A stretch of DNA of 64,000 nucleotides from Draconibacterium sp. GTDB taxonomy: Bacteria; Bacteroidota; Bacteroidia; Bacteroidales; Prolixibacteraceae. Below, piece after piece: positions 1-64,000 of the stretch. The first letter of the stretch is position 1; every line of letters begins with the position of its first letter. Made by a program: the position numbers and the translations under genes. The stretch covers positions 92,246 through 156,245 of the forward strand of contig WOYV01000108.1 in assembly GCA_011620585.1 (NCBI GenBank), written 5' to 3'. Below the pieces are notes generated by a model that saw nothing but the letters and a program-made list of their open reading frames with translations, did not search any database and had not been told where the DNA came from.

Positions 1-182
1 AAAAGTGGAGGATTCTTCCAATAGTAATCATGTTATATAATCGATTTATATCATTGAAAATTAACTCTTAACATTCTTTAACTTCCATTGATACGCGTTA
101 ACGTAATTCCGTTTTATTTTTGTACCAGGAATTTGAATAGTTTTAGTGTTTTTTCATAGAGAATAGATTTGGTTAGGTTAGG

Positions 183-216
183 AAACAGGGGTAATATTGA
201 TTATCTCTGTTTTTTT
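183..216 (+). terminator. Intrinsic terminator upstream of clpB
   Basis: The arms AAACAGGGGTAA and TTATCTCTGTTT pair over 12 positions (two G-U pairs) around the loop TATTGA and are followed by a T tract. It ends either a gene lying before the window or a short RNA from 115-122. Confidence 0.75.
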
Positions 217-347
217 ATGCTCAAATCCTGACAAACCTACCTTCTAATTTTTCTTTTCTGAAAATTTTTCTGCTTTTCAAGAATTATTGTGACATTCTGA
301 CATTCAGGTGGTTATGGTCTGTGCTTTGTCCTAATCCAAAAGATTAT

Positions 348-355
348 AAAGGAGG
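348..355 (+). promoter_or_regulatory. Shine-Dalgarno site of clpB
   Basis: AAAGGAGG lies 8 bases before the ATG at 364. It is a full-strength site, unusual here because most genes in the window have none, and it fixes the clpB start. Confidence 0.8.
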
Positions 356-363
356 ATTTAGTT

Positions 364-2952
364 ATGAATATGAATAATTTTACCATAAAGTCGCAGGAGG
401 CCATTCAACAGGCGTTCCAGGTAGCACAAGGTAATAATCAGCAGGCTATCGAAACCGGTCATCTGCTACAGGGTGTATTGCACTCAGCCGAAAATATTTC
501 CGAGTTTCTACTCAGGAAACTAGGTGTAAATACCACTATATTTAAACTGGCATTGGGCAAGATCATTGAATCGTATCCAAAAGTTTCGGGGGCCGAGCAA
601 TATTTGTCATCAGGAGCCAACCAGGCTTTACAAAAAGCGCTTGGTTTAGCTCAGGAAATGGGCGATCAGTATGTTTCTGTCGAACATATTTTATTGGGCC
701 TGCTCGAAATTAAAGATTCGGTCAGCCAGTTGATGAAAGACAACGGCATATCAAAAAAGGAACTTCGGATGGCGATAGAAGAATTGCGTAAAGGTTCGAA
801 AGTGGACAGCCAAACAGCTGAAGATAAATTTAATTCGCTCAACCGTTTTGCAGTTAACTTAAACGAACGCGCACGTTCAGGTAAGCTCGATCCGGTGATC
901 GGCCGCGACGACGAAATCCGCCGTATTTTACAAATCCTTTCACGCCGTACCAAAAATAACCCCATTCTTTTGGGTGAACCGGGAACCGGGAAAACGGCAA
1001 TTGCCGAAGGACTTGCACATCGTATTGTTCGGGGTGATGTGCCTGAAAATCTGAAATCGAAACAAGTTTTCTCACTCGATATGGGCGCACTGATTGCAGG
1101 AGCCAAATACAAGGGTGAATTCGAAGAACGCTTAAAAGCGGTGGTTAACGAAGTTATCCAGTCGAACAACGAAGTCATTCTTTTTATCGATGAAATCCAT
1201 ACGCTCGTTGGAGCTGGCAAAAGTGAGGGTGCAATGGATGCGGCCAATATTTTAAAACCGGCATTGGCGCGTGGCGAATTGCGCGCCATTGGTGCTACAA
1301 CGCTGAGCGAGTACCAGAAATATTTTGAAAAAGATAAAGCGCTCGAACGCCGTTTCCAGATCGTACATGTGGATGAACCCGATACTTTGAGTGCGATCTC
1401 AATTTTGCGGGGGATCAAGGAAAAGTACGAGAGTCATCATAAAGTTCAGATAAAAGACGATGCTATTATTGCTGCCGTCGAATTGTCTCAACGATATATT
1501 TCCGACCGGTTTTTGCCGGATAAGGCTATCGATCTGATGGATGAGGCGGCAGCCAAACTTCGTCTTGAAATTGATTCGGTCCCTGAAGAACTCGATGAAA
1601 TTGAACGAAGGGTGAAGCAGTTGGAAATTGAGCGCGAAGCCATAAAACGCGAAAACGATACGAAAAAGCTGGCCAGCTTAAACGAAGAGATTTCAAACCT
1701 AAAAGAAGAACAATCGAGGCTGCGTGCCAAGTGGCAATCCGAGAAGTCGGTGATAGAAGCCATTCAGCAAAAGAAAGAAGAAATAGAAAGCTTTAAGTTT
1801 GAAGCCGAGCAAGCTGAACGTCAGGGTGACTATGGACGAGTGGCTGAGTTACGTTACGGGAAAGTCAAGGAAACCGAAGCTGCTATCGAAAAATTGCAGA
1901 AGGAACTTGAAGTAATGAAAAAAGGCGAGAACCTGATAAAGGAGGAAGTGGATACTGAAGACATTGCCGAGGTGGTTGCCCGCTGGACCGGAATCCCGGT
2001 TTCGAAGATGTTGCAAAGCGAACGCGAAAAGCTGTTACATATGGAAGACGAGTTGCACAAACGCGTGATCGGACAGGATGAAGCGATTGTTGCTATTTCG
2101 GATGCGGTGCGCCGTTCTCGGGCAGGCTTGCAGGACGAAAAACGTCCGATCGGTTCTTTCATTTTTTTAGGAACGACCGGGGTTGGGAAGACCGAACTGG
2201 CAAAAGCACTGGCCGAGTATCTGTTCAACGACGAGAACATGATCACCCGTATCGATATGTCGGAATACCAGGAAAAATTCTCGGTAACCCGTTTGATTGG
2301 GTCTCCACCCGGATATGTGGGCTACGACGAAGGCGGTCAGTTAACCGAAGCAGTTCGGCATAAACCCTATTCCGTGGTACTGTTCGACGAAATTGAAAAA
2401 GCGCATCCCGATGTTTACAATGTTCTATTGCAAGTGCTCGACGACGGACGATTGACTGACAACAAAGGACGAACGGTGAATTTCAAGAATACAATAATTA
2501 TTATGACTTCGAATCTGGGATCGCACATCATTCAGGAAAATTATGAAAGTATGAATGCAGGCAATTCAGATGATATTCTTGAAAAAACCAGGTTGCAGTT
2601 GCTCGAATTGTTACGTAAAACAATCCGGCCTGAGTTCCTGAACCGAATCGATGAAACGATTGTGTTTGCCCCTTTGTCGAAAACCGATATAAATCAAATC
2701 GTTAAATTACAGTTCAATCAGGTGATCAAACGTTTAGCAGGCAACGATCTCCAAATCGGGATCACTGGAAATGCGATCGATTATCTGGCACAAATCGGTT
2801 ACGATCCTCACTTCGGAGCCCGTCCGGTGAAACGTGTTCTGCAGAAATACGTTTTAAATGAACTGTCGAAGCGAATTTTGGGTGGACTGATCGATAAGAG
2901 CCGGCCAATTGTTGTGGATATGAATAACGGCAATTTGGTTTTTAGCAACTAA
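364..2952 (+). CDS. clpB: ATP-dependent chaperone ClpB
   Basis: Cytosolic AAA+ disaggregase that works with DnaK/DnaJ/GrpE to pull apart aggregated protein. The 862 residues match the full family length. The order is Clp N-terminal repeat domain (about 1-145), first AAA+ module with Walker A GEPGTGKT near residue 203 and Walker B LFIDEIHT, a long charged coiled-coil middle domain (about 395-525) typical of ClpB rather than ClpA/C, second AAA+ module with GTTGVGKT near 602 and VLFDEIEKAHPDV, and the C-terminal small domain. The start is set by AAAGGAGG 8 bases upstream. The stop codon is separated by one base from the convergent stop of the next gene, so there is no room for a terminator between them. 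Confidence 0.97.
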   Translation: MNMNNFTIKSQEAIQQAFQVAQGNNQQAIETGHLLQGVLHSAENISEFLLRKLGVNTTIFKLALGKIIESYPKVSGAEQYLSSGANQALQKALGLAQEMGDQYVSVEHILLGLLEIKDSVSQLMKDNGISKKELRMAIEELRKGSKVDSQTAEDKFNSLNRFAVNLNERARSGKLDPVIGRDDEIRRILQILSRRTKNNPILLGEPGTGKTAIAEGLAHRIVRGDVPENLKSKQVFSLDMGALIAGAKYKGEFEERLKAVVNEVIQSNNEVILFIDEIHTLVGAGKSEGAMDAANILKPALARGELRAIGATTLSEYQKYFEKDKALERRFQIVHVDEPDTLSAISILRGIKEKYESHHKVQIKDDAIIAAVELSQRYISDRFLPDKAIDLMDEAAAKLRLEIDSVPEELDEIERRVKQLEIEREAIKRENDTKKLASLNEEISNLKEEQSRLRAKWQSEKSVIEAIQQKKEEIESFKFEAEQAERQGDYGRVAELRYGKVKETEAAIEKLQKELEVMKKGENLIKEEVDTEDIAEVVARWTGIPVSKMLQSEREKLLHMEDELHKRVIGQDEAIVAISDAVRRSRAGLQDEKRPIGSFIFLGTTGVGKTELAKALAEYLFNDENMITRIDMSEYQEKFSVTRLIGSPPGYVGYDEGGQLTEAVRHKPYSVVLFDEIEKAHPDVYNVLLQVLDDGRLTDNKGRTVNFKNTIIIMTSNLGSHIIQENYESMNAGNSDDILEKTRLQLLELLRKTIRPEFLNRIDETIVFAPLSKTDINQIVKLQFNQVIKRLAGNDLQIGITGNAIDYLAQIGYDPHFGARPVKRVLQKYVLNELSKRILGGLIDKSRPIVVDMNNGNLVFSN

Positions 2953-2953
2953 A

Positions 2954-3244
2954 TCATGGGCGAACAGGGAATTTTTTAGGATAAGTGTACTTGGCATAAA
3001 TCAGGTACACGGCCATAAAAATATTGACAATGTAGTTGAAATAGAGCGGGAAATGGGCAATGCCTGTTTCCCAGTCTCCAAGCAAAATATAGATAAAAGT
3101 CAGAATCTCGCCCCAAAACCAAAGCCATAAAAACAAAACACTTAGATCGTTGGCGCTTTTTGTACGGAAGGTTTTTATAACCTGTGGTAAGCCGCAAATG
3201 GCAAACAGGATATTACCAACCCATCCGATGGTTTCGTTCATCAT
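2954..3244 (-). CDS. SemiSWEET-type PQ-loop sugar transporter-like protein
   Basis: A 96-residue inner-membrane protein with three predicted transmembrane helices and one PQ-loop repeat: the Pro-Gln motif GLPQVIKTFRTKSANDLS follows the first helix. This is the half-transporter architecture of bacterial SemiSWEETs, which dimerise to move small sugars; substrate cannot be told. Two in-frame ATG codons (3242-3244 and 3239-3241) are possible starts. It converges tail-to-tail with clpB and its start lies 12 bases after the stop of the upstream Hpt gene, so the two minus-strand genes are probably cotranscribed. Confidence 0.8.
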   Translation of the reverse strand: MMNETIGWVGNILFAICGLPQVIKTFRTKSANDLSVLFLWLWFWGEILTFIYILLGDWETGIAHFPLYFNYIVNIFMAVYLIYAKYTYPKKFPVRP

Positions 3245-3256
3245 AGCAAAAAAGTT

Positions 3257-3607
3257 TTAAAGTGAACTTTTTAATTCTCGTAGTTCAGGCACAACGGCTT
3301 CGAGTTGCAACACAACATCATTCACCATAAAAGGTATTTCTTCCAGTTCGTTTGCTTCGGCTTTTAACTGAATATTTTTAAGAAGTATGCCGGTTTCTTC
3401 CATCCCAAAAGTAAGCACCGATGATTTTGCAGTGTGCGCTTCGTGCGCCAGTAAAGTATAATCCTGCTCTTTTAGTGCATTTTTCATCGTGGAAATGAAT
3501 TCGGGAATCTGTCCAAGAAAAATGTCAATCAATTCGGTCATGAATTCGGTATCGCCTGCGGCAATACTATCGATATGTTTTGTATCAATGTATTTATAAT
3601 GTCCCAT
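3257..3607 (-). CDS. Histidine phosphotransfer (Hpt) domain protein
   Basis: A 116-residue stand-alone Hpt protein. The four-helix bundle carries HTAKSS, with the phosphoacceptor expected at His58. Such proteins shuttle phosphate from hybrid sensor kinases to response regulators; no partner kinase is present in the window. I chose the internal ATG at 3605-3607 (MGHYKYIDTK) because the reading frame upstream of it does not resemble the family and would run toward the divergent gcvT promoter; an ATG at 3671-3673 is the alternative. It is followed by the SemiSWEET-like gene. Confidence 0.8.
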   Translation of the reverse strand: MGHYKYIDTKHIDSIAAGDTEFMTELIDIFLGQIPEFISTMKNALKEQDYTLLAHEAHTAKSSVLTFGMEETGILLKNIQLKAEANELEEIPFMVNDVVLQLEAVVPELRELKSSL

Positions 3608-3674
3608 TCGTTCAAATTTCAGGTAAAAATGCAAATTATTGGAGTAATTCAACAATCCTGTGATAAATTTCATG

Positions 3675-3703
3675 TTGATATATGGTGAGAATCAATAGTT
3701 TTG
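3675..3703 (+). promoter_or_regulatory. Promoter of gcvT
   Basis: TTG at 3675-3677 and TAGTTTTG at 3696-3703 are separated by 18 bases and fit the Bacteroidetes pattern TTG-N19-TAnnTTTG. Initiation a few bases after the -7 box would leave a leader of about 10 nt before the ATG at 3718. Confidence 0.6.
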
Positions 3704-3717
3704 CAAAAAATCTATTA

Positions 3718-4803
3718 ATGAAAACGACAGCGTTTAATAGCATACATAAAAGTCTGGGAGCCAAAATGGTGGAGTTCGCAGGCTACGAAATGCCCATCGA
3801 GTACAGCGGAATAAAGGACGAGCACATGACCGTTCGCGAAAACGTGGGTGTTTTTGATGTGTCGCACATGGGCGAGTTCTGGATTAAAGGGCCAAAAGCA
3901 TTGGATCTGGTAGCCCGGATTACCTCCAACGATCCTCGCATTTTAATGCCCGGACAAGCACAATACAGTTGTTTCCCAAACGGAAAAGGCGGTATTGTGG
4001 ACGATTTGCTGGTATATTATTATGAACCCGAAAAATACATGCTGGTAGTAAATGCCTCCAACATTGAGAAGGACTGGAATTGGATAGTGAAACAAAATGA
4101 AAAAATCGGGGCAGAAATCGAAAACGCGTCCGACAGCATTAGTCAGTTGGCTATTCAGGGGCCAAAAGCAACGGCAACTTTGCAAAAACTTACTGATCTC
4201 GATCTTTCGGAAATCAAGTTTTACACCTTCACCACCGGTAAAATTGCCGGTGTCGACGATGTGATTATTTCGGCAACCGGGTATACAGGAGCAGGAGGAT
4301 TCGAATTATATTTCAGAAACGATGTGGCTGAACAAGTTTGGAAAGCCATTTTCGAAGCAGGCGAAGAATTCGGGATCAAACCAATTGGTTTAGGTGCCCG
4401 CGATACTTTGCGCCTTGAAATGGGATACTGTTTGTATGGCAACGATATCGACGATACCACTTCGCCCATTGAAGCCGGTTTGGGCTGGATCACCAAATTC
4501 AACAACGGACGTCAGTTTATCGATCGCGAGTTGCTGACCATGCAGAAAAACGAAGGCGTGACACGCAGGCTACGTGGTTTTGTGCTGAGCGATCGTGGCA
4601 TTCCCCGTCACGGTTACGAACTGGTTAATGCCGAAGGCGCTGCAATTGGCGTGGTCACTTCAGGCACCATGTCGCCGGTGTTAAATAAAGGAATTGGAAT
4701 GGGCTATGTTGCCAAAGAATATTCGGCCTTCGGAACCGGGATTTTTGTTAAGATCCGGAATAAACTCGTTCCGGCAGAAATTGTGAAATTACCTTTTATC
4801 TAA
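3718..4803 (+). CDS. gcvT: Glycine cleavage system T protein (aminomethyltransferase)
   Basis: T protein of the glycine cleavage complex: it moves the aminomethyl group from lipoylated H protein to tetrahydrofolate, releasing ammonia and 5,10-methylene-THF. The 361 residues cover the whole family: N-terminal folate-binding domain with [13 protein letters not shown] and FDVSHMGEF, the central [14 protein letters not shown] segment, and the C-terminal barrel with [20 protein letters not shown] chose ATG 3718, which gives the usual start [17 protein letters not shown]; an upstream ATG at 3682 would add 12 residues and overlap the promoter. P protein is 25 kb away at 29522; H and L proteins are not in the window. 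A terminator follows. Confidence 0.95.
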
Positions 4804-4828
4804 TCAATAAAACAAATAAAACCTAATG

Positions 4829-4858
4829 GAGGCTGCTTTATATCGAGGCAGCCTTTTT
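4829..4858 (+). terminator. Terminator of gcvT
   Basis: AGGCTGC and GCAGCCT form a 7-bp stem followed by a T run. Confidence 0.85.
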
Positions 4859-5182
4859 GTTTGGCAGCAAACGCAAATCGGTTTAGTTTAAACTCACTTT
4901 AAATTATTGTTCAGAAATGCAATATTGATCTCTGCTACTGGTCGCATCTGTAAGAATCAGATAACTTTGTTGGAAAATAACCAATTGATTGCGAAAATGT
5001 TATCATGAATATTTCAGGAGAAATGATAAGCATCAGCTTTCCGGTTTGTATATCAATGTTTTAAAACTCATAAAATAAAAAATAAACTTGATTTTTCTCA
5101 TCTGCTAAACACCGACAATTACTGACCTTTGCTTAGGTGTTTGCAACAGGATTTAAAATTATTCACCTTAATTGTTGTATTT
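4859..5182. other. Intergenic region gcvT-serC
   Basis: About 320 AT-rich bases without a credible ORF. A TAnnTTTG match, TAACTTTG, lies at 4962-4969 without a clear -33 partner, and a near match (GACCTTTG) lies around 5125. Nothing else stands out. Confidence 0.5.
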
Positions 5183-6250
5183 ATGAAGAAACACAATTTT
5201 TATGCAGGACCTTCAATTCTGCCCGAATTTACAAAAGAGAAGACTGCCGAAGCAGTTATGAATTTTGCGGGAACCGGTCTTTCTGTAATGGAAGTGTCGC
5301 ACCGCAGCAAAGAATTTGTGGCTGTTATGGACGAAGCTGTCGCTTTGGTTAAAGAACTTTTACCTGTTCCCGAAGGCTACTCAGTTCTGTTCTTACAAGG
5401 TGGCGCAAGTCTTCAATTCCTGATGGCTCCTTATAACCTGATGGGCAAAAAGGCAGCTTACCTAATCACCGGAGCCTGGTCGAAAAAAGCTATGAAAGAA
5501 GCCAAATTTTTTGGCGAAGTGGTAGAAGTGGCTTCTTCGGCAGATGCCAATTTCAATTACATTCCTAAAACATACGATGTGCCAGCCGACGCCAGTTATC
5601 TGCACTACACCAGCAACAACACAATTTTTGGCACAAGAGTGAATGCCCCGGAAGTAAACATTCCGTTGGTAGCCGACATGTCGTCTGATATTTTTTCGCG
5701 TCCGGTTGATGTAGCAAAACACGATCTGATTTACGCCGGGGCACAGAAAAACCTCGGGCCATCGGGAGCCACGCTGGTAATTGTAAAAGATGAAGCATTG
5801 GGTAAAATCGATCGTCCGATTCCAACCATGTTGGATTACCGCATTCATATCCAGAACGAATCGATGTTCAATACTCCTTCAACTTTACCGGTTTATGCCA
5901 GTTTAATGACCCTGCGCTGGTTGAAAGAGCTCGGAGGAGTGGAAGCCATCGAAAAAATAAATATTGCAAAAGCTGCCTTGTTATACCACGAAATCGATCG
6001 CAACAAACTTTTCCAAAGCACTGTGCCAATCAAGGAAGATCGTTCGTTGATGAACGTGACCTTTGTAATGGCTCCGGAATATGCAGAAGTGGAAAAAGAA
6101 TTCCTTGATTTCGCTACGGCAAAAGGGATGGTTGGCATTAAAGGACACCGTTCGGTTGGAGGTTTCAGAGCCTCTGTTTACAACGCCATGCCAGTTGATA
6201 GTGTAAAAGCGCTGGTTGAAGCCATGCAGGAATTTGAAAAGACCAAATAG
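5183..6250 (+). CDS. serC: Phosphoserine aminotransferase
   Basis: PLP-dependent class V aminotransferase that converts 3-phosphohydroxypyruvate and glutamate to O-phosphoserine, the second step of serine synthesis. The 355 residues begin [14 protein letters not shown], the standard SerC start, and carry the PLP-lysine motif [11 protein letters not shown] near residue 190 and the C-terminal [18 protein letters not shown] chose ATG 5183; a longer frame starting at 5129 adds residues that do not fit the family. serA follows 111 bases downstream, after a terminator, and DUF1015 after that, a grouping common in Bacteroidetes. Confidence 0.96.
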
Positions 6251-6265
6251 ATTATAGTTTCAAAG

Positions 6266-6296
6266 AAAATGCAGGGTGAAAGTCCTGCATTTTTTT
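6266..6296 (+). terminator. Terminator between serC and serA
   Basis: AAAATGCAGG and CCTGCATTTT form a 10-bp stem, followed by a T run. It implies partial uncoupling of serA from serC; I did not find a clear promoter for serA. Confidence 0.8.
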
Positions 6297-6361
6297 CAAA
6301 GGGAAGTCAGTAACCCTTAAGTTTATTTTGAAAACAACTTTTCAACCTAAATAACAGTAAG

Positions 6362-7282
6362 ATGAGAAAAATTTTAATCGCCACCGAAAAGCCGTTCGCA
6401 CCGGTTGCTGTAAAAAAGATCACCAAAATTTTTGATAAAGCAGGTTACAAGGTAACTCTGCTCGAAAGATACACTTCGAAAACCGGGTTACTTGAAGCCA
6501 TTGCTAAAGCAGAAGCGGCCATTATTCGAAGCGATATTTTTGACGCCGAAGTATTAAGTGCAGGCAAGAACCTGAAAATTGTGGTCCGTGCCGGCGCCGG
6601 TTACGATAATGTGGACTTAAAGGCTGCAACGGAGAACGGAATTGTGGTAATGAATACACCGGGGCAAAATGCCAATGCGGTTGCCGAATTGGCCATCGGA
6701 ATGGCGATTTTAGGGTTACGCGAAATGTTTTCGGGAAAACCAGGCGGCGAAATGCGTGGGCGTACTCTGGGCCTTCACGGCTTTGGGTTCGTGGCACGCA
6801 ACGTATTTCGGATTGCCCGTGCCATGGGCATGAAAGTGATTGTTTACACACGTTACAGCAAAGCCGCTGCCGCTGCTATCGGTTTAAAAGTCACCAGTTC
6901 TCTTGAAGACTTGTACGAAAAAAGCGACGTGGTTTCCATTCACGTCCCTGCACGTGGCGAACACTTAAAATCGGTGAGTTATGAAGTTTTGAAACACCTG
7001 AAAGATGGAAGTATTATTGTAAACACTGCCCGTAAGGAAGTGATCAACGAGCCCGATTTGATCCGCATTATGGAAGAAAAACCCGGTATCAAATACATGT
7101 CGGACCTCACCCCTGATATGCTCGGCGAATTCGAGGCAAAATTCCCGGGCCGCTATTTCTTTACCCCCAAGAAAGCAGGTGCGCAAACTGCTGAAGCCAA
7201 CCTGAACGCCGGTTTGGCTGCTGCTGAACAAATTGTTGATTTCTTTGAAAAAGGCGACACAACATACCAGGTAAATAAGTAA
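6362..7282 (+). CDS. serA: D-3-phosphoglycerate dehydrogenase, short form
   Basis: NAD-dependent oxidation of 3-phosphoglycerate to 3-phosphohydroxypyruvate, first step of serine synthesis. At 306 residues it has only the substrate and nucleotide-binding domains, no C-terminal ACT/regulatory domain, so feedback inhibition by serine through ACT is not expected. Visible motifs are RAGAGYDNVDL, the nucleotide-binding GLHGFGFVAR, and NTARKEVIN with the substrate Arg. The usual catalytic His of the TPH motif is replaced: the sequence reads TPKKAGAQTAEAN near residue 268. The same Lys is known in Bacteroides SerA and in the Entamoeba enzyme, so this is a lineage form and not damage. Confidence 0.94.
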   Translation: MRKILIATEKPFAPVAVKKITKIFDKAGYKVTLLERYTSKTGLLEAIAKAEAAIIRSDIFDAEVLSAGKNLKIVVRAGAGYDNVDLKAATENGIVVMNTPGQNANAVAELAIGMAILGLREMFSGKPGGEMRGRTLGLHGFGFVARNVFRIARAMGMKVIVYTRYSKAAAAAIGLKVTSSLEDLYEKSDVVSIHVPARGEHLKSVSYEVLKHLKDGSIIVNTARKEVINEPDLIRIMEEKPGIKYMSDLTPDMLGEFEAKFPGRYFFTPKKAGAQTAEANLNAGLAAAEQIVDFFEKGDTTYQVNK

Positions 7283-7284
7283 TT

Positions 7285-7571
7285 GAGTGAATGCGTGACC
7301 GAGGAGATTAGTTAGGAAATCGATACTTTTGGCATTAAAATAGTTGAAAATAGTAAGAGGTTCGATAAGAGAATGTATGGCTTGCACAACCATTGCTTTT
7401 AGAAGAGAACCTTGTTGACGAAAGGAAATTGATTGAATCCAGAGAAAGGTTGACAGTACTTTCAAAACTTGCTGCCGGATACGGTAATTTTTTAAAAAAT
7501 AAATTAGATAAATAATTATTTTTGAAACGTTTTATTAGATAAAGAGTAAGTACACTTTCACTCATTCACTC
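7285..7571. repeat. Short inverted repeats flanking a decayed four-helix gene
   Basis: GAGTGAATG at 7285-7293 is matched by its complement CATTCACTC at 7563-7571 (and again about ten bases further on). The right side is a low-complexity run of ACTCATTCACTC-like units to about 7615. The remnant gene lies between them. Confidence 0.5.
7291..7515 (+). pseudogene. Remnant of a four-helix-bundle (23S rRNA IVP-like) gene
   Basis: No intact frame is present, but two pieces in different frames look like the ends of a four-helix-bundle protein of the 23S rRNA intervening-sequence family. The N-terminal piece from 7316 reads EIDTFGIKIVENSKRF, and the C-terminal piece ending at the TAA 7513-7515 reads LLLEENLVDERKLIESRERL and then LSKLAAGYGNFLKNKLDK. 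The middle of the protein (two helices) is missing and the start region contains frameshifts and stops. Assignment is from pattern memory of the family; a protein search of the pieces would decide it. Confidence 0.5.
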
Positions 7572-7624
7572 AGTTACTCATTCACTCTCTTCGCTAATAA
7601 CTCAATAACTCATTAACAAAAAAC

Positions 7625-8872
7625 ATGGCAATTATTAAACCATTTAAAGGTCTCAGGCCACCCAAGGAAATTATCGAAGAACTGGCTTGCCTGCCTTACG
7701 ATGTGATGAACTCGGAAGAAGCTGCGAAAATGGCCGAAGGAAAAGAAAAATCCTTACTTCGGATCACCAAAGCCGAAATTGAACTTCCCGGGGTGGAAGA
7801 CATTCATTCGGAAGAAGTGTACAACAAGGCGGTGGAAAATTTTAAAGCCTTTCAACAAAGGGCCTGGCTAAAACAGGACACCGATGCCAAGTATTACATT
7901 TACGCGCAAACTATGAACGGGCTGACTCAGTATGGAATTGTGGGTGCCGCAGCTTGTGCCGATTACGAAAACGGGATTATCAGAAAGCACGAGTTGACCC
8001 GGCCCGAGAAGGAAGAAGACCGCATGGTGCTGACACGCTATTTAAACGCCAATATCGAACCCGTATTTTTTGCGTACAAGGCCGTTGATGAGATCGACCA
8101 GATTGTAAATTCGATTGTAGAAAATCAGCCGGCTGAATACGATTTTACTGCCGAAGACGGTTTCGGACATCATTTCTGGACGATTGATAATCCCGAAACC
8201 AACAAAAAGCTGGAAAAACTTTTTGCTGAAAAAGTCCCCTTCACCTATGTCGCCGACGGTCACCACCGTACCGCTGCGGCAGCGCGCATCGGACTGGAAA
8301 AGACAGCACAGAACCCAAACCATACCGGCAACGAGGAATACAACTTTTTCATGGCGGTTCATTTTCCTGATAACCAACTTCAGATAATCGATTACAACCG
8401 GGTGGTCAGCGATTTAAACGGTCTTTCAGATATTGATTTTTTGGCCGAATTATCGAAAGGCTTCGATGTGCAAAATATGGGCCCCGAAATATACAAACCC
8501 GCAGCTTTGCACGAATTTAGCTTGTACCTGGCAGGAAACTGGTATAAACTTACCGCTAAAGCAGGCACTTACGACGATAACGATCCTATTGGGATTCTCG
8601 ACGTTACCATTCTTTCGAAACAGGTGCTCGATCCAATTTTGGATATAAAAGATTTAAGGACTTCGAAACGCATCGACTTTGTGGGAGGGATTCGTGGACT
8701 GGGCGAACTGAAACGAAGGGTTGATTCGGGTGAAATGAAAGCCGCCTTTGCTTTGTTTCCGGTTTCTATGGACCAGCTGATTAACATTGCCGACAGTGGA
8801 AATATTATGCCACCAAAAACCACCTGGTTCGAACCCAAATTGCGTTCGGGCCTTGTAATACACAAATTGTAA
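7625..8872 (+). CDS. DUF1015 family protein
   Basis: A 415-residue cytosolic protein of DUF1015, recognised by the opening MAIIKPFKGLRPP followed by LPYDVMNSEEA, the central YVADGHHRTAAAARIG and the C-terminal ALFPVSMDQLINIADSGNIMPPK. Biochemical role is unknown. It regularly sits beside serC and serA in Bacteroidetes, as here, which suggests a link to serine or phosphoserine metabolism (inference from context only). A terminator follows at once. Confidence 0.88.
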   Translation: MAIIKPFKGLRPPKEIIEELACLPYDVMNSEEAAKMAEGKEKSLLRITKAEIELPGVEDIHSEEVYNKAVENFKAFQQRAWLKQDTDAKYYIYAQTMNGLTQYGIVGAAACADYENGIIRKHELTRPEKEEDRMVLTRYLNANIEPVFFAYKAVDEIDQIVNSIVENQPAEYDFTAEDGFGHHFWTIDNPETNKKLEKLFAEKVPFTYVADGHHRTAAAARIGLEKTAQNPNHTGNEEYNFFMAVHFPDNQLQIIDYNRVVSDLNGLSDIDFLAELSKGFDVQNMGPEIYKPAALHEFSLYLAGNWYKLTAKAGTYDDNDPIGILDVTILSKQVLDPILDIKDLRTSKRIDFVGGIRGLGELKRRVDSGEMKAAFALFPVSMDQLINIADSGNIMPPKTTWFEPKLRSGLVIHKL

Positions 8873-8896
8873 ATTGTTTGTGAAAAAATAAATTGG

Positions 8897-8930
8897 TCCT
8901 GATTCGTCGTTCGACGGGTCGGGATTTTTT
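8897..8930 (+). terminator. Terminator of the DUF1015 gene
   Basis: Twelve consecutive pairs (some G-U) between TCCTGATTCGTC and GACGGGTCGGGA close the loop GTTC, followed by six T. Confidence 0.85.
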
Positions 8931-8988
8931 ATGCAAGGTTTATTAAAAGCTCAAAAATTACCTAACTTCAACGCTAAATCGTTTACAC

Positions 8989-11964
8989 ATGGATCTCGAA
9001 AATATTTCTCTGATAAATCTTTACAGAAAGCGAAAAACCGACCGTGATATTTTCCAGGAACTTATGCCTACCAAGGTAAAGGAAGTGTTGCTGATTGCCA
9101 CACTTTACGATTCGTATTCGATTGTACGGGAAGGCCAGTTCAGTGATAAAATTTTTGGCGAATACCTGCAATTGAATTTGTACGCTGCCCCGCGCTTTAC
9201 AAGCGTAAATACCATGGAAGATGCGCTAATGACACTCGAACATATCGATTTCGATCTCATCATAGTAATGGCTGGCGTCGATAAGGATTCACCGATCGTA
9301 ACTGCCCGTGCTATTCGCGAGATGCGTCCGAGAGTACCGCTACTTTTACTGGTTAACAACAACGCCGATTTACGCTTCTTCCAGACCGAACGCAGAAACC
9401 TCAATTTTATCGACCGGATTTTTGTGTGGAATGGAAATTCCAATGTATTTATGGCGATGATAAAATACGTGGAAGACATCAGCAACGTGGCACGCGACAC
9501 ACAAAACGGGAATGTACGGGTTATTTTATTGGTCGAAGATTCAATACAATATTATTCGCGGTATCTGCCGGTTTTGTATACCACGGTGATGACACAAACA
9601 CAGGCTTTGATTAAGGAAGATACCAAAGACGAATTACACAAAATACTACGAATGCGGGCACGCCCGAAAGTTATTTTGGTAGATACTTACGAAGAAGCGG
9701 TTCGCTTTATCAATAGTTATCGCCGGTACATATTGTGTGTGATCTCTGATGTAAAATTCGAGAAAGATGGTGTGGAAAACGAAGACGCGGGAATCGAACT
9801 GTTAAAGTTTACCAAAAATACGCGAAAGTTCCCGATCCCGCTGCTCTTGCAGTCGCACGATATTTCGAATGCACAACGTGCCCGCGAGATTGGTGCCGAC
9901 TTCATCAATAAAAATTCAGAGAGTCTTTCGATGGATGTGCTGAATTTTCTGTACCGCAGGCTGGGTTTCGGAAACTTCGTGTTTAAGGGAATGGACGGTC
10001 TGCCGATAACCGAAGCCCGAAACCTGAATGAATTCCAGGAGAAATTTAAGGACATTCCTGACGGCGCTTTGCAATATCACGGAAGCCGCAATTCGTTTTC
10101 CACCTGGTTAATGGCACGTGGTGAGATTAACATGGCCGAACGGCTGATGCCTTTGCAGATGTCGGATTTTGATTCGCCGGAAGAGCTCCGGCAGTTTTGC
10201 CTGAACGTATTTCAAACGGTTCGTTTTGAAAAACTGCGCGGTACCATCGTAAATTTCGATCCAAAGTTTGTGAATTCCAACCGTTATATCGTCCGGATGG
10301 CAAAAGGTTCACTTGGCGGAAAGGGGAGAGGTATCGCTTTTATCTGTCATTTTATCGAGAACATCGATTTTCGTAAAATAATAACCAATCTGAATATACG
10401 AATACCGTCTACTGCTGTTATTGGTGCGCTCGAGTTCGATAAGTTTGTGGAAATGAATAATCTGTACGAGGATATTTATTCACTTAACGATTATAACGCC
10501 ATCCGGCAACATTTTCTCGAATCTGAATTTGATGAGAAGATAAAACATCGGCTCATCGAATTTCTGAAAGTGATGGACCGACCGCTTGCCGTTCGATCAT
10601 CGGGTTTGTTCGAAGATTCTCTGCTGCAACCTTTTTCGGGTGTTTATTCCACATTCCTGATACCAAATAACCACGAAGACCTGATGGTGCGTTACCAGCA
10701 GCTCGAAACAGCCATCAAGTTGGTGTATTCAAGCATTTTTACAGATTCAGCACAGGCATATTTCGATGCCGTGAATTACAAAATCGAAGAAGAAAAAATG
10801 GCTGTGGTAATCCAGGAAGTGGTGGGACACAATTATAATGAGAAGTTTTATCCCACTCTGTCGGGCGTGGCACAATCATATAATTATTACCCGATTTCGT
10901 ACATGGAGCCTGACGATGGTTTTTCGGTGGCAGCAGTTGGTTTGGGGATGTACGTGGTGGGTGGTGAGAACTCGTTCCGTTTCTGTCCTAAATACCCGCA
11001 CCTGAATGCCACCGCCTTAAAAGATCAGTTACGCGATACCCAAAAAGAGTTTTACGCCATCGACATGTCGCGAAAGGAATTCGACCTCCTGGAAGATGGA
11101 GAAGATGCGGCTATTAAAAAGTACCGGATAAAACAAGCCGAGCAGGACGGGACGCTCGAACACTCTGCTTCGACCTACATTATGGAAAACGATGACATGA
11201 TACCGGGCGTCCAGGGACCCGGGCCCAAGGTGGTTGATTTTGCCAACATTCTAAAGTACAATCACCTGCCATTGGCCGATGCTTTGCAACTTTTATTGAA
11301 ACTTTTTAAAGAAGCGATGGGTTCGCCGGTGGAAATTGAATATGCCATCGATATCGAACCGGCTGAAAACGGCCTGCCCACGTTGTACCTGCTCCAGATT
11401 AAACCGCTGATAAGAATTGAGGAAAAGGTTGAAGTGGATATTAACTCAATTCCAAAGGATAACGTTTTTATGTATGCCGAACGCGGAATGGGTAATGGGA
11501 TAATCAGGGAAATACGAGATGTGGTGTATGTCGATCCGGAAAAATTCGACCGGATGAAAACCAAACAAATGGCGCAGGAAATTACCTGGATCAACCATAA
11601 ACTCGATGCCGAAAACACCGGTTACATTTTGATCGGGCCGGGACGCTGGGGGTCGCGAGACCCGTACACCGGAATTCCCGTGTTGTGGTCGGGCATTTCA
11701 CGGGCCAGGATCATTGTTGAAATCGGCTTACCTGATTTTCCGCTCGACGGCTCGCTGGGCTCACACTTCTTCCACAATGTAACGTCGATGAATGTGGGCT
11801 ACTTTTCGGTACCCCATAAATCGCGAAATTCTGCTCTAAAGATGGAAGCTCTCGCTCAGCAGACCTTGCTCCACGAAACTGAGTTCATCAAACATGTTCG
11901 TTTCGATAAACCATTGAGCATTTTAATGGATGGACGCGACAGGAAGGCACTAATTCATTGTTAA
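8989..11964 (+). CDS. Tandem receiver-like domains fused to PEP/pyruvate-binding (ATP-grasp) domain
   Basis: A 991-residue cytosolic protein. Residues about 30-165 and 178-325 look like two receiver-like domains: the second has VILLVEDS, a possible phosphoacceptor in CVISDVKFEKDG, and a terminal Lys in GADFINKNS. After a linker, residues about 440-810 are the ATP-grasp fold of PEP synthase/PPDK N-termini (GSLGGKGRGIAF, AVRSSGLFEDSLLQPFSGVY, and YLLQIKPLIR). A further C-terminal region contains IGPGRWGSRDPYTGIPV. The swivelling phosphohistidine domain and the PEP-binding TIM barrel of true PEP synthases are missing, so it should not be called PEP synthase. Similar proteins are widespread in Bacteroidetes; function unknown, perhaps an ATP-dependent phosphotransfer sensor. 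Confidence 0.75.
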   Translation: MDLENISLINLYRKRKTDRDIFQELMPTKVKEVLLIATLYDSYSIVREGQFSDKIFGEYLQLNLYAAPRFTSVNTMEDALMTLEHIDFDLIIVMAGVDKDSPIVTARAIREMRPRVPLLLLVNNNADLRFFQTERRNLNFIDRIFVWNGNSNVFMAMIKYVEDISNVARDTQNGNVRVILLVEDSIQYYSRYLPVLYTTVMTQTQALIKEDTKDELHKILRMRARPKVILVDTYEEAVRFINSYRRYILCVISDVKFEKDGVENEDAGIELLKFTKNTRKFPIPLLLQSHDISNAQRAREIGADFINKNSESLSMDVLNFLYRRLGFGNFVFKGMDGLPITEARNLNEFQEKFKDIPDGALQYHGSRNSFSTWLMARGEINMAERLMPLQMSDFDSPEELRQFCLNVFQTVRFEKLRGTIVNFDPKFVNSNRYIVRMAKGSLGGKGRGIAFICHFIENIDFRKIITNLNIRIPSTAVIGALEFDKFVEMNNLYEDIYSLNDYNAIRQHFLESEFDEKIKHRLIEFLKVMDRPLAVRSSGLFEDSLLQPFSGVYSTFLIPNNHEDLMVRYQQLETAIKLVYSSIFTDSAQAYFDAVNYKIEEEKMAVVIQEVVGHNYNEKFYPTLSGVAQSYNYYPISYMEPDDGFSVAAVGLGMYVVGGENSFRFCPKYPHLNATALKDQLRDTQKEFYAIDMSRKEFDLLEDGEDAAIKKYRIKQAEQDGTLEHSASTYIMENDDMIPGVQGPGPKVVDFANILKYNHLPLADALQLLLKLFKEAMGSPVEIEYAIDIEPAENGLPTLYLLQIKPLIRIEEKVEVDINSIPKDNVFMYAERGMGNGIIREIRDVVYVDPEKFDRMKTKQMAQEITWINHKLDAENTGYILIGPGRWGSRDPYTGIPVLWSGISRARIIVEIGLPDFPLDGSLGSHFFHNVTSMNVGYFSVPHKSRNSALKMEALAQQTLLHETEFIKHVRFDKPLSILMDGRDRKALIHC

Positions 11965-12095
11965 AATTACGGTTTCGCCAACAGATTAAAAGCAGTCTTA
12001 TTTTGAATGATTTTAAATCGTAATAAATTGTGTTAACAAATACGTAAGCTGTTGTCAAAAAGGGTTACGGATCAATCTAAATTCAGTGAGAAAAT

Positions 12096-12103
12096 TATCT
12101 TTG
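12096..12103 (+). promoter_or_regulatory. Candidate -7 box for hppA
   Basis: TATCTTTG matches TAnnTTTG exactly, about 106 bases before the hppA start. No TTG is present at the expected -33 distance, so it is only a candidate. Confidence 0.4.
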
Positions 12104-12209
12104 TTTGCGGAAAATTTGAAAAAGCCGAACAACCAAAAAAGATTTTAAAGAATCGATATAATATCAATAAATCTAAACCGTAACTGAGGTTACATAAAAT
12201 TATCTACTT

Positions 12210-14504
12210 ATGAGTAATATTTTCTTATTGGTTCCAATTGCCTCCATACTGGCATTGGCTTTTGCCTGGTTTTTCTTCAAATCGATGATGAAGAATTCAG
12301 AAGGTACCGATCGGATGAAAGAAATTGCACAATACGTAAGAGAAGGTGCAATGGCTTATCTGAAGCGTCAGTACAAAGTAGTCGGAATTGTATTTGTTAT
12401 ACTTTTCGTATTGCTGGCCATTATGGCTTATTTTGGAGTTCAAAATCCATTTGTGCCGATTGCTTTTTTAACCGGTGGGTTTTTCTCAGGCTTGTGCGGA
12501 TTTTTAGGAATGAAAACAGCCACTTTTGCTTCGGCCAGAACAGCACACGGAGCTTCCCAGTCGCTAAATAAGGGACTGCAAATTGCATTTCGTAGTGGTG
12601 CAGTAATGGGTTTGGTAGTAGTAGGTTTTGCTTTGCTCGATATTGCCGCCTGGTACTGGTTCCTGAATACAATCGTTTTTTCTCCCGAACACATGTTAAA
12701 TGGATTTCATTTTGCAGGGTTAACTTTTGTGCATGAAAACACAAACGAAACTCAAAAATTAATTGAAATTACAACCACCATGTTAACCTTTGGAATGGGT
12801 GCTTCAACTCAGGCACTTTTTGCCCGTGTAGGTGGTGGTATATACACAAAAGCTGCCGATGTTGGCGCCGACCTCGTTGGTAAAGTAGAAGCCGGAATTC
12901 CTGAAGATGACCCACGTAACCCCGCAACCATTGCCGATAATGTTGGCGACAACGTTGGTGATGTGGCAGGTATGGGCGCCGACCTTTATGAAAGTTATGC
13001 AGGATCTATTTTAGCTACGGCTGCTTTAGGTGCTGCATTGCCAGCGCTTGCTTTATCTGATTTAAATATCGACCCGGTTAAGGCTGTTACTGCACCTATG
13101 ATTGTTGCAGCTATTGGTATAATTTTATCGATTGTTGGTATTTTTATGGTACGTACAAAAGAATCGGCTACACAGAAAAATTTATTGAATGCTTTGCTTA
13201 TTGGTACCGGAGGTAGTTCTTTGTTAATTCTTGTCGCAATGGCCGGTATGGCTTATGCAGGTTGGGTTACCTGGGGCGTATTTGGTTCAGTAGTGATTGG
13301 TTTGGCGGCCGGTGTAATTATCGGACAAGCTACCGAATATTTCACATCTGATGAATATAAACCGACAAGAGGTATTGCCAAACAGGCAAACCAGGGGCCT
13401 GCAACCACTATTATTGATGGCTTGGCAGTAGGTATGTATTCAACCTGGATTCCGGTAGTAACAATAGTTCTGGCAATTATGGGAGCATTTTGGGCAGCCG
13501 GTGGTGCAACTCATTTTGCAATGGGTGTTTACGGTATTGGTTTTGCTGCAGTGGGTATGCTTTCAACACTGGGTATTACACTGGCAACCGATGCTTTTGG
13601 TCCAATTGCTGATAACGCCGGCGGTAATGCTGAAATGGCTGAACTTCCAAAAGAAGTACGTGAACGTACAGATGCACTGGATATGTTAGGAAATACAACT
13701 GCTGCAACCGGAAAAGGTTTTGCCATTGGTTCGGCTGCTTTAACTGCCATGGCGCTTATTTCAGCTTACATGGAAGAAGTTAGACTTTGGTTTGGTAAAA
13801 TTGCCAAAGCAGGTGAAGGTTTTGTAACCAAAGGCGAATACGTTTTTTATAACGATATTGCTCCTGCTGTTCACGACGGTTTTAAAGCGGTGAAAATTTC
13901 AACCGCGTCGGTGAAAGATTTAGCAGCATCATACGATATTACGATTTTCAACCCGTTATTTTTAGGTGGTTTGTTCCTTGGATCGATGATGGCATTTGTA
14001 TTTAGCGCTATGACGATGAAAGCTGTTGGCCGCGCTGCCGGTGCAATGGTTGACGAAGTTCGTCGCCAGTTCCGCGAAATAAAAGGGATTATGGAAGGTA
14101 AAGCTACTCCGGAATATGCTAAATGTGTTGAGATTTCAACAAAAGGGGCACAAAAAGAAATGTTACTTCCTTCATTAGTCGCAATTATTGTTCCGGTAGT
14201 AGTTGGTGCTACAATGGGAGTTGCAGGTGTTATTGGATTGTTAGCTGGTGGTTTAACTTCTGGTTTTACTTTGGCTGTGTTTATGAACAACGCCGGTGGC
14301 GCCTGGGATAACGCTAAAAAATTCGTTGAAAAAGGAAATTATGGCGGTAAAGGAAGCGATGCCCACAAAGCAGCTGTTGTTGGCGACACTGTTGGCGATC
14401 CTTTTAAAGACACTTCCGGTCCTTCACTGAACATCCTGATCAAATTGATGACCATGGTTTCGGTTGTAATGGCGGGTTTAACGGTTACATTAAGCTTGTT
14501 GTAA
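12210..14504 (+). CDS. hppA: Membrane-bound proton/sodium-translocating pyrophosphatase
   Basis: Integral membrane pyrophosphatase that uses hydrolysis of PPi to pump H+ and/or Na+ across the inner membrane, saving energy from biosynthetic PPi. The 764 residues contain about 16 transmembrane helices, the substrate motif [20 protein letters not shown] near residue 217, the second acidic cluster [16 protein letters not shown], and the third [15 protein letters not shown]. The segment [19 protein letters not shown], with Ala rather than Lys after NTTA, marks the K+-dependent subfamily. Whether it pumps Na+, H+ or both cannot be decided by eye; related Bacteroides enzymes pump both. Confidence 0.95.
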
Positions 14505-14582
14505 AAAGCCCCCCAACCTCCACGGGAGGAGGAGCTTTAATATAAATTTCCTTAAGTCATTTATTTTTGACTTGGGGCTTAA

Positions 14583-14615
14583 AAACCATCTGTTGCAAGG
14601 CAGATGGTTTTTTTG
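14583..14615 (+). terminator. Terminator of hppA
   Basis: AAACCATCTG and CAGATGGTTT form a perfect 10-bp stem followed by a T tract. A longer-range pair (AAGCCCC just after the hppA stop with GGGGCTT at 14574-14580) can form an upstream structure. Confidence 0.85.
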
Positions 14616-14762
14616 TTTTGCACCCTCAAAAAACCAAAGTTGGTCTTCGTTCCGTCTTTCGGCTAAAATATTTTTAAGAATTACTATATTTAACTTTCTT
14701 TCTTGAACAAAAAATTCAGTTTTTAGTTAAACTAACAAGTACAATCAATTAAAAAATAAGCT

Positions 14763-15776
14763 ATGGCAGATCTATCAACAACCTACATGGGCGTCAAACT
14801 AAAAAACCCACTTATTCTTGGAGCAAGCAACCTGGTTACCAAACCCGACGTGATCAAACAGATTGAGGAAGCGGGAATCGGGGCCATTGTATATCGTTCG
14901 CTTTTCGAAGAACAAATTCAGCTCGAAAATCTTCAGATGGACGAACAACTTTCGGAATACGAAAACCGCAACGCCGAAATGACAAGCCTTTTCCCCGGGC
15001 TCGAACACGCCGGCCCAAAAGAACACCTGTATAATGTTCAGAAACTGGTGAAGAGTGTGAACGTGCCCGTTTTTGCCAGCCTGAACGCCATTTACGAACC
15101 CAGTTGGGTAGAATATGCCAAAGAACTCGAAAAAACCGGGGTGGCCGGTTTGGAGATCAACCTTTACGCAGTTCCCGGTTATTTCGAAATGACTGGCGAA
15201 TCAATCGAAGACAAACAGGTACAGATTGTAAAAGCCGTTAAAAAAGCGGTAAGTATTCCGGTAAGCGTAAAAATCAGCCTGTTCTATACCAACCCATTGA
15301 ATTTTATTAAGAAAGTGGACGAAGCCGGGGCCGATGCTTATGTACTGTTCAATCGTTTCTTCCAACCCGAAATTGATATTGATAAGGAAGAATATTTTTA
15401 TCCCTGGGAACTGAGTAACCCGAAAGACCACATGGTGAGCCTGCGTTTTGCCGGTTTATTATACGGGAACCTGGAGGGAAGCATTTGTGTGAGCCGTGGA
15501 ATATACGATGCCAACGATGTGGTAAAAATGATCCTTGCCGGCGCCGACGTGGTGCAGATGGTAAGTACCATCTATCGTAATTCGCCATCGGTGGTATCCG
15601 AAATTCTGATGGATATGAATAAATGGATGGATGAGAAAGGCTACAAAACTTTGGCCGATTTTCGGGGTAAGCTTTCGCGCAAAAACATGAAAGATCCATA
15701 CACCTATCAGCGTGCGCAGTATGTTGATATCCTGATGCATTCGGAAAGCATTTTTAAAAAATATCCGATGGTTTAA
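14763..15776 (+). CDS. Dihydroorotate dehydrogenase-like flavoprotein
   Basis: A 337-residue TIM-barrel protein of the class 1 DHODH family: it opens TYMGVKLKNPLILGASNL, has FASLNAIYEPSW, SIPVSVKIS and the FMN-phosphate segment ADVVQMVSTIYRNSPSVVS. In the place where class 1 enzymes have a Cys- or Ser-containing active-site loop, this protein reads INLYAVPGYFEMTGES with no Cys, so oxidation of dihydroorotate by the usual mechanism is doubtful. It is unlinked to other pyrimidine genes. Best described as DHODH-like, substrate unknown. A terminator follows. Confidence 0.8.
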   Translation: MADLSTTYMGVKLKNPLILGASNLVTKPDVIKQIEEAGIGAIVYRSLFEEQIQLENLQMDEQLSEYENRNAEMTSLFPGLEHAGPKEHLYNVQKLVKSVNVPVFASLNAIYEPSWVEYAKELEKTGVAGLEINLYAVPGYFEMTGESIEDKQVQIVKAVKKAVSIPVSVKISLFYTNPLNFIKKVDEAGADAYVLFNRFFQPEIDIDKEEYFYPWELSNPKDHMVSLRFAGLLYGNLEGSICVSRGIYDANDVVKMILAGADVVQMVSTIYRNSPSVVSEILMDMNKWMDEKGYKTLADFRGKLSRKNMKDPYTYQRAQYVDILMHSESIFKKYPMV

Positions 15777-15804
15777 ATCATAAAATTATTCCTTAGTTAT
15801 ATTT

Positions 15805-15838
15805 AAAACAGGAGTCAGATTTGGCTCCTGTTTTTTTT
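15805..15838 (+). terminator. Terminator of the DHODH-like gene
   Basis: AAAACAGGAG and CTCCTGTTTT form a 10-bp stem followed by a long T run. Confidence 0.9.
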
Positions 15839-15849
15839 ATATAATTCGT

Positions 15850-16040
15850 ATATCCGAAATGATGCCACTAAATGCATTTTCAGATTAATAGAACTCTCCC
15901 TCATTCCCTCTCTTCGCGAAGAGAGGGACGATTGTGACGTAGTCGCAATCAGGGTGAGTTATGATTTTAAAAGTATGGCAATCACGGAAAACGTTTGATA
16001 TTGTGTACATTGAAAATTTTTGTGGCAATTAACCGGATAT
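15850..16040. mobile_element. MITE/REP-like dispersed element, copy 1
   Basis: A 191-bp noncoding element. The left end (15850-15868) ATATCCG-N7-GCCAC and the right end (16022-16040) GTGGC-N7-CGGATAT are imperfect 19-bp inverted repeats. The core holds a perfect 22-bp palindrome (15906-15927), a second hairpin GATTGTGAC/GTCGCAATC (15930-15950) and an enclosing stem AACTCTCCCT/AGGGTGAGTT (15892-15901 with 15951-15960), so it can fold into a three-way junction. A second copy lies at 41993-42221. No transposase is encoded, so any movement would need one supplied in trans. No clear target duplication was found. Confidence 0.75.
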
Positions 16041-16213
16041 GCATAATATACCATCATAATTATTTGTGTTGGAACAGGATTGTAATTTAGACTAATTCCA
16101 ACTTATTGTGTCAATAAAAAATATATCATAAGTGTGTTGGCAAGGTAAGCTACTATTCTGTGACTTATACGCAATTTCATTGGAATCAAATATTAATCTA
16201 AAAGTAAATAATT
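16041..16213. other. Intergenic region between repeat copy 1 and the T9SS gene
   Basis: AT-rich and noncoding. It should hold the promoter of the gene starting at 16214, but I see no exact TAnnTTTG match. Confidence 0.4.
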
Positions 16214-19200
16214 ATGAAGAAACTTTACCTATTGTTTTTAATGTCGGTTATTGCCTTTTTGGGGTTTGGGCAAAGAATTTATTGCGAAAGCGATATGCGT
16301 TTTTATGACGTAAACGAAGATATCGTTAAAAAATCAGCTACTATTTATCAGGGAAACAATACCTTATCTGAAATCACTTCATCGGGAGATACTGTTTGGG
16401 CCGGTGTGCAGAATAGTCCATATGTTGCTTCACAGACCAGAGGCTATTTTTTTCAAGCTCAGTCAACATTTAATATTGTTGCGGTTATGTGTGCAGAAGA
16501 GGGAAATCCTTCAGCCACCATGCAATCTGTTGAAATTGTTTCTTTTGGATCAAGTGTTCCAATAGCATATCCTGGTCCGGGATCGCCACATACTGTCCTT
16601 TTTTCAGCACTTAATGTGGCTTCAGGCTGGGTAGATTGTAACGTTGAACTGGTTCAGGGCAATTATTATGGAATTATTGGTGCTAAAAATGATCCAGGTG
16701 GTAGCACCATGTATAATTCTTATGGAAACGCACAAAATTTAGTAATTGATGGTATTTCAACTTATTGTGCCAGACTTGTTTTGCAGTCTCCATTATCAGC
16801 AGGCTCGCCTGCATCAGGTGAGTATATGACTGAACCAAGTTATGCCGTCATTGGAAGAGTCCACTTTATTACTGAATCTGGTTGCATCGACGATATTGTC
16901 CAGGACAACGACCCCGGTGAATGCGGAGCAGTTGTTACCTACGACCAACCAAGTGCCTGGGACACGGCAACCGTAACACAAATCGACGGAAGCAGTTTAA
17001 CCTCGGGCGATTTATTCCCCGTCGATACAACCATCCAGTCATACCGGATAGATTATGGTGGTGGCGATGTGGATACCTGCACGTTTTCTGTGATTGTTAA
17101 GGATGTGGAAGCGCCTGTGGCACTTTGCAAAGATATTACCTTGGAGCTTGATTCAACCGGCCATGCATCTTTAAGTTCAGGTTCGGGAGTTATTTATTTT
17201 GCTGGAACATTTGGAAATTCTGTTTGGAAATACGATGGTAATTCGGTGACAGAACTATATCATCCGGCTGCTTATGATACATATGGGCCAGTTGGTGTTA
17301 GGTTTGTGAAAGAAAATGACATGTTGTATTTTACCGGTGGAAATTACAGTGAAGTGTATTCCGCAAAAGCTGATGGTAGCGGTACTCCAGTAGCGCTGCC
17401 AAATTCACAATTTGGTAGTGAACATCACGATTTAGCAATCGATTATGCAAATGGCCGGTATTTTTTCGGAGCGAGTGGGGTTCATGTCGCTAATCTTGAT
17501 GGTTCAGGAACCGCAACCGACCTTTCAACATCATTTGACTGTGACGAAGTTCCTGGAATAGATTATGATCCTGTTGGGAAAAAGGTTTATTTTTCAAATC
17601 TTAGATACGGGTGTATTTCATCATTGAATGATGATGGAACCGATTACACTGTTCTTTTTGACGCAAGCGATGGAGTTGACAGACCGCGAGATGTGGCAAT
17701 TGATGTAGCAAATTCATTAATTTATTGGACGAATTTGACCACTGGTACAATCATGTCGGGTAATTTGGATGGCACCGGAACCCCCGTGGTATTATATACA
17801 GCTCTTCCTGTAGGATCTAATATTGGTACATTTGGTTTGTATTTATCGGGTTCAACTCTTTATTGGACAATCTTCAACGGCAATGATGATCCATATGATG
17901 ATAGAATTTACAAAGCTTCGGCCGATGGAAGTGGCACACCTGAATTGGTTGTGCAAGGTAGCTTTGGTGGCATAAGAGGTCTTTTTGTAGATGGAATTTC
18001 AATAAATAATGGTTCATCTGATAATTGCGGTTTGCTAAGTTTGGAATCAAGTAAAACCGATTTTACATATAGTGATATAGGAGATAATTTAGTTACTTTA
18101 ACCGTAACCGATGTTCACGGTAATGTTAGCACCTGTACTTCTATCGTAACGGTAACCGGCGATGTAATCCCACCAACTGTTTCGTGCCGTCCGTTAAAAG
18201 TGTACCTTGATCGTAGCGGCGCTTACACTTTAACCGGTGAAGATATCGCTTACATTGCCACAGGGACCACCGATGATGTTACTGCATTCGAAGATCTCGA
18301 CATTCAGGTTACACCCAACGTATTTGGTTGCGACTCGGTTGGCGAAGTAAGTGTGCTGGTTACCGCAACGGATGAGGCAGGGAATATAGACTCATGCGAA
18401 ACCGTTGTTACGGTTATCAACAAATTTGAAATTTCGCCTTTCCCGGTTAGCGACATCACTGTAGAGCTGCCTGAGGGAGTTTGTGAAACAAAAGTAGAAT
18501 ATCCTTACATTGGCTCTTTTACTCCCTGTGTTACCTTTACCCAGCTTGAAGGCCTGGGGCCGGCCGGACATTTCCCGGCAGGTGCAACTACCGAGGTTTG
18601 GCAAGCTATAAATACTTCGGGTGATACTTTGCTTATTTCATTTACTGTCACCGTAGTTGCTGTAGGAACAGAACCAACGCTCGCCGCCATCGACGATGTT
18701 GAAACAGATGAGGATACACCGGTAAGTGTTACTTTAACAGGAATTGGAAACGGTGGCGGATGTGATATGGATAGTGTAATACTTACCGTTTCTGGCTACG
18801 ATAATGCCTTGTTTGCCGAAGTAACGCTCAATTATGCAAATGGCGACACCACCGGGACCATTGATTTTATTCCAAACGAAAACCAATTTGGAACTTCCGG
18901 TATTACGGTTGAAGTAACCGATGGCGAGGGACTCGTAACAATGCAGTCGTTTACAGTAACTGTTATGCCGGTTAACGATGCCCCGATACTGGTTCAGCCT
19001 TTGCCGGATGTTACCTTAATTGCAAAAGATACCGTTGAAATAGATATCAGTAAGCAGTTGGGAACCATGTTCGATGATATTGACGACACTACCTTAACCA
19101 TTACAATTGATTTTAATGGGGATACTTTGCCATCGTGGATAGCGGTATCAGAGGATCAGTACCTGTACTCTTTGGTGGCAACACCTCTGCAGGCCGATAC

Positions 19201-19558
19201 CGGGTGCTATAGTATTATCGTTACAGCTACCGATTTGGCGGGCGCCATGGTAGCCGATACTTTTGAATTATGTGTGGATAAACTGGTTGGTATTCAGAAT
19301 ATATCGGATCAATTATTTGATATAACCATGTATCCCAATCCAACAAATGCTAAGGTGAATATCGACATGATTTCGTCGGCAGGTGACATTGAAGTTATGG
19401 TAATGAATATCGCAGGGGCCGAAGTTTACCGAAAGGTATTCAAACAAAGTGAAGCGATTCGTTTTGATTTATCGGATAATGTCAGCGGAATGTACCTGGT
19501 TAGGGTAAAAACTGGCGATAAGCAAGTCGTTAAGAAGTTAATTCTGGATAAGAAGTAA
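16214..19558 (+). CDS. Secreted multidomain protein with T9SS C-terminal sorting domain
   Basis: A 1114-residue exported protein. Residues 1-19 form a signal peptide. Residues about 20-220 are an unassigned beta-rich domain; about 225-300 and 600-780 contain HYR/Ig-like repeats (DDIVQDNDPGECGAVVTY and EISPFPVSDITVELP types). Residues about 322-592 are a YWTD-type beta-propeller (repeated LIYWTNLTTGTIMSGNLDGT and LYWTIFNG units) that interrupts one Ig-like repeat. Residues about 810-1000 are cadherin-like repeats (DDVETDEDTPVSVTLTGIG, PVNDAPILVQPLPDV). The last about 77 residues (MYPNPTNAKVNI to KKLILDKK) are a type IX secretion sorting tail, so the protein is expected on the cell surface or released. 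No catalytic domain is recognised; adhesion or binding is the likely role. Confidence 0.85.
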   Translation: MKKLYLLFLMSVIAFLGFGQRIYCESDMRFYDVNEDIVKKSATIYQGNNTLSEITSSGDTVWAGVQNSPYVASQTRGYFFQAQSTFNIVAVMCAEEGNPSATMQSVEIVSFGSSVPIAYPGPGSPHTVLFSALNVASGWVDCNVELVQGNYYGIIGAKNDPGGSTMYNSYGNAQNLVIDGISTYCARLVLQSPLSAGSPASGEYMTEPSYAVIGRVHFITESGCIDDIVQDNDPGECGAVVTYDQPSAWDTATVTQIDGSSLTSGDLFPVDTTIQSYRIDYGGGDVDTCTFSVIVKDVEAPVALCKDITLELDSTGHASLSSGSGVIYFAGTFGNSVWKYDGNSVTELYHPAAYDTYGPVGVRFVKENDMLYFTGGNYSEVYSAKADGSGTPVALPNSQFGSEHHDLAIDYANGRYFFGASGVHVANLDGSGTATDLSTSFDCDEVPGIDYDPVGKKVYFSNLRYGCISSLNDDGTDYTVLFDASDGVDRPRDVAIDVANSLIYWTNLTTGTIMSGNLDGTGTPVVLYTALPVGSNIGTFGLYLSGSTLYWTIFNGNDDPYDDRIYKASADGSGTPELVVQGSFGGIRGLFVDGISINNGSSDNCGLLSLESSKTDFTYSDIGDNLVTLTVTDVHGNVSTCTSIVTVTGDVIPPTVSCRPLKVYLDRSGAYTLTGEDIAYIATGTTDDVTAFEDLDIQVTPNVFGCDSVGEVSVLVTATDEAGNIDSCETVVTVINKFEISPFPVSDITVELPEGVCETKVEYPYIGSFTPCVTFTQLEGLGPAGHFPAGATTEVWQAINTSGDTLLISFTVTVVAVGTEPTLAAIDDVETDEDTPVSVTLTGIGNGGGCDMDSVILTVSGYDNALFAEVTLNYANGDTTGTIDFIPNENQFGTSGITVEVTDGEGLVTMQSFTVTVMPVNDAPILVQPLPDVTLIAKDTVEIDISKQLGTMFDDIDDTTLTITIDFNGDTLPSWIAVSEDQYLYSLVATPLQADTGCYSIIVTATDLAGAMVADTFELCVDKLVGIQNISDQLFDITMYPNPTNAKVNIDMISSAGDIEVMVMNIAGAEVYRKVFKQSEAIRFDLSDNVSGMYLVRVKTGDKQVVKKLILDKK

Positions 19559-19576
19559 TTCGATATAGTACTTTAG

Positions 19577-19606
19577 AAGCAGGAATCGTTTGGTTCCTGC
19601 TTTTAT
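19577..19606 (+). terminator. Terminator of the T9SS-exported protein gene
   Basis: AAGCAGGAA and TTCCTGCTT form a 9-bp stem followed by T-rich sequence. Confidence 0.8.
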
Positions 19607-19639
19607 ATGCTACAAATAAAATAAACTGTTTGAAAAGAA

Positions 19640-20689
19640 TTACTCTTGCGACTCCATCACTTCACGAAGTTTTTTTACCTGTTCGTGATTGCCGAGGACA
19701 AAAAGCTGGTCGTTACGCGAAAGAATCATTTGCGGGTCGGGGTTGAAAACATAACGTGCCCCACTAACTTTTATCCCCACAATATTGGCCCCGGTAGCTT
19801 CTCGCACTTTCAATTCTCCAATCGATTTTCCTACAAAACGCTGTGATAACTTTTTACACGACACTTCTTCGAGACTCACATCACTGGTTTTTTGCAGCAA
19901 AATATATTCGATGAATTCCACCACGTCAGCCTGGTGAACAAGTTTCGCCATCCGCTGTCCGCCAATGCGTTCGGGCATAATTACATTAGTGGCGCCTGCG
20001 CGTTTTAGTTTCATTTGGCTTTCGAGTTCCGAAGCGCGGCTGATTACGGTCAGGCCAGGGTTCATGCTTCGGGCCGTGAGCACCACAAAAACATTGTCGG
20101 CATCGTTGGGGGTAGTGGCTATTAAAGCCCGGGTACGGTTTATTCCTGCCTGTTCCAATACTTCTTCGTGGGTGGCATCACCTTTAATGTATAGTATTTC
20201 AGGATTCTCGCGTAAACGGGAAATAACATTGTCGCGCTTATCCAAAATCACAAACTCCACTCCATTTTCGGCCAATTCCATGGCAGCCTGCTCGCCATTT
20301 CTGCCGTAACCAACGATAATTACGTGGTTCTTTAGTTTTTCAATTTTCTTGTCCACCCTGTACGTTTTTATGTAGTTTGCCAATTCACCATCGAAAACAA
20401 AACGAGCCATGTTTGACCCAACATAGGCCAAACTCCCCAAACTGGAAATGATGAGCCCGATGGTAAAAATTTTTCCTTCGTTGCTAAACTCGTGACCTAC
20501 CTCTTTGAATCCTACTGTTGAAATGGTTATCACGGTCATATAAATACTATCGAGTAAATTCAGGTGTTCGATATAATAATACCCGACAGTCCCAATTGTT
20601 AAGATCGAAACCAACAGTCCAACCCCTACCTGGATCGTCCGGCTCGATACTTCCTGAAATTTATTGTAATACTGCCCCGATGTACTCAT
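19640..20689 (-). CDS. Potassium channel with RCK (TrkA-N/TrkA-C) domains
   Basis: A 349-residue inner-membrane protein: two transmembrane helices flank the pore loop TVITISTVGFKEV with selectivity filter TVGF, followed by a TrkA-N Rossmann domain (VIIVGYGRNGEQAAMELAEN, about 115-235) and a TrkA-C domain (about 260-345). This is the two-helix MthK/Kch architecture, a ligand-gated K+ channel whose RCK domain senses nucleotide or ion. Its start lies 12 bases after the stop of DUF2851, so the two genes are probably one operon. Confidence 0.9.
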   Translation of the reverse strand: MSTSGQYYNKFQEVSSRTIQVGVGLLVSILTIGTVGYYYIEHLNLLDSIYMTVITISTVGFKEVGHEFSNEGKIFTIGLIISSLGSLAYVGSNMARFVFDGELANYIKTYRVDKKIEKLKNHVIIVGYGRNGEQAAMELAENGVEFVILDKRDNVISRLRENPEILYIKGDATHEEVLEQAGINRTRALIATTPNDADNVFVVLTARSMNPGLTVISRASELESQMKLKRAGATNVIMPERIGGQRMAKLVHQADVVEFIEYILLQKTSDVSLEEVSCKKLSQRFVGKSIGELKVREATGANIVGIKVSGARYVFNPDPQMILSRNDQLFVLGNHEQVKKLREVMESQE

Positions 20690-20701
20690 ATTGGTGTTTT
20701 A

Positions 20702-21994
20702 TCACGGCGAAGTTAGCAACTTCGCGCCTATGTGGCAATTTAAGCATTTTTTTGCTACGCAATAATTGTTTTTTAGCTGAAGCAACGCCTGTGTTTCAAA
20801 CGCGTTTCTGGCCTTAACGCCCAGCTCTGTCCATTTGTCAACAATCGAATTATCTTCAGCCGGCAATTGTTCGAGAAAATCGAGTGCACGGTTTTTGAGT
20901 GCATGTTTATTTTGTTTTTCTCCGTAAACAAACAAGAATGGGATAACAACATTAATGATCAGGATTTGTGCCGAAGCTTCTCCAAGTTCCTTTACATTAG
21001 TTCGCGAAGTATCTTTGTTGAAATTGTAATGAGAGTCCCAGTACGCGGAAGCTTTTACACGGAAAATCTGGAGTAGGGAATCGAGGTTGTCAGTTTCGAT
21101 CATTTTTGAAAAAAGGGTATCCGAACCGTGAATCAGTGCCGCCAGTTGAGCGATCCGAATTGTCGGAAAGTTGACCGGGCGCAAACGTAAAAATTTCCAG
21201 AGATGGCTTTCAATTGCTTTTAATTGGTATTTTTTATACAAAAACGAATATTCCTCGCGAAGCTGCAGGAAATAATCGTCGCCCAGCAATTGGTTGTTTA
21301 GCAAACCTGCATTTCCAAAAAGCAGCGCTTCAAGCTGGAACAGGTTGTTCCGATGTTTTCCTAAAATTCCGATGGGTAGCGAGCGTGCCAGCAGTTCAAA
21401 AGGCAGCGCATTTACCTTAAACCCAAACATTCGCGCCAGCATTTGGTAAAAAGTCTCGTTCCAGTCGTTGTTATTTTGATCTAACCGAGCAATAATTTCT
21501 TCAGTTTTGTTTTCAAGCCGCTCAATCATCAGGCGGTTAAAACCCAATTGCAGCAGAACCGGATCGACTTTATGAAACTGTTCCTGGCACGGAATCCATG
21601 TTTTAGCTTCAAGTAGTTGGCGGTAATTATCGGCCAGTTTTTGCGGATACTTCATCACCAAAGCCGGGATTATTTCTCCGTTGCTCCGGCTTACTTCAAC
21701 ATCCATGGTTTCCACCACATGCAGGATAACGTTGTCGTAGGCTTTATCGTGCTGATGTTGATGTTTTTGCCAATCGGAAGCTTTCTGATGAATTTCGATA
21801 TTTCCCGCCCAAATAGTGTCGCCGAGTTTGATCCGGGCATTAAAAAAATCGGGGCCCGAGTCGGTGTTGTGTTTTCCCTGATCGATGATTTCGAGCTTTT
21901 CTCCGAAATGGGTTTTTAGTTCCGTGGATTCGAACAAACGATTTTCCCAGATGTACTGTAAAAAATCTTCGGGCATATAAATTGGGGTATTCAT
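20702..21994 (-). CDS. DUF2851 family protein
   Basis: A 430-residue cytosolic protein of a family restricted largely to Bacteroidetes, recognised by the opening MPEDFLQYIWENRLF, then DQGKHNTDSGPDFFNARIKL and GNIEIHQKASDWQKHQHQHD. The middle and end are helical without known motifs. Function unknown. I chose ATG 21992-21994 (MNTPIYMPEDF); the frame stays open five codons further to a TTG at 22007-22009. It precedes the K+ channel gene by 12 bases. Confidence 0.85.
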   Translation of the reverse strand: MNTPIYMPEDFLQYIWENRLFESTELKTHFGEKLEIIDQGKHNTDSGPDFFNARIKLGDTIWAGNIEIHQKASDWQKHQHQHDKAYDNVILHVVETMDVEVSRSNGEIIPALVMKYPQKLADNYRQLLEAKTWIPCQEQFHKVDPVLLQLGFNRLMIERLENKTEEIIARLDQNNNDWNETFYQMLARMFGFKVNALPFELLARSLPIGILGKHRNNLFQLEALLFGNAGLLNNQLLGDDYFLQLREEYSFLYKKYQLKAIESHLWKFLRLRPVNFPTIRIAQLAALIHGSDTLFSKMIETDNLDSLLQIFRVKASAYWDSHYNFNKDTSRTNVKELGEASAQILIINVVIPFLFVYGEKQNKHALKNRALDFLEQLPAEDNSIVDKWTELGVKARNAFETQALLQLKNNYCVAKKCLNCHIGAKLLTSP

Positions 21995-22098
21995 ACGTTT
22001 GATTTTCAATAAAATTAAGGAAAATCAAAATAAAAACAGTCGGGAACTCAATTTTTAAATCGAAAAGTTATTCAGGAAATGAAAAATCAATAGCTCGT

Positions 22099-22629
22099 TT
22101 ACTTGCGCATTTTCTGAAAAATATCCCAAAGAACGATGCCTGCGCTCACCGAAATATTAAAGGAATGTTTGGTGCCGTATTGCGGAATTTCGATACTTCC
22201 ATCGCAGAGATTAACAACCGATTGTTTTACTCCTTTTACTTCGTTGCCAAAAACCAGGGCAATCTTTTCATTCCTGTCAGGATGAAAGTTGGGCAGCATA
22301 ATACTGTTTTCTACCTGTTCGACGGCGTAAACCTTGCCCCCTTCGGTTTGAAGTTTTTTTACCACATCTTCGGTATGTTCGAAATATTCCCAGGTTACCG
22401 ATTTCTCAGCATCTAATGCGGTCTTTCTGATTTCGTTATTCGGTGGAGTGGCCGTAATTCCGCAGAGGTAGATTTTTTCGATCAGCAGGGCATCCGAAGT
22501 GCGAAAAACCGACCCAATGTTGTTGCAACTCCTGATGTTATCGAGTACAACAATAAGCGGAGTTTTCTCCGATTCGCGGTATTCCTCCACCGAAAGGCGG
22601 TTCAGCTCAATGTTTCTAAGTTTTCGCAT
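22099..22629 (-). CDS. SpoU/TrmH-type RNA 2'-O-methyltransferase
   Basis: A 176-residue SPOUT methyltransferase. The three SpoU motifs are visible: NIGSVFRTSDA (motif 1), ALVFGNEVKGV (motif 2) and IEIPQYGTKHSFNISVSAG (motif 3, SAM-binding knot). It transfers methyl to a ribose 2'-OH of tRNA or rRNA; the exact site cannot be predicted. It lacks the N-terminal substrate-binding domain of RlmB-type enzymes. It starts 3 bases after the arginine deiminase stop and is probably translated from the same mRNA, a pairing with no obvious metabolic logic. Confidence 0.9.
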   Translation of the reverse strand: MRKLRNIELNRLSVEEYRESEKTPLIVVLDNIRSCNNIGSVFRTSDALLIEKIYLCGITATPPNNEIRKTALDAEKSVTWEYFEHTEDVVKKLQTEGGKVYAVEQVENSIMLPNFHPDRNEKIALVFGNEVKGVKQSVVNLCDGSIEIPQYGTKHSFNISVSAGIVLWDIFQKMRK

Positions 22630-22632
22630 GGC

Positions 22633-23892
22633 TTACCAACTTACTTCCGCTCTTCTTATTGGTTGTGTCATACATCGGGCGCCGCCTCCGCCGCGCGCCA
22701 GTTCAGAACCGGCAATGGTTATCACACATTTTTTGTAATCGTCGGGCGAAACGGTTCCGGCAATCACATCGTGGGCTTGCAGAACTTCGTAACCGTTTTT
22801 GTTTAGTTCGTCGATGGTGTGCATATTGCGTTTATACCCAATTACCTTCCCCGGTGCGAAAGCAAAAAAGTTGGCTCCACTATGCCACTGTTCACGTTCC
22901 TGAATCCAGGTGTCGCCTGTTCCCCCGCAATAAATCGGTTTTAAATCGATACCCAGTTTTTTGAGTGCCATCGGGATATTCGGATGCTCTTCAATCTTGT
23001 TTACTTTTCCGTTTTCAATCTCAAGGTGGATCGTCCGGAAACGGCTCATCCCAAAAATTACCGGGGGATAAACCATACATTCGTTGGTATTCAGAAAAGT
23101 AAAGACCATGTCGAGATGGATAAATGATTCGGGCGAAGCCGGAAGTTCCTGCACGATGATATGGTGTTTTTCTTTTTTGATTTGTTTGATGTTTTCGATA
23201 ATAAAATCGATTCCCTGCGTGCTGGTACGTATTCCGGTACCGATCACAAAAACATCTTCGCGTGCAATCTGCACATCGCCACCTTCAATGGTGGCAAGTT
23301 TGTCGCGGATGATTCGGTTTGCAGGCTTTCCCGGGTTTAAAACACGTGTTTCCAATTCGGGATGAAAGTGGTAGATGTAATCCATAAGCAGCGACTCGCG
23401 TTCGCGAACCGGATTGGCCATCCTTCCTACCAGCATGTGTTCGTTCATGGCCATTCCCGAATCGCGGGTAAAAAACAGGTTGTGCAACGGACGCAGCCAG
23501 TACCGTTCGTTGCTTAGGTAATTGGTTAGGTTGTTTTTTTCAAGAACAATGCCTTCAACTAAAAGCTTACTGAGGTCGGTTGCCGCTGTGTTTAACAGTG
23601 TTTTACTCATTTCAATATTCTCAACCAGGCATATCTCGTTCAGCATTTGTTGCTTAACTTCGTTATTTTCCAGGATATTGGTAAGAAGGTCCTTTACCTC
23701 GAGAACCCGGGTAACTTTATTTAGCACTCCTTTTAGCTGAGCGAATTCGGCAGATGCCACCGACAGGTTCAGAATGTCGCTGTATAATGCACGTTCGGCA
23801 TTTTCAGGAGTCATGTTTTCCACTTCCGAGCCCGGCGAGTGAATAATTACTCCCTCCAGTTTTCCAATTTCAGAATGGACACAAGTCTTCAT
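22633..23892 (-). CDS. arcA: Arginine deiminase
   Basis: Amidinohydrolase that converts arginine to citrulline and ammonia. The 419 residues show the guanidino-modifying fold: FTRDSGMAM near residue 150, the EGGDV motif, the HLDMVF His/Asp pair, and the nucleophile Cys407 in GGGGARCMTQPI near the end. Neither ornithine carbamoyltransferase nor carbamate kinase is adjacent, so the complete ADI energy pathway is not shown here. The promoter candidate lies in a dyad at 23929-23949. It heads a two-gene unit with the SpoU methylase. Confidence 0.92.
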   Translation of the reverse strand: MKTCVHSEIGKLEGVIIHSPGSEVENMTPENAERALYSDILNLSVASAEFAQLKGVLNKVTRVLEVKDLLTNILENNEVKQQMLNEICLVENIEMSKTLLNTAATDLSKLLVEGIVLEKNNLTNYLSNERYWLRPLHNLFFTRDSGMAMNEHMLVGRMANPVRERESLLMDYIYHFHPELETRVLNPGKPANRIIRDKLATIEGGDVQIAREDVFVIGTGIRTSTQGIDFIIENIKQIKKEKHHIIVQELPASPESFIHLDMVFTFLNTNECMVYPPVIFGMSRFRTIHLEIENGKVNKIEEHPNIPMALKKLGIDLKPIYCGGTGDTWIQEREQWHSGANFFAFAPGKVIGYKRNMHTIDELNKNGYEVLQAHDVIAGTVSPDDYKKCVITIAGSELARGGGGARCMTQPIRRAEVSW

Positions 23893-23928
23893 CTTTAATT
23901 TTTTTGATGTTTTTTTGTCTTGAACAGC

Positions 23929-23949
23929 TTCAAAGATATAAACTTTGAA
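23929..23949 (-). promoter_or_regulatory. arcA promoter with overlapping dyad
   Basis: On the minus strand TATCTTTG (23931-23938) matches the -7 box. It lies inside an inverted repeat TTCAAAG-N7-CTTTGAA (arms 23929-23935 and 23943-23949), which could be a repressor or activator site. The -33 box is not obvious. Confidence 0.45.
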
Positions 23950-24008
23950 TCGGCTATAATGGATAAAACAATTAAACGTTTTACATTTATGTTATTAAAA
24001 ATATTCGG

Positions 24009-24593
24009 GTGAGAAGAGGATTTGTCATAGTATTTTTCCTGTTTTTTTGGATTGTAGTACAGGCGCAGGAACACGATTCGACCGGGATAAACATGGGAAT
24101 TGTGCAGAATGGCGACACTTTGATTTTCAAAAATCTCAAAGAAGTGGTGGTATTTCCCGAACGTGTTTTTAAGAACAAACGTCAGTACAGACGTTATACC
24201 CGTTATATCCTGAAAGTGAAAAAAGTGTATCCGCTGGCCGTGGAAGCACGTAATTTGCTGGCCGAATACGAACCCCGCTACAATGCCCTGGAAAACGACC
24301 GGGATAAACACAAACTGATGAAAGACCTGGAAAAGGAACTTCTGGACAAACACAAGGAAGAACTTAAAAAGTGGTCGATTTCGGATGGACGGATTCTGCT
24401 AAAACTGATTAACCGCGAAACAGAACGGACACCGTACACTTTAATTAAGGATTTTAGGGGAGGTTTTAGCGCCACTTTCTGGCAGGGCATAGCCAAACTT
24501 TTTAAAAACGATTTGAAAGCCGAATACGACCCCGACGATGAAGACCAAATGTTGGAAGAAATAGTAGTGTTGATCGAATTAGGTTATTTGTAA
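24009..24593 (+). CDS. DUF4294 domain protein, exported
   Basis: A 194-residue Bacteroidetes-specific protein of DUF4294: a signal peptide (MRRGFVIVFFLFFWIVVQAQ) is followed by the family core RQYRRYTRYILKVKKVYPLA and LIKDFRGGFSATFWQGIAKL. Function unknown; expected in the periplasm. The start is GTG at 24009; the only upstream ATG (23989) opens a 7-codon frame whose TGA overlaps this GTG. The stop overlaps the next start (TAATG), so thpR is coupled to it. Confidence 0.85.
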   Translation: MRRGFVIVFFLFFWIVVQAQEHDSTGINMGIVQNGDTLIFKNLKEVVVFPERVFKNKRQYRRYTRYILKVKKVYPLAVEARNLLAEYEPRYNALENDRDKHKLMKDLEKELLDKHKEELKKWSISDGRILLKLINRETERTPYTLIKDFRGGFSATFWQGIAKLFKNDLKAEYDPDDEDQMLEEIVVLIELGYL

Positions 24594-25159
24594 TGGAAAA
24601 CAACATCCGAATATTTATTGCAATAAAAATCAATCCCGAACAAAAATTGAAAGCTCAATTCGATGAGTTCAAACTGCTATTTAAGGATGAACGAATCAAC
24701 TGGGTGCAGGAAGATAATTTTCATCTTACGCTTCGTTTTATTGGAAATACAAATGCGGGGCAGGTTCGCGTCTTATGTGATAAACTCGTGGAGCTTGCCA
24801 AACAAATCAATCCTTTTGATTTTCAGATTTTGGGTGCCGGTTATTTTGGAACTAAAGACAACCCCCGGGTGTTATTTGTAAACACCAGGGTTCCTGACGA
24901 AATGAAACAACTTGCAAATGACGTAGAAAAGGCGGTAGTTTCGCTTGGGTTTCGCGGGGAGTTAAAACCATTCAGGCCACACCTCACACTTGGAAGAATT
25001 AAGCATCTCGAAAACCGGTCCCGATTTATCCGGGTACTTGATGAAATGCCGCAACAACATTATCAGTCGGTCCATGTTTCCGAATTTATTTTGTACCAGG
25101 GCATTCTTCGCCCCGAAGGACCTGTTTATCAACCCATAAAAACTTTTGTATTAGTATGA
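24593..25159 (+). CDS. thpR: RNA 2',3'-cyclic phosphodiesterase
   Basis: A 188-residue 2H-phosphoesterase (LigT/ThpR family). The two catalytic HxTL motifs are FHLTLRFIG and PHLTLGRIK. The family hydrolyses 2',3'-cyclic phosphates on RNA ends in the cytosol. It overlaps the upstream DUF4294 stop by one base and its own stop overlaps (ATGA) the start of the broken ABM gene, so the three frames form one coupled operon. Confidence 0.92.
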   Translation: MENNIRIFIAIKINPEQKLKAQFDEFKLLFKDERINWVQEDNFHLTLRFIGNTNAGQVRVLCDKLVELAKQINPFDFQILGAGYFGTKDNPRVLFVNTRVPDEMKQLANDVEKAVVSLGFRGELKPFRPHLTLGRIKHLENRSRFIRVLDEMPQQHYQSVHVSEFILYQGILRPEGPVYQPIKTFVLV

Positions 25160-25473
25160 TCGCAAAAACAACTCAACCACCATATTACGCTGTGATTTTT
25201 ACTTAAGTCAGGACTCCGGTCGATGAGGGTTATGCCGAAATGGCTTACAAAATGGAAGAACTCGCACAAAAACAACCCGGTTTTTTAGGACTGGAAAGTG
25301 AGCGTAACGAGATCGGAATCACGGTTTCGTATTGGGAATCACTGGATGCAGTAAAAGCATGGAAGAACAACCTCGATCACAGAGAGGCGCAATTGCTTGG
25401 AAGAAAGAAATGGTACAAATCATACAAGGTGCGAATTGCCAAAGTGGAATGGGAGTATGACTTTGAACTTTGA
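25156..25473 (+). pseudogene. ABM-family (antibiotic biosynthesis monooxygenase) protein broken by one in-frame stop
   Basis: Starting at ATG 25156, overlapping the thpR stop as ATGA, the frame reads a normal family N-terminus (MIAKTTQPPYYAVIFT), meets TAA at 25204-25206, and continues in the same frame as VRTPVDEGYAEMAYKMEEL and then QPGFLGLESERNEIGITVSY to a stop at 25471-25473. Without the TAA it would be a 105-residue ABM ferredoxin-like barrel of full length. Relatives have Ser at this position, so a single TCA to TAA change explains it. A product could restart at ATG 25240 (77 residues) but would lack the first beta strand. The stop codon lies in a 7-bp tandem repeat. Confidence 0.8.
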
Positions 25474-25509
25474 ACTTTGAACTCTGAACTCTGAACTCTG
25501 AACTCTGAA
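25461..25509. repeat. Seven-copy 7-bp tandem repeat
   Basis: Three CTTTGAA units are followed by four CTCTGAA units without interruption. The array covers the C-terminus and stop of the ABM frame and ends exactly at the stop codon (25510-25512) of the convergent sugar transferase. A change in copy number shifts frame, but only beyond both stops or in the last four ABM codons. Confidence 0.95.
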
Positions 25510-26928
25510 CTATTTTCCATTCCCTTTAATACTCACCATTACGGTGTAAATCAGGATTTTAAAATCGATGTAAAGCGAAATGTTTTTAAGGTACATCATG
25601 TCGTACGGGAGGCGTTCGAGCATTTCATCCACATTCGAGGCATAACCGTATTTTACCTGCCCCCACGAAGTGATACCGGGGCGGAGTTTATGAAGGTGGG
25701 TGTAATGAGGCGCCCGTTTAACAATCTGTTCAATAAAATACTGGCGTTCGGGGCGCGGCCCAACCAGCGACATTTCACCAATCAAGACGTTATAGAACTG
25801 TGGAATTTCGTCGAGATGGGTTTTTCGCAGGAAACGTCCGATTTTTGTTACGCGCCCGTCGTTGTCCGACGACAGTTCTGGTGTACCGTTTTCGGCATCT
25901 TTTACCATGCTCCGAAGTTTTACAATCCTGAACAACTTTCCGTAACGTCCTACACGTTCCTGCCAATAAAAAACAGGCCCGTGCGAAGTGGTTTTAATGA
26001 TAATTGCCAGCACAATAAATACAGGTAAAAACAGGATCATCGCAACAATCGAAAACAGTACGTCGAGCAAACGTTTGGTATTTTCCTGCCAGGCGGACAT
26101 TAACCCGTTGCTGATTTTAATCAGTGGGCTTCCGTAGATCGTATTCACCTTCACCGAACCTGACAGAAAATCATACAAATCGGGAATCCCCCAAATTGTA
26201 ACCTGCCGATTCTCGATTATCGTGAGTAGGCTACTTGCTTTTTGATGTTCGTTTGATTCCAGGGCAAGGATCACTTCTTCAATTTCCTGTTCATCCAAAA
26301 TATTTAAGATATCGCTGACGCTTCCTAATTGTGGAAGAAAATTACCAAGCGAACTATCGCTGGCTTCGTCAATAGGAACATACCCCACAAATTTATTACC
26401 GGCAGGACGCTGCTGGCTTGTCATTTCCTGGTAGAGTTTCACTGCTTTCTCGTTGCTCCCCACAATCAGAGTGTTAAATCCGATTTTGCGTTTGTGGATT
26501 TTATGAATGGTTTGTGTCGTCAGGATCAGTCTGAAAAAATAGGTAAGAGAGAAATGAGCCGTAAAAAGCACTATGGCCGATTGATAGTAGTTTTTGTACG
26601 ATCCAATCCAGTCGTCGAGGATGAAGAGGAAGAAGATGACTACCAAACCCGCCAGCGAAGTAAAAAAGGTTTGCCCCAATTCGAGCAGTCGCGAACGACG
26701 GAAAATATTCCGGTAAAACCCTGTGATGTAATAAAACATAATCCAGAAGAGAGGAATGAAAACCAGTGCGAGGTAAAATTTGGGAGTAAATTCAAAAGGA
26801 ACGTTCCAGCCATTAAAATGCTGTGGTTCGATTACTTCTTTCCGGTAAACATAAAATATCGTCCAGGCCAGGGCAGCTGCTAAAAGATCAAGCGATAAAT
26901 ATTTGATTACCTGCCACTTTTTATTCAT
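25510..26928 (-). CDS. Polyprenyl-phosphate sugar phosphotransferase (WcaJ/WbaP-like)
   Basis: A 472-residue inner-membrane enzyme that attaches a sugar 1-phosphate to undecaprenyl phosphate, starting an exopolysaccharide or O-antigen repeat. The N-terminal part has four to five transmembrane helices, then a CoA-binding-like Rossmann domain (FNTLIVGSNEKAVKLYQEM). From about residue 285 comes the bacterial sugar transferase domain with its membrane helix and the motifs KLRSMVKDAENG, KIGRFLRKTHLDEIPQFYNV, and GEMSLVGPRPERQYF. It stands apart from a polysaccharide gene cluster. Confidence 0.92.
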   Translation of the reverse strand: MNKKWQVIKYLSLDLLAAALAWTIFYVYRKEVIEPQHFNGWNVPFEFTPKFYLALVFIPLFWIMFYYITGFYRNIFRRSRLLELGQTFFTSLAGLVVIFFLFILDDWIGSYKNYYQSAIVLFTAHFSLTYFFRLILTTQTIHKIHKRKIGFNTLIVGSNEKAVKLYQEMTSQQRPAGNKFVGYVPIDEASDSSLGNFLPQLGSVSDILNILDEQEIEEVILALESNEHQKASSLLTIIENRQVTIWGIPDLYDFLSGSVKVNTIYGSPLIKISNGLMSAWQENTKRLLDVLFSIVAMILFLPVFIVLAIIIKTTSHGPVFYWQERVGRYGKLFRIVKLRSMVKDAENGTPELSSDNDGRVTKIGRFLRKTHLDEIPQFYNVLIGEMSLVGPRPERQYFIEQIVKRAPHYTHLHKLRPGITSWGQVKYGYASNVDEMLERLPYDMMYLKNISLYIDFKILIYTVMVSIKGNGK

Positions 26929-27000
26929 TCTTTCGGATTATGTCAGGTTCTGTTTCGAGCAATTCTGCTGTAAAACGAATGTCCTGCATTTTTATTGCCG

Positions 27001-27008
27001 CAAAAGTA
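27001..27008 (-). promoter_or_regulatory. -7 box of the sugar transferase gene
   Basis: TACTTTTG on the minus strand matches TAnnTTTG exactly and would give a leader of about 65 nt. No clear -33 TTG. Confidence 0.45.
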
Positions 27009-27023
27009 GGCTTTTGTATGGTT

Positions 27024-27887
27024 TTACATAGCCGAAAATTGCTGTAGTTTCCGATTGACTTTTTGCACCACATGCATGGCAATCAGGTAATCTTCGATAC
27101 AACTGGATTTTTTTTCTTTTTTATTGATGGTGTCGATAAAATGATTGAATTCCTTGGCGTTCGAATATGCTTCCAAATCGATGGGCTTATTATCACAAAC
27201 ATAAGTATCCTGTGTGAAATTGAATGTTACGAATCGGTTATCGGAGTATATACGGATTTTGAAATCATTCAATGATTCAAGCTTTCCGTAACTCAGGCTG
27301 ATTACCGAGCCATCGTTAAATTCAAGTCGAACGTTCGAAAACTTTGAGTTGTTGTACCCCGGGAAAGTAAGAGCGCCAATTTTTTTCGGACTAATTCCCG
27401 TGAATCCCAGCATCATCAGCAACATGGTATACATCGATTCGCTCGCTCCACCTTTCGATTCAAAGTTTGAATATTCCATAAAAGCCGGTGTTTGGATGTT
27501 GGCATTCATCCACTGGATAGCCGGTTTGTAAAAATACGGATTGGTAACCTGAACAATCGAACCTGATTCGTTGCTGAGCTTTACCAATTCAGCGCACTCA
27601 TCGGTAGTTAACGCAGGGTGCTCTGTACAGAAAATATGTTTCGATTTCTTCACGATACCGCTCATCAGTTTAAACGGCATTGGTGTCGAATTGTCCATAA
27701 GAATAATGTCGGCACGCTCGAGTAACTCCACCCGGTTAAATTCAGGAATAGAATAATGAAAACTGTTTAGCTGCGTACTGCTGCCAACCGATGACTTTCC
27801 AATGATATTCACGCTGGCGTTTTTTCTTATTTCGATAGCATGAGGTTCAAGAACCGCTGTTTTTCCAATGAGCCCAACATTCAACAT
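27024..27887 (-). CDS. Gfo/Idh/MocA-like oxidoreductase
   Basis: A 287-residue protein resembling the Gfo/Idh/MocA dehydrogenases: N-terminal Rossmann domain with NVGLIGKT and IVKKSKHIFCTEHPALTT (the usual EKP-type motif altered to EHP), then a C-terminal beta-sheet domain with GGASESMYTMLLMML and FNDGSVISLSYGKLESL. The glycine-rich loop GLIGKT is not the standard GxGxxG and the catalytic Lys of EKP is replaced by His, so dehydrogenase activity is uncertain. I chose ATG 27885-27887; a GTG two codons upstream is possible. Substrate unknown. Confidence 0.75.
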   Translation of the reverse strand: MLNVGLIGKTAVLEPHAIEIRKNASVNIIGKSSVGSSTQLNSFHYSIPEFNRVELLERADIILMDNSTPMPFKLMSGIVKKSKHIFCTEHPALTTDECAELVKLSNESGSIVQVTNPYFYKPAIQWMNANIQTPAFMEYSNFESKGGASESMYTMLLMMLGFTGISPKKIGALTFPGYNNSKFSNVRLEFNDGSVISLSYGKLESLNDFKIRIYSDNRFVTFNFTQDTYVCDNKPIDLEAYSNAKEFNHFIDTINKKEKKSSCIEDYLIAMHVVQKVNRKLQQFSAM

Positions 27888-27908
27888 TTTCACGATACTT
27901 TAAGGTTT

Positions 27909-27946
27909 CCCTGCAAAGGTATATTTCGCGAACATACATTGCAGGG
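27909..27946 (-). promoter_or_regulatory. Gfo/Idh promoter inside an inverted repeat
   Basis: On the minus strand TACCTTTG (27914-27921) fits the -7 box. The flanking arms CCCTGCAA (27909-27916) and TTGCAGGG (27939-27946) form an 8-bp inverted repeat with a 22-base spacer around the core promoter, a likely operator. Confidence 0.45.
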
Positions 27947-28023
27947 CAGCGCGCCTGAACTTATCAACGTTAAATGTTAATATTGAATACAGTACGCGCA
28001 TGTAATTCGTAGTGCATTTAAGT

Positions 28024-28031
28024 TAATTTTG
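28024..28031 (+). promoter_or_regulatory. -7 box of pcm
   Basis: TAATTTTG matches TAnnTTTG; the ATG at 28041 is only nine bases after it, so the transcript would have a leader of about 6 nt. Confidence 0.5.
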
Positions 28032-28040
28032 CAGTTAATT

Positions 28041-28700
28041 ATGGAAATGGAACAAAACGACACACTTTTGCATCGTGGACTACGTAAACGGCTGGTCGAC
28101 GGATTGAAAATCAAGGGAATCCGCGATGAGCGTGTATTGGAAGCCATTGGCAGGGTTCCGCGGCATTTGTTTATGGAAAGCGGCTTTCTGAATTTCGCCT
28201 ACAAAGACCAGGCCTTTCCGATCGGCGCCGGGCAAACCATTTCGCAGCCTTACACTGTGGCAGTTCAGTCGCAGTTGCTCGAAATAGAAAAAAACGACAA
28301 GGTGCTTGAGGTAGGAACCGGTTCAGGCTACCAGGCTGCTGTGCTCCTTGAGATGGGTGCCAGGGTTTTTACTATCGAACGACAAAAGGAATTGTATGTA
28401 AAAGTGCAGAAGTTTTTACCGTCGATTGGATATTCGCCTGCCTGTTTTTTTGGCGATGGCTACAAAGGCTTGCCTTCATTTGCCCCTTTCGATAAAATTA
28501 TTGTAACTGCGGGTGCGCCTGCTGTTCCTGCAGATCTTAAAAATCAATTAAGGGTAGGCGGGAGAATGGTCATCCCGGTGGGCGACAACAATAAACAGGA
28601 AATGAATGTTGTAGTACGTGTGTCGGAAGACGAATTCAAAACCGAAAAACACGGGCGTTTTATGTTTGTCCCACTGTTAAAAGGGACGGTTAATTTCTGA
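28041..28700 (+). CDS. pcm: Protein-L-isoaspartate O-methyltransferase
   Basis: SAM-dependent repair enzyme that methylates isoaspartyl residues in damaged proteins. The 219 residues carry the family motifs RVPRHLFM, GQTISQPYTVA, the SAM loop VLEVGTGSGYQAAVL and FDKIIVTAGAPAVP. I chose ATG 28041 rather than the TTG at 28029 because the latter lies inside the promoter. The metallo-hydrolase gene follows after 2 bases. Confidence 0.95.
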   Translation: MEMEQNDTLLHRGLRKRLVDGLKIKGIRDERVLEAIGRVPRHLFMESGFLNFAYKDQAFPIGAGQTISQPYTVAVQSQLLEIEKNDKVLEVGTGSGYQAAVLLEMGARVFTIERQKELYVKVQKFLPSIGYSPACFFGDGYKGLPSFAPFDKIIVTAGAPAVPADLKNQLRVGGRMVIPVGDNNKQEMNVVVRVSEDEFKTEKHGRFMFVPLLKGTVNF

Positions 28701-28702
28701 TT

Positions 28703-29341
28703 ATGGTTAAAGTAGAAAAATTTAGGGTGAATCCCCTGGGTGAGAATTCGCTGGTGTTGTCGGACGAGAGCGGTGAATGTATCTTTATCGACCCCGGATT
28801 TTATTATCAAGAAGAGCACGATGAAATTCGTGATTATATCAGGGAAAATAAACTGACTCCGGTAAAAATTGTGAATACACATTGTCACTTCGATCATATC
28901 ATGGGGGTTGATTTCGTGAGAAATGAATATGGAATACCATTTCTGGCGCATCCCGATGATGCATTTTGGGTGGAACGTGCCGTTGAACAAGGAGCTATGT
29001 TCGGGTTTGATATCGAACCGGTTAAGGCCATCGATAAGTTTATTCAGGAAGGAGAGATTGTGCGGTTTGGAAATACAGAAATGGAAGTAATCCATGTTCC
29101 GGGGCATTCGCCGGGGCACATAGTTTTTTATAACCGTTCCGAGAGTTTTCTGATTGCCGGCGATGTGCTTTTTTATGGAAGCATTGGCCGGACCGATTTG
29201 CCAGGCGGCAATTATCAGCAACTGATCGATGGAATTAAAACAAAACTTTTTGCCTTGCCGGGTGAAACGAAAGTATATTGCGGTCACGGACCCGAAACAA
29301 CCATTGCATTTGAGAAATCAAGCAATCCGTTTTTAACCTGA
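28703..29341 (+). CDS. MBL-fold metallo-hydrolase (glyoxalase II-like)
   Basis: A 212-residue cytosolic metallo-beta-lactamase-fold hydrolase. Metal ligands are visible in NTHCHFDHIMG, in HVPGHSPGHIVF, in IAGDVLFYGSIGRTDLPGG and in VYCGHGPETT near the end. The YcbL/glyoxalase II-like subgroup hydrolyses thioesters such as S-lactoylglutathione analogues; the true substrate here is unknown. It is coupled to pcm with a 2-base gap. Confidence 0.9.
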   Translation: MVKVEKFRVNPLGENSLVLSDESGECIFIDPGFYYQEEHDEIRDYIRENKLTPVKIVNTHCHFDHIMGVDFVRNEYGIPFLAHPDDAFWVERAVEQGAMFGFDIEPVKAIDKFIQEGEIVRFGNTEMEVIHVPGHSPGHIVFYNRSESFLIAGDVLFYGSIGRTDLPGGNYQQLIDGIKTKLFALPGETKVYCGHGPETTIAFEKSSNPFLT

Positions 29342-29521
29342 AACGAGCATGGTAAAACATAATATTACAAAGAAAGACGATCATGCGAGTTACATGGGGC
29401 ACCATTAAAATAATCAATTACAGACGAATGAAATATAGTTGACTAACTGGTTTAAAATCATTTTTTTGAAATAATACAGTTTATATACTTGCATCGTTGA
29501 ACAATTATTAAAATCATATAC

Positions 29522-32401
29522 ATGTCTCAGGATAGATTTGTTACCCGTCATATTGGGCCTCGCAGCCACGAAATTGAAGAAATGCTAAGCGCCGTAGGTG
29601 TTTCAAACATGGAAGAATTGTTAGAACAAACCGTTCCGGCTTCCATCCGGCTTAAACAACCGCTAAAACTAAACGAAGGTTTATCGGAAAGACGTTACTA
29701 CCGGCGAATTTTGGAACTTGCCAAGAAGAACAAGGTTTACAATACCTACATCGGGATGGGATATTACGACACCATAACACCCGCTGTCATCTTGCGCAAT
29801 GTGCTGGAAAATCCGGTTTGGTACACTTCCTATACACCTTACCAGGCTGAAATTTCGCAGGGAAGGCTCGAAGCGCTGCTGAATTATCAGACCATGGTTT
29901 GTAGTTTAACCGGCATGGATATCGCCAATGCTTCTTTGCTTGATGAGGCTACTGCAGCTGCCGAAGCTATGGTAATGATGGCCAACCTGCGTTCTCGAAA
30001 AATGGTAAAAGATGGGGTAAATACTGTAATTGCCGACGAAAAAATGTGGCCTCAAACACTCGATGTTCTGAGAACTCGTGCTGTGCCTCTTGGTTTCGAA
30101 TTAAAAGTCCAGTCGATTCACAACATTGAATTTGATGACTCGGTCTTTGGTGTTTTGGTTCAATATCCGAACTCCGATGGCGAAGTTCTTGATTATTCGG
30201 GCGTGGTCGGGAAAGCACATGAAAAAGAAATAAAAGTAGCGGTGGCTACCGATTTGCTTTCGCTGGCTGTTTTAACTCCCCCCGGCGAATGGGGCGCAGA
30301 TATTGTTTTCGGAAACTCGCAGCGTTTTGGTGTACCTATGGGTTACGGCGGCCCACATGCTGCCTTTTTTAGTGCGCGTGAAGAATTCAAAAGAAATATG
30401 CCCGGACGAATTATTGGTATTACCAAAGATATTCATGGGAACCGTGCTTTGCGGATGGCTTTGCAAACCCGCGAGCAACACATCAAACGCGAAAAGGCAA
30501 CCTCGAATATTTGTACCGCACAAGCTTTACTGGCTATAATGGCCGGTTTCTTTGGTGTTTACCATGGCCCGGAAGGAATTACCGCAATTGCCGACAGGAT
30601 ACACAATATCGCTGCTTTCCTTGCCCAGGAAATTGAAAAACTGGGATACAGGCAAGTCAATCAGAATTACTTCGATACCATCAGGATTGCACTGCCAAAA
30701 CATGTAATGCGAGAGGATATCGAATGGTTGTCCCTGGAACTGGAGATGAATTTCCGTTACTTTGAAAACGGCGATGTTGGCATTAGCATTGATGAGACCA
30801 CCAACCCTGACGACATTGAATGGATTATCGAAGTTTTTGCCAAAGCTGCCAACAAAAAATGGCAGGTTGCCAAAGAATATCCAGAAGGTTTTTCCATCGA
30901 TAAAAAATTCAAACGTACATCGGCTTTCATGACCGAGGAGGTTTTCAATCAATACCGTTCTGAAACAGAAATGGTGCGTTACATTAAGCGCCTTGCGCGA
31001 AAAGATATCTCACTTACTCATTCAATGATTTCGCTTGGTTCGTGTACCATGAAATTGAATGCGGCTACCGAAATGTTGCCAATGAGTTGGATTGAGTTTA
31101 ATGGCCTGCATCCTTTCATCCCCAAAAACCAGGCCCGTGGTTACCACGAAATGATGGAAGAGTTGCGTCGCGACTTGTCGGAAATTACCGGCATGGCTGA
31201 CGTAAGTTTAATGCCAAATTCAGGTGCAGCCGGTGAATACGCGGGGTTGATGGTGATTCAGGCTTATCATAAAAGCAGGGGCGACGATCAGCGCGATGTG
31301 GTAATTATTCCATCGTCGGCACACGGAACCAACCCTGCCAGTGCTGTTATGGCCGGAATGAAAGTTGTTGTGGTTGCCTGCGACGAAAAAGGAAATATCG
31401 ATGTTAACGACCTGCGAATTAAAGCAGAGTTGCTTAAAGAAAATCTGTCGTCGTTTATGGTTACATACCCATCCACGCACGGTGTTTTTGAATCATCGAT
31501 CATCGAAATGTGCGAGATCATTCACGATAATGGTGGCCAGGTTTACATGGACGGAGCCAATATGAACGCACAGGTGGGTCTTACCAATCCGCGTTTGATT
31601 GGCGCCGATGTTTGTCACCTGAATCTACACAAAACTTTTGCGATTCCGCACGGTGGCGGCGGACCGGGTGTTGGCCCGATTGGAGTTGCTCCGCATTTGG
31701 TCGATTTCCTGCCCTCGCATCCGATTATGAACAACGGGCACATTGGGATTACTGCTGTTTCGGGTGCGCCCTGGGGAAGCGCTTCGGTGTTACCAATAAC
31801 ATATGGATATATAAAAATGATGGGCGCCGAAGGTTTGACTGAAGCAACAAAAATTGCTATTTTGAATGCCAACTATCTGGCAACTGCCCTGAAAAATAAT
31901 TACGGAATTTTGTATACTGGCGAAAACGGCAGGGTTGCCCACGAATTGATCCTCGAATGTAGACACTTAAAAACCAGTGCAGGGATTTCAGAAGAAGATA
32001 TTGCCAAACGATTGATGGACTATGGATTCCATGCTCCAACACTTTCGTTCCCGGTTCACGGAACGTTAATGATCGAACCTACCGAAAGTGAGTCGAAAGG
32101 AGAACTGGACCGCTTTATCAGTGCACTGAATTCGATTTTTGAAGAAGTAAAAGAAGTAGAAAATGGCATTGCCGACAAAATAGACAACGTCCTGAAAAAT
32201 GCGCCGCACACTGCCGAAAGCCTGATTGCCAATGATTGGGCGCATGTGTATGATCGCGAAAAAGCGGCTTATCCGCTGGATTGGGTTCGCGACAATAAAT
32301 TCTGGGTTCCGGTTGGTCGGGTTGACAATGCCTGGGGCGACCGCAACCTGATCTGTACCTGTGGTTCGCCTGAGGAATACGAAGCATTTTCGAAAAAATA
32401 A
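29522..32401 (+). CDS. gcvP: Glycine dehydrogenase (decarboxylating), P protein
   Basis: PLP enzyme that decarboxylates glycine and loads the aminomethyl group on lipoyl-H protein. At 959 residues it is the fused single-chain form (N- and C-terminal halves in one polypeptide). The PLP lysine lies in HLNLHKTFAIPHGGGGPG near residue 704; RHIGPRSHEIEEML at the N-terminus and SLGSCTMKLNAATEMLP in the middle are diagnostic. It is alone in its transcription unit, 25 kb from gcvT. A weak -7 box (TATACTTG, 29484-29491) lies upstream; a terminator follows. Confidence 0.97.
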   Translation: MSQDRFVTRHIGPRSHEIEEMLSAVGVSNMEELLEQTVPASIRLKQPLKLNEGLSERRYYRRILELAKKNKVYNTYIGMGYYDTITPAVILRNVLENPVWYTSYTPYQAEISQGRLEALLNYQTMVCSLTGMDIANASLLDEATAAAEAMVMMANLRSRKMVKDGVNTVIADEKMWPQTLDVLRTRAVPLGFELKVQSIHNIEFDDSVFGVLVQYPNSDGEVLDYSGVVGKAHEKEIKVAVATDLLSLAVLTPPGEWGADIVFGNSQRFGVPMGYGGPHAAFFSAREEFKRNMPGRIIGITKDIHGNRALRMALQTREQHIKREKATSNICTAQALLAIMAGFFGVYHGPEGITAIADRIHNIAAFLAQEIEKLGYRQVNQNYFDTIRIALPKHVMREDIEWLSLELEMNFRYFENGDVGISIDETTNPDDIEWIIEVFAKAANKKWQVAKEYPEGFSIDKKFKRTSAFMTEEVFNQYRSETEMVRYIKRLARKDISLTHSMISLGSCTMKLNAATEMLPMSWIEFNGLHPFIPKNQARGYHEMMEELRRDLSEITGMADVSLMPNSGAAGEYAGLMVIQAYHKSRGDDQRDVVIIPSSAHGTNPASAVMAGMKVVVVACDEKGNIDVNDLRIKAELLKENLSSFMVTYPSTHGVFESSIIEMCEIIHDNGGQVYMDGANMNAQVGLTNPRLIGADVCHLNLHKTFAIPHGGGGPGVGPIGVAPHLVDFLPSHPIMNNGHIGITAVSGAPWGSASVLPITYGYIKMMGAEGLTEATKIAILNANYLATALKNNYGILYTGENGRVAHELILECRHLKTSAGISEEDIAKRLMDYGFHAPTLSFPVHGTLMIEPTESESKGELDRFISALNSIFEEVKEVENGIADKIDNVLKNAPHTAESLIANDWAHVYDREKAAYPLDWVRDNKFWVPVGRVDNAWGDRNLICTCGSPEEYEAFSKK

Positions 32402-32424
32402 AAGCACAGTAAAGAAATAATTAC

Positions 32425-32456
32425 GAAGCCATCTGAGAATATCAGGCGGCTTTTTT
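32425..32456 (+). terminator. Terminator of gcvP
   Basis: AAGCC-AT-CTGA pairs with TCAG-GC-GGCTT (two weak positions in the middle) and is followed by a T run that merges with the ispE promoter. Confidence 0.7.
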
Positions 32457-32463
32457 ATTTTTG
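32456..32463 (+). promoter_or_regulatory. -7 box of ispE
   Basis: TATTTTTG matches TAnnTTTG and ends four bases before the ATG at 32468; a start site at the usual distance would fall on or next to the ATG, giving a leaderless mRNA. The -33 region overlaps the gcvP terminator. Confidence 0.5.
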
Positions 32464-32467
32464 TACG

Positions 32468-33271
32468 ATGATTACCTTTCCCAATGCTAAAATAAATATC
32501 GGGTTGAATGTGGTGGAGAAACGTCCCGACGGCTACCATAACCTTGAGACGATTTTTTACCCGGTAAAATTATCGGATGCTTTGGAAATAGTACAATCCG
32601 ATAAAACTCAATTTTCGGCCAGTGGTATACCAATAGAAGGTGATCCGGAAAACAATCTTGTACTAAAAGCTTATCGAATGCTGGAGGCAGATTTCGACCT
32701 TTCACCGGTAAAAATTCATCTTCATAAAAGAATTCCTTTTGGTGCAGGGTTAGGCGGTGGATCTGCTGATGCAGCATTCGCTTTAAAAATGCTGAACGAG
32801 CTTTTTTCGCTAGGATTAAGCTATACTGTTCTGGAAGGCTATGCTTCCAAAATTGGCGCCGACTGTCCTTTCTTTATTCAGAATAAACCAACCTTTGCGC
32901 ATGGCATCGGAGATCAGTTTCAGGAAATAACTCTCGATATTTCCGCATTCAGTATTGTTATTGTAAAACCACCTTTTTCGGTCAGCACACCTGAGGCTTA
33001 TCGTTGTATTAAACCACAAAAATCCAATTTCGATTTACGAAACATTGCCAATCTACCGATCGAAGATTGGAAAAATATTATCAGGAATGACTTTGAAAGC
33101 AGTGTCTTTCCAATTTATCCCCAGATTGCCGAATTCAAACGACAACTCTACAATGCCGGTGCTTTGTACGCATCCATGTCAGGAAGTGGCTCGGCTGTAT
33201 TCGGTATTTTTCGCCATTTACCGGCAGATCTGGATATATTCATACCTAAAGAACTTTTTATTTACCGATAG
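32468..33271 (+). CDS. ispE: 4-diphosphocytidyl-2-C-methyl-D-erythritol kinase
   Basis: GHMP kinase of the MEP isoprenoid pathway: phosphorylates the 2-hydroxyl of CDP-methylerythritol. The 267 residues show FPNAKINIGLNVVEKRPDGY at the start, the ATP loop PFGAGLGGGSADAAFAL near residues 90-106 and the C-terminal ASMSGSGSAVFGIF. Single gene directly after the gcvP terminator. It means isoprenoids come from the MEP route in this organism. Confidence 0.95.
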   Translation: MITFPNAKINIGLNVVEKRPDGYHNLETIFYPVKLSDALEIVQSDKTQFSASGIPIEGDPENNLVLKAYRMLEADFDLSPVKIHLHKRIPFGAGLGGGSADAAFALKMLNELFSLGLSYTVLEGYASKIGADCPFFIQNKPTFAHGIGDQFQEITLDISAFSIVIVKPPFSVSTPEAYRCIKPQKSNFDLRNIANLPIEDWKNIIRNDFESSVFPIYPQIAEFKRQLYNAGALYASMSGSGSAVFGIFRHLPADLDIFIPKELFIYR

Positions 33272-33475
33272 TTTAGGTCATTTACCGGCCTTAGGATTTC
33301 ATTAACATTTTTTTTATTCTTTTTAACAAGAAGGAGTGTAACCTTTGTACAAGTTATTAGTCTATTAGCATGTAAACAGAAAGGGAAAAAGATCCCAACA
33401 GAAACAAGAAAAAGTCCTTAACGAAGGCAGACAAGACAAACAATTAGAAAACAACAATTAGAACAACAGAAAAAC

Positions 33476-33808
33476 ATGAAAACAACAATTAACAAATTAA
33501 CAGCCGCCGCCATATTCGCTTTTATACTTTTAGCTGGAAATGTGCGTGCCGAAGGAAATGACGCAACAGCCTCAAGCCTTGAAAACATTACAGAAACAAG
33601 TTTGCAAATGGAGAACTGGATGACAGATGAAAACATCTGGAACGTGACAGCAACAACTACATTTGCAGATGAAACGGAAGCTCAGCTCGAGATGGAGAAT
33701 TGGATGACCAACGATTCTACCTGGGATGTCAAAGCCCAGTTATCGGAAACTGAAACCGGTCTTCAGATAGAGCGGTGGATGGTAAACGAAAAAATTTGGA
33801 ATATATAG
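33476..33808 (+). CDS. Small secreted protein with three WM-W repeats
   Basis: A 110-residue protein with a signal peptide (cleavage expected near ARA-like GNVRAEG, residues 21-27). The mature part is almost wholly three copies of a 15-residue unit: LQMENWMTDENIWNV (43-57), LEMENWMTNDSTWDV (71-85) and LQIERWMVNEKIWNI (96-110), spaced 25-28 residues. Trp, Met and Glu positions are constant; linkers are Thr/Glu rich. Similar short proteins occur in Bacteroidetes but I know no function. It is expected in the periplasm or outside. It is a single-gene unit with its own terminator. Confidence 0.75.
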   Translation: MKTTINKLTAAAIFAFILLAGNVRAEGNDATASSLENITETSLQMENWMTDENIWNVTATTTFADETEAQLEMENWMTNDSTWDVKAQLSETETGLQIERWMVNEKIWNI

Positions 33809-33844
33809 AGAAAAGATAGCGCGATTAGTTTTATTTGAATTTTT

Positions 33845-33877
33845 AAAGGTTGTCAATGGATTTGGCAACCTTTTTTT
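33845..33877 (+). terminator. Terminator of the small secreted repeat protein gene
   Basis: AAAGGTTGTC... pairs with ...GGCAACCTTT around a short loop and is followed by seven T. Confidence 0.85.
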
Positions 33878-33887
33878 GGGGCATAAA

Positions 33888-33918
33888 AAAACCGTGTAAC
33901 AAATTACTACACGGTTTT
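33888..33918. terminator. Bidirectional terminator, mainly for the biotin carrier gene
   Basis: AAAACCGTGTA and TACACGGTTTT form an 11-bp stem with A-rich and T-rich flanks on both sides; on the minus strand it lies just after the biotin carrier stop. Confidence 0.85.
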
Positions 33919-33935
33919 ATTTTTATCAGCCTGAT

Positions 33936-34259
33936 TTATGCTTTCTTAATTTCGATCATCAGATGTCGTTTTGGGATCACTTCATCTTTTTTGATATGGA
34001 TTTTAACAATTTGCCCGTCGAAAGGCATACGTACCTGGTTTTCCATTTTCATGGCTTCCAGTAAGAGGAGGGTTTCGCCTTCTTTCACCATTTGGCGTGT
34101 TTTTACGAAAATGTCAACGATTGTACCGGGAATAAACGAGTATATCAGGTTTTCGTTGGGTGTTTCATAATTCACCCGGTTTTCAAACTTTTTGGTAAAT
34201 GTTGTCTTATAAATCGCCCCCTGGATAACCAGGTTCTTAAATTCTTTTTCTTCTGCCAT
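33936..34259 (-). CDS. Biotin carboxyl carrier protein
   Basis: A 107-residue biotinyl-domain protein. The biotinylation site is Lys71 in LLEAMKMENQV; the C-terminal half is the flattened beta-barrel carrier domain and the N-terminal 35 residues are a linker or docking part. It carries CO2 between a biotin carboxylase or decarboxylase and the carboxyltransferase encoded just upstream (18-base gap). Confidence 0.9.
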   Translation of the reverse strand: MAEEKEFKNLVIQGAIYKTTFTKKFENRVNYETPNENLIYSFIPGTIVDIFVKTRQMVKEGETLLLLEAMKMENQVRMPFDGQIVKIHIKKDEVIPKRHLMIEIKKA

Positions 34260-34277
34260 AATCCAATTTTTAGTGAT

Positions 34278-35822
34278 TTAAAACGGTGGAATACCGTGTT
34301 TTTTACTGGGCATCGAAGAGGTTTTATTTTCCGAAACCTTCAAGGCATGCAGAACACGTGCACGTGTTTCGCGAGGTTCGATCACCTCGTCGATATAGCC
34401 TTGGGCTGCTGCAACATATGGATTGGCAAATTTTTCTTTGTATTCCTGAATTTTCAGCTGACGCATTTCCTCCGGATTTTCAGCTTCCGAAATTTCTTTG
34501 CGGAAAACAATATTGGCAGCACCTTCCGGTCCCATAACAGCAATCTCGGCACCCGGCCATGCAAAAACAAAATCGGCACGCAGGTGGCGCGAGTTCATCG
34601 CAATATATCCACCACCATAGGCTTTACGAATAATTACCGTAATTTTTGGAACTGTAGCTTCGCTGTATGCATACAGGATTTTTGCACCATGTCGAATCAC
34701 ACCGGCGTGTTCCTGATCTACTCCAGGTAAATATCCGGGAAGGTCTTCGAGCGTTACAATCGGAATGTTGAAAGCATCGCAATAACGAATAAAACGGGCC
34801 GCTTTATCCGAACTGTCAATATCCAATACACCTGCCAGTACCATCGGCTGATTAGCTACAAAACCAACGGTTTCGCCATTCATACGCCCAAAACCAATAA
34901 TAATGTTTGGAGCAAAATGTTCCATGATTTCAAAAAATTCAGAACCATCGGTGATACTTTTTATCACTTCACGCATATCGTACGGAATACGTGGATCAGA
35001 TGGAACAATATCTTCAATTTTCACTCCTTTTAGCGGTGCTTTGGGTTTGTGCGCTAATGCTTTTTTCAGATTGCTGCGCGGAATAAAACTGATCAGTGTT
35101 TTAATCTGATCAAAACATTCCATTTCGGTTTCGGCATAAAAATGGGCATTTCCTGTAATTTCGGCATGCACTCTTGCCCCGCCCAGTTCTTCCATCGAAA
35201 CTTCTTCTCCCAGAACCGATTTAACTACTGATGGACCAGTGATAAACATTTTAGAAATGTTTTCAACCACAAAAACAAAGTCGGTAAGCGCTGGCGAATA
35301 CACCGCACCGCCGGCACAAGGCCCAAGAATAACCGAAATCTGGGGTATAACTCCCGAAGCCAACGTGTTACGGAAGAAAATTTCGCCGTAACCTGCCAAC
35401 GAGTTTACACCTTCCTGAATACGTGCACCGCCCGAATCATTGATACCGATAAGCGGAACTCTCATTTTCAGCGCATGATCCATGATTTTGGTGATCTTGC
35501 GCGCGTGCATTAATCCCAGCGAACCACCGGCAACCGTAAAGTCCTGGGCAAAAATACACACAGGTTTATCGTAGATTGTCCCGGTACCAATAATTACACC
35601 GTCGCCATGCAGGGTTTTTCCTTCCATCCCAAAATCTTTGGCTGCATGCTCTACAAATAAGTCGTATTCGTGAAATGAATTTTTATCAAGCAAGGCAAGA
35701 ATACGTTCACGAGCGGTGAGTTTCCCCATTGCTGCTTGTTTTTCAATGGCTTCATCTCCACCACCTTTTTGTACTTCTCTCTTTCTCTTACGAAGATCAA
35801 GTACGTTGCTTCTTAATGACAT
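34278..35822 (-). CDS. Acyl-CoA carboxyltransferase (propionyl-CoA carboxylase beta / methylmalonyl-CoA decarboxylase alpha)
   Basis: A 514-residue biotin-dependent carboxyltransferase. Both crotonase-like halves are present: GGSLGLMHARKITKIMDHAL and NDSGGARIQEGVNSLAGYGE in the first, and LEDLPGYLPGVDQEHAGVIR, RKAYGGGYIAMNSR in the second. It transfers CO2 between biotin and propionyl-CoA/methylmalonyl-CoA. The neighbouring carrier gene fits, but neither a biotin carboxylase nor the membrane decarboxylase beta subunit is adjacent, so direction (propionate formation with Na+ pumping, or carboxylation) is open. Confidence 0.92.
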   Translation of the reverse strand: MSLRSNVLDLRKRKREVQKGGGDEAIEKQAAMGKLTARERILALLDKNSFHEYDLFVEHAAKDFGMEGKTLHGDGVIIGTGTIYDKPVCIFAQDFTVAGGSLGLMHARKITKIMDHALKMRVPLIGINDSGGARIQEGVNSLAGYGEIFFRNTLASGVIPQISVILGPCAGGAVYSPALTDFVFVVENISKMFITGPSVVKSVLGEEVSMEELGGARVHAEITGNAHFYAETEMECFDQIKTLISFIPRSNLKKALAHKPKAPLKGVKIEDIVPSDPRIPYDMREVIKSITDGSEFFEIMEHFAPNIIIGFGRMNGETVGFVANQPMVLAGVLDIDSSDKAARFIRYCDAFNIPIVTLEDLPGYLPGVDQEHAGVIRHGAKILYAYSEATVPKITVIIRKAYGGGYIAMNSRHLRADFVFAWPGAEIAVMGPEGAANIVFRKEISEAENPEEMRQLKIQEYKEKFANPYVAAAQGYIDEVIEPRETRARVLHALKVSENKTSSMPSKKHGIPPF

Positions 35823-35884
35823 AAAATATGTTTTAAGTTAAAAATTACCCAGAAATAGTAGAGCCTGGTTTAATTTAGTGAGGA

Positions 35885-35892
35885 CAAAATTA
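35885..35892 (-). promoter_or_regulatory. -7 box of the carboxyltransferase operon
   Basis: TAATTTTG on the minus strand, about 63 bases upstream of the start. The -33 element is not clear. Confidence 0.45.
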
Positions 35893-36005
35893 TAATTTTT
35901 TTGTAACGCACTTAGTTATTCCAGGTAACTGTTACGTATTTTAATATACATGGATACAGTTCTGTCGAATTATGGTATTTTTTGTTTGAAAATTATTCAG
36001 ATTGC

Positions 36006-37085
36006 TTAGCGAGCTGCCCATCGGTACAGAAAAAACGCGATAACCGAATACATCAGATTAGGTATCCACACTGCCACCATCGGTGGCGTGTTTCCACTTA
36101 TAGCAAATACTGTGGAAATCTGCATAAATAATATGTAAGAGAAAGCCAGCAATAGTCCCAGTCCAAGATGTAACCCAAGCCCGCCTTTAATTTTACGTGA
36201 AGCTAAACTCATACCGATTACCGTAAGGATAAAAGTTGAAAACGGATTAGCTATTCGTTTGTGTTTTTCAATTTCCCATTCGATGGTATTAACACCTCTC
36301 ATTTTCATTTGGTCGATTTCACGGATCAAATCCTGGGTTTTATAGGTTTCCATTTCATTTTTCAGCACGATAAAATCCTTGGGTGTCATGTTCAGCGCGG
36401 TATCCAGGCGGTATCCTTTTTCAATTTCTTCGTAATCGTCGTGCATAATTCTCTTCCAGTACGAGTTAATGATCCAGGTTCTGCTTTCGTCGTCCCAGCG
36501 TATGTTCTGTGCAGTAAGTTTTTCTACCAATTTCGATCCTTCGAAACGTTCGAGTGTAAAACGGTAACCTATATTATTGGTATTAAAGCTTTGCATATAA
36601 ATGTAAACCCCTGGTTCAATCTGGCGGTGTATATCTTTCTGCCCCCCTACTACGCGGCTCTTCATAAAAGTATCTTTAAAGTTGATCATTTTAGTATTTG
36701 CCGGCGGTATTACAAAGTTGCCCAGCGTGAATGACAGGATGGTGATTATGGTGGCAGAAACCAGGTAAGGCCGCATTAACCGCGAATACGAAACCCCACT
36801 GCTTAAAATGGCAATGATTTCTGTATTGTAAGCCATCTTCGAGGTAAAGTAAATCACTGCGATAAAAGTGAACAAGGGCGCAAACAAGTTACCAAAGTAT
36901 GGAATGAAATTAAAGTAATATTGTGTGATGATATCTTTTGTCGGGATTTCTTTCGAAATGAAATCATCGAGGTTTTCCGAGATATCAAAAATGATAGCAA
37001 TACTCAGGATCAGACTGATGGAATAGAAAAAAGTTCCCAGGTATTTTTTGCTGATGTAAAAATCTATGGTTTTATACCATTTCAT
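36006..37085 (-). CDS. LptF/LptG-type permease
   Basis: A 359-residue inner-membrane protein of the YjgP/YjgQ family: three N-terminal transmembrane helices, a periplasmic beta-jellyroll (about 130-250) and three C-terminal helices. It opens with DFYISKKYLGTFFYSISLIL, and has EKHKRIANPFSTFILTVIGM near residue 275. Such subunits with LptB extract lipopolysaccharide from the inner membrane. Whether it is LptF or LptG is not decidable here. It starts 4 bases after the tgt stop and is cotranscribed with it. Confidence 0.9.
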   Translation of the reverse strand: MKWYKTIDFYISKKYLGTFFYSISLILSIAIIFDISENLDDFISKEIPTKDIITQYYFNFIPYFGNLFAPLFTFIAVIYFTSKMAYNTEIIAILSSGVSYSRLMRPYLVSATIITILSFTLGNFVIPPANTKMINFKDTFMKSRVVGGQKDIHRQIEPGVYIYMQSFNTNNIGYRFTLERFEGSKLVEKLTAQNIRWDDESRTWIINSYWKRIMHDDYEEIEKGYRLDTALNMTPKDFIVLKNEMETYKTQDLIREIDQMKMRGVNTIEWEIEKHKRIANPFSTFILTVIGMSLASRKIKGGLGLHLGLGLLLAFSYILFMQISTVFAISGNTPPMVAVWIPNLMYSVIAFFLYRWAAR

Positions 37086-37089
37086 TGGC

Positions 37090-38217
37090 CTACGGTCTGT
37101 TTTTTAATTTGATTACCATTTCGTTTTTCCAGCTCACAAATTCGTTGTTCAAAATTTTCTCGCGAGCGGTTTTTACCAGCCAAAGGTAAAATGCCAGGTT
37201 GTGCTGGCTTGCAATTTGCGCGCCCAACATTTCGCCCGAAATAATAAGATGACGAAGATAAGCTTTTGAATATTGGTCGACAAAAGATGTTCCGTTTTCA
37301 TCAATCGGAGAATGATCGTTCTCCCATTTTTTGTTTCGGATGTTGATGGTGCCTTCGCTTGTGAACAACATTCCGTTTCGACCGTTTCGGGTGGGCATCA
37401 CACAGTCGAACATATCTATCCCCCGGTGAATACCTTCCAAAATATTGACAGGAGTACCCACACCCATTAAATAACGGGGTTTATTCGCGGGAAGGCCGGC
37501 AGTAACGACCTCGGTCATTTCATACATTTTCTCTTCGGTTTCGCCAACAGAAAGCCCACCTATCGCATATCCGTCAGCATCAAAGGTTTTTACGTGAGCA
37601 ACTGCCAGTTTTCGCAAATCGGTAAAAGTATTTCCCTGAACAATCGGAAACAAACTCTGATTATGACCATATTTTGGTTTGGTTTTATCGAAATGAATAA
37701 AACAGCGTTCGAGCCATCGTTGTGTAAGTTCCAATGATTTTTTGGCATAATCGTAATCTGCTCCGCCCGGTGTACACTCGTCAAAAGCCATTACAATATC
37801 GGCGCCGATAGTACGCTGGATATCCATCACATTTTCGGGTGTAAACTGGTGATACGAACCGTCGATGTGTGACTGAAAACGAACACCTTCTTCAGTAAGT
37901 TTCCGAAGATCGCCAAGCGAGAAAACCTGGAATCCACCGCTATCGGTAAGGATAGGGCCGTCCCAGCGATTGAATTTATGGAGTCCGCCGGCTTTTTCAA
38001 TTACATCCATTCCCGGGCGTAAGTATAAATGATAAGTATTTCCAAGAATGATTTGGGCCTTGATATCTTCCTTAATATCACGCGTGTGTATGCCTTTTAC
38101 CGAGCCGGCAGTTCCCACGGGCATAAAAATAGGTGTTTCAATCAAACCATGGCCGGTGGTAATGATTCCGGCGCGTGCACGCGAGTCCTCATCTGTCTTT
38201 TGTAAGTGAAAATCCAT
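37090..38217 (-). CDS. tgt: tRNA-guanine transglycosylase
   Basis: Enzyme exchanging G34 of GUN-anticodon tRNAs for preQ1 on the path to queuosine. The 375 residues carry TDSGGFQVFS (Asp92), DECTPG, GGLSVGE and the nucleophile segment DMFDCVMPTRNGRNG (Asp271). The usual zinc motif CxCxxC is absent: between residues 300 and 323 the sequence reads DHSPIDENGTSFVDQYSKAY, and there is no Cys after 272. The fourth ligand His (ASQHNLAFY) is kept. I recall the same loss in other Bacteroidetes TGTs, so this is probably a natural zinc-less form. First gene of the tgt-lptF/G operon. Confidence 0.93.
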   Translation of the reverse strand: MDFHLQKTDEDSRARAGIITTGHGLIETPIFMPVGTAGSVKGIHTRDIKEDIKAQIILGNTYHLYLRPGMDVIEKAGGLHKFNRWDGPILTDSGGFQVFSLGDLRKLTEEGVRFQSHIDGSYHQFTPENVMDIQRTIGADIVMAFDECTPGGADYDYAKKSLELTQRWLERCFIHFDKTKPKYGHNQSLFPIVQGNTFTDLRKLAVAHVKTFDADGYAIGGLSVGETEEKMYEMTEVVTAGLPANKPRYLMGVGTPVNILEGIHRGIDMFDCVMPTRNGRNGMLFTSEGTINIRNKKWENDHSPIDENGTSFVDQYSKAYLRHLIISGEMLGAQIASQHNLAFYLWLVKTAREKILNNEFVSWKNEMVIKLKNRP

Positions 38218-38235
38218 TTACCCGAAATTGATGGG

Positions 38236-38264
38236 CAAATATAGCCATTAAACTCGAAAACAAA
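38236..38264 (-). promoter_or_regulatory. Promoter of the tgt operon
   Basis: On the minus strand TTTG (38261-38264) and TATATTTG (38236-38243) are 17 bases apart, close to the Bacteroidetes consensus, giving a leader of about 15 nt. Confidence 0.6.
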
Positions 38265-38394
38265 GGGGTTTCAGTTTTGGCAGCGCTGTTAATAAAATCT
38301 AATTGATGTAAATAAATTTCAGGCGCTTTTTCGCTGGTTTTGCTTTTAATTCACCACTTTTGCCATCGGCATGAAACACCTGTTTTTTGTTTAA

Positions 38395-39561
38395 ATGAAG
38401 CTGACCATTGTTGAATTTCTCGACCAATTGACCCGGCCAGAATGGGGACTTATCGGTGCATTTTTGTTCCTGTACCTGGTACGGCTGTACTATCTCGTTT
38501 TTTTTACCGGGCGCCTGGTAATTAAGCAACGAAAAGAAGTGATCGCCAACGAACAGGCTACGCAGGCAATTTCCGTTCTTCTAACGGTTAGAAACGAAGA
38601 AGACAATCTCAAACGGCTACTCCCTGAATTACTTTCGATCAACACCGTTAAATATGAGGTAATCGCTGTTGACGATTTTTCGCTCGATAATACCTATTCC
38701 GTTATTGGTAGTTTTCGCCAGAAATACAAGCATTTTAAAATCTCATCGCTAAACGAAGAAACGCGTTTCTCGGCCAAACTGGCGCAGAACATAGCCTTAA
38801 AAGCAGCGCAGAACGATTGGGTGCTGATGTTGCCAGTGGATGCCCATGATCTTAATCACGACTGGCTTGGTGGTTTTGCTGTAAATACTGCTACCAGTTA
38901 TCGGAACGTAATGGTTGGTTACAATCGGATTCAGGCCCACCCGGGTTGGTATAACCTGCTTTACCGGATCGAAAATTTTGAACAGCAAATCCGTAGCGCC
39001 GGATTCATTTCAAACGGTATTCCATTCGTTTATTTCGAAGAGAATGTGGCTTTCCGTAAAAAAGAATATTTCGACATTGGAGGTTACGGTCAAAAAACCA
39101 AGGAACCGTATGCCAATCTCGAACTGATCATCAATCAATTTATTACACGAAAAAATACGGTGCTGTTACTGAATCAGGATACCAGTTTGAGCCGGGAGAT
39201 AAAAACAGAGCGTGACGATTTCTATAATTTGCTTGAAAGAAGCTACCGCATCGAACGTTATCTTCCTAAATGGAAAAGAGGTGTTCTGGCATTCGAAACC
39301 ATAACCCAAGTTCTTTTTCTCCCTTTCTTATTGCTGGTCCTTTTTCTGTTTTTTGATCTGTGGCCTGTAATTGCCAGCCTCTCTGGCTTCCTGTTTTTAG
39401 GTAGGATTATTATGATAAAAATAGTTCAAAATCGTTTGAATGAACGTAAAATATTCATATCTTCGTTAGTGTACGGCATGTTAATGACTTATTTTAAACT
39501 GTTTTACAGGTGGTACTTTAGCCAGACAAACCGTAACAATAAATGGAAGATAAAAGTCTGA
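38395..39561 (+). CDS. Glycosyltransferase family 2 membrane protein
   Basis: A 388-residue protein: one N-terminal transmembrane helix (about 20-42), a GT-A domain with ISVLLTVRNEEDNLKRLLPE and the nucleotide-sugar-binding VIAVDDFSLDNTYSVIG, and two or three C-terminal transmembrane helices (about 300-345). It resembles processive or dolichol-type GT2 enzymes of the inner membrane. The usual DxD is weak (MLPVDAHD). The last 19 bases overlap the sigma factor gene, so they are translated together. Confidence 0.82.
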   Translation: MKLTIVEFLDQLTRPEWGLIGAFLFLYLVRLYYLVFFTGRLVIKQRKEVIANEQATQAISVLLTVRNEEDNLKRLLPELLSINTVKYEVIAVDDFSLDNTYSVIGSFRQKYKHFKISSLNEETRFSAKLAQNIALKAAQNDWVLMLPVDAHDLNHDWLGGFAVNTATSYRNVMVGYNRIQAHPGWYNLLYRIENFEQQIRSAGFISNGIPFVYFEENVAFRKKEYFDIGGYGQKTKEPYANLELIINQFITRKNTVLLLNQDTSLSREIKTERDDFYNLLERSYRIERYLPKWKRGVLAFETITQVLFLPFLLLVLFLFFDLWPVIASLSGFLFLGRIIMIKIVQNRLNERKIFISSLVYGMLMTYFKLFYRWYFSQTNRNNKWKIKV

Positions 39562-40151
39562 TATTATCGGAAAAGGCAAGGCACGATTACGAACTCGTTC
39601 AGAAAGCTTTGCAAGGAGATGAGAAAGCTTTTGCCCGTTTGCTGACACGTTACAAAGACACCATTTATTTTATGTTGCTGAAAATGGTAAATAACCGCAG
39701 CGACGCTGAAGACCTCACACTCGAAGCTTTTGGTAAAGCATTTAAAAATCTTCATCAATATTCACCCACTTACGCATTCTCGACCTGGTTATTTAAGATC
39801 GCTTCCAACAACTGTATCGATTTCTTACGAAAAAAGAAGGGAGTTCACGTTTCCATAGAAAATAAGGAAGAAGGAGAGAATCCTGATCCGATTAAACTAA
39901 AATCGAAAGAACCTGATCCGGAAGAACGTTTGATCCGACAACAAAAAGCCATATTACTTCGGAATGTAGTGCGGAAACTTAAACCGCGGTATCAGACCCT
40001 GGTTGAGTTGCGTTATTTCAGAGAGTTTTCGTACGAAGAAATTGCAAAAGAATTAGATTTGCCACTCGGAACAGTAAAAGCCCAGTTATTCAGGGCGCGC
40101 GAAATGCTGTTTAAAATGATCGAAAGTACCGAAATCGGACAAAGAGATTAA
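39543..40151 (+). CDS. ECF-type RNA polymerase sigma factor
   Basis: A 202-residue sigma-70 family factor with only regions 2 and 4. Region 2 is seen in RYKDTIYFMLLKMVNNRSDA and EAFGKAFKNLHQYSPTYAFS, and region 4 in LVELRYFREFSYEEIAKELD with LPLGTVKAQLFRAREML. A charged acidic linker (about 100-125) separates them. No anti-sigma gene follows; instead rsmG starts 7 bases later. The target regulon is unknown. Overlap with the upstream glycosyltransferase suggests coupled expression. Confidence 0.92.
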   Translation: MEDKSLILSEKARHDYELVQKALQGDEKAFARLLTRYKDTIYFMLLKMVNNRSDAEDLTLEAFGKAFKNLHQYSPTYAFSTWLFKIASNNCIDFLRKKKGVHVSIENKEEGENPDPIKLKSKEPDPEERLIRQQKAILLRNVVRKLKPRYQTLVELRYFREFSYEEIAKELDLPLGTVKAQLFRAREMLFKMIESTEIGQRD

Positions 40152-40158
40152 TACCAGT

Positions 40159-40779
40159 ATGGAAATAATTCTGAAGTACTTCCCCAATTTAAACGACCAT
40201 CAAAAACAACTTTTTAGTCAACTCGAACCATTGTACCTCGATTGGAACGCGAAAATCAATGTAATTTCACGAAAAGACATGGAGGCATTTTATGAGCGTC
40301 ATGTGCTGCATTCGCTGGGAATTGCCAAACTGACGAAATTTGTGCCGGGCACCAAAGTACTGGATGTCGGAACCGGCGGGGGATTTCCGGGAATCCCACT
40401 GGCCATTCTCTTTCCTGAAGTCAGTTTTCACCTGGTCGATTCAATAGGTAAAAAGATTAAGGTGGTTCAAAATGTAGCCGATGAATTAAAACTTCGGAAT
40501 GTAAGCGCCGAACAAATCAGGGCAGAACAGTTGACCGACAAATACGACTTTGTGGTGAGCCGCGCTGTTACAAGGCTCCCCGAGTTCATTCCCTGGGTCC
40601 AAAAAAATATCTCAAAAAAGCAAAAGAACGCACTTCCCAACGGGATTCTTTATTTAAAGGGTGGCGACCTGGCTGAAGAAACCAAACCCTACCGGAAAAG
40701 AGTTTTTATTCAGGACTTGTCGGAATATTTCGAAGAAGAATTTTTTGAAACAAAAAAGGTACTGCACCTGCCATTATAA
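40159..40779 (+). CDS. rsmG: 16S rRNA (guanine527-N7)-methyltransferase
   Basis: SAM-dependent methylase that forms m7G527 in 16S rRNA. The 206 residues carry LNVISRKD-like KINVISRKDMEAFYERHVLH, the SAM loop VLDVGTGGGFPGIPLAI, FHLVDSIGKKIKVVQNVADE and FVVSRAVTRLPEF. Loss of RsmG is known to give low-level streptomycin resistance in other bacteria. It is the last gene of the glycosyltransferase-sigma-rsmG unit and converges with pfkA. Confidence 0.95.
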   Translation: MEIILKYFPNLNDHQKQLFSQLEPLYLDWNAKINVISRKDMEAFYERHVLHSLGIAKLTKFVPGTKVLDVGTGGGFPGIPLAILFPEVSFHLVDSIGKKIKVVQNVADELKLRNVSAEQIRAEQLTDKYDFVVSRAVTRLPEFIPWVQKNISKKQKNALPNGILYLKGGDLAEETKPYRKRVFIQDLSEYFEEEFFETKKVLHLPL

Positions 40780-40812
40780 AAAAACGTCGCCCGAATTTCG
40801 GAAAACGTTTTT
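40780..40812. terminator. Bidirectional terminator between rsmG and pfkA
   Basis: AAAAACGT and ACGTTTTT form an 8-bp stem with a 17-base loop, with A-rich flank on one side and T-rich flank on the other. Confidence 0.55.
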
Positions 40813-40844
40813 GTAACGCAACTATGTCAAATCTTTAAACCGGC

Positions 40845-41885
40845 CTAAAGAAATTCATCTCCAAAGGAAACGCCCATTTTTCGTGCTTTCATAATAAGCC
40901 CGTTGTCGGGTTCAATTAAACGGAGCTTCCCTCCAACTTCTTCCAGGCCAACCGTAGTAAGGGCATTGTCTTTAACAGCTACCATGGTTCCAAAACAACC
41001 TTCGGCAATACACTGGGCTGTATAAGCCCCGTATCGGGTAGCCAGAATTCTGTCCATCGGAGTGGGAGAGCCTCCGCGCTGAATATAACCCAAAACCGTT
41101 TCGCGGGTTTCTATTCCGGTATAAGTTTGAATAGCTTCAGCAATATGCGAGGCAGCTGATCTGTTTTTAGGATGTTCTATACCTTCAGCTACCACTACAA
41201 TCGAATAAGGTTTATTATCCTCGTAACGATTCTCAATTTTCTTACATACCGAACGGATGTTGTACTCGAGTTCCGGAATCAGGATAATGTCGCCACCACC
41301 TGCAAGACCTGAGTATAAAGCCAGCCAGCCTGCATTGTGTCCCATAATTTCGATAATCATTACCCTTTGGTGAGAGTTGGCTGTGGTATGGAGCCGGTCG
41401 ATAGCATCGGTAGCAATTTGCACGGCCGAATCGAAACCAAATGTTACATCGGTTCCCCACACATCGTTGTCGATGGTTTTTGGTATGCCTATCACATTCA
41501 TACCTTCTTTTGCCAGCAAGGCTGCAGTTTTCATAGTGCCGTTACCGCCGATACAAACCACGGCATCAAGGCCCATTTTTTTGTAGTTCTTCTTAATTTT
41601 TTCGGGTTTGTGCAGGTCTTTCCCGTTTTCCATTTTGTAGGGCTTCTCGCGCGATGTTCCAAGTATTGTACCTCCCAGGGTAAGAATCCCTGAAAGTTGC
41701 GATTCTTTTAATTCTATAATATCGCCATTGATAAGCCCGGTGTAACCCGCACGGATGCCGTAAACTTCCATCCCGTATTCAACAATGGCTGTTTTACCAA
41801 CTCCCCTGATGGCGGCATTCAAACCTGGACAATCGCCACCTGCAGTTAAAATTCCTATTCTCTTGGGTTTTGCTGAATTACTCAT
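40845..41885 (-). CDS. pfkA: 6-phosphofructokinase
   Basis: Phosphorylates fructose 6-phosphate to the 1,6-bisphosphate in glycolysis. The 346 residues show GILTAGGDCPGLNAAIRG, the catalytic PKTIDNDV (Asp139), IEIMGHNAGWLAL and GYIQRGGSPTPMDR. Position 116 is Gly (GGNGT), the residue that marks ATP use, while Lys136 before TIDND is the type seen in PPi and mixed-group enzymes; this Gly/Lys pairing is typical of ATP-dependent mixed-group PFKs. The residue equivalent to the Mg-binding Asp103 of the E. coli enzyme is Asn115, which is unusual. Phosphoryl donor therefore remains to be tested. Confidence 0.9.
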   Translation of the reverse strand: MSNSAKPKRIGILTAGGDCPGLNAAIRGVGKTAIVEYGMEVYGIRAGYTGLINGDIIELKESQLSGILTLGGTILGTSREKPYKMENGKDLHKPEKIKKNYKKMGLDAVVCIGGNGTMKTAALLAKEGMNVIGIPKTIDNDVWGTDVTFGFDSAVQIATDAIDRLHTTANSHQRVMIIEIMGHNAGWLALYSGLAGGGDIILIPELEYNIRSVCKKIENRYEDNKPYSIVVVAEGIEHPKNRSAASHIAEAIQTYTGIETRETVLGYIQRGGSPTPMDRILATRYGAYTAQCIAEGCFGTMVAVKDNALTTVGLEEVGGKLRLIEPDNGLIMKARKMGVSFGDEFL

Positions 41886-41992
41886 AATATATATTGAATC
41901 TGAAATATGATTAATTCTCTAAATTACAAAACATGATTTGAAATTGATAAGAACCAGGAGCTTTTCATTGCATTTTACATTAAAATTATCGT

Positions 41993-42221
41993 ATATCCGA
42001 AATGATGCCACAAAATCTAGTTTTCAGATTACTAGAACTCTCGCTGCCCGGCTTCACCGTTCAGGCGGGCCTCATTCCCTCTCTTCGCGAAGAGAGGGAC
42101 GATTGTGTCCGTCAGCTGACGGATCGCAATCAGGGAGAGTTATGAATTTAAAAGTAGGCCAACAACAGGAAATATTTGATATTGTGTTAATTAGAGATTT
42201 TTGTGGCAATTAACCGGATAT
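41993..42221. mobile_element. MITE/REP-like dispersed element, copy 2
   Basis: A 229-bp relative of 15850-16040. Ends ATATCCG-N7-GCCAC (41993-42011) and GTGGC-N7-CGGATAT (42203-42221) are the same as in copy 1. The 22-bp palindrome recurs unchanged at 42077-42098. The second hairpin (42101-42131) is longer, a 15-bp stem with one bulge, and the outer stem is AACTCTC/GAGAGTT (42036-42042 with 42135-42141). An extra hairpin GCCCG/CGGGC is inserted at about 42045-42070. The element lies between pfkA and the DUF1080 gene. The open frame across it is fortuitous. Confidence 0.75.
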
Positions 42222-42266
42222 ACAAATTAAAATTATCTTTCAAGGCTAATCAAAGCGTGATTTACT

Positions 42267-42274
42267 TATTTTTG
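42267..42274 (+). promoter_or_regulatory. -7 box of the DUF1080 gene
   Basis: TATTTTTG matches TAnnTTTG, 61 bases before the ATG and just downstream of repeat copy 2, whose right end occupies the sequence before it. Confidence 0.45.
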
Positions 42275-42335
42275 TACTTTAGTGCTGAATTAATCAATAA
42301 CATTAATAATCTGTAACCAATTAAATTTATCAAAA

Positions 42336-43094
42336 ATGAGAAGATTTTTTTCTATTGCATTGGCAGTGGCATTTGTTTTCAGCTTGTCGTGTAAAAGCAG
42401 TAAAACCGGTAGTTCGTCAGCTATGAACCAGCTTACTAAAAAAGAAAAGGAAGAAGGTTGGGTATTACTTTTCGACGGTAAAACAACCGATGGTTGGAAA
42501 GGATACAACAAAGACCATTTCCCGACAGGATGGGAAGTAATAGATGGAACCCTTCATTGCAAAGCATCGGGTCAGGGTGAAGCAGGTGCCGCAGACGGAG
42601 GTGATATTATCACAACCAAAGAATATTCCAACTTCCGATTGAAACTGGAGTGGAAAATTGCCCCCGGTGGTAACTCCGGAATTTTCTATTTGGGGAAGGA
42701 AGATCCGAAATGGGCAGCTGTTTATTTTACAGCTCCCGAAATGCAGGTACTGGATAACGAACGTCACCCGGATGCACGTGCCGGAAAAGACGGAAACCGC
42801 ATGGCTGGCTCGTTGTACGACCTGATTCCGGCTGTTCCGCAGAATGCCAATCCCGCCGGTGAATGGAACACCGCCGAAATTGAAGTGTACCAGGGAAGTG
42901 TTTGGCACCGCCAAAACGGTAAAACCGTTGTTGAATATCACTTGTGGACTGATGACTGGAATAAACTGGTTGCCGGCTCAAAATTCCCGGCATTGAACCC
43001 CGATTGGGCAAATATTGCCAAGTCAGGAGTGTTAGGATTGCAAGACCATGGTAATGACGTTTGGTTCCGTAATATTAAAATTCTGGAAGAATAG
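42336..43094 (+). CDS. DUF1080 (3-keto-disaccharide hydrolase) lipoprotein
   Basis: A 252-residue exported lipoprotein: signal peptide with lipobox SLSC (Cys at about residue 19), then a concanavalin-like DUF1080 domain with GWVLLFDGKTTDGWKGYNKD, GGDIITTKEYSNFRLKLEWK, GGNSGIFYLG and the C-terminal GVLGLQDHGNDVWFRNIKI. Family members act on 3-keto-glycosides or bind glycans in the periplasm or on the surface. It is monocistronic here; the convergent tex gene ends 36 bases later. Confidence 0.88.
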   Translation: MRRFFSIALAVAFVFSLSCKSSKTGSSSAMNQLTKKEKEEGWVLLFDGKTTDGWKGYNKDHFPTGWEVIDGTLHCKASGQGEAGAADGGDIITTKEYSNFRLKLEWKIAPGGNSGIFYLGKEDPKWAAVYFTAPEMQVLDNERHPDARAGKDGNRMAGSLYDLIPAVPQNANPAGEWNTAEIEVYQGSVWHRQNGKTVVEYHLWTDDWNKLVAGSKFPALNPDWANIAKSGVLGLQDHGNDVWFRNIKILEE

Positions 43095-43130
43095 CAGATT
43101 TGTCAGGATAAAAGAAAAAGAAACCATTCT

Positions 43131-45263
43131 TTATTTTTCCAGTCCTTTCATCGAAAGCTGAACCCGTTTGCGGGAAATATCCACTTCTTTAATCCGGACC
43201 TTAACATGCTGATGTAGCTTTACAACCTCGTTGGGATCGGAAACAAAACGATCGGCCAGTTCCGAAATATGGACCAGCCCCGATTCTTTGATACCCACAT
43301 CGACAAAAGCCCCGAATTTGGTGATGTTGTTTACGATACCCGGCAACACCATTCCAACATGCAGGTCGTTGATGGAGAAAATACCGTCGGCAAATTCAAA
43401 AACCTTAATTCCCTTTCGCGGGTCGCGCCCGGGTTTCAGCAGTTCTTCGCGAATATCATTCAGCGTAGGAAGACCTACTTCAGCAGTCACGTATTTTTGC
43501 CAATCGATTTTCGAAACCAGTTCTTCATTCCTGACTAAATCGTTTACCTGGCATTTCAGCTCTTTTGCAATTTGAGAAACAACAGGATACGATTCGGGGT
43601 GTACCCCTGAATTATCCAACGGATTTTTTGCGCCCGGGATACGAAGGAACCCGGCAGCCTGTTCAAAAGCTTTTGGGCCCATACGCGGAACTTTTTTTAA
43701 GTCGGCACGCGATTCAAACATGCCGTTTTCTTTTCGGTAAGCGGTGATGTTTTCTGCCAGTTGCGGACCGAGTCCCGAAACATAGGTGAGCAGGTGTTTA
43801 CTGGCCGTGTTCAGGTTAACACCCACCGAGTTCACACTGAGTTCGACCACCGAATCGAGACTTTCTTTTAATTTTTTCTGATCCACATCGTGCTGGTATT
43901 GTCCCACGCCAATGCTTTTCGGATCGATTTTTACCAGTTCTGCCAGCGGGTCCATCAAACGACGACCGATAGAAACTGCTCCGCGCACAGTTACATCATA
44001 TTGCGGAAATTCGGCTCTGGCCACGCTCGAAGCCGAATACACCGAAGCACCGTCTTCGCTCACCACAAATACTTTTAATTCACGATCGTAATGCAGGTTT
44101 TTTATAAAGTGTTCCGTTTCGCGGCTGGCAGTTCCGTTGCCGATGGCAATGGCCTCGATCTTGTACATTTCCACCATCGAAGTTATTTTTTTAGCCGCCA
44201 TTTTTTTCTCGTTCTGCGGAGCATGCGGATAAATGGTTTCGTTGTGCATGAGATTGCCCTGATCGTCGAGGCAAACAATTTTGCAGCCGGTCCGGTAACC
44301 GGGATCAATGGCAAGTATGCGTTCCTGACCGAGCGGAGGAGCGAGTAACAACTGCTTTAGGTTTTCGGCAAAAACCCGGATAGCTTCCTCGTCGGCTTTT
44401 TCCTTTGACAGATTAGCGAACTCAGTTTCGATTGAAGGCTGGACCAGTCGTTTGTAACTGTCTTTTACTGCCAGCGCCACCTGATCGGAGCTGTGGTTGT
44501 TTCCTTTTACAAAAAAGCGTTCGAGGTTCTCGGGTACACGTTCATCATCGGGAGTAATGGCAACACGTAAGAAACCTTCGTTCTCGCCCCGGCGCATGGC
44601 CAATAAACGGTGCGATGGACATTTTTTTAAAGGTTCGTTCCAATCAAAATAATCACGATACTTGGCAGCTTCCTCTTCTTTTCCTTTTATCACTTTTGAT
44701 GTAATCTGTGCTCCTAACTCAAATCCGCGCCTGACAATGTTCCGGGCCTTTTCGTTTTCGCTTATCCATTCGGCAATAATATCGCGTGCCCCTGAAAGCG
44801 CTTCTTCCACCGAATTTACATCTTCGTTTAAAAACTGGCCTGCACGAAATTCAATATCCCGATCCACTTGTTTCATCAGAATTTTTGCCAGTGGTTCGAG
44901 TCCTTTTTCACGTGCGATGGTTGCTTTGGTGCGGCGTCTGGGTTTGTAGGGCAGATAAAGGTCTTCCAATTCAACGGCGTCGAAGCAGCCCACGATACGG
45001 GCCTTTAATCCAGGTGTAAGTTTATCCTGTTCTTCGATGGTTTTAAGAATGGTTCCCTTGCGCTTTTCGAGTTCGTTGTATTTCTCGTTTTGTTCCTTGA
45101 TTTGCAACACTTGTACCTCGTCGAGGCTGCCAGTGCGTTCTTTCCGGTAACGCGAAATAAAGGGCACTGTAGCCCCTTCATTAAGTAAAGCGATGGTATT
45201 CTCAACCTGTCGGTAACTGACCGCGAGGCTTTGGGCTATTATTTCGGTGATTTTTTGCTGCAT
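43131..45263 (-). CDS. tex: Tex-family S1 RNA-binding protein
   Basis: A 710-residue cytosolic protein of the Tex (Spt6-like) family: N-terminal helical region with TVPFISRYRKERTGSLDEVQ, YqgF-like domain (ERILAIDPGYRTGCKIVCLD), helix-hairpin-helix region (NTASKHLLTYVSGLGPQLAE) and a C-terminal S1 domain (about 640-710, VDVGIKESGLVHISELADRF). It binds nucleic acid and is implicated in transcription; exact role unsettled. Its upstream border is the terminator of the GH92 gene. Confidence 0.95.
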   Translation of the reverse strand: MQQKITEIIAQSLAVSYRQVENTIALLNEGATVPFISRYRKERTGSLDEVQVLQIKEQNEKYNELEKRKGTILKTIEEQDKLTPGLKARIVGCFDAVELEDLYLPYKPRRRTKATIAREKGLEPLAKILMKQVDRDIEFRAGQFLNEDVNSVEEALSGARDIIAEWISENEKARNIVRRGFELGAQITSKVIKGKEEEAAKYRDYFDWNEPLKKCPSHRLLAMRRGENEGFLRVAITPDDERVPENLERFFVKGNNHSSDQVALAVKDSYKRLVQPSIETEFANLSKEKADEEAIRVFAENLKQLLLAPPLGQERILAIDPGYRTGCKIVCLDDQGNLMHNETIYPHAPQNEKKMAAKKITSMVEMYKIEAIAIGNGTASRETEHFIKNLHYDRELKVFVVSEDGASVYSASSVARAEFPQYDVTVRGAVSIGRRLMDPLAELVKIDPKSIGVGQYQHDVDQKKLKESLDSVVELSVNSVGVNLNTASKHLLTYVSGLGPQLAENITAYRKENGMFESRADLKKVPRMGPKAFEQAAGFLRIPGAKNPLDNSGVHPESYPVVSQIAKELKCQVNDLVRNEELVSKIDWQKYVTAEVGLPTLNDIREELLKPGRDPRKGIKVFEFADGIFSINDLHVGMVLPGIVNNITKFGAFVDVGIKESGLVHISELADRFVSDPNEVVKLHQHVKVRIKEVDISRKRVQLSMKGLEK

Positions 45264-45298
45264 GTTCTGTTTTTATTGAATTGCAAAGATAGAAAACA

Positions 45299-45338
45299 AA
45301 AAAGGATGCGATCCTTTGATTGGAAACCACATCCTTTT
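45299..45338 (-). terminator. Terminator of the GH92 gene
   Basis: On the minus strand AAAAGGATG and CATCCTTTT form a 9-bp stem around a 21-base loop, followed by TTTGTTTT. Confidence 0.7.
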
Positions 45339-45358
45339 CGGCTTTTTAAAGAATTCTT

Positions 45359-47572
45359 CTATTTCGAGAATAGCAATGTTCCGCCTTTTTGTATGTCTTC
45401 GTGTCGGATGAATGTACTGACTTCTTTGCCGTTGAAAATAACCTTTTTGTAAATGAATGACCGCATATCTTCACCTGTTTTTAATATTAAGTCACCTCCC
45501 GGATAATAGGTTTTATCGAGGTGTAAAGTAACTTTTTGAAAAACAGGTGACGATAATTGGTATTCGTTACTACCCGGGCAAACCGGGTAGAATCCCATAG
45601 TACTAAAAACATACCAGGCCGAAAGCTGACCTGCATTGTCGTGCCCCGAAAGTCCGCCAGGCCCAATGTCGTAGTTGGCTTTCAGAAGTTCTTTTACTGT
45701 TTTTTGAGTCGTTTCCCAATTATTTGCATAATTATACAAATACGGAATGTGTTGCCCGGTTACATTACTTTGGTTATAAACTGAATTAAAGATATCATCC
45801 AGTTTCTGGATGAATGATTCTTTCCCCCCGATTAGTTCAATTAATCCGGGCACATCGTGAGGAACAAAAAATGAATATTCTTTGGCAGAATTCCCGGCAT
45901 AAAATGGTCCAGATGTGCTGGCATCAAAATCTTCGAAGTACGAGCCATCGGAATATCTTCCGTTCATCCATCCCTGCGACTCGTCAAAAACATTGGAATA
46001 ACTGGAAGCGCGTGATTCTAAATTGGTCAGATCGTCTGTTTTTCCTAATTTTTTAGCTACTTGCGCAACGCACCAGTCGTTGTACGAATATTCAAGAGTG
46101 CGCGCTATTTCTCCATTTGTTTGTTCTCCAGCCTGCATTTCATCGATCGGAATATATCCGAATGCCATATACGGTTCAAGTTCGGGTCTGCCTTTTCCTT
46201 TCATAATATCTTCCACATCTGGCAATTCAGTTGCATTTTTCAACATGTAGGAATAAGCTTTTTCCAGGTCGAAGTCAAAACCTTTCATGGCAGCATCAGC
46301 AAGAATAACCGAAATAGGATCTCCGGCTTCGTTTTTAGAATAATTATTTGCAATAGTTGAAGCCGGTAGCCAGCCTCCTGCTTCAGCCTGAATAAGAATG
46401 GATTTGATCATGTTGTTGTATTGTTCCGGAGCTACCAGGCTGAGCAGTGGCATTTGAGCGCGGAAAGTATTCTGGGCAGAAAAATCGCCATAAACATCGA
46501 AATCTTTGGTATTCTTTATTTTATATTGTTGTGAAAAAGAAGGATAATCGCCGTTTACATCGCTGAAAAGCCGCGGTTGTTGAAAAGAATGATAAAGAGC
46601 TGTGTAAAACTTGGTCAGTTCATTTTTATCTTTTGTCTCTATTTCAACTTTTCCGAGCAGGTTGTTCCATTCTTGTTCCAGTCTTTGTTTAGTCGCTTCA
46701 AAATCCCAGTCGCTGATTTCGGCATCAAGGTTCTTCCTGGCGTTTTCAATGCTTGTGAAAGAGGTACCTATTTTTAATTTAACTGTTTCTTCTAAATCGA
46801 TATCAAAAACAGCATAAGCTCCTATTGCTTTCTGATCCTTGCGTTCAACAGAACCATCTTTGTAGTCGTTATCCCCAAATGTTCCGTATTGAACAAAATT
46901 TTTATCAAACCTGGCTACAAAATAACCAGAGATTCCAGCGGGGCCATTATCCGTGAACACGGGATTATAGCCGTAAACCTCCTGTTTGTCAAAATCAATT
47001 TTGATATATCCTTTATCCTGATCACTATTTACATCGAATAATATTGTTGCTTCTTTTGGGTCGAGCCACGAGAAACGAAAAAAACTACAGCGTTTGGTAG
47101 CTGTCATTTCTGCCATAATTCCCATTTCAGCGAACATAGTGGCTGCAAAGGCTGGCGATAAATTATCGACGTTCAGCATATATAAACTATTGCGCTGACT
47201 TGGTAAATACCTGAATCCTAAATTTTTATTGGTGGCAAAAATGCCAAAGGAACCATAGTCGCTGGAGCACGAGCCGCTTAACCAGTGGGTAGCACGAAAT
47301 CCCTGAAGAATGGTTCCACGATGATAAAAAGGCGCCAGGCATTGTTTTTCGTAATAATGAATTTCAGGTGTCCATTGTGTCATCCCAAACGGAGCAGTAA
47401 CAGCAGGTATAGTTTGTCCGTTTGATAGTGAAGCTCCTGTCTTGGCTTTGGCAGATTCAACAGTAGCCGGGCCGGTTCCTAACAAAGGATCAACGTATTG
47501 AATATAATTGAGGGATTCTTTTTGATTGCAGGATATGACGAACAATAATAGAAAAAGATACAGATATTTCAT
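45359..47572 (-). CDS. GH92 alpha-mannosidase lipoprotein
   Basis: A 737-residue glycoside hydrolase family 92 enzyme, calcium-dependent exo-alpha-mannosidase acting on N-glycans or mannans. It has a lipoprotein signal (VISCNQ, Cys near residue 15), so it is anchored at the envelope. Family motifs: YVDPLLGTG, FSWLDPKEATILFDVNS, ALYHSFQQPRLFSDVNGDY, GGWLPASTIANNYSKNEAGD and the C-terminal GLSGHDNAGQLSAWYVFSTM with MGFYPVCPG. It lies divergent from the SusC/SusD pair with one gene between them, and may serve the same uptake system. Confidence 0.93.
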   Translation of the reverse strand: MKYLYLFLLLFVISCNQKESLNYIQYVDPLLGTGPATVESAKAKTGASLSNGQTIPAVTAPFGMTQWTPEIHYYEKQCLAPFYHRGTILQGFRATHWLSGSCSSDYGSFGIFATNKNLGFRYLPSQRNSLYMLNVDNLSPAFAATMFAEMGIMAEMTATKRCSFFRFSWLDPKEATILFDVNSDQDKGYIKIDFDKQEVYGYNPVFTDNGPAGISGYFVARFDKNFVQYGTFGDNDYKDGSVERKDQKAIGAYAVFDIDLEETVKLKIGTSFTSIENARKNLDAEISDWDFEATKQRLEQEWNNLLGKVEIETKDKNELTKFYTALYHSFQQPRLFSDVNGDYPSFSQQYKIKNTKDFDVYGDFSAQNTFRAQMPLLSLVAPEQYNNMIKSILIQAEAGGWLPASTIANNYSKNEAGDPISVILADAAMKGFDFDLEKAYSYMLKNATELPDVEDIMKGKGRPELEPYMAFGYIPIDEMQAGEQTNGEIARTLEYSYNDWCVAQVAKKLGKTDDLTNLESRASSYSNVFDESQGWMNGRYSDGSYFEDFDASTSGPFYAGNSAKEYSFFVPHDVPGLIELIGGKESFIQKLDDIFNSVYNQSNVTGQHIPYLYNYANNWETTQKTVKELLKANYDIGPGGLSGHDNAGQLSAWYVFSTMGFYPVCPGSNEYQLSSPVFQKVTLHLDKTYYPGGDLILKTGEDMRSFIYKKVIFNGKEVSTFIRHEDIQKGGTLLFSK

Positions 47573-47600
47573 AAGTTAATGATTTGAGATTTTTGCCAGT

Positions 47601-47608
47601 CAAAATTA
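47601..47608 (-). promoter_or_regulatory. -7 box of the GH92 gene
   Basis: TAATTTTG on the minus strand, about 29 bases upstream of the start codon. Confidence 0.45.
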
Positions 47609-47658
47609 GAATATTCAAAGAAATATAAAAGTGAAATGAAGCCAGGAAGCAAAAAAAG

Positions 47659-47679
47659 AAGGCCTCAGAAGAGACCTTT
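47659..47679. terminator. Bidirectional terminator downstream of the 293-residue membrane protein gene
   Basis: AAGG-C-CTC and GAG-A-CCTT pair around AGAA; on the minus strand a run CTTTTTTT follows. Confidence 0.65.
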
Positions 47680-47682
47680 TTA

Positions 47683-48564
47683 TTATTGCAATAAGATAAG
47701 TTGTATCCAGCCCTGGATAATTTCGCCGGTTTCGGGATCAAGCTGCGAACCAAACATACTGTGTGGGATGGAATATACAATTAACATTACGATGGCTGCA
47801 ACTACCGTGTATACTGGTTTTTCTTTGTTGCGGTTCATCGCGAAGGCCAGCAACCAGAAAAGGAAGGCAATCAGGGTTTTATTGTCGGTAAGGTCCCATG
47901 CAAAAGGTATGCCTGCCCAGGCTTCTCCAAATGCATGCCACTGTACCATCGGGCCAAGAATCATCCCACCGATAAAGAAAGTGACAATGGTAAGGTTTGT
48001 AAATAATTTAAACCGACGGTTTTTGAATACGGCCATAATTCCGGCCAGGTTGCCAAGGAACATGGCAAAGAACATGAAAAATATGTGCGGGATAAGAATT
48101 CCGGGAGGCACAGCTCCTTTGAAACGAATAACCACTGGTTCGTGTTCCAAATAAGAAGTGGTTCCGTTTTTATCAGTAATCTCGAAATAGTACTGAATTT
48201 TTCCGGCAGCCGGTTGTTCGGGTATTTCAGCAAACCAACCTTTTTCTTCGGTAATTTTAAAGACCTTGTTCATAAGAAAAGAATGAACAGGTTTTTGCCC
48301 GTATTCAAAATCAACCGATTGATAAGCCTCATTCGATGGATACTTTTTGTAATACAGTTTTGCCTGAACAGAGGTATCGTCAATACCCAGCCTAACATGC
48401 GAACCACTGCCAATTTCGATACTACGAACCAGTTTTAGCTGGTAATTGGTGTTGTTTACTGCCACCTCGATTTTTTTATCATAAGTTGGTCCGGTCTTTC
48501 TTTGATAAATTACTGCTGCCAGTGTAATAATAATAGCCAGGACCCAATATAAAACAACTTTCAT
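47683..48564 (-). CDS. Membrane protein of unknown function
   Basis: A 293-residue protein I do not recognise by name. One N-terminal transmembrane helix (5-21) is followed by an extracytoplasmic beta-rich domain (about 30-150, ending KIQYYFEITDKNGTTSYLEH, Ig-like in appearance) and four to five further helices (about 155-285), with a short helix pair around MILGPMVQWHAFGEAWAGIP. Similar proteins occur in Bacteroidetes as hypotheticals. It lies between the GH92 gene and the divergent susC. Own promoter and terminator. Confidence 0.7.
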   Translation of the reverse strand: MKVVLYWVLAIIITLAAVIYQRKTGPTYDKKIEVAVNNTNYQLKLVRSIEIGSGSHVRLGIDDTSVQAKLYYKKYPSNEAYQSVDFEYGQKPVHSFLMNKVFKITEEKGWFAEIPEQPAAGKIQYYFEITDKNGTTSYLEHEPVVIRFKGAVPPGILIPHIFFMFFAMFLGNLAGIMAVFKNRRFKLFTNLTIVTFFIGGMILGPMVQWHAFGEAWAGIPFAWDLTDNKTLIAFLFWLLAFAMNRNKEKPVYTVVAAIVMLIVYSIPHSMFGSQLDPETGEIIQGWIQLILLQ

Positions 48565-48599
48565 GTGATTAATTTTTATGTAAAATTAAATTGTTTTCT

Positions 48600-48607
48600 C
48601 AAAACTA
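48600..48607 (-). promoter_or_regulatory. -7 box of the 293-residue membrane protein gene
   Basis: TAGTTTTG on the minus strand, 36 bases before the start codon. Confidence 0.45.
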
Positions 48608-48787
48608 CTTCATCATACAACAATTTTTGTTATTGATTGTTTGAAAAATAGATTATCATTAGCAGATGAAAAATGAAGTGTTGAAAACTTATTGGTGATT
48701 AAGACAGACTTATGTTTTTTAACATGTAAGTTAGGGGGAGTATTAACGATGAAAACAATAATTTAGCATTTAATATTAAACTAACTA

Positions 48788-48827
48788 ATACATTCTCACG
48801 ATAGGTGGCTTTTAATTGAGAATGTAT
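48788..48827. promoter_or_regulatory. Inverted repeat in the susC leader
   Basis: ATACATTCTC (48788-48797) and GAGAATGTAT (48818-48827) are perfect 10-bp inverted arms with a 20-base spacer. CTAACTAA occurs on both sides (48781-48788 and 48831-48838). It may be a regulator site or a leader RNA hairpin controlling susC. Confidence 0.5.
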
Positions 48828-48955
48828 ATGCTAACTAACTAATTAAAATTGAATTTATGAAATACTCATAATATCCGTAATTGTTGCGTTTTGTTAGCAA
48901 AATCAAGCGGAGCTAATAATCATTTTCTAATTAATAATACCAAAACTTAAAATCT

Positions 48956-51900
48956 ATGGAAAAAAGACAACGTAAAGGTTTTAAAACCTTTCTTTTCCTT
49001 GCCATTATTATGGCATTTTCTCTAGGTTCTTATGCGCAAAAAACGGTTACCGGTAATGTTACCGGTGAAGATGGCGCAGGAATCCCTGGAGTATCGATTG
49101 TTGTAATGGGGACAGTACAGGGTACGATTACCGATATTGACGGTAATTTTACTTTATCTGTTCCGTCAGATGATGCAAAGTTACAGTTTTCATACATTGG
49201 TATGTTGACTCAAACTGTTACTGTTGGTAACCAAACGGTTATTAATGTAGTTTTAAAGGCTGATGTAATTGGGGTTGACGAAGTGGTTGTTGTTGGCTAT
49301 GGTACCAGGATGAAAGAAGAATTGACTGGGGCAGTTTCTACGGTGTCGGCTGAGAAGTTAGCAACTACCTCAGAAACCAGCGTTGCCAGCCGCTTACAAG
49401 GGCAGGTTTCCGGGATAACGGTTACCAATGCCAATCGTCCGGGAGCTGATGCCACAATTCGTATTCGTGGGGTTGGAACTATTAATGATCCAAACCCTTT
49501 ATACATTATTGATGGGGTTCCTTCAGGCCCGGGTAACAATATTCCTCCTGGCGATATTGAAAGCATTTCAGTCTTGAAAGATGCTTCTTCGGCTGCCATT
49601 TATGGAACACGGGGTGCAAACGGCGTAATTATTATTACGACTAAACACGGACGTGCTAATCAACAGCCCCGAATCAATTTATCTGTCCGTACAGGTGTTT
49701 CCAATGCTGTGAACCAGTACGATTTGTTGAATACAAATGAATATGCTGAGGCAATTTGGTTGTCTGCTGCCAATAATGGTGATGCGCCGTCAAGCGCACA
49801 ATACGGTACGGGTTCTTCACCTGTAATACCTGATTACATTTTACCTGCCGGTGCCATGAGTGGCGAGGTTGATGAATCTACCTATAGTTTTTATGGCAAT
49901 CAAATTTTCAAAGCCAATAAGCAGGGAACTAACTGGTACGATGAGATCTATCGTACAGGTGTGGTTCAGGAGTATGACCTGTCAATAGCTGGTGGTGGCG
50001 CCAATTCTACCTATGCATTTTCGGCTAATTACCTTGACGAAGACGGTATGCTGGAATATACTAACTTCAAAAGATACACCATGCGTATGAACTCTGACGC
50101 TAAATTCAACAAGTGGTTAAAGGTTGGAGAATCATTGCAGGTTGTTTATATCGATGAAAGTGGTAATTTCTCGGATAATGGTGAAGGTACCGTGGTTTCG
50201 TTTGCTTACAGGATGCAGCCAATCATTCCGGTTTATGATATTAGTGGTGAACATTTTGCCGGAAGTAAAGCCCCTGAGATGGGTAACGCAACGAACCCTG
50301 TTTCTATACTTTACAGGGCTAAAAATAACGAGGGCAAATATAACCGTATTTTAGGTAGCGCTTTTGCTGAAGTTACCCTTATGGAAGGATTAACGGCCAA
50401 AACATTATTTGGCGCCAACTGGGGGCAGTGGAATTATAAAGGATATATTCTTCCTTCACCTGAAAGTTCTGAACCAAACCTGGTAAATGGTGTAGATGCA
50501 AATTCAAATTATAATTTGCAATGGAACTGGTCAAATACATTAAACTATAACAAAACATTTGCTGAGGTTCATAAATTGAATGTATTATTAGGTACAGAGG
50601 CCATTGATTATTTCTACCAGTCTTTGAATGCCAGTCGCCGCGTTTATTTCTCCGAAGATCCAAACTACATGCAACTGGATTCTGGTGAAAGTAATAAGGA
50701 AAACAGTGGGAATGCTTCTGAATGGTCAATGTTCTCGGTATTTGGCCGCGTTAACTACGACTATCAGGGGAAATATTTCCTGGAAGGAACTGTTCGTCGT
50801 GACGGATCTTCAAGGTTCAGTTCAAAACACAAATATGCTACTTTCCCTGCTGCATCTGCTGCGTGGGCTGTTTCTCAAGAAAACTTTATGCAAAGTACAA
50901 GCAATTGGTTAGATCTGTTAAAGCTTCGTTTGGGATGGGGTATGTCGGGTAACGACCGTATTGGTAACTACAACTCATATTCTACCTATTCTACCGATGC
51001 TTATCGTGCTTCTTATGCTATTGATGGTTCAAATACAAGTGCAGTGTCGGGGTTTAGACCATACACTTTAGGTAGCGAAGATGTAACCTGGGAAACCACC
51101 ACCACTATAAACTTGGGGATTGATGCCAATATGTTGGATAATCACCTGGCCGTAGCCTTGGATTTCTGGCAGCGCGATACGAAAGATATGTTATTTCAGG
51201 AACCGATTCCCCACGTAATGGGTATTGCCACGGCACCTTTCGTAAATGTGGGTAAAATGCGTAACAAAGGTTTCGATGTCGAAATAGGTTACAATAATTC
51301 TACTTCAGGGGGTAAATTTACTTATTCGGCCAGTTTAACGCTTTCTCATTATAAAAACGAAGTTCGCCAACTGTCTGGCGACCCTGATCGTTATATCGAT
51401 GCAGGAAGTTTACGTCAGATGACCTATACGCGTTATGCCGCAGGACACGCTTTCCCTGAATTTTATGGTTACATAGTTGAAGGTATTTTTCAAACTCAGG
51501 CAGAAGCTGATGCTCATCCAATGTATGGCGGCAACGCAGGGTACAATCAACCAGGGCACTTTAAATATAAAAATATTGATTTGTCCACTCAAATGGTTGA
51601 CACAAATGATGATGGTGAACCGGATACTGAGGTTCAGGTAATTGATGCTAACGACAGGACATTTATTGGAAGCCCGCATCCTGACCTGACTGGTGGTTTG
51701 AACATTGATCTTGGTTATGGGAACTTCGATCTGAACATGTTCTTTTATGGAAGTTATGGGAACGAAATGGTTAATTATGTAACCCGCTGGACTGATTATG
51801 GTATGTTTAACGGCGGGTTAAGTAAAGATGCATTATATAATTCATGGGGAAGTCCTTATTTAAGCAATAATTCAAAAGCAAAACTTCCAATGTTGGATCA

Positions 51901-52201
51901 AAATACCATATCTCAGCAACCATCCACAGCATTTATTGAAGATGCTTCTTATTTACGGCTGAAGTCTTTGCGCTTAGGTTATACTTTCCCGAAATCGTTG
52001 TTAGACAGGGCTGGTATTAAAAGCCTGCGTGTGTATGCACAGGTTACCAATGTGTTTACAATTACTAGCTACAGTGGACTTGATCCGGAAATTAGGACAG
52101 TATCTGGCACTGACACCAGTGCAGGCGCCGGGTTTGGATTAGATCAGGGGGCCTGGCCTACTCCTCGCCAGATAATGTTTGGTGTAAACCTTGGTTTATA
52201 A
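48956..52201 (+). CDS. susC: SusC/RagA-type TonB-dependent outer-membrane transporter
   Basis: A 1081-residue outer-membrane porin that imports ligands captured by its SusD partner, energised by TonB. Signal peptide (1-27, ending SYAQ), carboxypeptidase-regulatory-like domain (about 29-105, GVSIVVMGTVQGTITDIDGN), TonB box DEVVVVGYGT (108-117), plug domain (EKLATTSETSVASRLQGQVS, RIRGVGTINDPNPLYIIDGV), and a 22-strand barrel ending QIMFGVNLGL. susD follows after 13 bases. Substrate cannot be read from sequence; a neighbouring GH92 hints at mannose-containing glycans. Confidence 0.96.
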   Translation: MEKRQRKGFKTFLFLAIIMAFSLGSYAQKTVTGNVTGEDGAGIPGVSIVVMGTVQGTITDIDGNFTLSVPSDDAKLQFSYIGMLTQTVTVGNQTVINVVLKADVIGVDEVVVVGYGTRMKEELTGAVSTVSAEKLATTSETSVASRLQGQVSGITVTNANRPGADATIRIRGVGTINDPNPLYIIDGVPSGPGNNIPPGDIESISVLKDASSAAIYGTRGANGVIIITTKHGRANQQPRINLSVRTGVSNAVNQYDLLNTNEYAEAIWLSAANNGDAPSSAQYGTGSSPVIPDYILPAGAMSGEVDESTYSFYGNQIFKANKQGTNWYDEIYRTGVVQEYDLSIAGGGANSTYAFSANYLDEDGMLEYTNFKRYTMRMNSDAKFNKWLKVGESLQVVYIDESGNFSDNGEGTVVSFAYRMQPIIPVYDISGEHFAGSKAPEMGNATNPVSILYRAKNNEGKYNRILGSAFAEVTLMEGLTAKTLFGANWGQWNYKGYILPSPESSEPNLVNGVDANSNYNLQWNWSNTLNYNKTFAEVHKLNVLLGTEAIDYFYQSLNASRRVYFSEDPNYMQLDSGESNKENSGNASEWSMFSVFGRVNYDYQGKYFLEGTVRRDGSSRFSSKHKYATFPAASAAWAVSQENFMQSTSNWLDLLKLRLGWGMSGNDRIGNYNSYSTYSTDAYRASYAIDGSNTSAVSGFRPYTLGSEDVTWETTTTINLGIDANMLDNHLAVALDFWQRDTKDMLFQEPIPHVMGIATAPFVNVGKMRNKGFDVEIGYNNSTSGGKFTYSASLTLSHYKNEVRQLSGDPDRYIDAGSLRQMTYTRYAAGHAFPEFYGYIVEGIFQTQAEADAHPMYGGNAGYNQPGHFKYKNIDLSTQMVDTNDDGEPDTEVQVIDANDRTFIGSPHPDLTGGLNIDLGYGNFDLNMFFYGSYGNEMVNYVTRWTDYGMFNGGLSKDALYNSWGSPYLSNNSKAKLPMLDQNTISQQPSTAFIEDASYLRLKSLRLGYTFPKSLLDRAGIKSLRVYAQVTNVFTITSYSGLDPEIRTVSGTDTSAGAGFGLDQGAWPTPRQIMFGVNLGL

Positions 52202-52214
52202 TGAATAATTAGAT

Positions 52215-54080
52215 ATGAAAAATAAACAGATAAGTATTATGAAAAAACTATCAATAACAATGGTCGTTGCGCTTTTACTGACCATGTCATATTCTTGTTC
52301 TGAAGACTTTTTGACCAAGGAACCTCCGGGGTCGACTTCAGAAAATGTATTCTACGATGCAAAGGGTATTGACGCACTTTTAATTGGAACCTACGCAATG
52401 GTAGGAGGGAGCTCGCTTTGGGAAATCAGTTGGGGGGCATCCATTCAAAACTGGACTTATGGTTCGGCTGCCTCAGACGATGCCTATAAAGGGTCTGAGT
52501 TTACTGACCAGGAACCTGTAAATGATATCGAGCACTGGACAGTGCAATCCATAAATTCATATCCCAGTGAAAAATGGGAATGGGCCTTTGGTATGGGGGT
52601 CGACCGCGCCAATAAAACCATTCGGGTTATTAATAAAAGTGAAGAAGATGGAACAATCACTTCTGCAGAGGCTGACCAATTCAGGGCTCAGGCTCGGTTC
52701 TTAAGGGCATTATTCTATTTTGAAGCTCGTTTGGTATTTGGGGATTATATTCCAATTCTGACTGAAGATACAGAAGATCCAAGGCTGGTTTCGAACGTAA
52801 ATGCTGATGGCGCTGTTCTAAATTTTATAATTGATGATTTGGCCTATGCAGCAAGTAAACTTCCTGCAACACAAGCCCAGCTTGGCCGTGCTACAAAATG
52901 GGCTGCCAAGGCATTAGCTGCAAGGGCATATCTTCAGGATTTGAAGTATACTGAAGCAGAAGCATTGTTAGATGAAATTATTGGCAGTGGACAATTTTCG
53001 CTTGTTGATGAATTTATCGATAACTTCAATATAGCTACTAACAATAACAGCGAATCTATTTTTGAGATCCAGGCCAACGTAAACGATATCAATGAATCAT
53101 TAAATGCTGAAATGGGGATCGGATTGAACTGGCCGCATGGTTCAGATATTGGTATGTGCTGTGGTTTCCACCAACCTTCTCAAAACCTGTTCAATGCCTA
53201 TAAAGTTGACGCAAACGGTTTCCCAATGTTTGATACTTTTAACAATACAGACTTGACTAATGATCAGGGAGTTCCATCGGAAGATGCGTTTACTCCGACT
53301 GATCATTTGTTAGACCCTCGTGTTGATTATACACTTAGCCGCCGTGGTATCCCATACAAAGACTGGGGTATCAATCGTGGTAGAGACTGGATCCGCAGGC
53401 AGCCAGAGGGCGGACCTTATATGCCTGCTTCAAAACCATTCTTTAAAAAGTCGGAGCGCTATAGCTTTTCAACCACTACCGGATGGCAGACTGGTATCAA
53501 TGCCAATAACTATCGTTACCTGCGTTACAGCCATGTTATTCTATGGAAAGCAGAATGTCGCGCGGCTGCGAATGATCCTGGCGGCGCTTTGACCTTTGTG
53601 AATATGATCCGTGAAAGGGCTAAAAACAGTACTCCGGTTATGGGTAAGGTTTTAATTGATAAACTTCCTCCATCCGTATATCCATGGGGTGTAGGTTCAA
53701 CTGATGGTGATTATCTGTCGGGTGGTTCTGTTGACTGGACTCAACCAGCGGCTAATTATAAAATCGAGCCTTATACATCATTTGCAGATGGAAATCAAGC
53801 TATGCAAGCAGTGCAATGGGAACAACGCCTGGAATTTGCTACCGAAGGTATGCGTTTCTTCGATTTACGTCGGTGGGATAATTTACCTAATAAAATTGGT
53901 GGTAAGAGCATGGTTCAAGTTCTGAATGATTTTGCTCGGGCTGATGAGAGAATTCGGAATAATAACAAGGCTAGTATGACTGGTTTTTCTTTTGATAATA
54001 GCGATAAGTACATGCCAATTCCGCAGGGGCAGTTAGACCAACAGGTTGGTGTTCTGGAGCAACGTCCTGAATTTAAATAA
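52215..54080 (+). CDS. susD: SusD/RagB-type surface lipoprotein
   Basis: A 621-residue (613 from the second ATG at 52239) surface lipoprotein that caps the SusC barrel and binds the ligand. Lipobox YSCSEDF, the SusD opening FLTKEPPGSTSENVFYDAKG, TPR-like helices with FRAQARFLRALFYFEARLVF, and the C-terminal EQRLEFATEGMRFFDLRRWD are diagnostic. It is in the susC operon and is followed by a strong terminator. The next gene is a close paralogue. Confidence 0.95.
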   Translation: MKNKQISIMKKLSITMVVALLLTMSYSCSEDFLTKEPPGSTSENVFYDAKGIDALLIGTYAMVGGSSLWEISWGASIQNWTYGSAASDDAYKGSEFTDQEPVNDIEHWTVQSINSYPSEKWEWAFGMGVDRANKTIRVINKSEEDGTITSAEADQFRAQARFLRALFYFEARLVFGDYIPILTEDTEDPRLVSNVNADGAVLNFIIDDLAYAASKLPATQAQLGRATKWAAKALAARAYLQDLKYTEAEALLDEIIGSGQFSLVDEFIDNFNIATNNNSESIFEIQANVNDINESLNAEMGIGLNWPHGSDIGMCCGFHQPSQNLFNAYKVDANGFPMFDTFNNTDLTNDQGVPSEDAFTPTDHLLDPRVDYTLSRRGIPYKDWGINRGRDWIRRQPEGGPYMPASKPFFKKSERYSFSTTTGWQTGINANNYRYLRYSHVILWKAECRAAANDPGGALTFVNMIRERAKNSTPVMGKVLIDKLPPSVYPWGVGSTDGDYLSGGSVDWTQPAANYKIEPYTSFADGNQAMQAVQWEQRLEFATEGMRFFDLRRWDNLPNKIGGKSMVQVLNDFARADERIRNNNKASMTGFSFDNSDKYMPIPQGQLDQQVGVLEQRPEFK

Positions 54081-54099
54081 TTAGTTAGGTCATAAATTG

Positions 54100-54130
54100 A
54101 AAAGAGGGGCTTTAAAAGTCCCTCTTTTTT
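54100..54130 (+). terminator. Terminator of the susC-susD operon
   Basis: AAAAGAGGG and CCCTCTTTT form a 9-bp stem followed by a T run, directly between the two susD paralogues. Confidence 0.85.
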
Positions 54131-54132
54131 AT

Positions 54133-54140
54133 TAAATTTG
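54133..54140 (+). promoter_or_regulatory. -7 box of the second susD
   Basis: TAAATTTG matches TAnnTTTG immediately after the terminator, 24 bases before the ATG at 54164. The -33 position falls in the terminator and has no clear TTG. Confidence 0.45.
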
Positions 54141-54163
54141 GTTGATTGACAGCTATTAACACA

Positions 54164-55990
54164 ATGAATCCAAATCTAAGATTACTCGCCTTATTTCTCG
54201 TCTTTTTTAGTGCAATTTCCTGTTCTGATGATTTCTTGACCAAATCTCCACCAGGCTTGAATTCAGATAACTATTTTATGGATGAAAAAGGAATCGATGC
54301 ATTATTAATTGGAACATATGCCATGGTTCGGGGGAGTTCGCTTTATGATGTTAATTGGGGGGCATCCATTCAAAATTGGTCATTTGGTTCAGGGGCTTCC
54401 GATGATGCTTATACTGCTCCCGAAGCAACGGAAACATCAGGGGTTCTTAACGTCGAACGTTGGAGATTAACTGAGTATAATAGTTTTGTTGCCGATAAAT
54501 GGAAGTGGGCATTTGGGCTTGGGATTCAAAGGGCAAATAATGTATTAAAGATAATTGATAATACAAGCGAAGTATCGGAAAAAAAGGCCAATGAGTTTAA
54601 AGCTGAGGCTTTATTCCTACGTTCCTTGTTTTATTTTGAGGCGTGGTTGGTCTTTGGTGATTATATTCCTTTGATTGATGAGAATGAAGAGTACCCGGCA
54701 AAAGTGTCGAACCTGAATGATGACGGGGAGGTACTTACTTTTATTGTGGAAGGGTTGCAATTTGCCTGGGAATATTTACCTGAAACACAAATCGATGTTG
54801 GTCGCCCGACAAAGTATGCTGCCATGGCACTTGCTGCCCGGGCTTATCTTCAGAAGCTGGAATACTCAAAAGCAAAACCTTTACTCGATGAAATTATCAG
54901 TAGTGGGAAATATTCATTGATGCCTGATTTCTTTGATAATTTCAGAATTGAAAAAAACAATAATACAGAATCGATCTTTGAGATTCAGGCAAATGTAAAC
55001 GATATTGCAGAATCGTTAAACGCCGAAATGGGTATTGGGTTAAACTGGCCGCATGGAGGCGATATTGGAATGTGTTGTGGTTTTCATCAGGTGTCGCAAA
55101 ATATGGCGAATGCGTTTAAAGTAGATGAGAATGGCTTGCCACTGTTTGAAACCTTTAACGATGTAGACCTTAAAAACGACATGAGAATTCGTTCGGAAGA
55201 AACTTTTGTTCCGGCTAATGACTGGCTCGACCCACGAATTGACTGGACACTCAGCCGACGAGGAATTCCTTTTTTAGACTGGGGGATCAACAGGGGAAAC
55301 GACTGGGTTCGCTCTCAGCGGGACGGAGGGCCCTATCTTCCGGCAATAAAACCTTTCTTTTACAAATACCAGCGTTATACTCTTTCAACCACTACCGGAT
55401 GGATGACAGGTGTAAATGCCAACAACTATAGATATATCCGTTATGCCCATATTCTTTTATGGCGGGCAGAAATTGCAGCATTTGAAAGAGATTTGGAGCT
55501 TGCCAGGAGCCTTGTGAATGAGATACGGGAAAGAGCTGGCCATGAGTTTGTCATGGGAAAGGTTCTGGTTTATGAACTTCCAAAATCAATTTATCCATGG
55601 GGAGGTGGGACAAGTGATTCAGATTATCTAAACGGGGGTGATGTTGACTGGACTCAACCGGCGGCCAATTATAAAATTGGTTTGTATTCCTCATTCGCTA
55701 GCACCGATGAAGCAATGCGTGCAGTTCAGTGGGAGCAGCGTTTGGAATTTGCTACTGAAGGGCGGCGTTTTTTTGACCTTCGGAGGTGGGACAATCTTCC
55801 TAATAGAATTGATGGAAAAAGTATGGCGCAGGTATTGAATGATTTTGCAAAAGCTGATTTGCGAACCAGGCTCAACAGCATGAGTACTGCCGAATTTGCT
55901 GAAAAAGACAAATATGCCCCAGTCCCGAAAATACAACTCGATCTTCAAAAAGAAGTTCTTGTGCAACGGCCTGAATACATAGTAAAATGA
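54164..55990 (+). CDS. Second SusD/RagB-type lipoprotein, paralogue of the preceding gene
   Basis: A 608-residue surface lipoprotein (lipobox ISCSDDF) very similar along its length to the previous SusD: both share KGIDALLIGTYAMV, the segment ESLNAEMGIGLNWPHG, GDIGMCCGFHQ, and WEQRLEFATEG. It has no SusC of its own. I chose ATG 54164 because the frame upstream starts only with a TTG. It lies behind a terminator with its own -7 box, so it may be expressed separately and could offer an alternative lid for the same SusC. A tandem duplication is the simplest origin. Confidence 0.92.
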   Translation: MNPNLRLLALFLVFFSAISCSDDFLTKSPPGLNSDNYFMDEKGIDALLIGTYAMVRGSSLYDVNWGASIQNWSFGSGASDDAYTAPEATETSGVLNVERWRLTEYNSFVADKWKWAFGLGIQRANNVLKIIDNTSEVSEKKANEFKAEALFLRSLFYFEAWLVFGDYIPLIDENEEYPAKVSNLNDDGEVLTFIVEGLQFAWEYLPETQIDVGRPTKYAAMALAARAYLQKLEYSKAKPLLDEIISSGKYSLMPDFFDNFRIEKNNNTESIFEIQANVNDIAESLNAEMGIGLNWPHGGDIGMCCGFHQVSQNMANAFKVDENGLPLFETFNDVDLKNDMRIRSEETFVPANDWLDPRIDWTLSRRGIPFLDWGINRGNDWVRSQRDGGPYLPAIKPFFYKYQRYTLSTTTGWMTGVNANNYRYIRYAHILLWRAEIAAFERDLELARSLVNEIRERAGHEFVMGKVLVYELPKSIYPWGGGTSDSDYLNGGDVDWTQPAANYKIGLYSSFASTDEAMRAVQWEQRLEFATEGRRFFDLRRWDNLPNRIDGKSMAQVLNDFAKADLRTRLNSMSTAEFAEKDKYAPVPKIQLDLQKEVLVQRPEYIVK

Positions 55991-56035
55991 GTTTTATAAA
56001 TAAACCCGCTTCTAAATTATCCAGAAGAAAGTTAC

Positions 56036-56067
56036 TTTGTTAAAAGTGGAAGAGATTCTTATTTTTG
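56036..56067 (+). promoter_or_regulatory. Promoter of the SpmA/SpmB fusion gene
   Basis: TTTG (56036-56039) and TATTTTTG (56060-56067) are 20 bases apart, an exact Bacteroidetes promoter; the leader is about 62 nt. Confidence 0.75.
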
Positions 56068-56133
56068 CAGAGGATTCAGTAAAATGCATTTCTTTCAAAG
56101 CTCACACAATCAAATTTATGATCGCAGATCAAT

Positions 56134-57366
56134 ATGGCACTCAATTACATTTTTATATTCTTTTTTCTGGCAGCATTTGTGATTGCGCTGGCGCGAATGG
56201 TATTTTTAGGCGATGTTGAAGTTTTTCCAGAACTGGTGAAAGCAACATTTGATATGGCCAAAACAGGTTTCGAGATTTCGTTAGGCCTAACGGGTGTGTT
56301 GACGCTCTGGATGGGGATCATGAAAATCGGGGAGAAAGGTGGAATTGTTAAAGTATTTTCACGTTTAATTGGGCCATTTTTTCATAAGTTGTTTCCTGAG
56401 CTAGGTAAGGAACATCCGGCCCACGGCTCTATTCTTATGAATATTGCTGCCAATATGTTGAATCTCGATAACGCTGCTACTCCAATGGGTTTGCAGGCCA
56501 TGCGCGAAATGCAGGAAACCAACCCGGATAAATCAACCGCTTCGAATGCGCAAATCATGTTTTTGGTGTTAAATACTTCCGGGCTAACTTTGCTTCCTAT
56601 TAGTATAATGGTATATCGGGCTCAGTTGGGCGCAGTCAACCCTTCCGATATTTTTATTCCTATTTTACTTGCCACTTATTTTTCAACGATTGCAGGTTTG
56701 ATTTCTGTGGCCATTTACCAAAAAATCAATCTGCTGGATAAAGTTGTGCTTGCTTATCTGGGTGGACTAACCGCTTTTATTGCAGGCTTGATCTGGTATT
56801 TCTCTACACTCGATAAGGAAGCAATTACCCAAATTTCGAACCTGGCCAGCAACTTTATTTTGTTTTCGGTAATTGTTGCTTTTATTGTTATGGCTGTCTT
56901 GAAAAAGGTGAATGTTTACGAAGCTTTTATCGAAGGTGCCAAAGATGGTTTTAAAACGGCGGTCAAGATCATTCCTTACCTGGTGGCGATTTTAGTGGCG
57001 ATTGGAGTTTTCAGGGCTTCGGGTGCAATGGATTGGTTTATTGAAGGGTTTACCTGGGTTTTTGAGCAGTTGGGAATTAACACCGATTTTACAGCAGCAT
57101 TGCCCACTGCTTTAATGAAACCGCTTAGTGGAAGCGGCGCCCGCGGAATGATGGTGGATGCCATGACAACCTACGGAGCCGATTCGTTTGTGGGTAGAGT
57201 GGCCAGTACGGTTCAGGGGGCAACTGATACTACATTTTATATACTCGCTGTATATTTTGGAGCCGTTGGTATTAAAAACACACGTTATGCTGTGGTTTGC
57301 GGACTGATCGCCGATTTTGTCGGTATTATTGCCGCCATTGCAATGGCCTATCTATTCTTCTATTAA
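56134..57366 (+). CDS. Nucleoside recognition (SpmA-SpmB fused) membrane protein
   Basis: A 410-residue inner-membrane protein in which two gate-type (nucleoside recognition) domains, separate as SpmA and SpmB in Firmicutes, are fused. The first has GLTGVLTLWMGIMKIGEKGG and NMLNLDNAATPMGLQAMREM; the second has FKTAVKIIPYLVAILVAIGV, LMKPLSGSGARGMMVDAM and VQGATDTTFYILAVYFGAVG. About nine transmembrane helices. It is not evidence for sporulation; such fusions are common in Bacteroidetes and transport an unknown solute. Its TAA overlaps the convergent TAA of the next gene in TTAA. Confidence 0.9.
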   Translation: MALNYIFIFFFLAAFVIALARMVFLGDVEVFPELVKATFDMAKTGFEISLGLTGVLTLWMGIMKIGEKGGIVKVFSRLIGPFFHKLFPELGKEHPAHGSILMNIAANMLNLDNAATPMGLQAMREMQETNPDKSTASNAQIMFLVLNTSGLTLLPISIMVYRAQLGAVNPSDIFIPILLATYFSTIAGLISVAIYQKINLLDKVVLAYLGGLTAFIAGLIWYFSTLDKEAITQISNLASNFILFSVIVAFIVMAVLKKVNVYEAFIEGAKDGFKTAVKIIPYLVAILVAIGVFRASGAMDWFIEGFTWVFEQLGINTDFTAALPTALMKPLSGSGARGMMVDAMTTYGADSFVGRVASTVQGATDTTFYILAVYFGAVGIKNTRYAVVCGLIADFVGIIAAIAMAYLFFY

Positions 57367-57785
57367 GATTCAACAATATCAGTCGAATCGTAAACCACCA
57401 CTTTTCGCCAGAGGTATTCGTTTTCGGCTACAAATTGTAAATGGATCGGGTCGGTTTGATACGCTGCCTGGTCGTTTTTGTTATCAAACATGGCCATGTA
57501 CGAAACCGAATAAGAATGGTCAACCACATCGCGGGCTTCAGTTCCAGCCGGTAGGCCAATATGGCTCAGTTTTATGGTTTTTACTTTAATAAGTTGGTTT
57601 AAAGCTGTGATAAGTTGTTTTTTGTGGGCTTCATTTTCAGGTTCTTTTAACCAGAAAAATACGTGATGAATGAGCGTTCCTGACAATTTTACTTCAGTTG
57701 CACGCGAATATTTTGAAAGTGGGAGCAGGCTGGCCAGTGCAAGTCCTGAAAGTGATTTTTTAAAGAAGCTTCTTCTGTTTTTCAT
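57363..57785 (-). CDS. Stress-responsive alpha/beta-barrel (Dabb) domain protein with twin-arginine-like signal
   Basis: A 140-residue protein: N-terminal MKNRRSFFKKSLSGLALASL resembles a Tat signal, then a Dabb ferredoxin-like domain (about 35-135: GTLIHHVFFWLKEPENEAHK, DHSYSVSYMAMFDNKNDQAA, HLQFVAENEYLWRKVVVYDS). Function unknown; relatives form dimeric barrels and include stress-induced proteins. It follows the DinB gene by 7 bases. Its stop shares TTAA with the convergent SpmAB stop, a 4-base overlap. Confidence 0.85.
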   Translation of the reverse strand: MKNRRSFFKKSLSGLALASLLPLSKYSRATEVKLSGTLIHHVFFWLKEPENEAHKKQLITALNQLIKVKTIKLSHIGLPAGTEARDVVDHSYSVSYMAMFDNKNDQAAYQTDPIHLQFVAENEYLWRKVVVYDSTDIVES

Positions 57786-57792
57786 ATCCTTT

Positions 57793-58263
57793 TTATTCGT
57801 TCATTAATTCTTCAATTTCTGAAATATGAAGTTTGAAATGTTGTGGAAAATCTTCCACCATTTCTTTTAGTGTTATTTTTTTATCCACATCCGCAAACCA
57901 TTCATTTTGTAATTTGTCGGCATCGATATTTGCAATAACATGCAGAAAATGCAAATGCAAAAATTTCCATAATTGCACCAGGTTATCCCAATTTTCTTTT
58001 TCGTAATTCTGAATCGAAATCCAGTGGTCGTTGTTACCGTAAGTCGCATAATTTGGAAAGCGAAGCGGAAGTTCGCGGTATTGCAAATGAACTACGCGGT
58101 GAGTGTTGTTCGACGCCGAGTCGACCATGTGCCCAACAATTTGACGAATGTTGCGATGCTGTTTGTTCCGTGGAACCGAAATCACTTCTTCAGAAAAATT
58201 CATTAAACGGTTTTCCCATTCTTTAATTAAAGGAATTAGTGTTTGAGAAATTTCTTCGAGCAT
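57793..58263 (-). CDS. DinB-like four-helix metalloprotein
   Basis: A 156-residue DinB-superfamily protein. Possible metal-binding His residues are in QIVGHMVDSASNNTHR and in FPQHFKLHISEIEELM. The family covers damage-inducible proteins and thiol-dependent transferases; role unknown. It is between kdsA (27 bases upstream) and the Dabb gene (7 bases downstream) in one apparent operon. Confidence 0.82.
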   Translation of the reverse strand: MLEEISQTLIPLIKEWENRLMNFSEEVISVPRNKQHRNIRQIVGHMVDSASNNTHRVVHLQYRELPLRFPNYATYGNNDHWISIQNYEKENWDNLVQLWKFLHLHFLHVIANIDADKLQNEWFADVDKKITLKEMVEDFPQHFKLHISEIEELMNE

Positions 58264-58290
58264 GTTTCACGTATTTCAGATTGGACTGTA

Positions 58291-59109
58291 TTAGAACTGA
58301 ATGATGGTTTGTCGTATAGCCACTAGTCTTGTCAGTAGATTCTCCAACAAATCCAGTTTAAGCATGTTGGCCCCGTCTGATTTGGCGGCTTCCGGATTCG
58401 GGTGAGTTTCAATAAAGATTCCATCCACACCAACTGCGATACCTGCTCGTGCAATAGTTTCGATCAGCGCAGGGTTACCACCGGTAACTCCGCTCACCTG
58501 ATTCGGCTGTTGCAGCGAGTGGGTGATGTCGAGAACAACCGGGACATTCATAGCTCGCATTTCCGGGATACCGCGGTAATCCACAACCAAATCCTGATAG
58601 CCAAAGGTGGTCCCACGCTCAGTAAGAACAATGTTATTGTTCCCGCTATCGATTACTTTTTGCACTGCAAATTGCATGGCTGTAGCTGAAAGGAACTGGC
58701 CTTTTTTAATGTTCACCACCTTTCCTGTTTCAGCAGCGGCGACCAAAATATCTGTCTGGCGACACAGGAATGCAGGAATCTGAAGAACATCTACAAATTC
58801 GGCTGCCATAGTTGCTTCCGGGGCGCTGTGAATATCGGTCACAACCGGAATATCGAAAGTTTCGGAAACTTTTTTCAATATTTTCAGAGCCTTCTCATCA
58901 CCGATTCCCGAAAAAGAATCGATGCGCGAACGATTGGCTTTTCGGTACGATCCTTTAAAAATATAAGGAATCTGTAATTTATCAGTGATGGAAACAATGC
59001 GTTCAGCAATTTCGAGCGCCATTTGTTCGCTCTCGATCGCACATGGTCCGGCCATCAGGAAGAAATTGCCCGAGCCGGTGTTTTTTATTTTCGATATTTC
59101 CGGAATCAT
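58291..59109 (-). CDS. kdsA: 3-deoxy-8-phosphooctulonate synthase
   Basis: Condenses PEP and arabinose 5-phosphate to KDO 8-phosphate for lipid A-core synthesis in the cytosol. The 272 residues have FFLMAGPCAIESEQMA, FKGSYRKANRSRIDSFSG, VVTDIHSAPEA, IPAFLCRQTD, NIKKGQFLS and LTERGTTFGYQDLVVDYRG. I chose ATG 59107-59109 (MIPEISKI); the frame stays open to a TTG at 59292 but that part belongs to the upstream RNA-like region. kdsA heads a group with the DinB and Dabb genes. A terminator hairpin lies 77 bases upstream. Confidence 0.95.
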   Translation of the reverse strand: MIPEISKIKNTGSGNFFLMAGPCAIESEQMALEIAERIVSITDKLQIPYIFKGSYRKANRSRIDSFSGIGDEKALKILKKVSETFDIPVVTDIHSAPEATMAAEFVDVLQIPAFLCRQTDILVAAAETGKVVNIKKGQFLSATAMQFAVQKVIDSGNNNIVLTERGTTFGYQDLVVDYRGIPEMRAMNVPVVLDITHSLQQPNQVSGVTGGNPALIETIARAGIAVGVDGIFIETHPNPEAAKSDGANMLKLDLLENLLTRLVAIRQTIIQF

Positions 59110-59172
59110 CAAATCTGTTTTAACGGATGTAAAAGTAGTAAGAATGTTTGGTTTGGGATAAAGTTGCAATGG

Positions 59173-59217
59173 TATAAAAACACAAATGGGAACTATTCTT
59201 TGACAAATAGTTCCCAT
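59173..59217 (-). terminator. Terminator upstream of kdsA, end of the candidate RNA
   Basis: ATGGGAACTATT (59186-59197) and AATAGTTCCCAT (59206-59217) are a perfect 12-bp stem with an 8-base loop; on the minus strand it is followed by TTTGTGTTTTTAT. Confidence 0.8.
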
Positions 59218-59700
59218 CCACTTTAAAACAACCGAAGTCGTTTTTCGTGCCAGGTTACGGTTATTGCGACCGGCCATTCTCAGTTTTTTCAAACTTTACT
59301 GACCCCTTACTTCCCGGTTTAACGTGTTACGGTTAAACTTTCGAGCAGTTCATTCGGTTTACGCGTCTACCTTCCTGAACGAAGTGTCTCTCATCGATCC
59401 GAGCAAGTTTCTTGCGAACCTTGTCTTTTCTTTACCAGCTTTTCGGTTTCCCGAATTTGCCGTGCAGTTTTGCTTCCCGGGCCGAAGCCTTTTCCACATC
59501 CTGCGGGAGACTCAATCTTGAAAGAACTTCTGGATTTTCTTTCAGATGATTGCCTGAACTGCGACCTTCCAGATTGTCTTGTTCAAACTTCGGCTTTCCA
59601 TTGTGCCGTCCCGAAGGCCGGAAAGAACCGGTTCCTGTTTCAACTAAGTAACATTTCCCGTTTCCACAATTTCAAGCGGTCATTTATCGCTCACCTGATA
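59173..59700 (-). ncRNA. Candidate structured RNA of about 520 nt (unidentified)
   Basis: No credible protein is encoded on either strand; all short frames start with TTG or lack a family. The minus strand shows many hairpins with stable loops: AAAACGAC/GTTGTTTT closed by UUCG (59225-59244), GTTTAAC/GTTAAAC (59317-59338), CAAGGTTC/GAAACTTG with a GCAA loop (59404-59423), TTCGG/CCGAA with GAAA (59442-59455), GGC/GCC with UUCG inside TCCCG/CGGGA (59475-59508), TTCAG/CTGAA (59541-59558) inside a longer helix (59509-59578), and a UUCG hairpin at 59606-59621. CAGGT/ACCTG (59251-59255 with 59693-59697) can close the whole. Promoter and terminator fit its ends. It lacks the conserved GGAAAGUCC of RNase P RNA and any tmRNA tag or tRNA end. 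It could also be a long kdsA leader. Confidence 0.65.
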
Positions 59701-59703
59701 GTT

Positions 59704-59733
59704 CAAATGTAAAGCGAAAAATTAAAATTACAA
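59704..59733 (-). promoter_or_regulatory. Promoter of the candidate structured RNA
   Basis: On the minus strand TTG (59731-59733), 19 bases, then TACATTTG (59704-59711): an exact match to the Bacteroidetes promoter, placing the start near 59700. Confidence 0.75.
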
Positions 59734-59881
59734 GTGATTTTCAATGGTTTATATTCACCATAAATCAACCGGAGATATTAACAATTGTTGATAATGTAAA
59801 TTAATTGTTAAACGTTGTTTGTTTTGGTTAAAATATATTGCACGATTCAATGAAACTGAAAAACAGTAGCTTGGGTATCTT

Positions 59882-61039
59882 TTAGGACAGTCTGCTCTTA
59901 AAATCCTGGTAAGTGAATTCGCGGACAATTTTTAATGTTTCATCTTCGGTCCAAATGGCAATGGCCGGATGATTGACCCCGTTAAACATGGTCGTTTTTA
60001 CCATTGTATAATGGATCATGTCGAGTAATATAAGTTTTTCGCCTACCTGCAATTCATGATCAAATGAGTAGCTTTCCATAAAATCACCGGCGAGACAACT
60101 CACACCTCCCAAACGAAACAGGTGTCTGCTATCGGGAGTTGGTTCGCTGGCGCCAATGATTTTTGGGCGATAAGGCATTTCGAGTGTGTCGGGCATGTGG
60201 GCCGTGAAGGAAACATCGAGAATAGCTGTTTTTATACCCTTGTGTAACACAATATCCTGAATAGTGGAAACCAAAACACCGGTTTCCCAGGCAATTGCGC
60301 TACCCGGTTCAAGGATCACGTTAACCTTGTATTTTTCGCGGAAGGCTTTTAATATTTTGATGAGGTGCTCGTGATCATAGCCTTTTCTGGTCATCAAATG
60401 GCCGCCACCCATATTCACCCACTTTATTTGAGAAAGATATTTCCCAAAGTTGGCCTCAAATTTTTCCAGCACTTTTTCAAGGCTGTATGAATCCGATTCA
60501 CATAAAACGTGAAAATGGATGCCCTCGATCCCTTCCGGTAATTCATCAGGCATATTTTCGATACCCACTCCCAGCCTCGATCCGGCAGCACTGGGATTGT
60601 ACAAATCGGTTTCCACATCCGAAAACTCAGGGTTCACCCTGATCCCGCATGAAACAGGATGTTCGGTTTTGAGCGTTTCTGGATAAAATTTTTCGAACTG
60701 GGTAAACGAATTGAAAACAATGTGGCTGCTGTAACTCATCAATTCCTCAAATTCATGTTCGAAATATACCGGAGAATAGGTGTGGGCACGTGTATGCATT
60801 TCTTCGAAACAAAGCCTGGCTTCATAGAGCGAACTGGCTGTTGCACCTTTTAGATACTCGCGAACCAGCGGAAAAGCGCTCCACATTGCAAATCCTTTAA
60901 ACGCCAGAATTATTTCGATGCCTGCATCCTTTTGGACACGGTCGATTAATTGCAGGTTCTGCCGTAGCAGTTTTTCGTCTAAAACAAAAGCGGGTGAAGG
61001 AATTTCAGAGTAGTTCAATGTTTCGAGTTTAAAGTTCAA
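59882..61039 (-). CDS. nspC: Carboxynorspermidine/carboxyspermidine decarboxylase
   Basis: PLP fold-III decarboxylase that converts carboxy(nor)spermidine to (nor)spermidine. About 385 residues; PLP Lys near residue 48 (ILAFKGFAMWS), the family segments HFHVLCESDSYSLEKVL, VNMGGGHLMTRKGYDHEHL, LEPGSAIAWETG and GVSCLAGDFMESYSF. No in-frame ATG exists near the expected start; the choices are TTG at 61037-61039 or TTG at 61016-61018 (giving MNYSEIPSPAFVLDE after initiation), and the second fits family length better. It is downstream of the dehydrogenase gene, with an 82-base gap holding a hairpin. Confidence 0.9.
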   Translation of the reverse strand: MNFKLETLNYSEIPSPAFVLDEKLLRQNLQLIDRVQKDAGIEIILAFKGFAMWSAFPLVREYLKGATASSLYEARLCFEEMHTRAHTYSPVYFEHEFEELMSYSSHIVFNSFTQFEKFYPETLKTEHPVSCGIRVNPEFSDVETDLYNPSAAGSRLGVGIENMPDELPEGIEGIHFHVLCESDSYSLEKVLEKFEANFGKYLSQIKWVNMGGGHLMTRKGYDHEHLIKILKAFREKYKVNVILEPGSAIAWETGVLVSTIQDIVLHKGIKTAILDVSFTAHMPDTLEMPYRPKIIGASEPTPDSRHLFRLGGVSCLAGDFMESYSFDHELQVGEKLILLDMIHYTMVKTTMFNGVNHPAIAIWTEDETLKIVREFTYQDFKSRLS

Positions 61040-61049
61040 AGTAATGAAA

Positions 61050-61109
61050 GCTGTCTCAAAAACTGTTTGCGAATTTTGCGAGAAATTCCATTCGAGCTTT
61101 TAAGACAGC
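61050..61109 (-). other. Stem-loop between CASDH and nspC
   Basis: On the minus strand GCTGTCT (61103-61109) pairs with AGACAGC (61050-61056) around a 46-base loop rich in smaller repeats. No T run follows, so it is more likely a processing or translation-control structure than a terminator. Confidence 0.4.
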
Positions 61110-61121
61110 CTCTTAAATCAT

Positions 61122-62315
61122 TTATATCTCCAGGTCGCCGTTGATTTCTTCCTTCCAGGGAAGTCCGAATTCACCGATTCGTTCCATAAACGGATCCGGA
61201 TCGAACTCTTCGACGTTGAACACGCCTTTTCCCTTCCATTTCCGGGTAAGCACCATCATCGCACCCAACATGGCCGGAACACCTGTGGTGTATGAAACGC
61301 CTTGCGTACCAGTTTCTTTGTAAGCCTGTTGGTGTAAACAGTTATTCCAGACGTAATACGTTTTTTCTTTTCCGTCTTTTACTCCTCGAATACGACAACC
61401 GATCGAAGTTTCTCCGGTGTAGTTTTCTCCCAGATCTCCCGGGTTAGGCAGCACTTCTTTCAAAAATTCAAGTGGAATAATATCGATTCCCTTGTACTTA
61501 ACCGCATCGATACGCGCCATGCCAATATTCTGGATCACACGTAAATGGGTGAGGTATTCGTCGCCAAATGTCATCCAGAAACGGGCGCGTTTTAAAGTCG
61601 GATAATTTTTTACCAGTGATTCAAGTTCCTCATGGTAGATTACATATGAGTTTTTTGGCCCGATATTCGGATAATTCAAAGCTTTTTTGATTTCGTGTGG
61701 CTCGGTTTCTACCCACTTTCCATTTTCCCAATAACGGCCTTTTTGAGTGATTTCGCGAATATTGATTTCAGGATTGAAGTTGGTAGCAAACGCCTTGCCG
61801 TGGTCTCCTGCATTACAATCGACGATGTCGAGATAATGCATTTCGTCGAAATGATGTTTGGCTGCATATGCTGTGTATATACTAGTAACGCCGGGATCGA
61901 ACCCGCAACCCAGAACCGCCATGATGCCCTTTTCTTTAAAACGGTCGTGGTAGGCCCACTGCCAGCTGTATTCGAATTTGGCTACATCGCGTGGTTCGTA
62001 GTTGGCTGTGTCGAGGTAATTAACTCCGGTTTCCAAACAGGCATCCATAATATTCAGGTCCTGGTATGGCAGGGCAACGTTGATGACCAGTTCGGGTTTA
62101 AATTGATTGATTAGTGCAACCGTCTCTGGCACGTTGTCGGCGTCGAGTTTTGCAGTTTGTATCCTGCCTTTCCCAACTTCTTTGGCAATTACATCGCATT
62201 TGGATTGGGTACGGCTGGCCAGCATTATTTCAGAAAAAACATCCGGATTGCCGGCACATTTGCTGGCAACCACACGACCAACACCTCCGGCTCCGATAAT
62301 AAGTACTTTACTCAT
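61122..62315 (-). CDS. Carboxynorspermidine/carboxyspermidine dehydrogenase (saccharopine dehydrogenase family)
   Basis: NAD(P)H enzyme that reductively joins aspartate semialdehyde with putrescine or diaminopropane to give carboxyspermidine or carboxynorspermidine. The 397 residues start with the Rossmann loop VLIIGAGGVGRVVASKCAGN; further segments are VINVALPYQDLNIMDACLET, AVLGCGFDPGVTSIYTAYAA and the C-terminal GVSYTTGVPAMLGAMMVLTR. The assignment over other saccharopine dehydrogenases rests on the nspC neighbour. Promoter candidate at 62340-62347. Confidence 0.92.
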   Translation of the reverse strand: MSKVLIIGAGGVGRVVASKCAGNPDVFSEIMLASRTQSKCDVIAKEVGKGRIQTAKLDADNVPETVALINQFKPELVINVALPYQDLNIMDACLETGVNYLDTANYEPRDVAKFEYSWQWAYHDRFKEKGIMAVLGCGFDPGVTSIYTAYAAKHHFDEMHYLDIVDCNAGDHGKAFATNFNPEINIREITQKGRYWENGKWVETEPHEIKKALNYPNIGPKNSYVIYHEELESLVKNYPTLKRARFWMTFGDEYLTHLRVIQNIGMARIDAVKYKGIDIIPLEFLKEVLPNPGDLGENYTGETSIGCRIRGVKDGKEKTYYVWNNCLHQQAYKETGTQGVSYTTGVPAMLGAMMVLTRKWKGKGVFNVEEFDPDPFMERIGEFGLPWKEEINGDLEI

Positions 62316-62648
62316 TTTAATTCTTGTTAATTAATGGGTCAAAATTAGCAACTTTGACTGATAGGTTGTATTTTAGATATTAATTTTAGTAACGATTCAC
62401 AAGGTAAATAATTTTTCTTTTTGAAACACACTGAAAATGAGGATGAATACGGCATAAGACAAATACATTCTGGAAATTCAAACCGTTTTTTTTTTCGCTG
62501 ATTTTGTTCATGAAAACTACTCAGAAAGTGAATATTTGTTGCAGAGGGTATTTTTGAAGGACAGGGAAAGATTATTTCCTAAAAATTGTATTTATTTGCG
62601 CTTTGAAACAGTTAGTACGAATCAATAACAAATTTTATGGGTACTTAA
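62316..62648. other. Divergent region between CASDH and speA
   Basis: AT-rich and noncoding. TAATTTTG on the minus strand serves CASDH. TATTTTTG at 62549-62556 on the plus strand could serve speA but has no -33 box at the right distance. Confidence 0.5.
62340..62347 (-). promoter_or_regulatory. -7 box of the CASDH-nspC operon
   Basis: TAATTTTG on the minus strand, 24 bases before the CASDH start. The -33 position is not a clear TTG. Confidence 0.45.
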
Positions 62649-64000
62649 ATGAAACATTCCTATTTTGATTTGATCGAACAAAGTTATTACTTCCCACAGG
62701 AAGGCTTTGATTTAAGAGACAATTACCTGACCTTTCACGGAATCTCTTTAAAATATCTGATAAATAAGTACGGTACACCTTTCAGGTTTATTTATCTTCC
62801 GAAGATTGGTGATCAAATCAAAAAAGCGAGGAATCTCTTTAATAAGGCCATAAAGAAGAACAACTACCGCGGTAAATACATTTACTGTTATTGTACAAAA
62901 ACCAACCACTTTTCGCATGTGGTAACCGAGGCATTAAAACACAATGTCCATCTCGAAACATCATCATCATACGACATTGATTTGATCCTGAGCCTTTTTC
63001 ACGAGAAAAAGATCGATAAAAGCAGGATTATTGTTCATAACGGTTACAAAACCGACGATTACCTGGTGAAGATTTTAAGTCTTCAGGATTTAGGGTTCAA
63101 AAACAATATTATTGTACTCGACAGTATTAACGAGCTCAAACGGATTGAAAAACTGGCCGGTAAATCGAAAGTGCAAATCGGGATCAGAATGGCCATTAAC
63201 GAGGAATCGCAATCGGCCTACTATACTTCAAGGTTGGGAATTCGCCACAACAGTATTCTTGAATTTTACAAGCAAAATATCGAAGGCAAAAAGAACCTTG
63301 AATTCAAAATGCTTCACTTTTTTGTTGATTCGGGGATTAAAGACAGCTTGTATTATTGGGGCGAATTCCAAAAAGCGCTCAAACTGTATGTCGATCTTAA
63401 AAAACAATGCGATACCCTGGATATGTTCAATCTTGGTGGCGGCTTTCCGATCAGGAACCACCTCGGTTTTGAGTACAATTACGAGTACATGATCAACGAA
63501 ATTGTTACCAACATTAAAGACGCCTGTGCGGTCGAAAATATTGATGAACCCGATATTGTTACCGAATTTGGAAAATATACCGTTGGCGAAAGTGGCGCGA
63601 TCGTTTTTGAGGTGCTCGAACAAAAACAACAGAACGATACCGAAAGCTGGTACATCATTAACAACAGTTTGATGAATACGATCCCGGACGCCTGGTCGAT
63701 TTTTGAGAAGTTTATTTTATTGCCGATTAACAAGTGGAACCACGACTATAAACGTGTGAACATTGGCGGTATTAGCTGCGATCATTCTGATTATTATAAC
63801 TCGGAAGACTTTAACCAGGAAGTGCTTCTGCCTTCCTATCCCGAAGAAGAAAAGGAACCTTTGTACCTTGGATTCTTTCATACAGGTGCTTACCAGGACG
63901 CGATTAGCGGCTACGGCGGAATTAAACATTGTTTGATTCCCTCGCCAAAACATGTAATCATCGATCGCGACGATAAAGGAAACATCGTTGATTATGTGTA
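62649..64000 (+). CDS. speA: Arginine decarboxylase (partial, runs off the window)
   Basis: PLP fold-III (alanine-racemase-type) decarboxylase of the biosynthetic arginine decarboxylase group, forming agmatine for putrescine and spermidine. About 450 N-terminal residues are present and the frame is open at 64000. PLP Lys near residue 84 (YCYCTKTNHF), LETSSSYDIDLI, ISQ-like YYTSRLGIRH, FNLGGGFPIRNHLGFEYNYE and the cysteine motif GGISCDHSDYY are visible. Start is ATG 62649, family-like MKHSYFDLIEQSYYFPQEGF. It is divergent from CASDH-nspC; the three genes make a spermidine set. Confidence 0.9.
   Translation, partial: MKHSYFDLIEQSYYFPQEGFDLRDNYLTFHGISLKYLINKYGTPFRFIYLPKIGDQIKKARNLFNKAIKKNNYRGKYIYCYCTKTNHFSHVVTEALKHNVHLETSSSYDIDLILSLFHEKKIDKSRIIVHNGYKTDDYLVKILSLQDLGFKNNIIVLDSINELKRIEKLAGKSKVQIGIRMAINEESQSAYYTSRLGIRHNSILEFYKQNIEGKKNLEFKMLHFFVDSGIKDSLYYWGEFQKALKLYVDLKKQCDTLDMFNLGGGFPIRNHLGFEYNYEYMINEIVTNIKDACAVENIDEPDIVTEFGKYTVGESGAIVFEVLEQKQQNDTESWYIINNSLMNTIPDAWSIFEKFILLPINKWNHDYKRVNIGGISCDHSDYYNSEDFNQEVLLPSYPEEEKEPLYLGFFHTGAYQDAISGYGGIKHCLIPSPKHVIIDRDDKGNIVDYV

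Follow-up and report, generated by a model that had tools for sequence, protein, structure and literature searches.

Layout of the locus

We characterized a putative noncoding RNA gene in a 64-kb stretch of Draconibacterium DNA, the whole of which is referred to below as the window. The gene is predicted to occupy about 525 nt of the minus strand (59174..59700), its ends being placed by a promoter, an end-closing helix (P1) and an intrinsic terminator. The promoter, TTG-N19-TACATTTG, is an exact match on the minus strand (59704..59733) and is of what we take to be the Bacteroidota -33/-7 type. The 5′ core, AUCAGGUGAGCGAUAAA (59683..59699, minus strand), contains CAGGU, the 5′ strand of P1, and the 3′ core, AAUAACCGUAACCUGGCAC (59247..59265, minus strand), contains ACCUG, its 3′ strand; both are near-invariant in the 148 copies that could be parsed, out of 177 described below. 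A UUCG-capped hairpin in the 5′ domain (59607..59620, minus strand) is among the strongest covarying helices, and a further UUCG hairpin, recovered in an alignment of copies and in the consensus structure, fills the interval between P1 and the terminator (59218..59246, minus strand). The terminator itself (59174..59217, minus strand) is a 12-bp stem followed by TTTGTGTTTTTAT; its arms, ATGGGAACTATT and AATAGTTCCCAT, pair perfectly at 59217-59186, with the T-rich tail after them. Perfect 12-bp hairpins with a loop of 3-10 number two in the 64-kb window, the terminator hairpin being one. The second lies at 14581-14612, with arm AAAAACCATCTG and a loop of 8. A preliminary description of this DNA, made from its letters alone, had reported both an exact promoter and a perfect terminator hairpin, and both were confirmed, the promoter at 59733-59704. 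The same description gave 59173-59733 as the span of the RNA; the two elements do bracket that segment, but it includes the promoter, and the RNA itself runs from about 59700 to 59174.

The next gene downstream, outside the RNA, is kdsA (58291..59109, minus strand), whose start at 59109 lies 76 bases beyond the terminator stem. Its name is taken from the preliminary description, and Pfam supports a DAHP_synth_1 domain (6.6e-67). Upstream of the RNA, at 59882-62315, are two genes that by eye resemble a carboxynorspermidine decarboxylase gene (nspC) and a saccharopine-dehydrogenase-type gene, a pair that suggests a polyamine pathway. Elsewhere in the window, two adjacent genes (52215-54080 and 54146-55990) have translations that by eye resemble SusD-type outer-membrane lipoproteins, and they look tandemly duplicated because these translations are so similar.

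The segment was said in the preliminary description to hold no credible ORF, and the comparison of relatives agrees. When the 30 copies from the same genus were aligned, 53 distinct gap intervals lay inside the alignment, of which 5 were divisible by three, and in pairwise comparison with the window's row the figure was 6 of 310 gaps, with shared gaps counted repeatedly. Minus-strand frames of 46-79 aa would be the source of a product if the RNA were the messenger for a small protein, but only 5 of the 30 same-genus copies retain the start codon of the 46-aa frame, stops appear in relatives, and neither of the two frames tested (46 and 79 aa) had a Pfam match. Depending on the same-genus copy, the longest ATG frame measures anything from 0 to 99 aa. 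A protein gene was rejected on these indels, frames and Pfam results, and we regard a messenger role as highly improbable.

Occurrence and genomic surroundings

A blastn search with the segment matched 34 of 61 relatives, all within the window's genus (37 genomes, the window's own included), and a more divergent copy used as query matched, at E ≤ 0.01, 110 of the 140 family members; outside the genus, numerous matches span the 3′ end alone. Model R1, a covariance model of the 3′ end (108 positions, 57 sequences), is mostly a sequence profile, since its RNAalifold structure kept the terminator stem alone. At E ≤ 1e-5, R1 matched 115 of the 140 family genomes, including 89 of the 103 of good completeness. 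Of 393 genomes sampled from the order, it matched 88 at E ≤ 1e-4, from 48 of 206 genera, and gave no match in 305, stricter filters dropping some weak matches. By our own count the 88 matching genomes carry 34 family labels, and the RNA spans many families of one order. From the order search 29 new loci were kept (L272-L300), 28 of which have a 5′ module upstream, in some cases a weak one (E up to 0.017). A phylum sample of 395 genomes gave 30 with an R1 match at E ≤ 0.01, mostly weak or confined to the terminator. Three of these genomes (G638, G721 and G603, which belong to one genus of another order and have 5′ modules at E 0.02-0.07) are probably true carriers.

A scan of named genomes for the 3′ pattern yielded at least 117 stretches. 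Among the pattern matches listed, 115 fit the 3′ profile, a partly circular agreement given that the pattern lies within the profile, and 100 also have an independent 5′ module. Two of the listed matches fall off the 3′ profile: one in a Rhodobacter MAG, which is evidently a chance match, and one in 'Bacteroidales bacterium 6E', which ends at the edge of the locus. Carriers among the matches listed include Draconibacterium orientale, D. sediminis, D. mangrovi and D. aestuarii, as well as Maribellus, Tangfeifania, Sunxiuqinia, Mangrovibacterium marinum and a Lentimicrobium MAG. Two MAGs labelled Bacteroides sp. (labels as deposited) are also among the matches listed, as is Perlabentimonas gracilis, in which the 3′ module alone was matched, right by the edge of the locus. 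In the NCBI taxonomy Draconibacterium is placed in the Prolixibacteraceae, Marinilabiliales, and Perlabentimonas in the Tenuifilaceae, Bacteroidales. Within the family, none of the four genomes of genus g32 (G097-G100) matched R1, and three of them are 99% complete; this absence could be a natural loss, usable for finding a protein that was lost together with the RNA. With some good genomes of the family and most of the order sample lacking it, the RNA is not universally essential.

The 34 matching same-genus genomes have one copy each, except for two copies in G020, and some other genera have two to four. Copies compared within one genome are 62-98% identical. Tandem copies about 0.5-2.3 kb apart were observed at loci L075, L076, L085, L087, L097, L109 and L298, and where tandem full-length pairs were compared, identity was 62-95%. 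Copies with both modules number 177 distinct sequences of 322-659 nt, a range limited by the search rule, under which the 5′ module lies 150-700 nt ahead of the 3′ module. Some other families have an inner domain that falls about 200 nt short of the one in the window's family. A short form of about 335-347 nt was observed in other families (L283, L287, L291, L295, L297, L299 and L300); it has the same ends and a much smaller inner domain.

The signals that flank the RNA recur with the copies. In 138 of 176 copies TAnnTTTG ends 0-8 nt ahead of the RNA, compared with 0-3 per window in eight control windows; TTG-N17-21-TAnnTTT is found upstream in 150 of 176, compared with 0-4 in seven control windows. 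Because the promoter is fixed directly upstream, the transcript is expected to begin at helix P1 or a short distance ahead of it. The GGGR/YCCC lower stem of the terminator is present in all 177 copies, for which the searches partly selected.

The neighbouring genes vary. A downstream neighbour is present at 133 of 147 distinct copies from all families, and these neighbours form 49 protein clusters; they lie on the same strand as the RNA in 81 copies and on the opposite strand in 52, and when each cluster is assigned by majority, 18 are same-strand and 31 opposite. Upstream neighbours are on the same strand in 118 of 138 copies and 26 of 44 clusters. The largest neighbour cluster accounts for at most 30 of the 147 copies. 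Frequent neighbours, identified by Pfam on one representative per cluster, are alpha-L-fucosidase, enolase, UbiD, PfkB kinase and citrate synthase, and enolase upstream together with UbiD downstream occurs at 17 copies. An eno-RNA-UbiD-like arrangement is common to several MAGs, often with a gene farther upstream that by eye is ribosomal-protein-like.

These surroundings bear on two alternatives. The preliminary description had allowed that the segment might be a very long attenuator or leader of kdsA, and in the window kdsA does follow on the same strand, at the distance of 76 bases noted above. Among the 30 same-genus copies kdsA lies within 1.5 kb downstream of 16, but in the other 14 it is not in that stretch, and elsewhere UbiD, PfkB kinase and other genes take its place and are convergent with the RNA in 52 of 133 copies and 31 of 49 clusters. 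The variable neighbours and the often convergent downstream gene indicate that the RNA is not a kdsA leader, and the fixed, related genes on the same strand that mark a cis-regulatory leader or riboswitch were not found downstream of the copies. The attenuator was accordingly rejected on neighbours and orientation, and this part of the preliminary description, to which we assign a minimal probability, did not stand. The second alternative is that the RNA belongs to a mobile or phage-borne element and serves that element, as its variable genome position, the one to four copies per genome and the tandem copies might lead one to expect. Against this, the window's copy had no blastn match in phage and plasmid records, viral contigs had no exact match to the 3′ pattern, and the five common neighbour clusters are, judged from their representatives, ordinary metabolic enzymes. 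Phage or plasmid carriage was rejected for want of a match in these collections, and we consider service to a mobile element quite improbable.

Fold, conserved core and covariation

That the folded molecule would be read from the minus and not the plus strand had been proposed from hairpins seen by eye, and the fold energies bear this out: the minus strand gave a z score of -3.20 relative to shuffled sequences, with none of 100 shuffles as good, vs. -1.35 for the plus strand, with 10 of 100 as good. The single-sequence structure is nevertheless a poor guide for this RNA, since it barely beats random columns. In the window's own minimum-energy fold, 56 of 169 pairs (33%) are kept at ≥80%, compared with 23% of random pairable columns, and mean pairing is 63% vs. 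56%.

The comparison of copies outlines an architecture in which a core made by the paired ends encloses a variable domain, itself composed of helices and hairpins, and is followed by a UUCG-type hairpin and the terminator; several UUCG-type hairpins appear in the consensus structure. P1 pairs CARRU at the 5′ end with RYYUG close to the 3′ end. Among the 148 parsed copies, 115 have G-C, 30 A-U and 3 G-U as the third pair, and 107 have G-C, 29 A-U and 12 G-U as the fourth; these counts come from the 148 of 177 copies that fit the motif pattern, which restricts some letters and leaves the matching of partners free. The 5-bp pairing of the two ends noticed earlier is therefore both present and covarying. 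Inside P1, near-invariant letters GAGNGAUAAAA on the 5′ side face AAUAACNGUA on the 3′ side, an invariance at the 5′ and 3′ ends that stems partly from the way in which the copies were found. GAG facing NGUA beside P1 could form a loop-E (bulged-G) motif. The core position before GUA is A in 71, C in 67 and T in 10 of the 148 copies. This position, at about 59257-59259, was observed to covary with a base just past the terminator stem, at about 59181-59183, in both alignments (columns 458/532 among 128 copies and 457/531 among 83 copies); this pair is isolated and shows about 80% standard pairing.

The best-conserved stretches are mostly the end-closing core and the terminator, and the inner domain holds two short ones only. 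This distribution bears on the possibility that the RNA is a large trans-acting regulator that pairs with mRNAs through exposed loops, its fold serving as scaffold and protection. The one to four copies per genome, some tandem and diverged to 62-98% identity, and a variable inner domain that would suit target-specific copies are in keeping with such a regulator, but the concentration of conservation outside the inner domain is not, and we hold it to be an unlikely though serious alternative. The same core could be the active site of a ribozyme, for which one might cite a near-invariant, non-helical center closed by the ends, a variable periphery and a length of 322-659 nt; neither a reaction nor a substrate is known, however, and Rfam gave no match, and a catalytic role appears improbable.

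Covariation was assessed against a null that is our own imitation of R-scape, in which substitutions were shuffled along a FastTree tree on sequence-only alignments, with a G-test statistic corrected by APC and computed with and without column rates. From the 147 distinct copies, 6 outside 420-665 nt were removed, leaving 141, and the removal of near-identical sequences left 128. A set of 83 copies was restricted to lengths of 490-575 and under 86% identity, and a set of 95 comprised those of the 128 with <70% identity to the same-genus rows, and it holds no identifiable same-genus copy. In the out-of-sample test, the structure was predicted from the 30 same-genus copies and tested on these 95 divergent ones. 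Standard pairs filled 76% of the pair cells, vs. 32-45% when the partner was slid by 1-3 columns, and 79 of 139 pairs were at least 80% standard, vs. 14-31 in the slid controls. Significant covariation (E<0.05) was found at 27 of the 139 pairs, vs. 0-3 in six slid controls, and under the rate-aware null at 24, vs. 0-2. Double changes in at least two copies occurred at 109 of 139 pairs, vs. 72-86 of 137-139 slid pairs, a measure that separates the two less well. A covariation test on homologues had been proposed in the preliminary description, and its outcome is covariation above the phylogenetic null in an independent sample.

Tests on the larger alignments gave further results. Among the 83 copies, 36 of the 60 top covarying column pairs (about 146,000 in total) fall in the RNAalifold structure, which was derived from the same alignment. 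The all-pairs test on this set gave 8 significant pairs at E<0.05 (4 rate-aware), and the two-set test found 40 of 117 structure pairs significant (35 rate-aware); among the 128 copies, 7 pairs were significant in the all-pairs test (3 rate-aware). Three alignment pairs of the UUCG-capped hairpin at 59607..59620 (84-97, 85-96 and 87-94) are among the 10 highest-ranking of about 146,000 column pairs. A simple scan, run without a null, returned two weak candidates for palindromic covarying loop positions, such as would be used by a homo-oligomer held together through kissing loops, as in nanocages of the GOLLD/ROOL type. Judged from these substitution patterns, the fold is under selection.

A candidate RNA class and its comparison with known RNAs

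The preliminary description had proposed an Rfam search, and no family matched the RNA. With Rfam 15 nothing in the window rose over cut-off, and at E ≤ 10 the region 58900-59950 gave two sub-threshold matches only: ctRNA_pND324 at the terminator (25.9 bits vs. a cut-off of 45) and the UPD-PKc pseudoknot outside the RNA (17.1 vs. a cut-off of 40). None of 4227 Rfam families matched at E ≤ 1 over 14 loci, and 18 named loci gave one tRNA over cut-off and nothing else; OLE, GOLLD and ROOL are presumably among the 4227 families of the release used. ARAGORN detected no tRNA or tmRNA in the window. The 6S model RF00013 had no match in the genome, the window or the loci, and was detected in 5 of 14 control genomes. 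The 6S-Flavo model RF01685 likewise had no match in window or loci, and its genome search is uninformative, since it matched no control either. The TROVE domain (PF05731) had no match in the genome, with one of 14 controls positive (Deinobacterium chartae); since a TROVE protein is lacking, there is no Ro60/Y RNA system of known kind here, and this candidate was rejected for the Draconibacterium genome.

A divergent form of a housekeeping or large RNA (RNase P, tmRNA, 6S, OLE, GOLLD or ROOL) would have a fitting size and a multi-branched fold, and the want of an RF00013 match in the genome would leave room for a 6S RNA. Yet RNase P RNA (RF00010, 221.8 bits) is encoded on contig C130 and tmRNA (RF00023, 159.8 bits) on contig C85, neither model matching the window, which upholds the earlier view that the segment is neither of them, and the 14 loci were blank at E ≤ 1. 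A known RNA family was rejected on the Rfam searches at cut-off and permissive thresholds, and we judge a divergent member of one to be very unlikely.

Taken together, the conserved promoter and terminator, the out-of-sample covariation, the noncoding character and the lack of an Rfam match favor the first option of the preliminary description, a large structured RNA that stands alone. The segment is very probably the gene of such an RNA, of an apparently uncatalogued family that occurs in many members of the order Bacteroidales and in related bacteria. Its own promoter, at a fixed position, would start the transcript at P1 and its own terminator would end it, and expression may be constitutive. 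The pairing of the ends in P1 would bring together the near-invariant internal loop GAGNGAUAAAA/AAUAACNGUA, with the variable domain and its helices and hairpins lying between the 5′ and 3′ core strands, and the invariant core might then be a protein-binding site or an active site. The RNA may act in trans within a ribonucleoprotein (RNP), as its RNA component, a reading to which we give nearly even weight and in which the variable domain would be peripheral, by analogy with RNase P RNA or OLE RNA. Among the roles considered, we favor an RNP RNA, then a base-pairing regulator, then a ribozyme. The neighbours of the 147 copies, with their numerous clusters, singled out no protein partner. More tentatively, the RNA may represent an undescribed, order-wide RNP RNA or ribozyme of the Bacteroidales and Marinilabiliales, with a paired-end core and a clade-specific domain, of a rank like that of OLE. 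Cultured strains, for instance Draconibacterium orientale FH5T and Mangrovibacterium marinum DSM 28823, carry the RNA, so that its expression, structure and deletion are directly testable.

OLE, GOLLD and ROOL are the usual examples of large RNAs without a known job. Classes of comparable size that lack an assigned function were called rare in a 50-genome screen, whose main text (supplements aside) contains none of the Bacteroidota terms looked for (PMC11109978). Five Bacteroidota or large-RNA terms looked for are likewise absent, supplements aside, from a 26-genome screen (PMC8632094), and the human-microbiome screen reports 3161 candidates of 27-219 bp (PMC8040213). A full-text search of one literature library returned no paper on noncoding RNA in Draconibacterium or Marinilabiliales, nor on a riboswitch in Prolixibacteraceae; for intergenic RNA-seq in Draconibacterium it gave a single paper, on a salt-marsh community. 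Broader searches turned up the known large RNAs, transcriptome studies of B. thetaiotaomicron and RNA discovery screens. The RNA differs from Bacteroidales-1, Bacteroid-trp, Bacteroides-1, Flavo-1 and 6S-flavo in that none of these was matched in the Rfam scans. The 6S-flavo motif is in Rfam release 15, and we assume the same of the others. In the 2010 survey they were presented as Bacteroidota candidate structured RNAs with Rfam numbers (Weinberg 2010, PMC2864571).

Among individual large RNAs, GOLLD and ROOL are described as large ornate RNAs of unknown function, and GOLLD as a phage- and prophage-encoded RNA, frequently located close to tRNA islands (PMC12286853). The RNA described here is likewise large and ornate, but unlike either it has no Rfam match, and unlike GOLLD it had no match in the phage, plasmid and viral collections searched and lies in a window that has no tRNA. 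OLE (ornate, large, extremophilic) RNA is about 600 nt long and belongs to the Bacillota. It is reported as a large, highly structured noncoding RNA with conserved stretches, found mostly in extremophiles and/or anaerobes (PMC9723947, PMC12054373, PMC11332333). The present RNA shares with OLE its size, its high degree of structure, its noncoding nature and its conserved stretches, and differs in occurring in another phylum, in having no Rfam match and in lacking a single protein neighbour. Both RNase P RNA and tmRNA are large, consist of many helices and combine a conserved core with a variable periphery. The RNA resembles them in each of these respects, although both are separate genes elsewhere in the Draconibacterium genome. 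What would be new is the RNA class, which fits no known family tested, whereas large structured noncoding RNAs are already known as a category.
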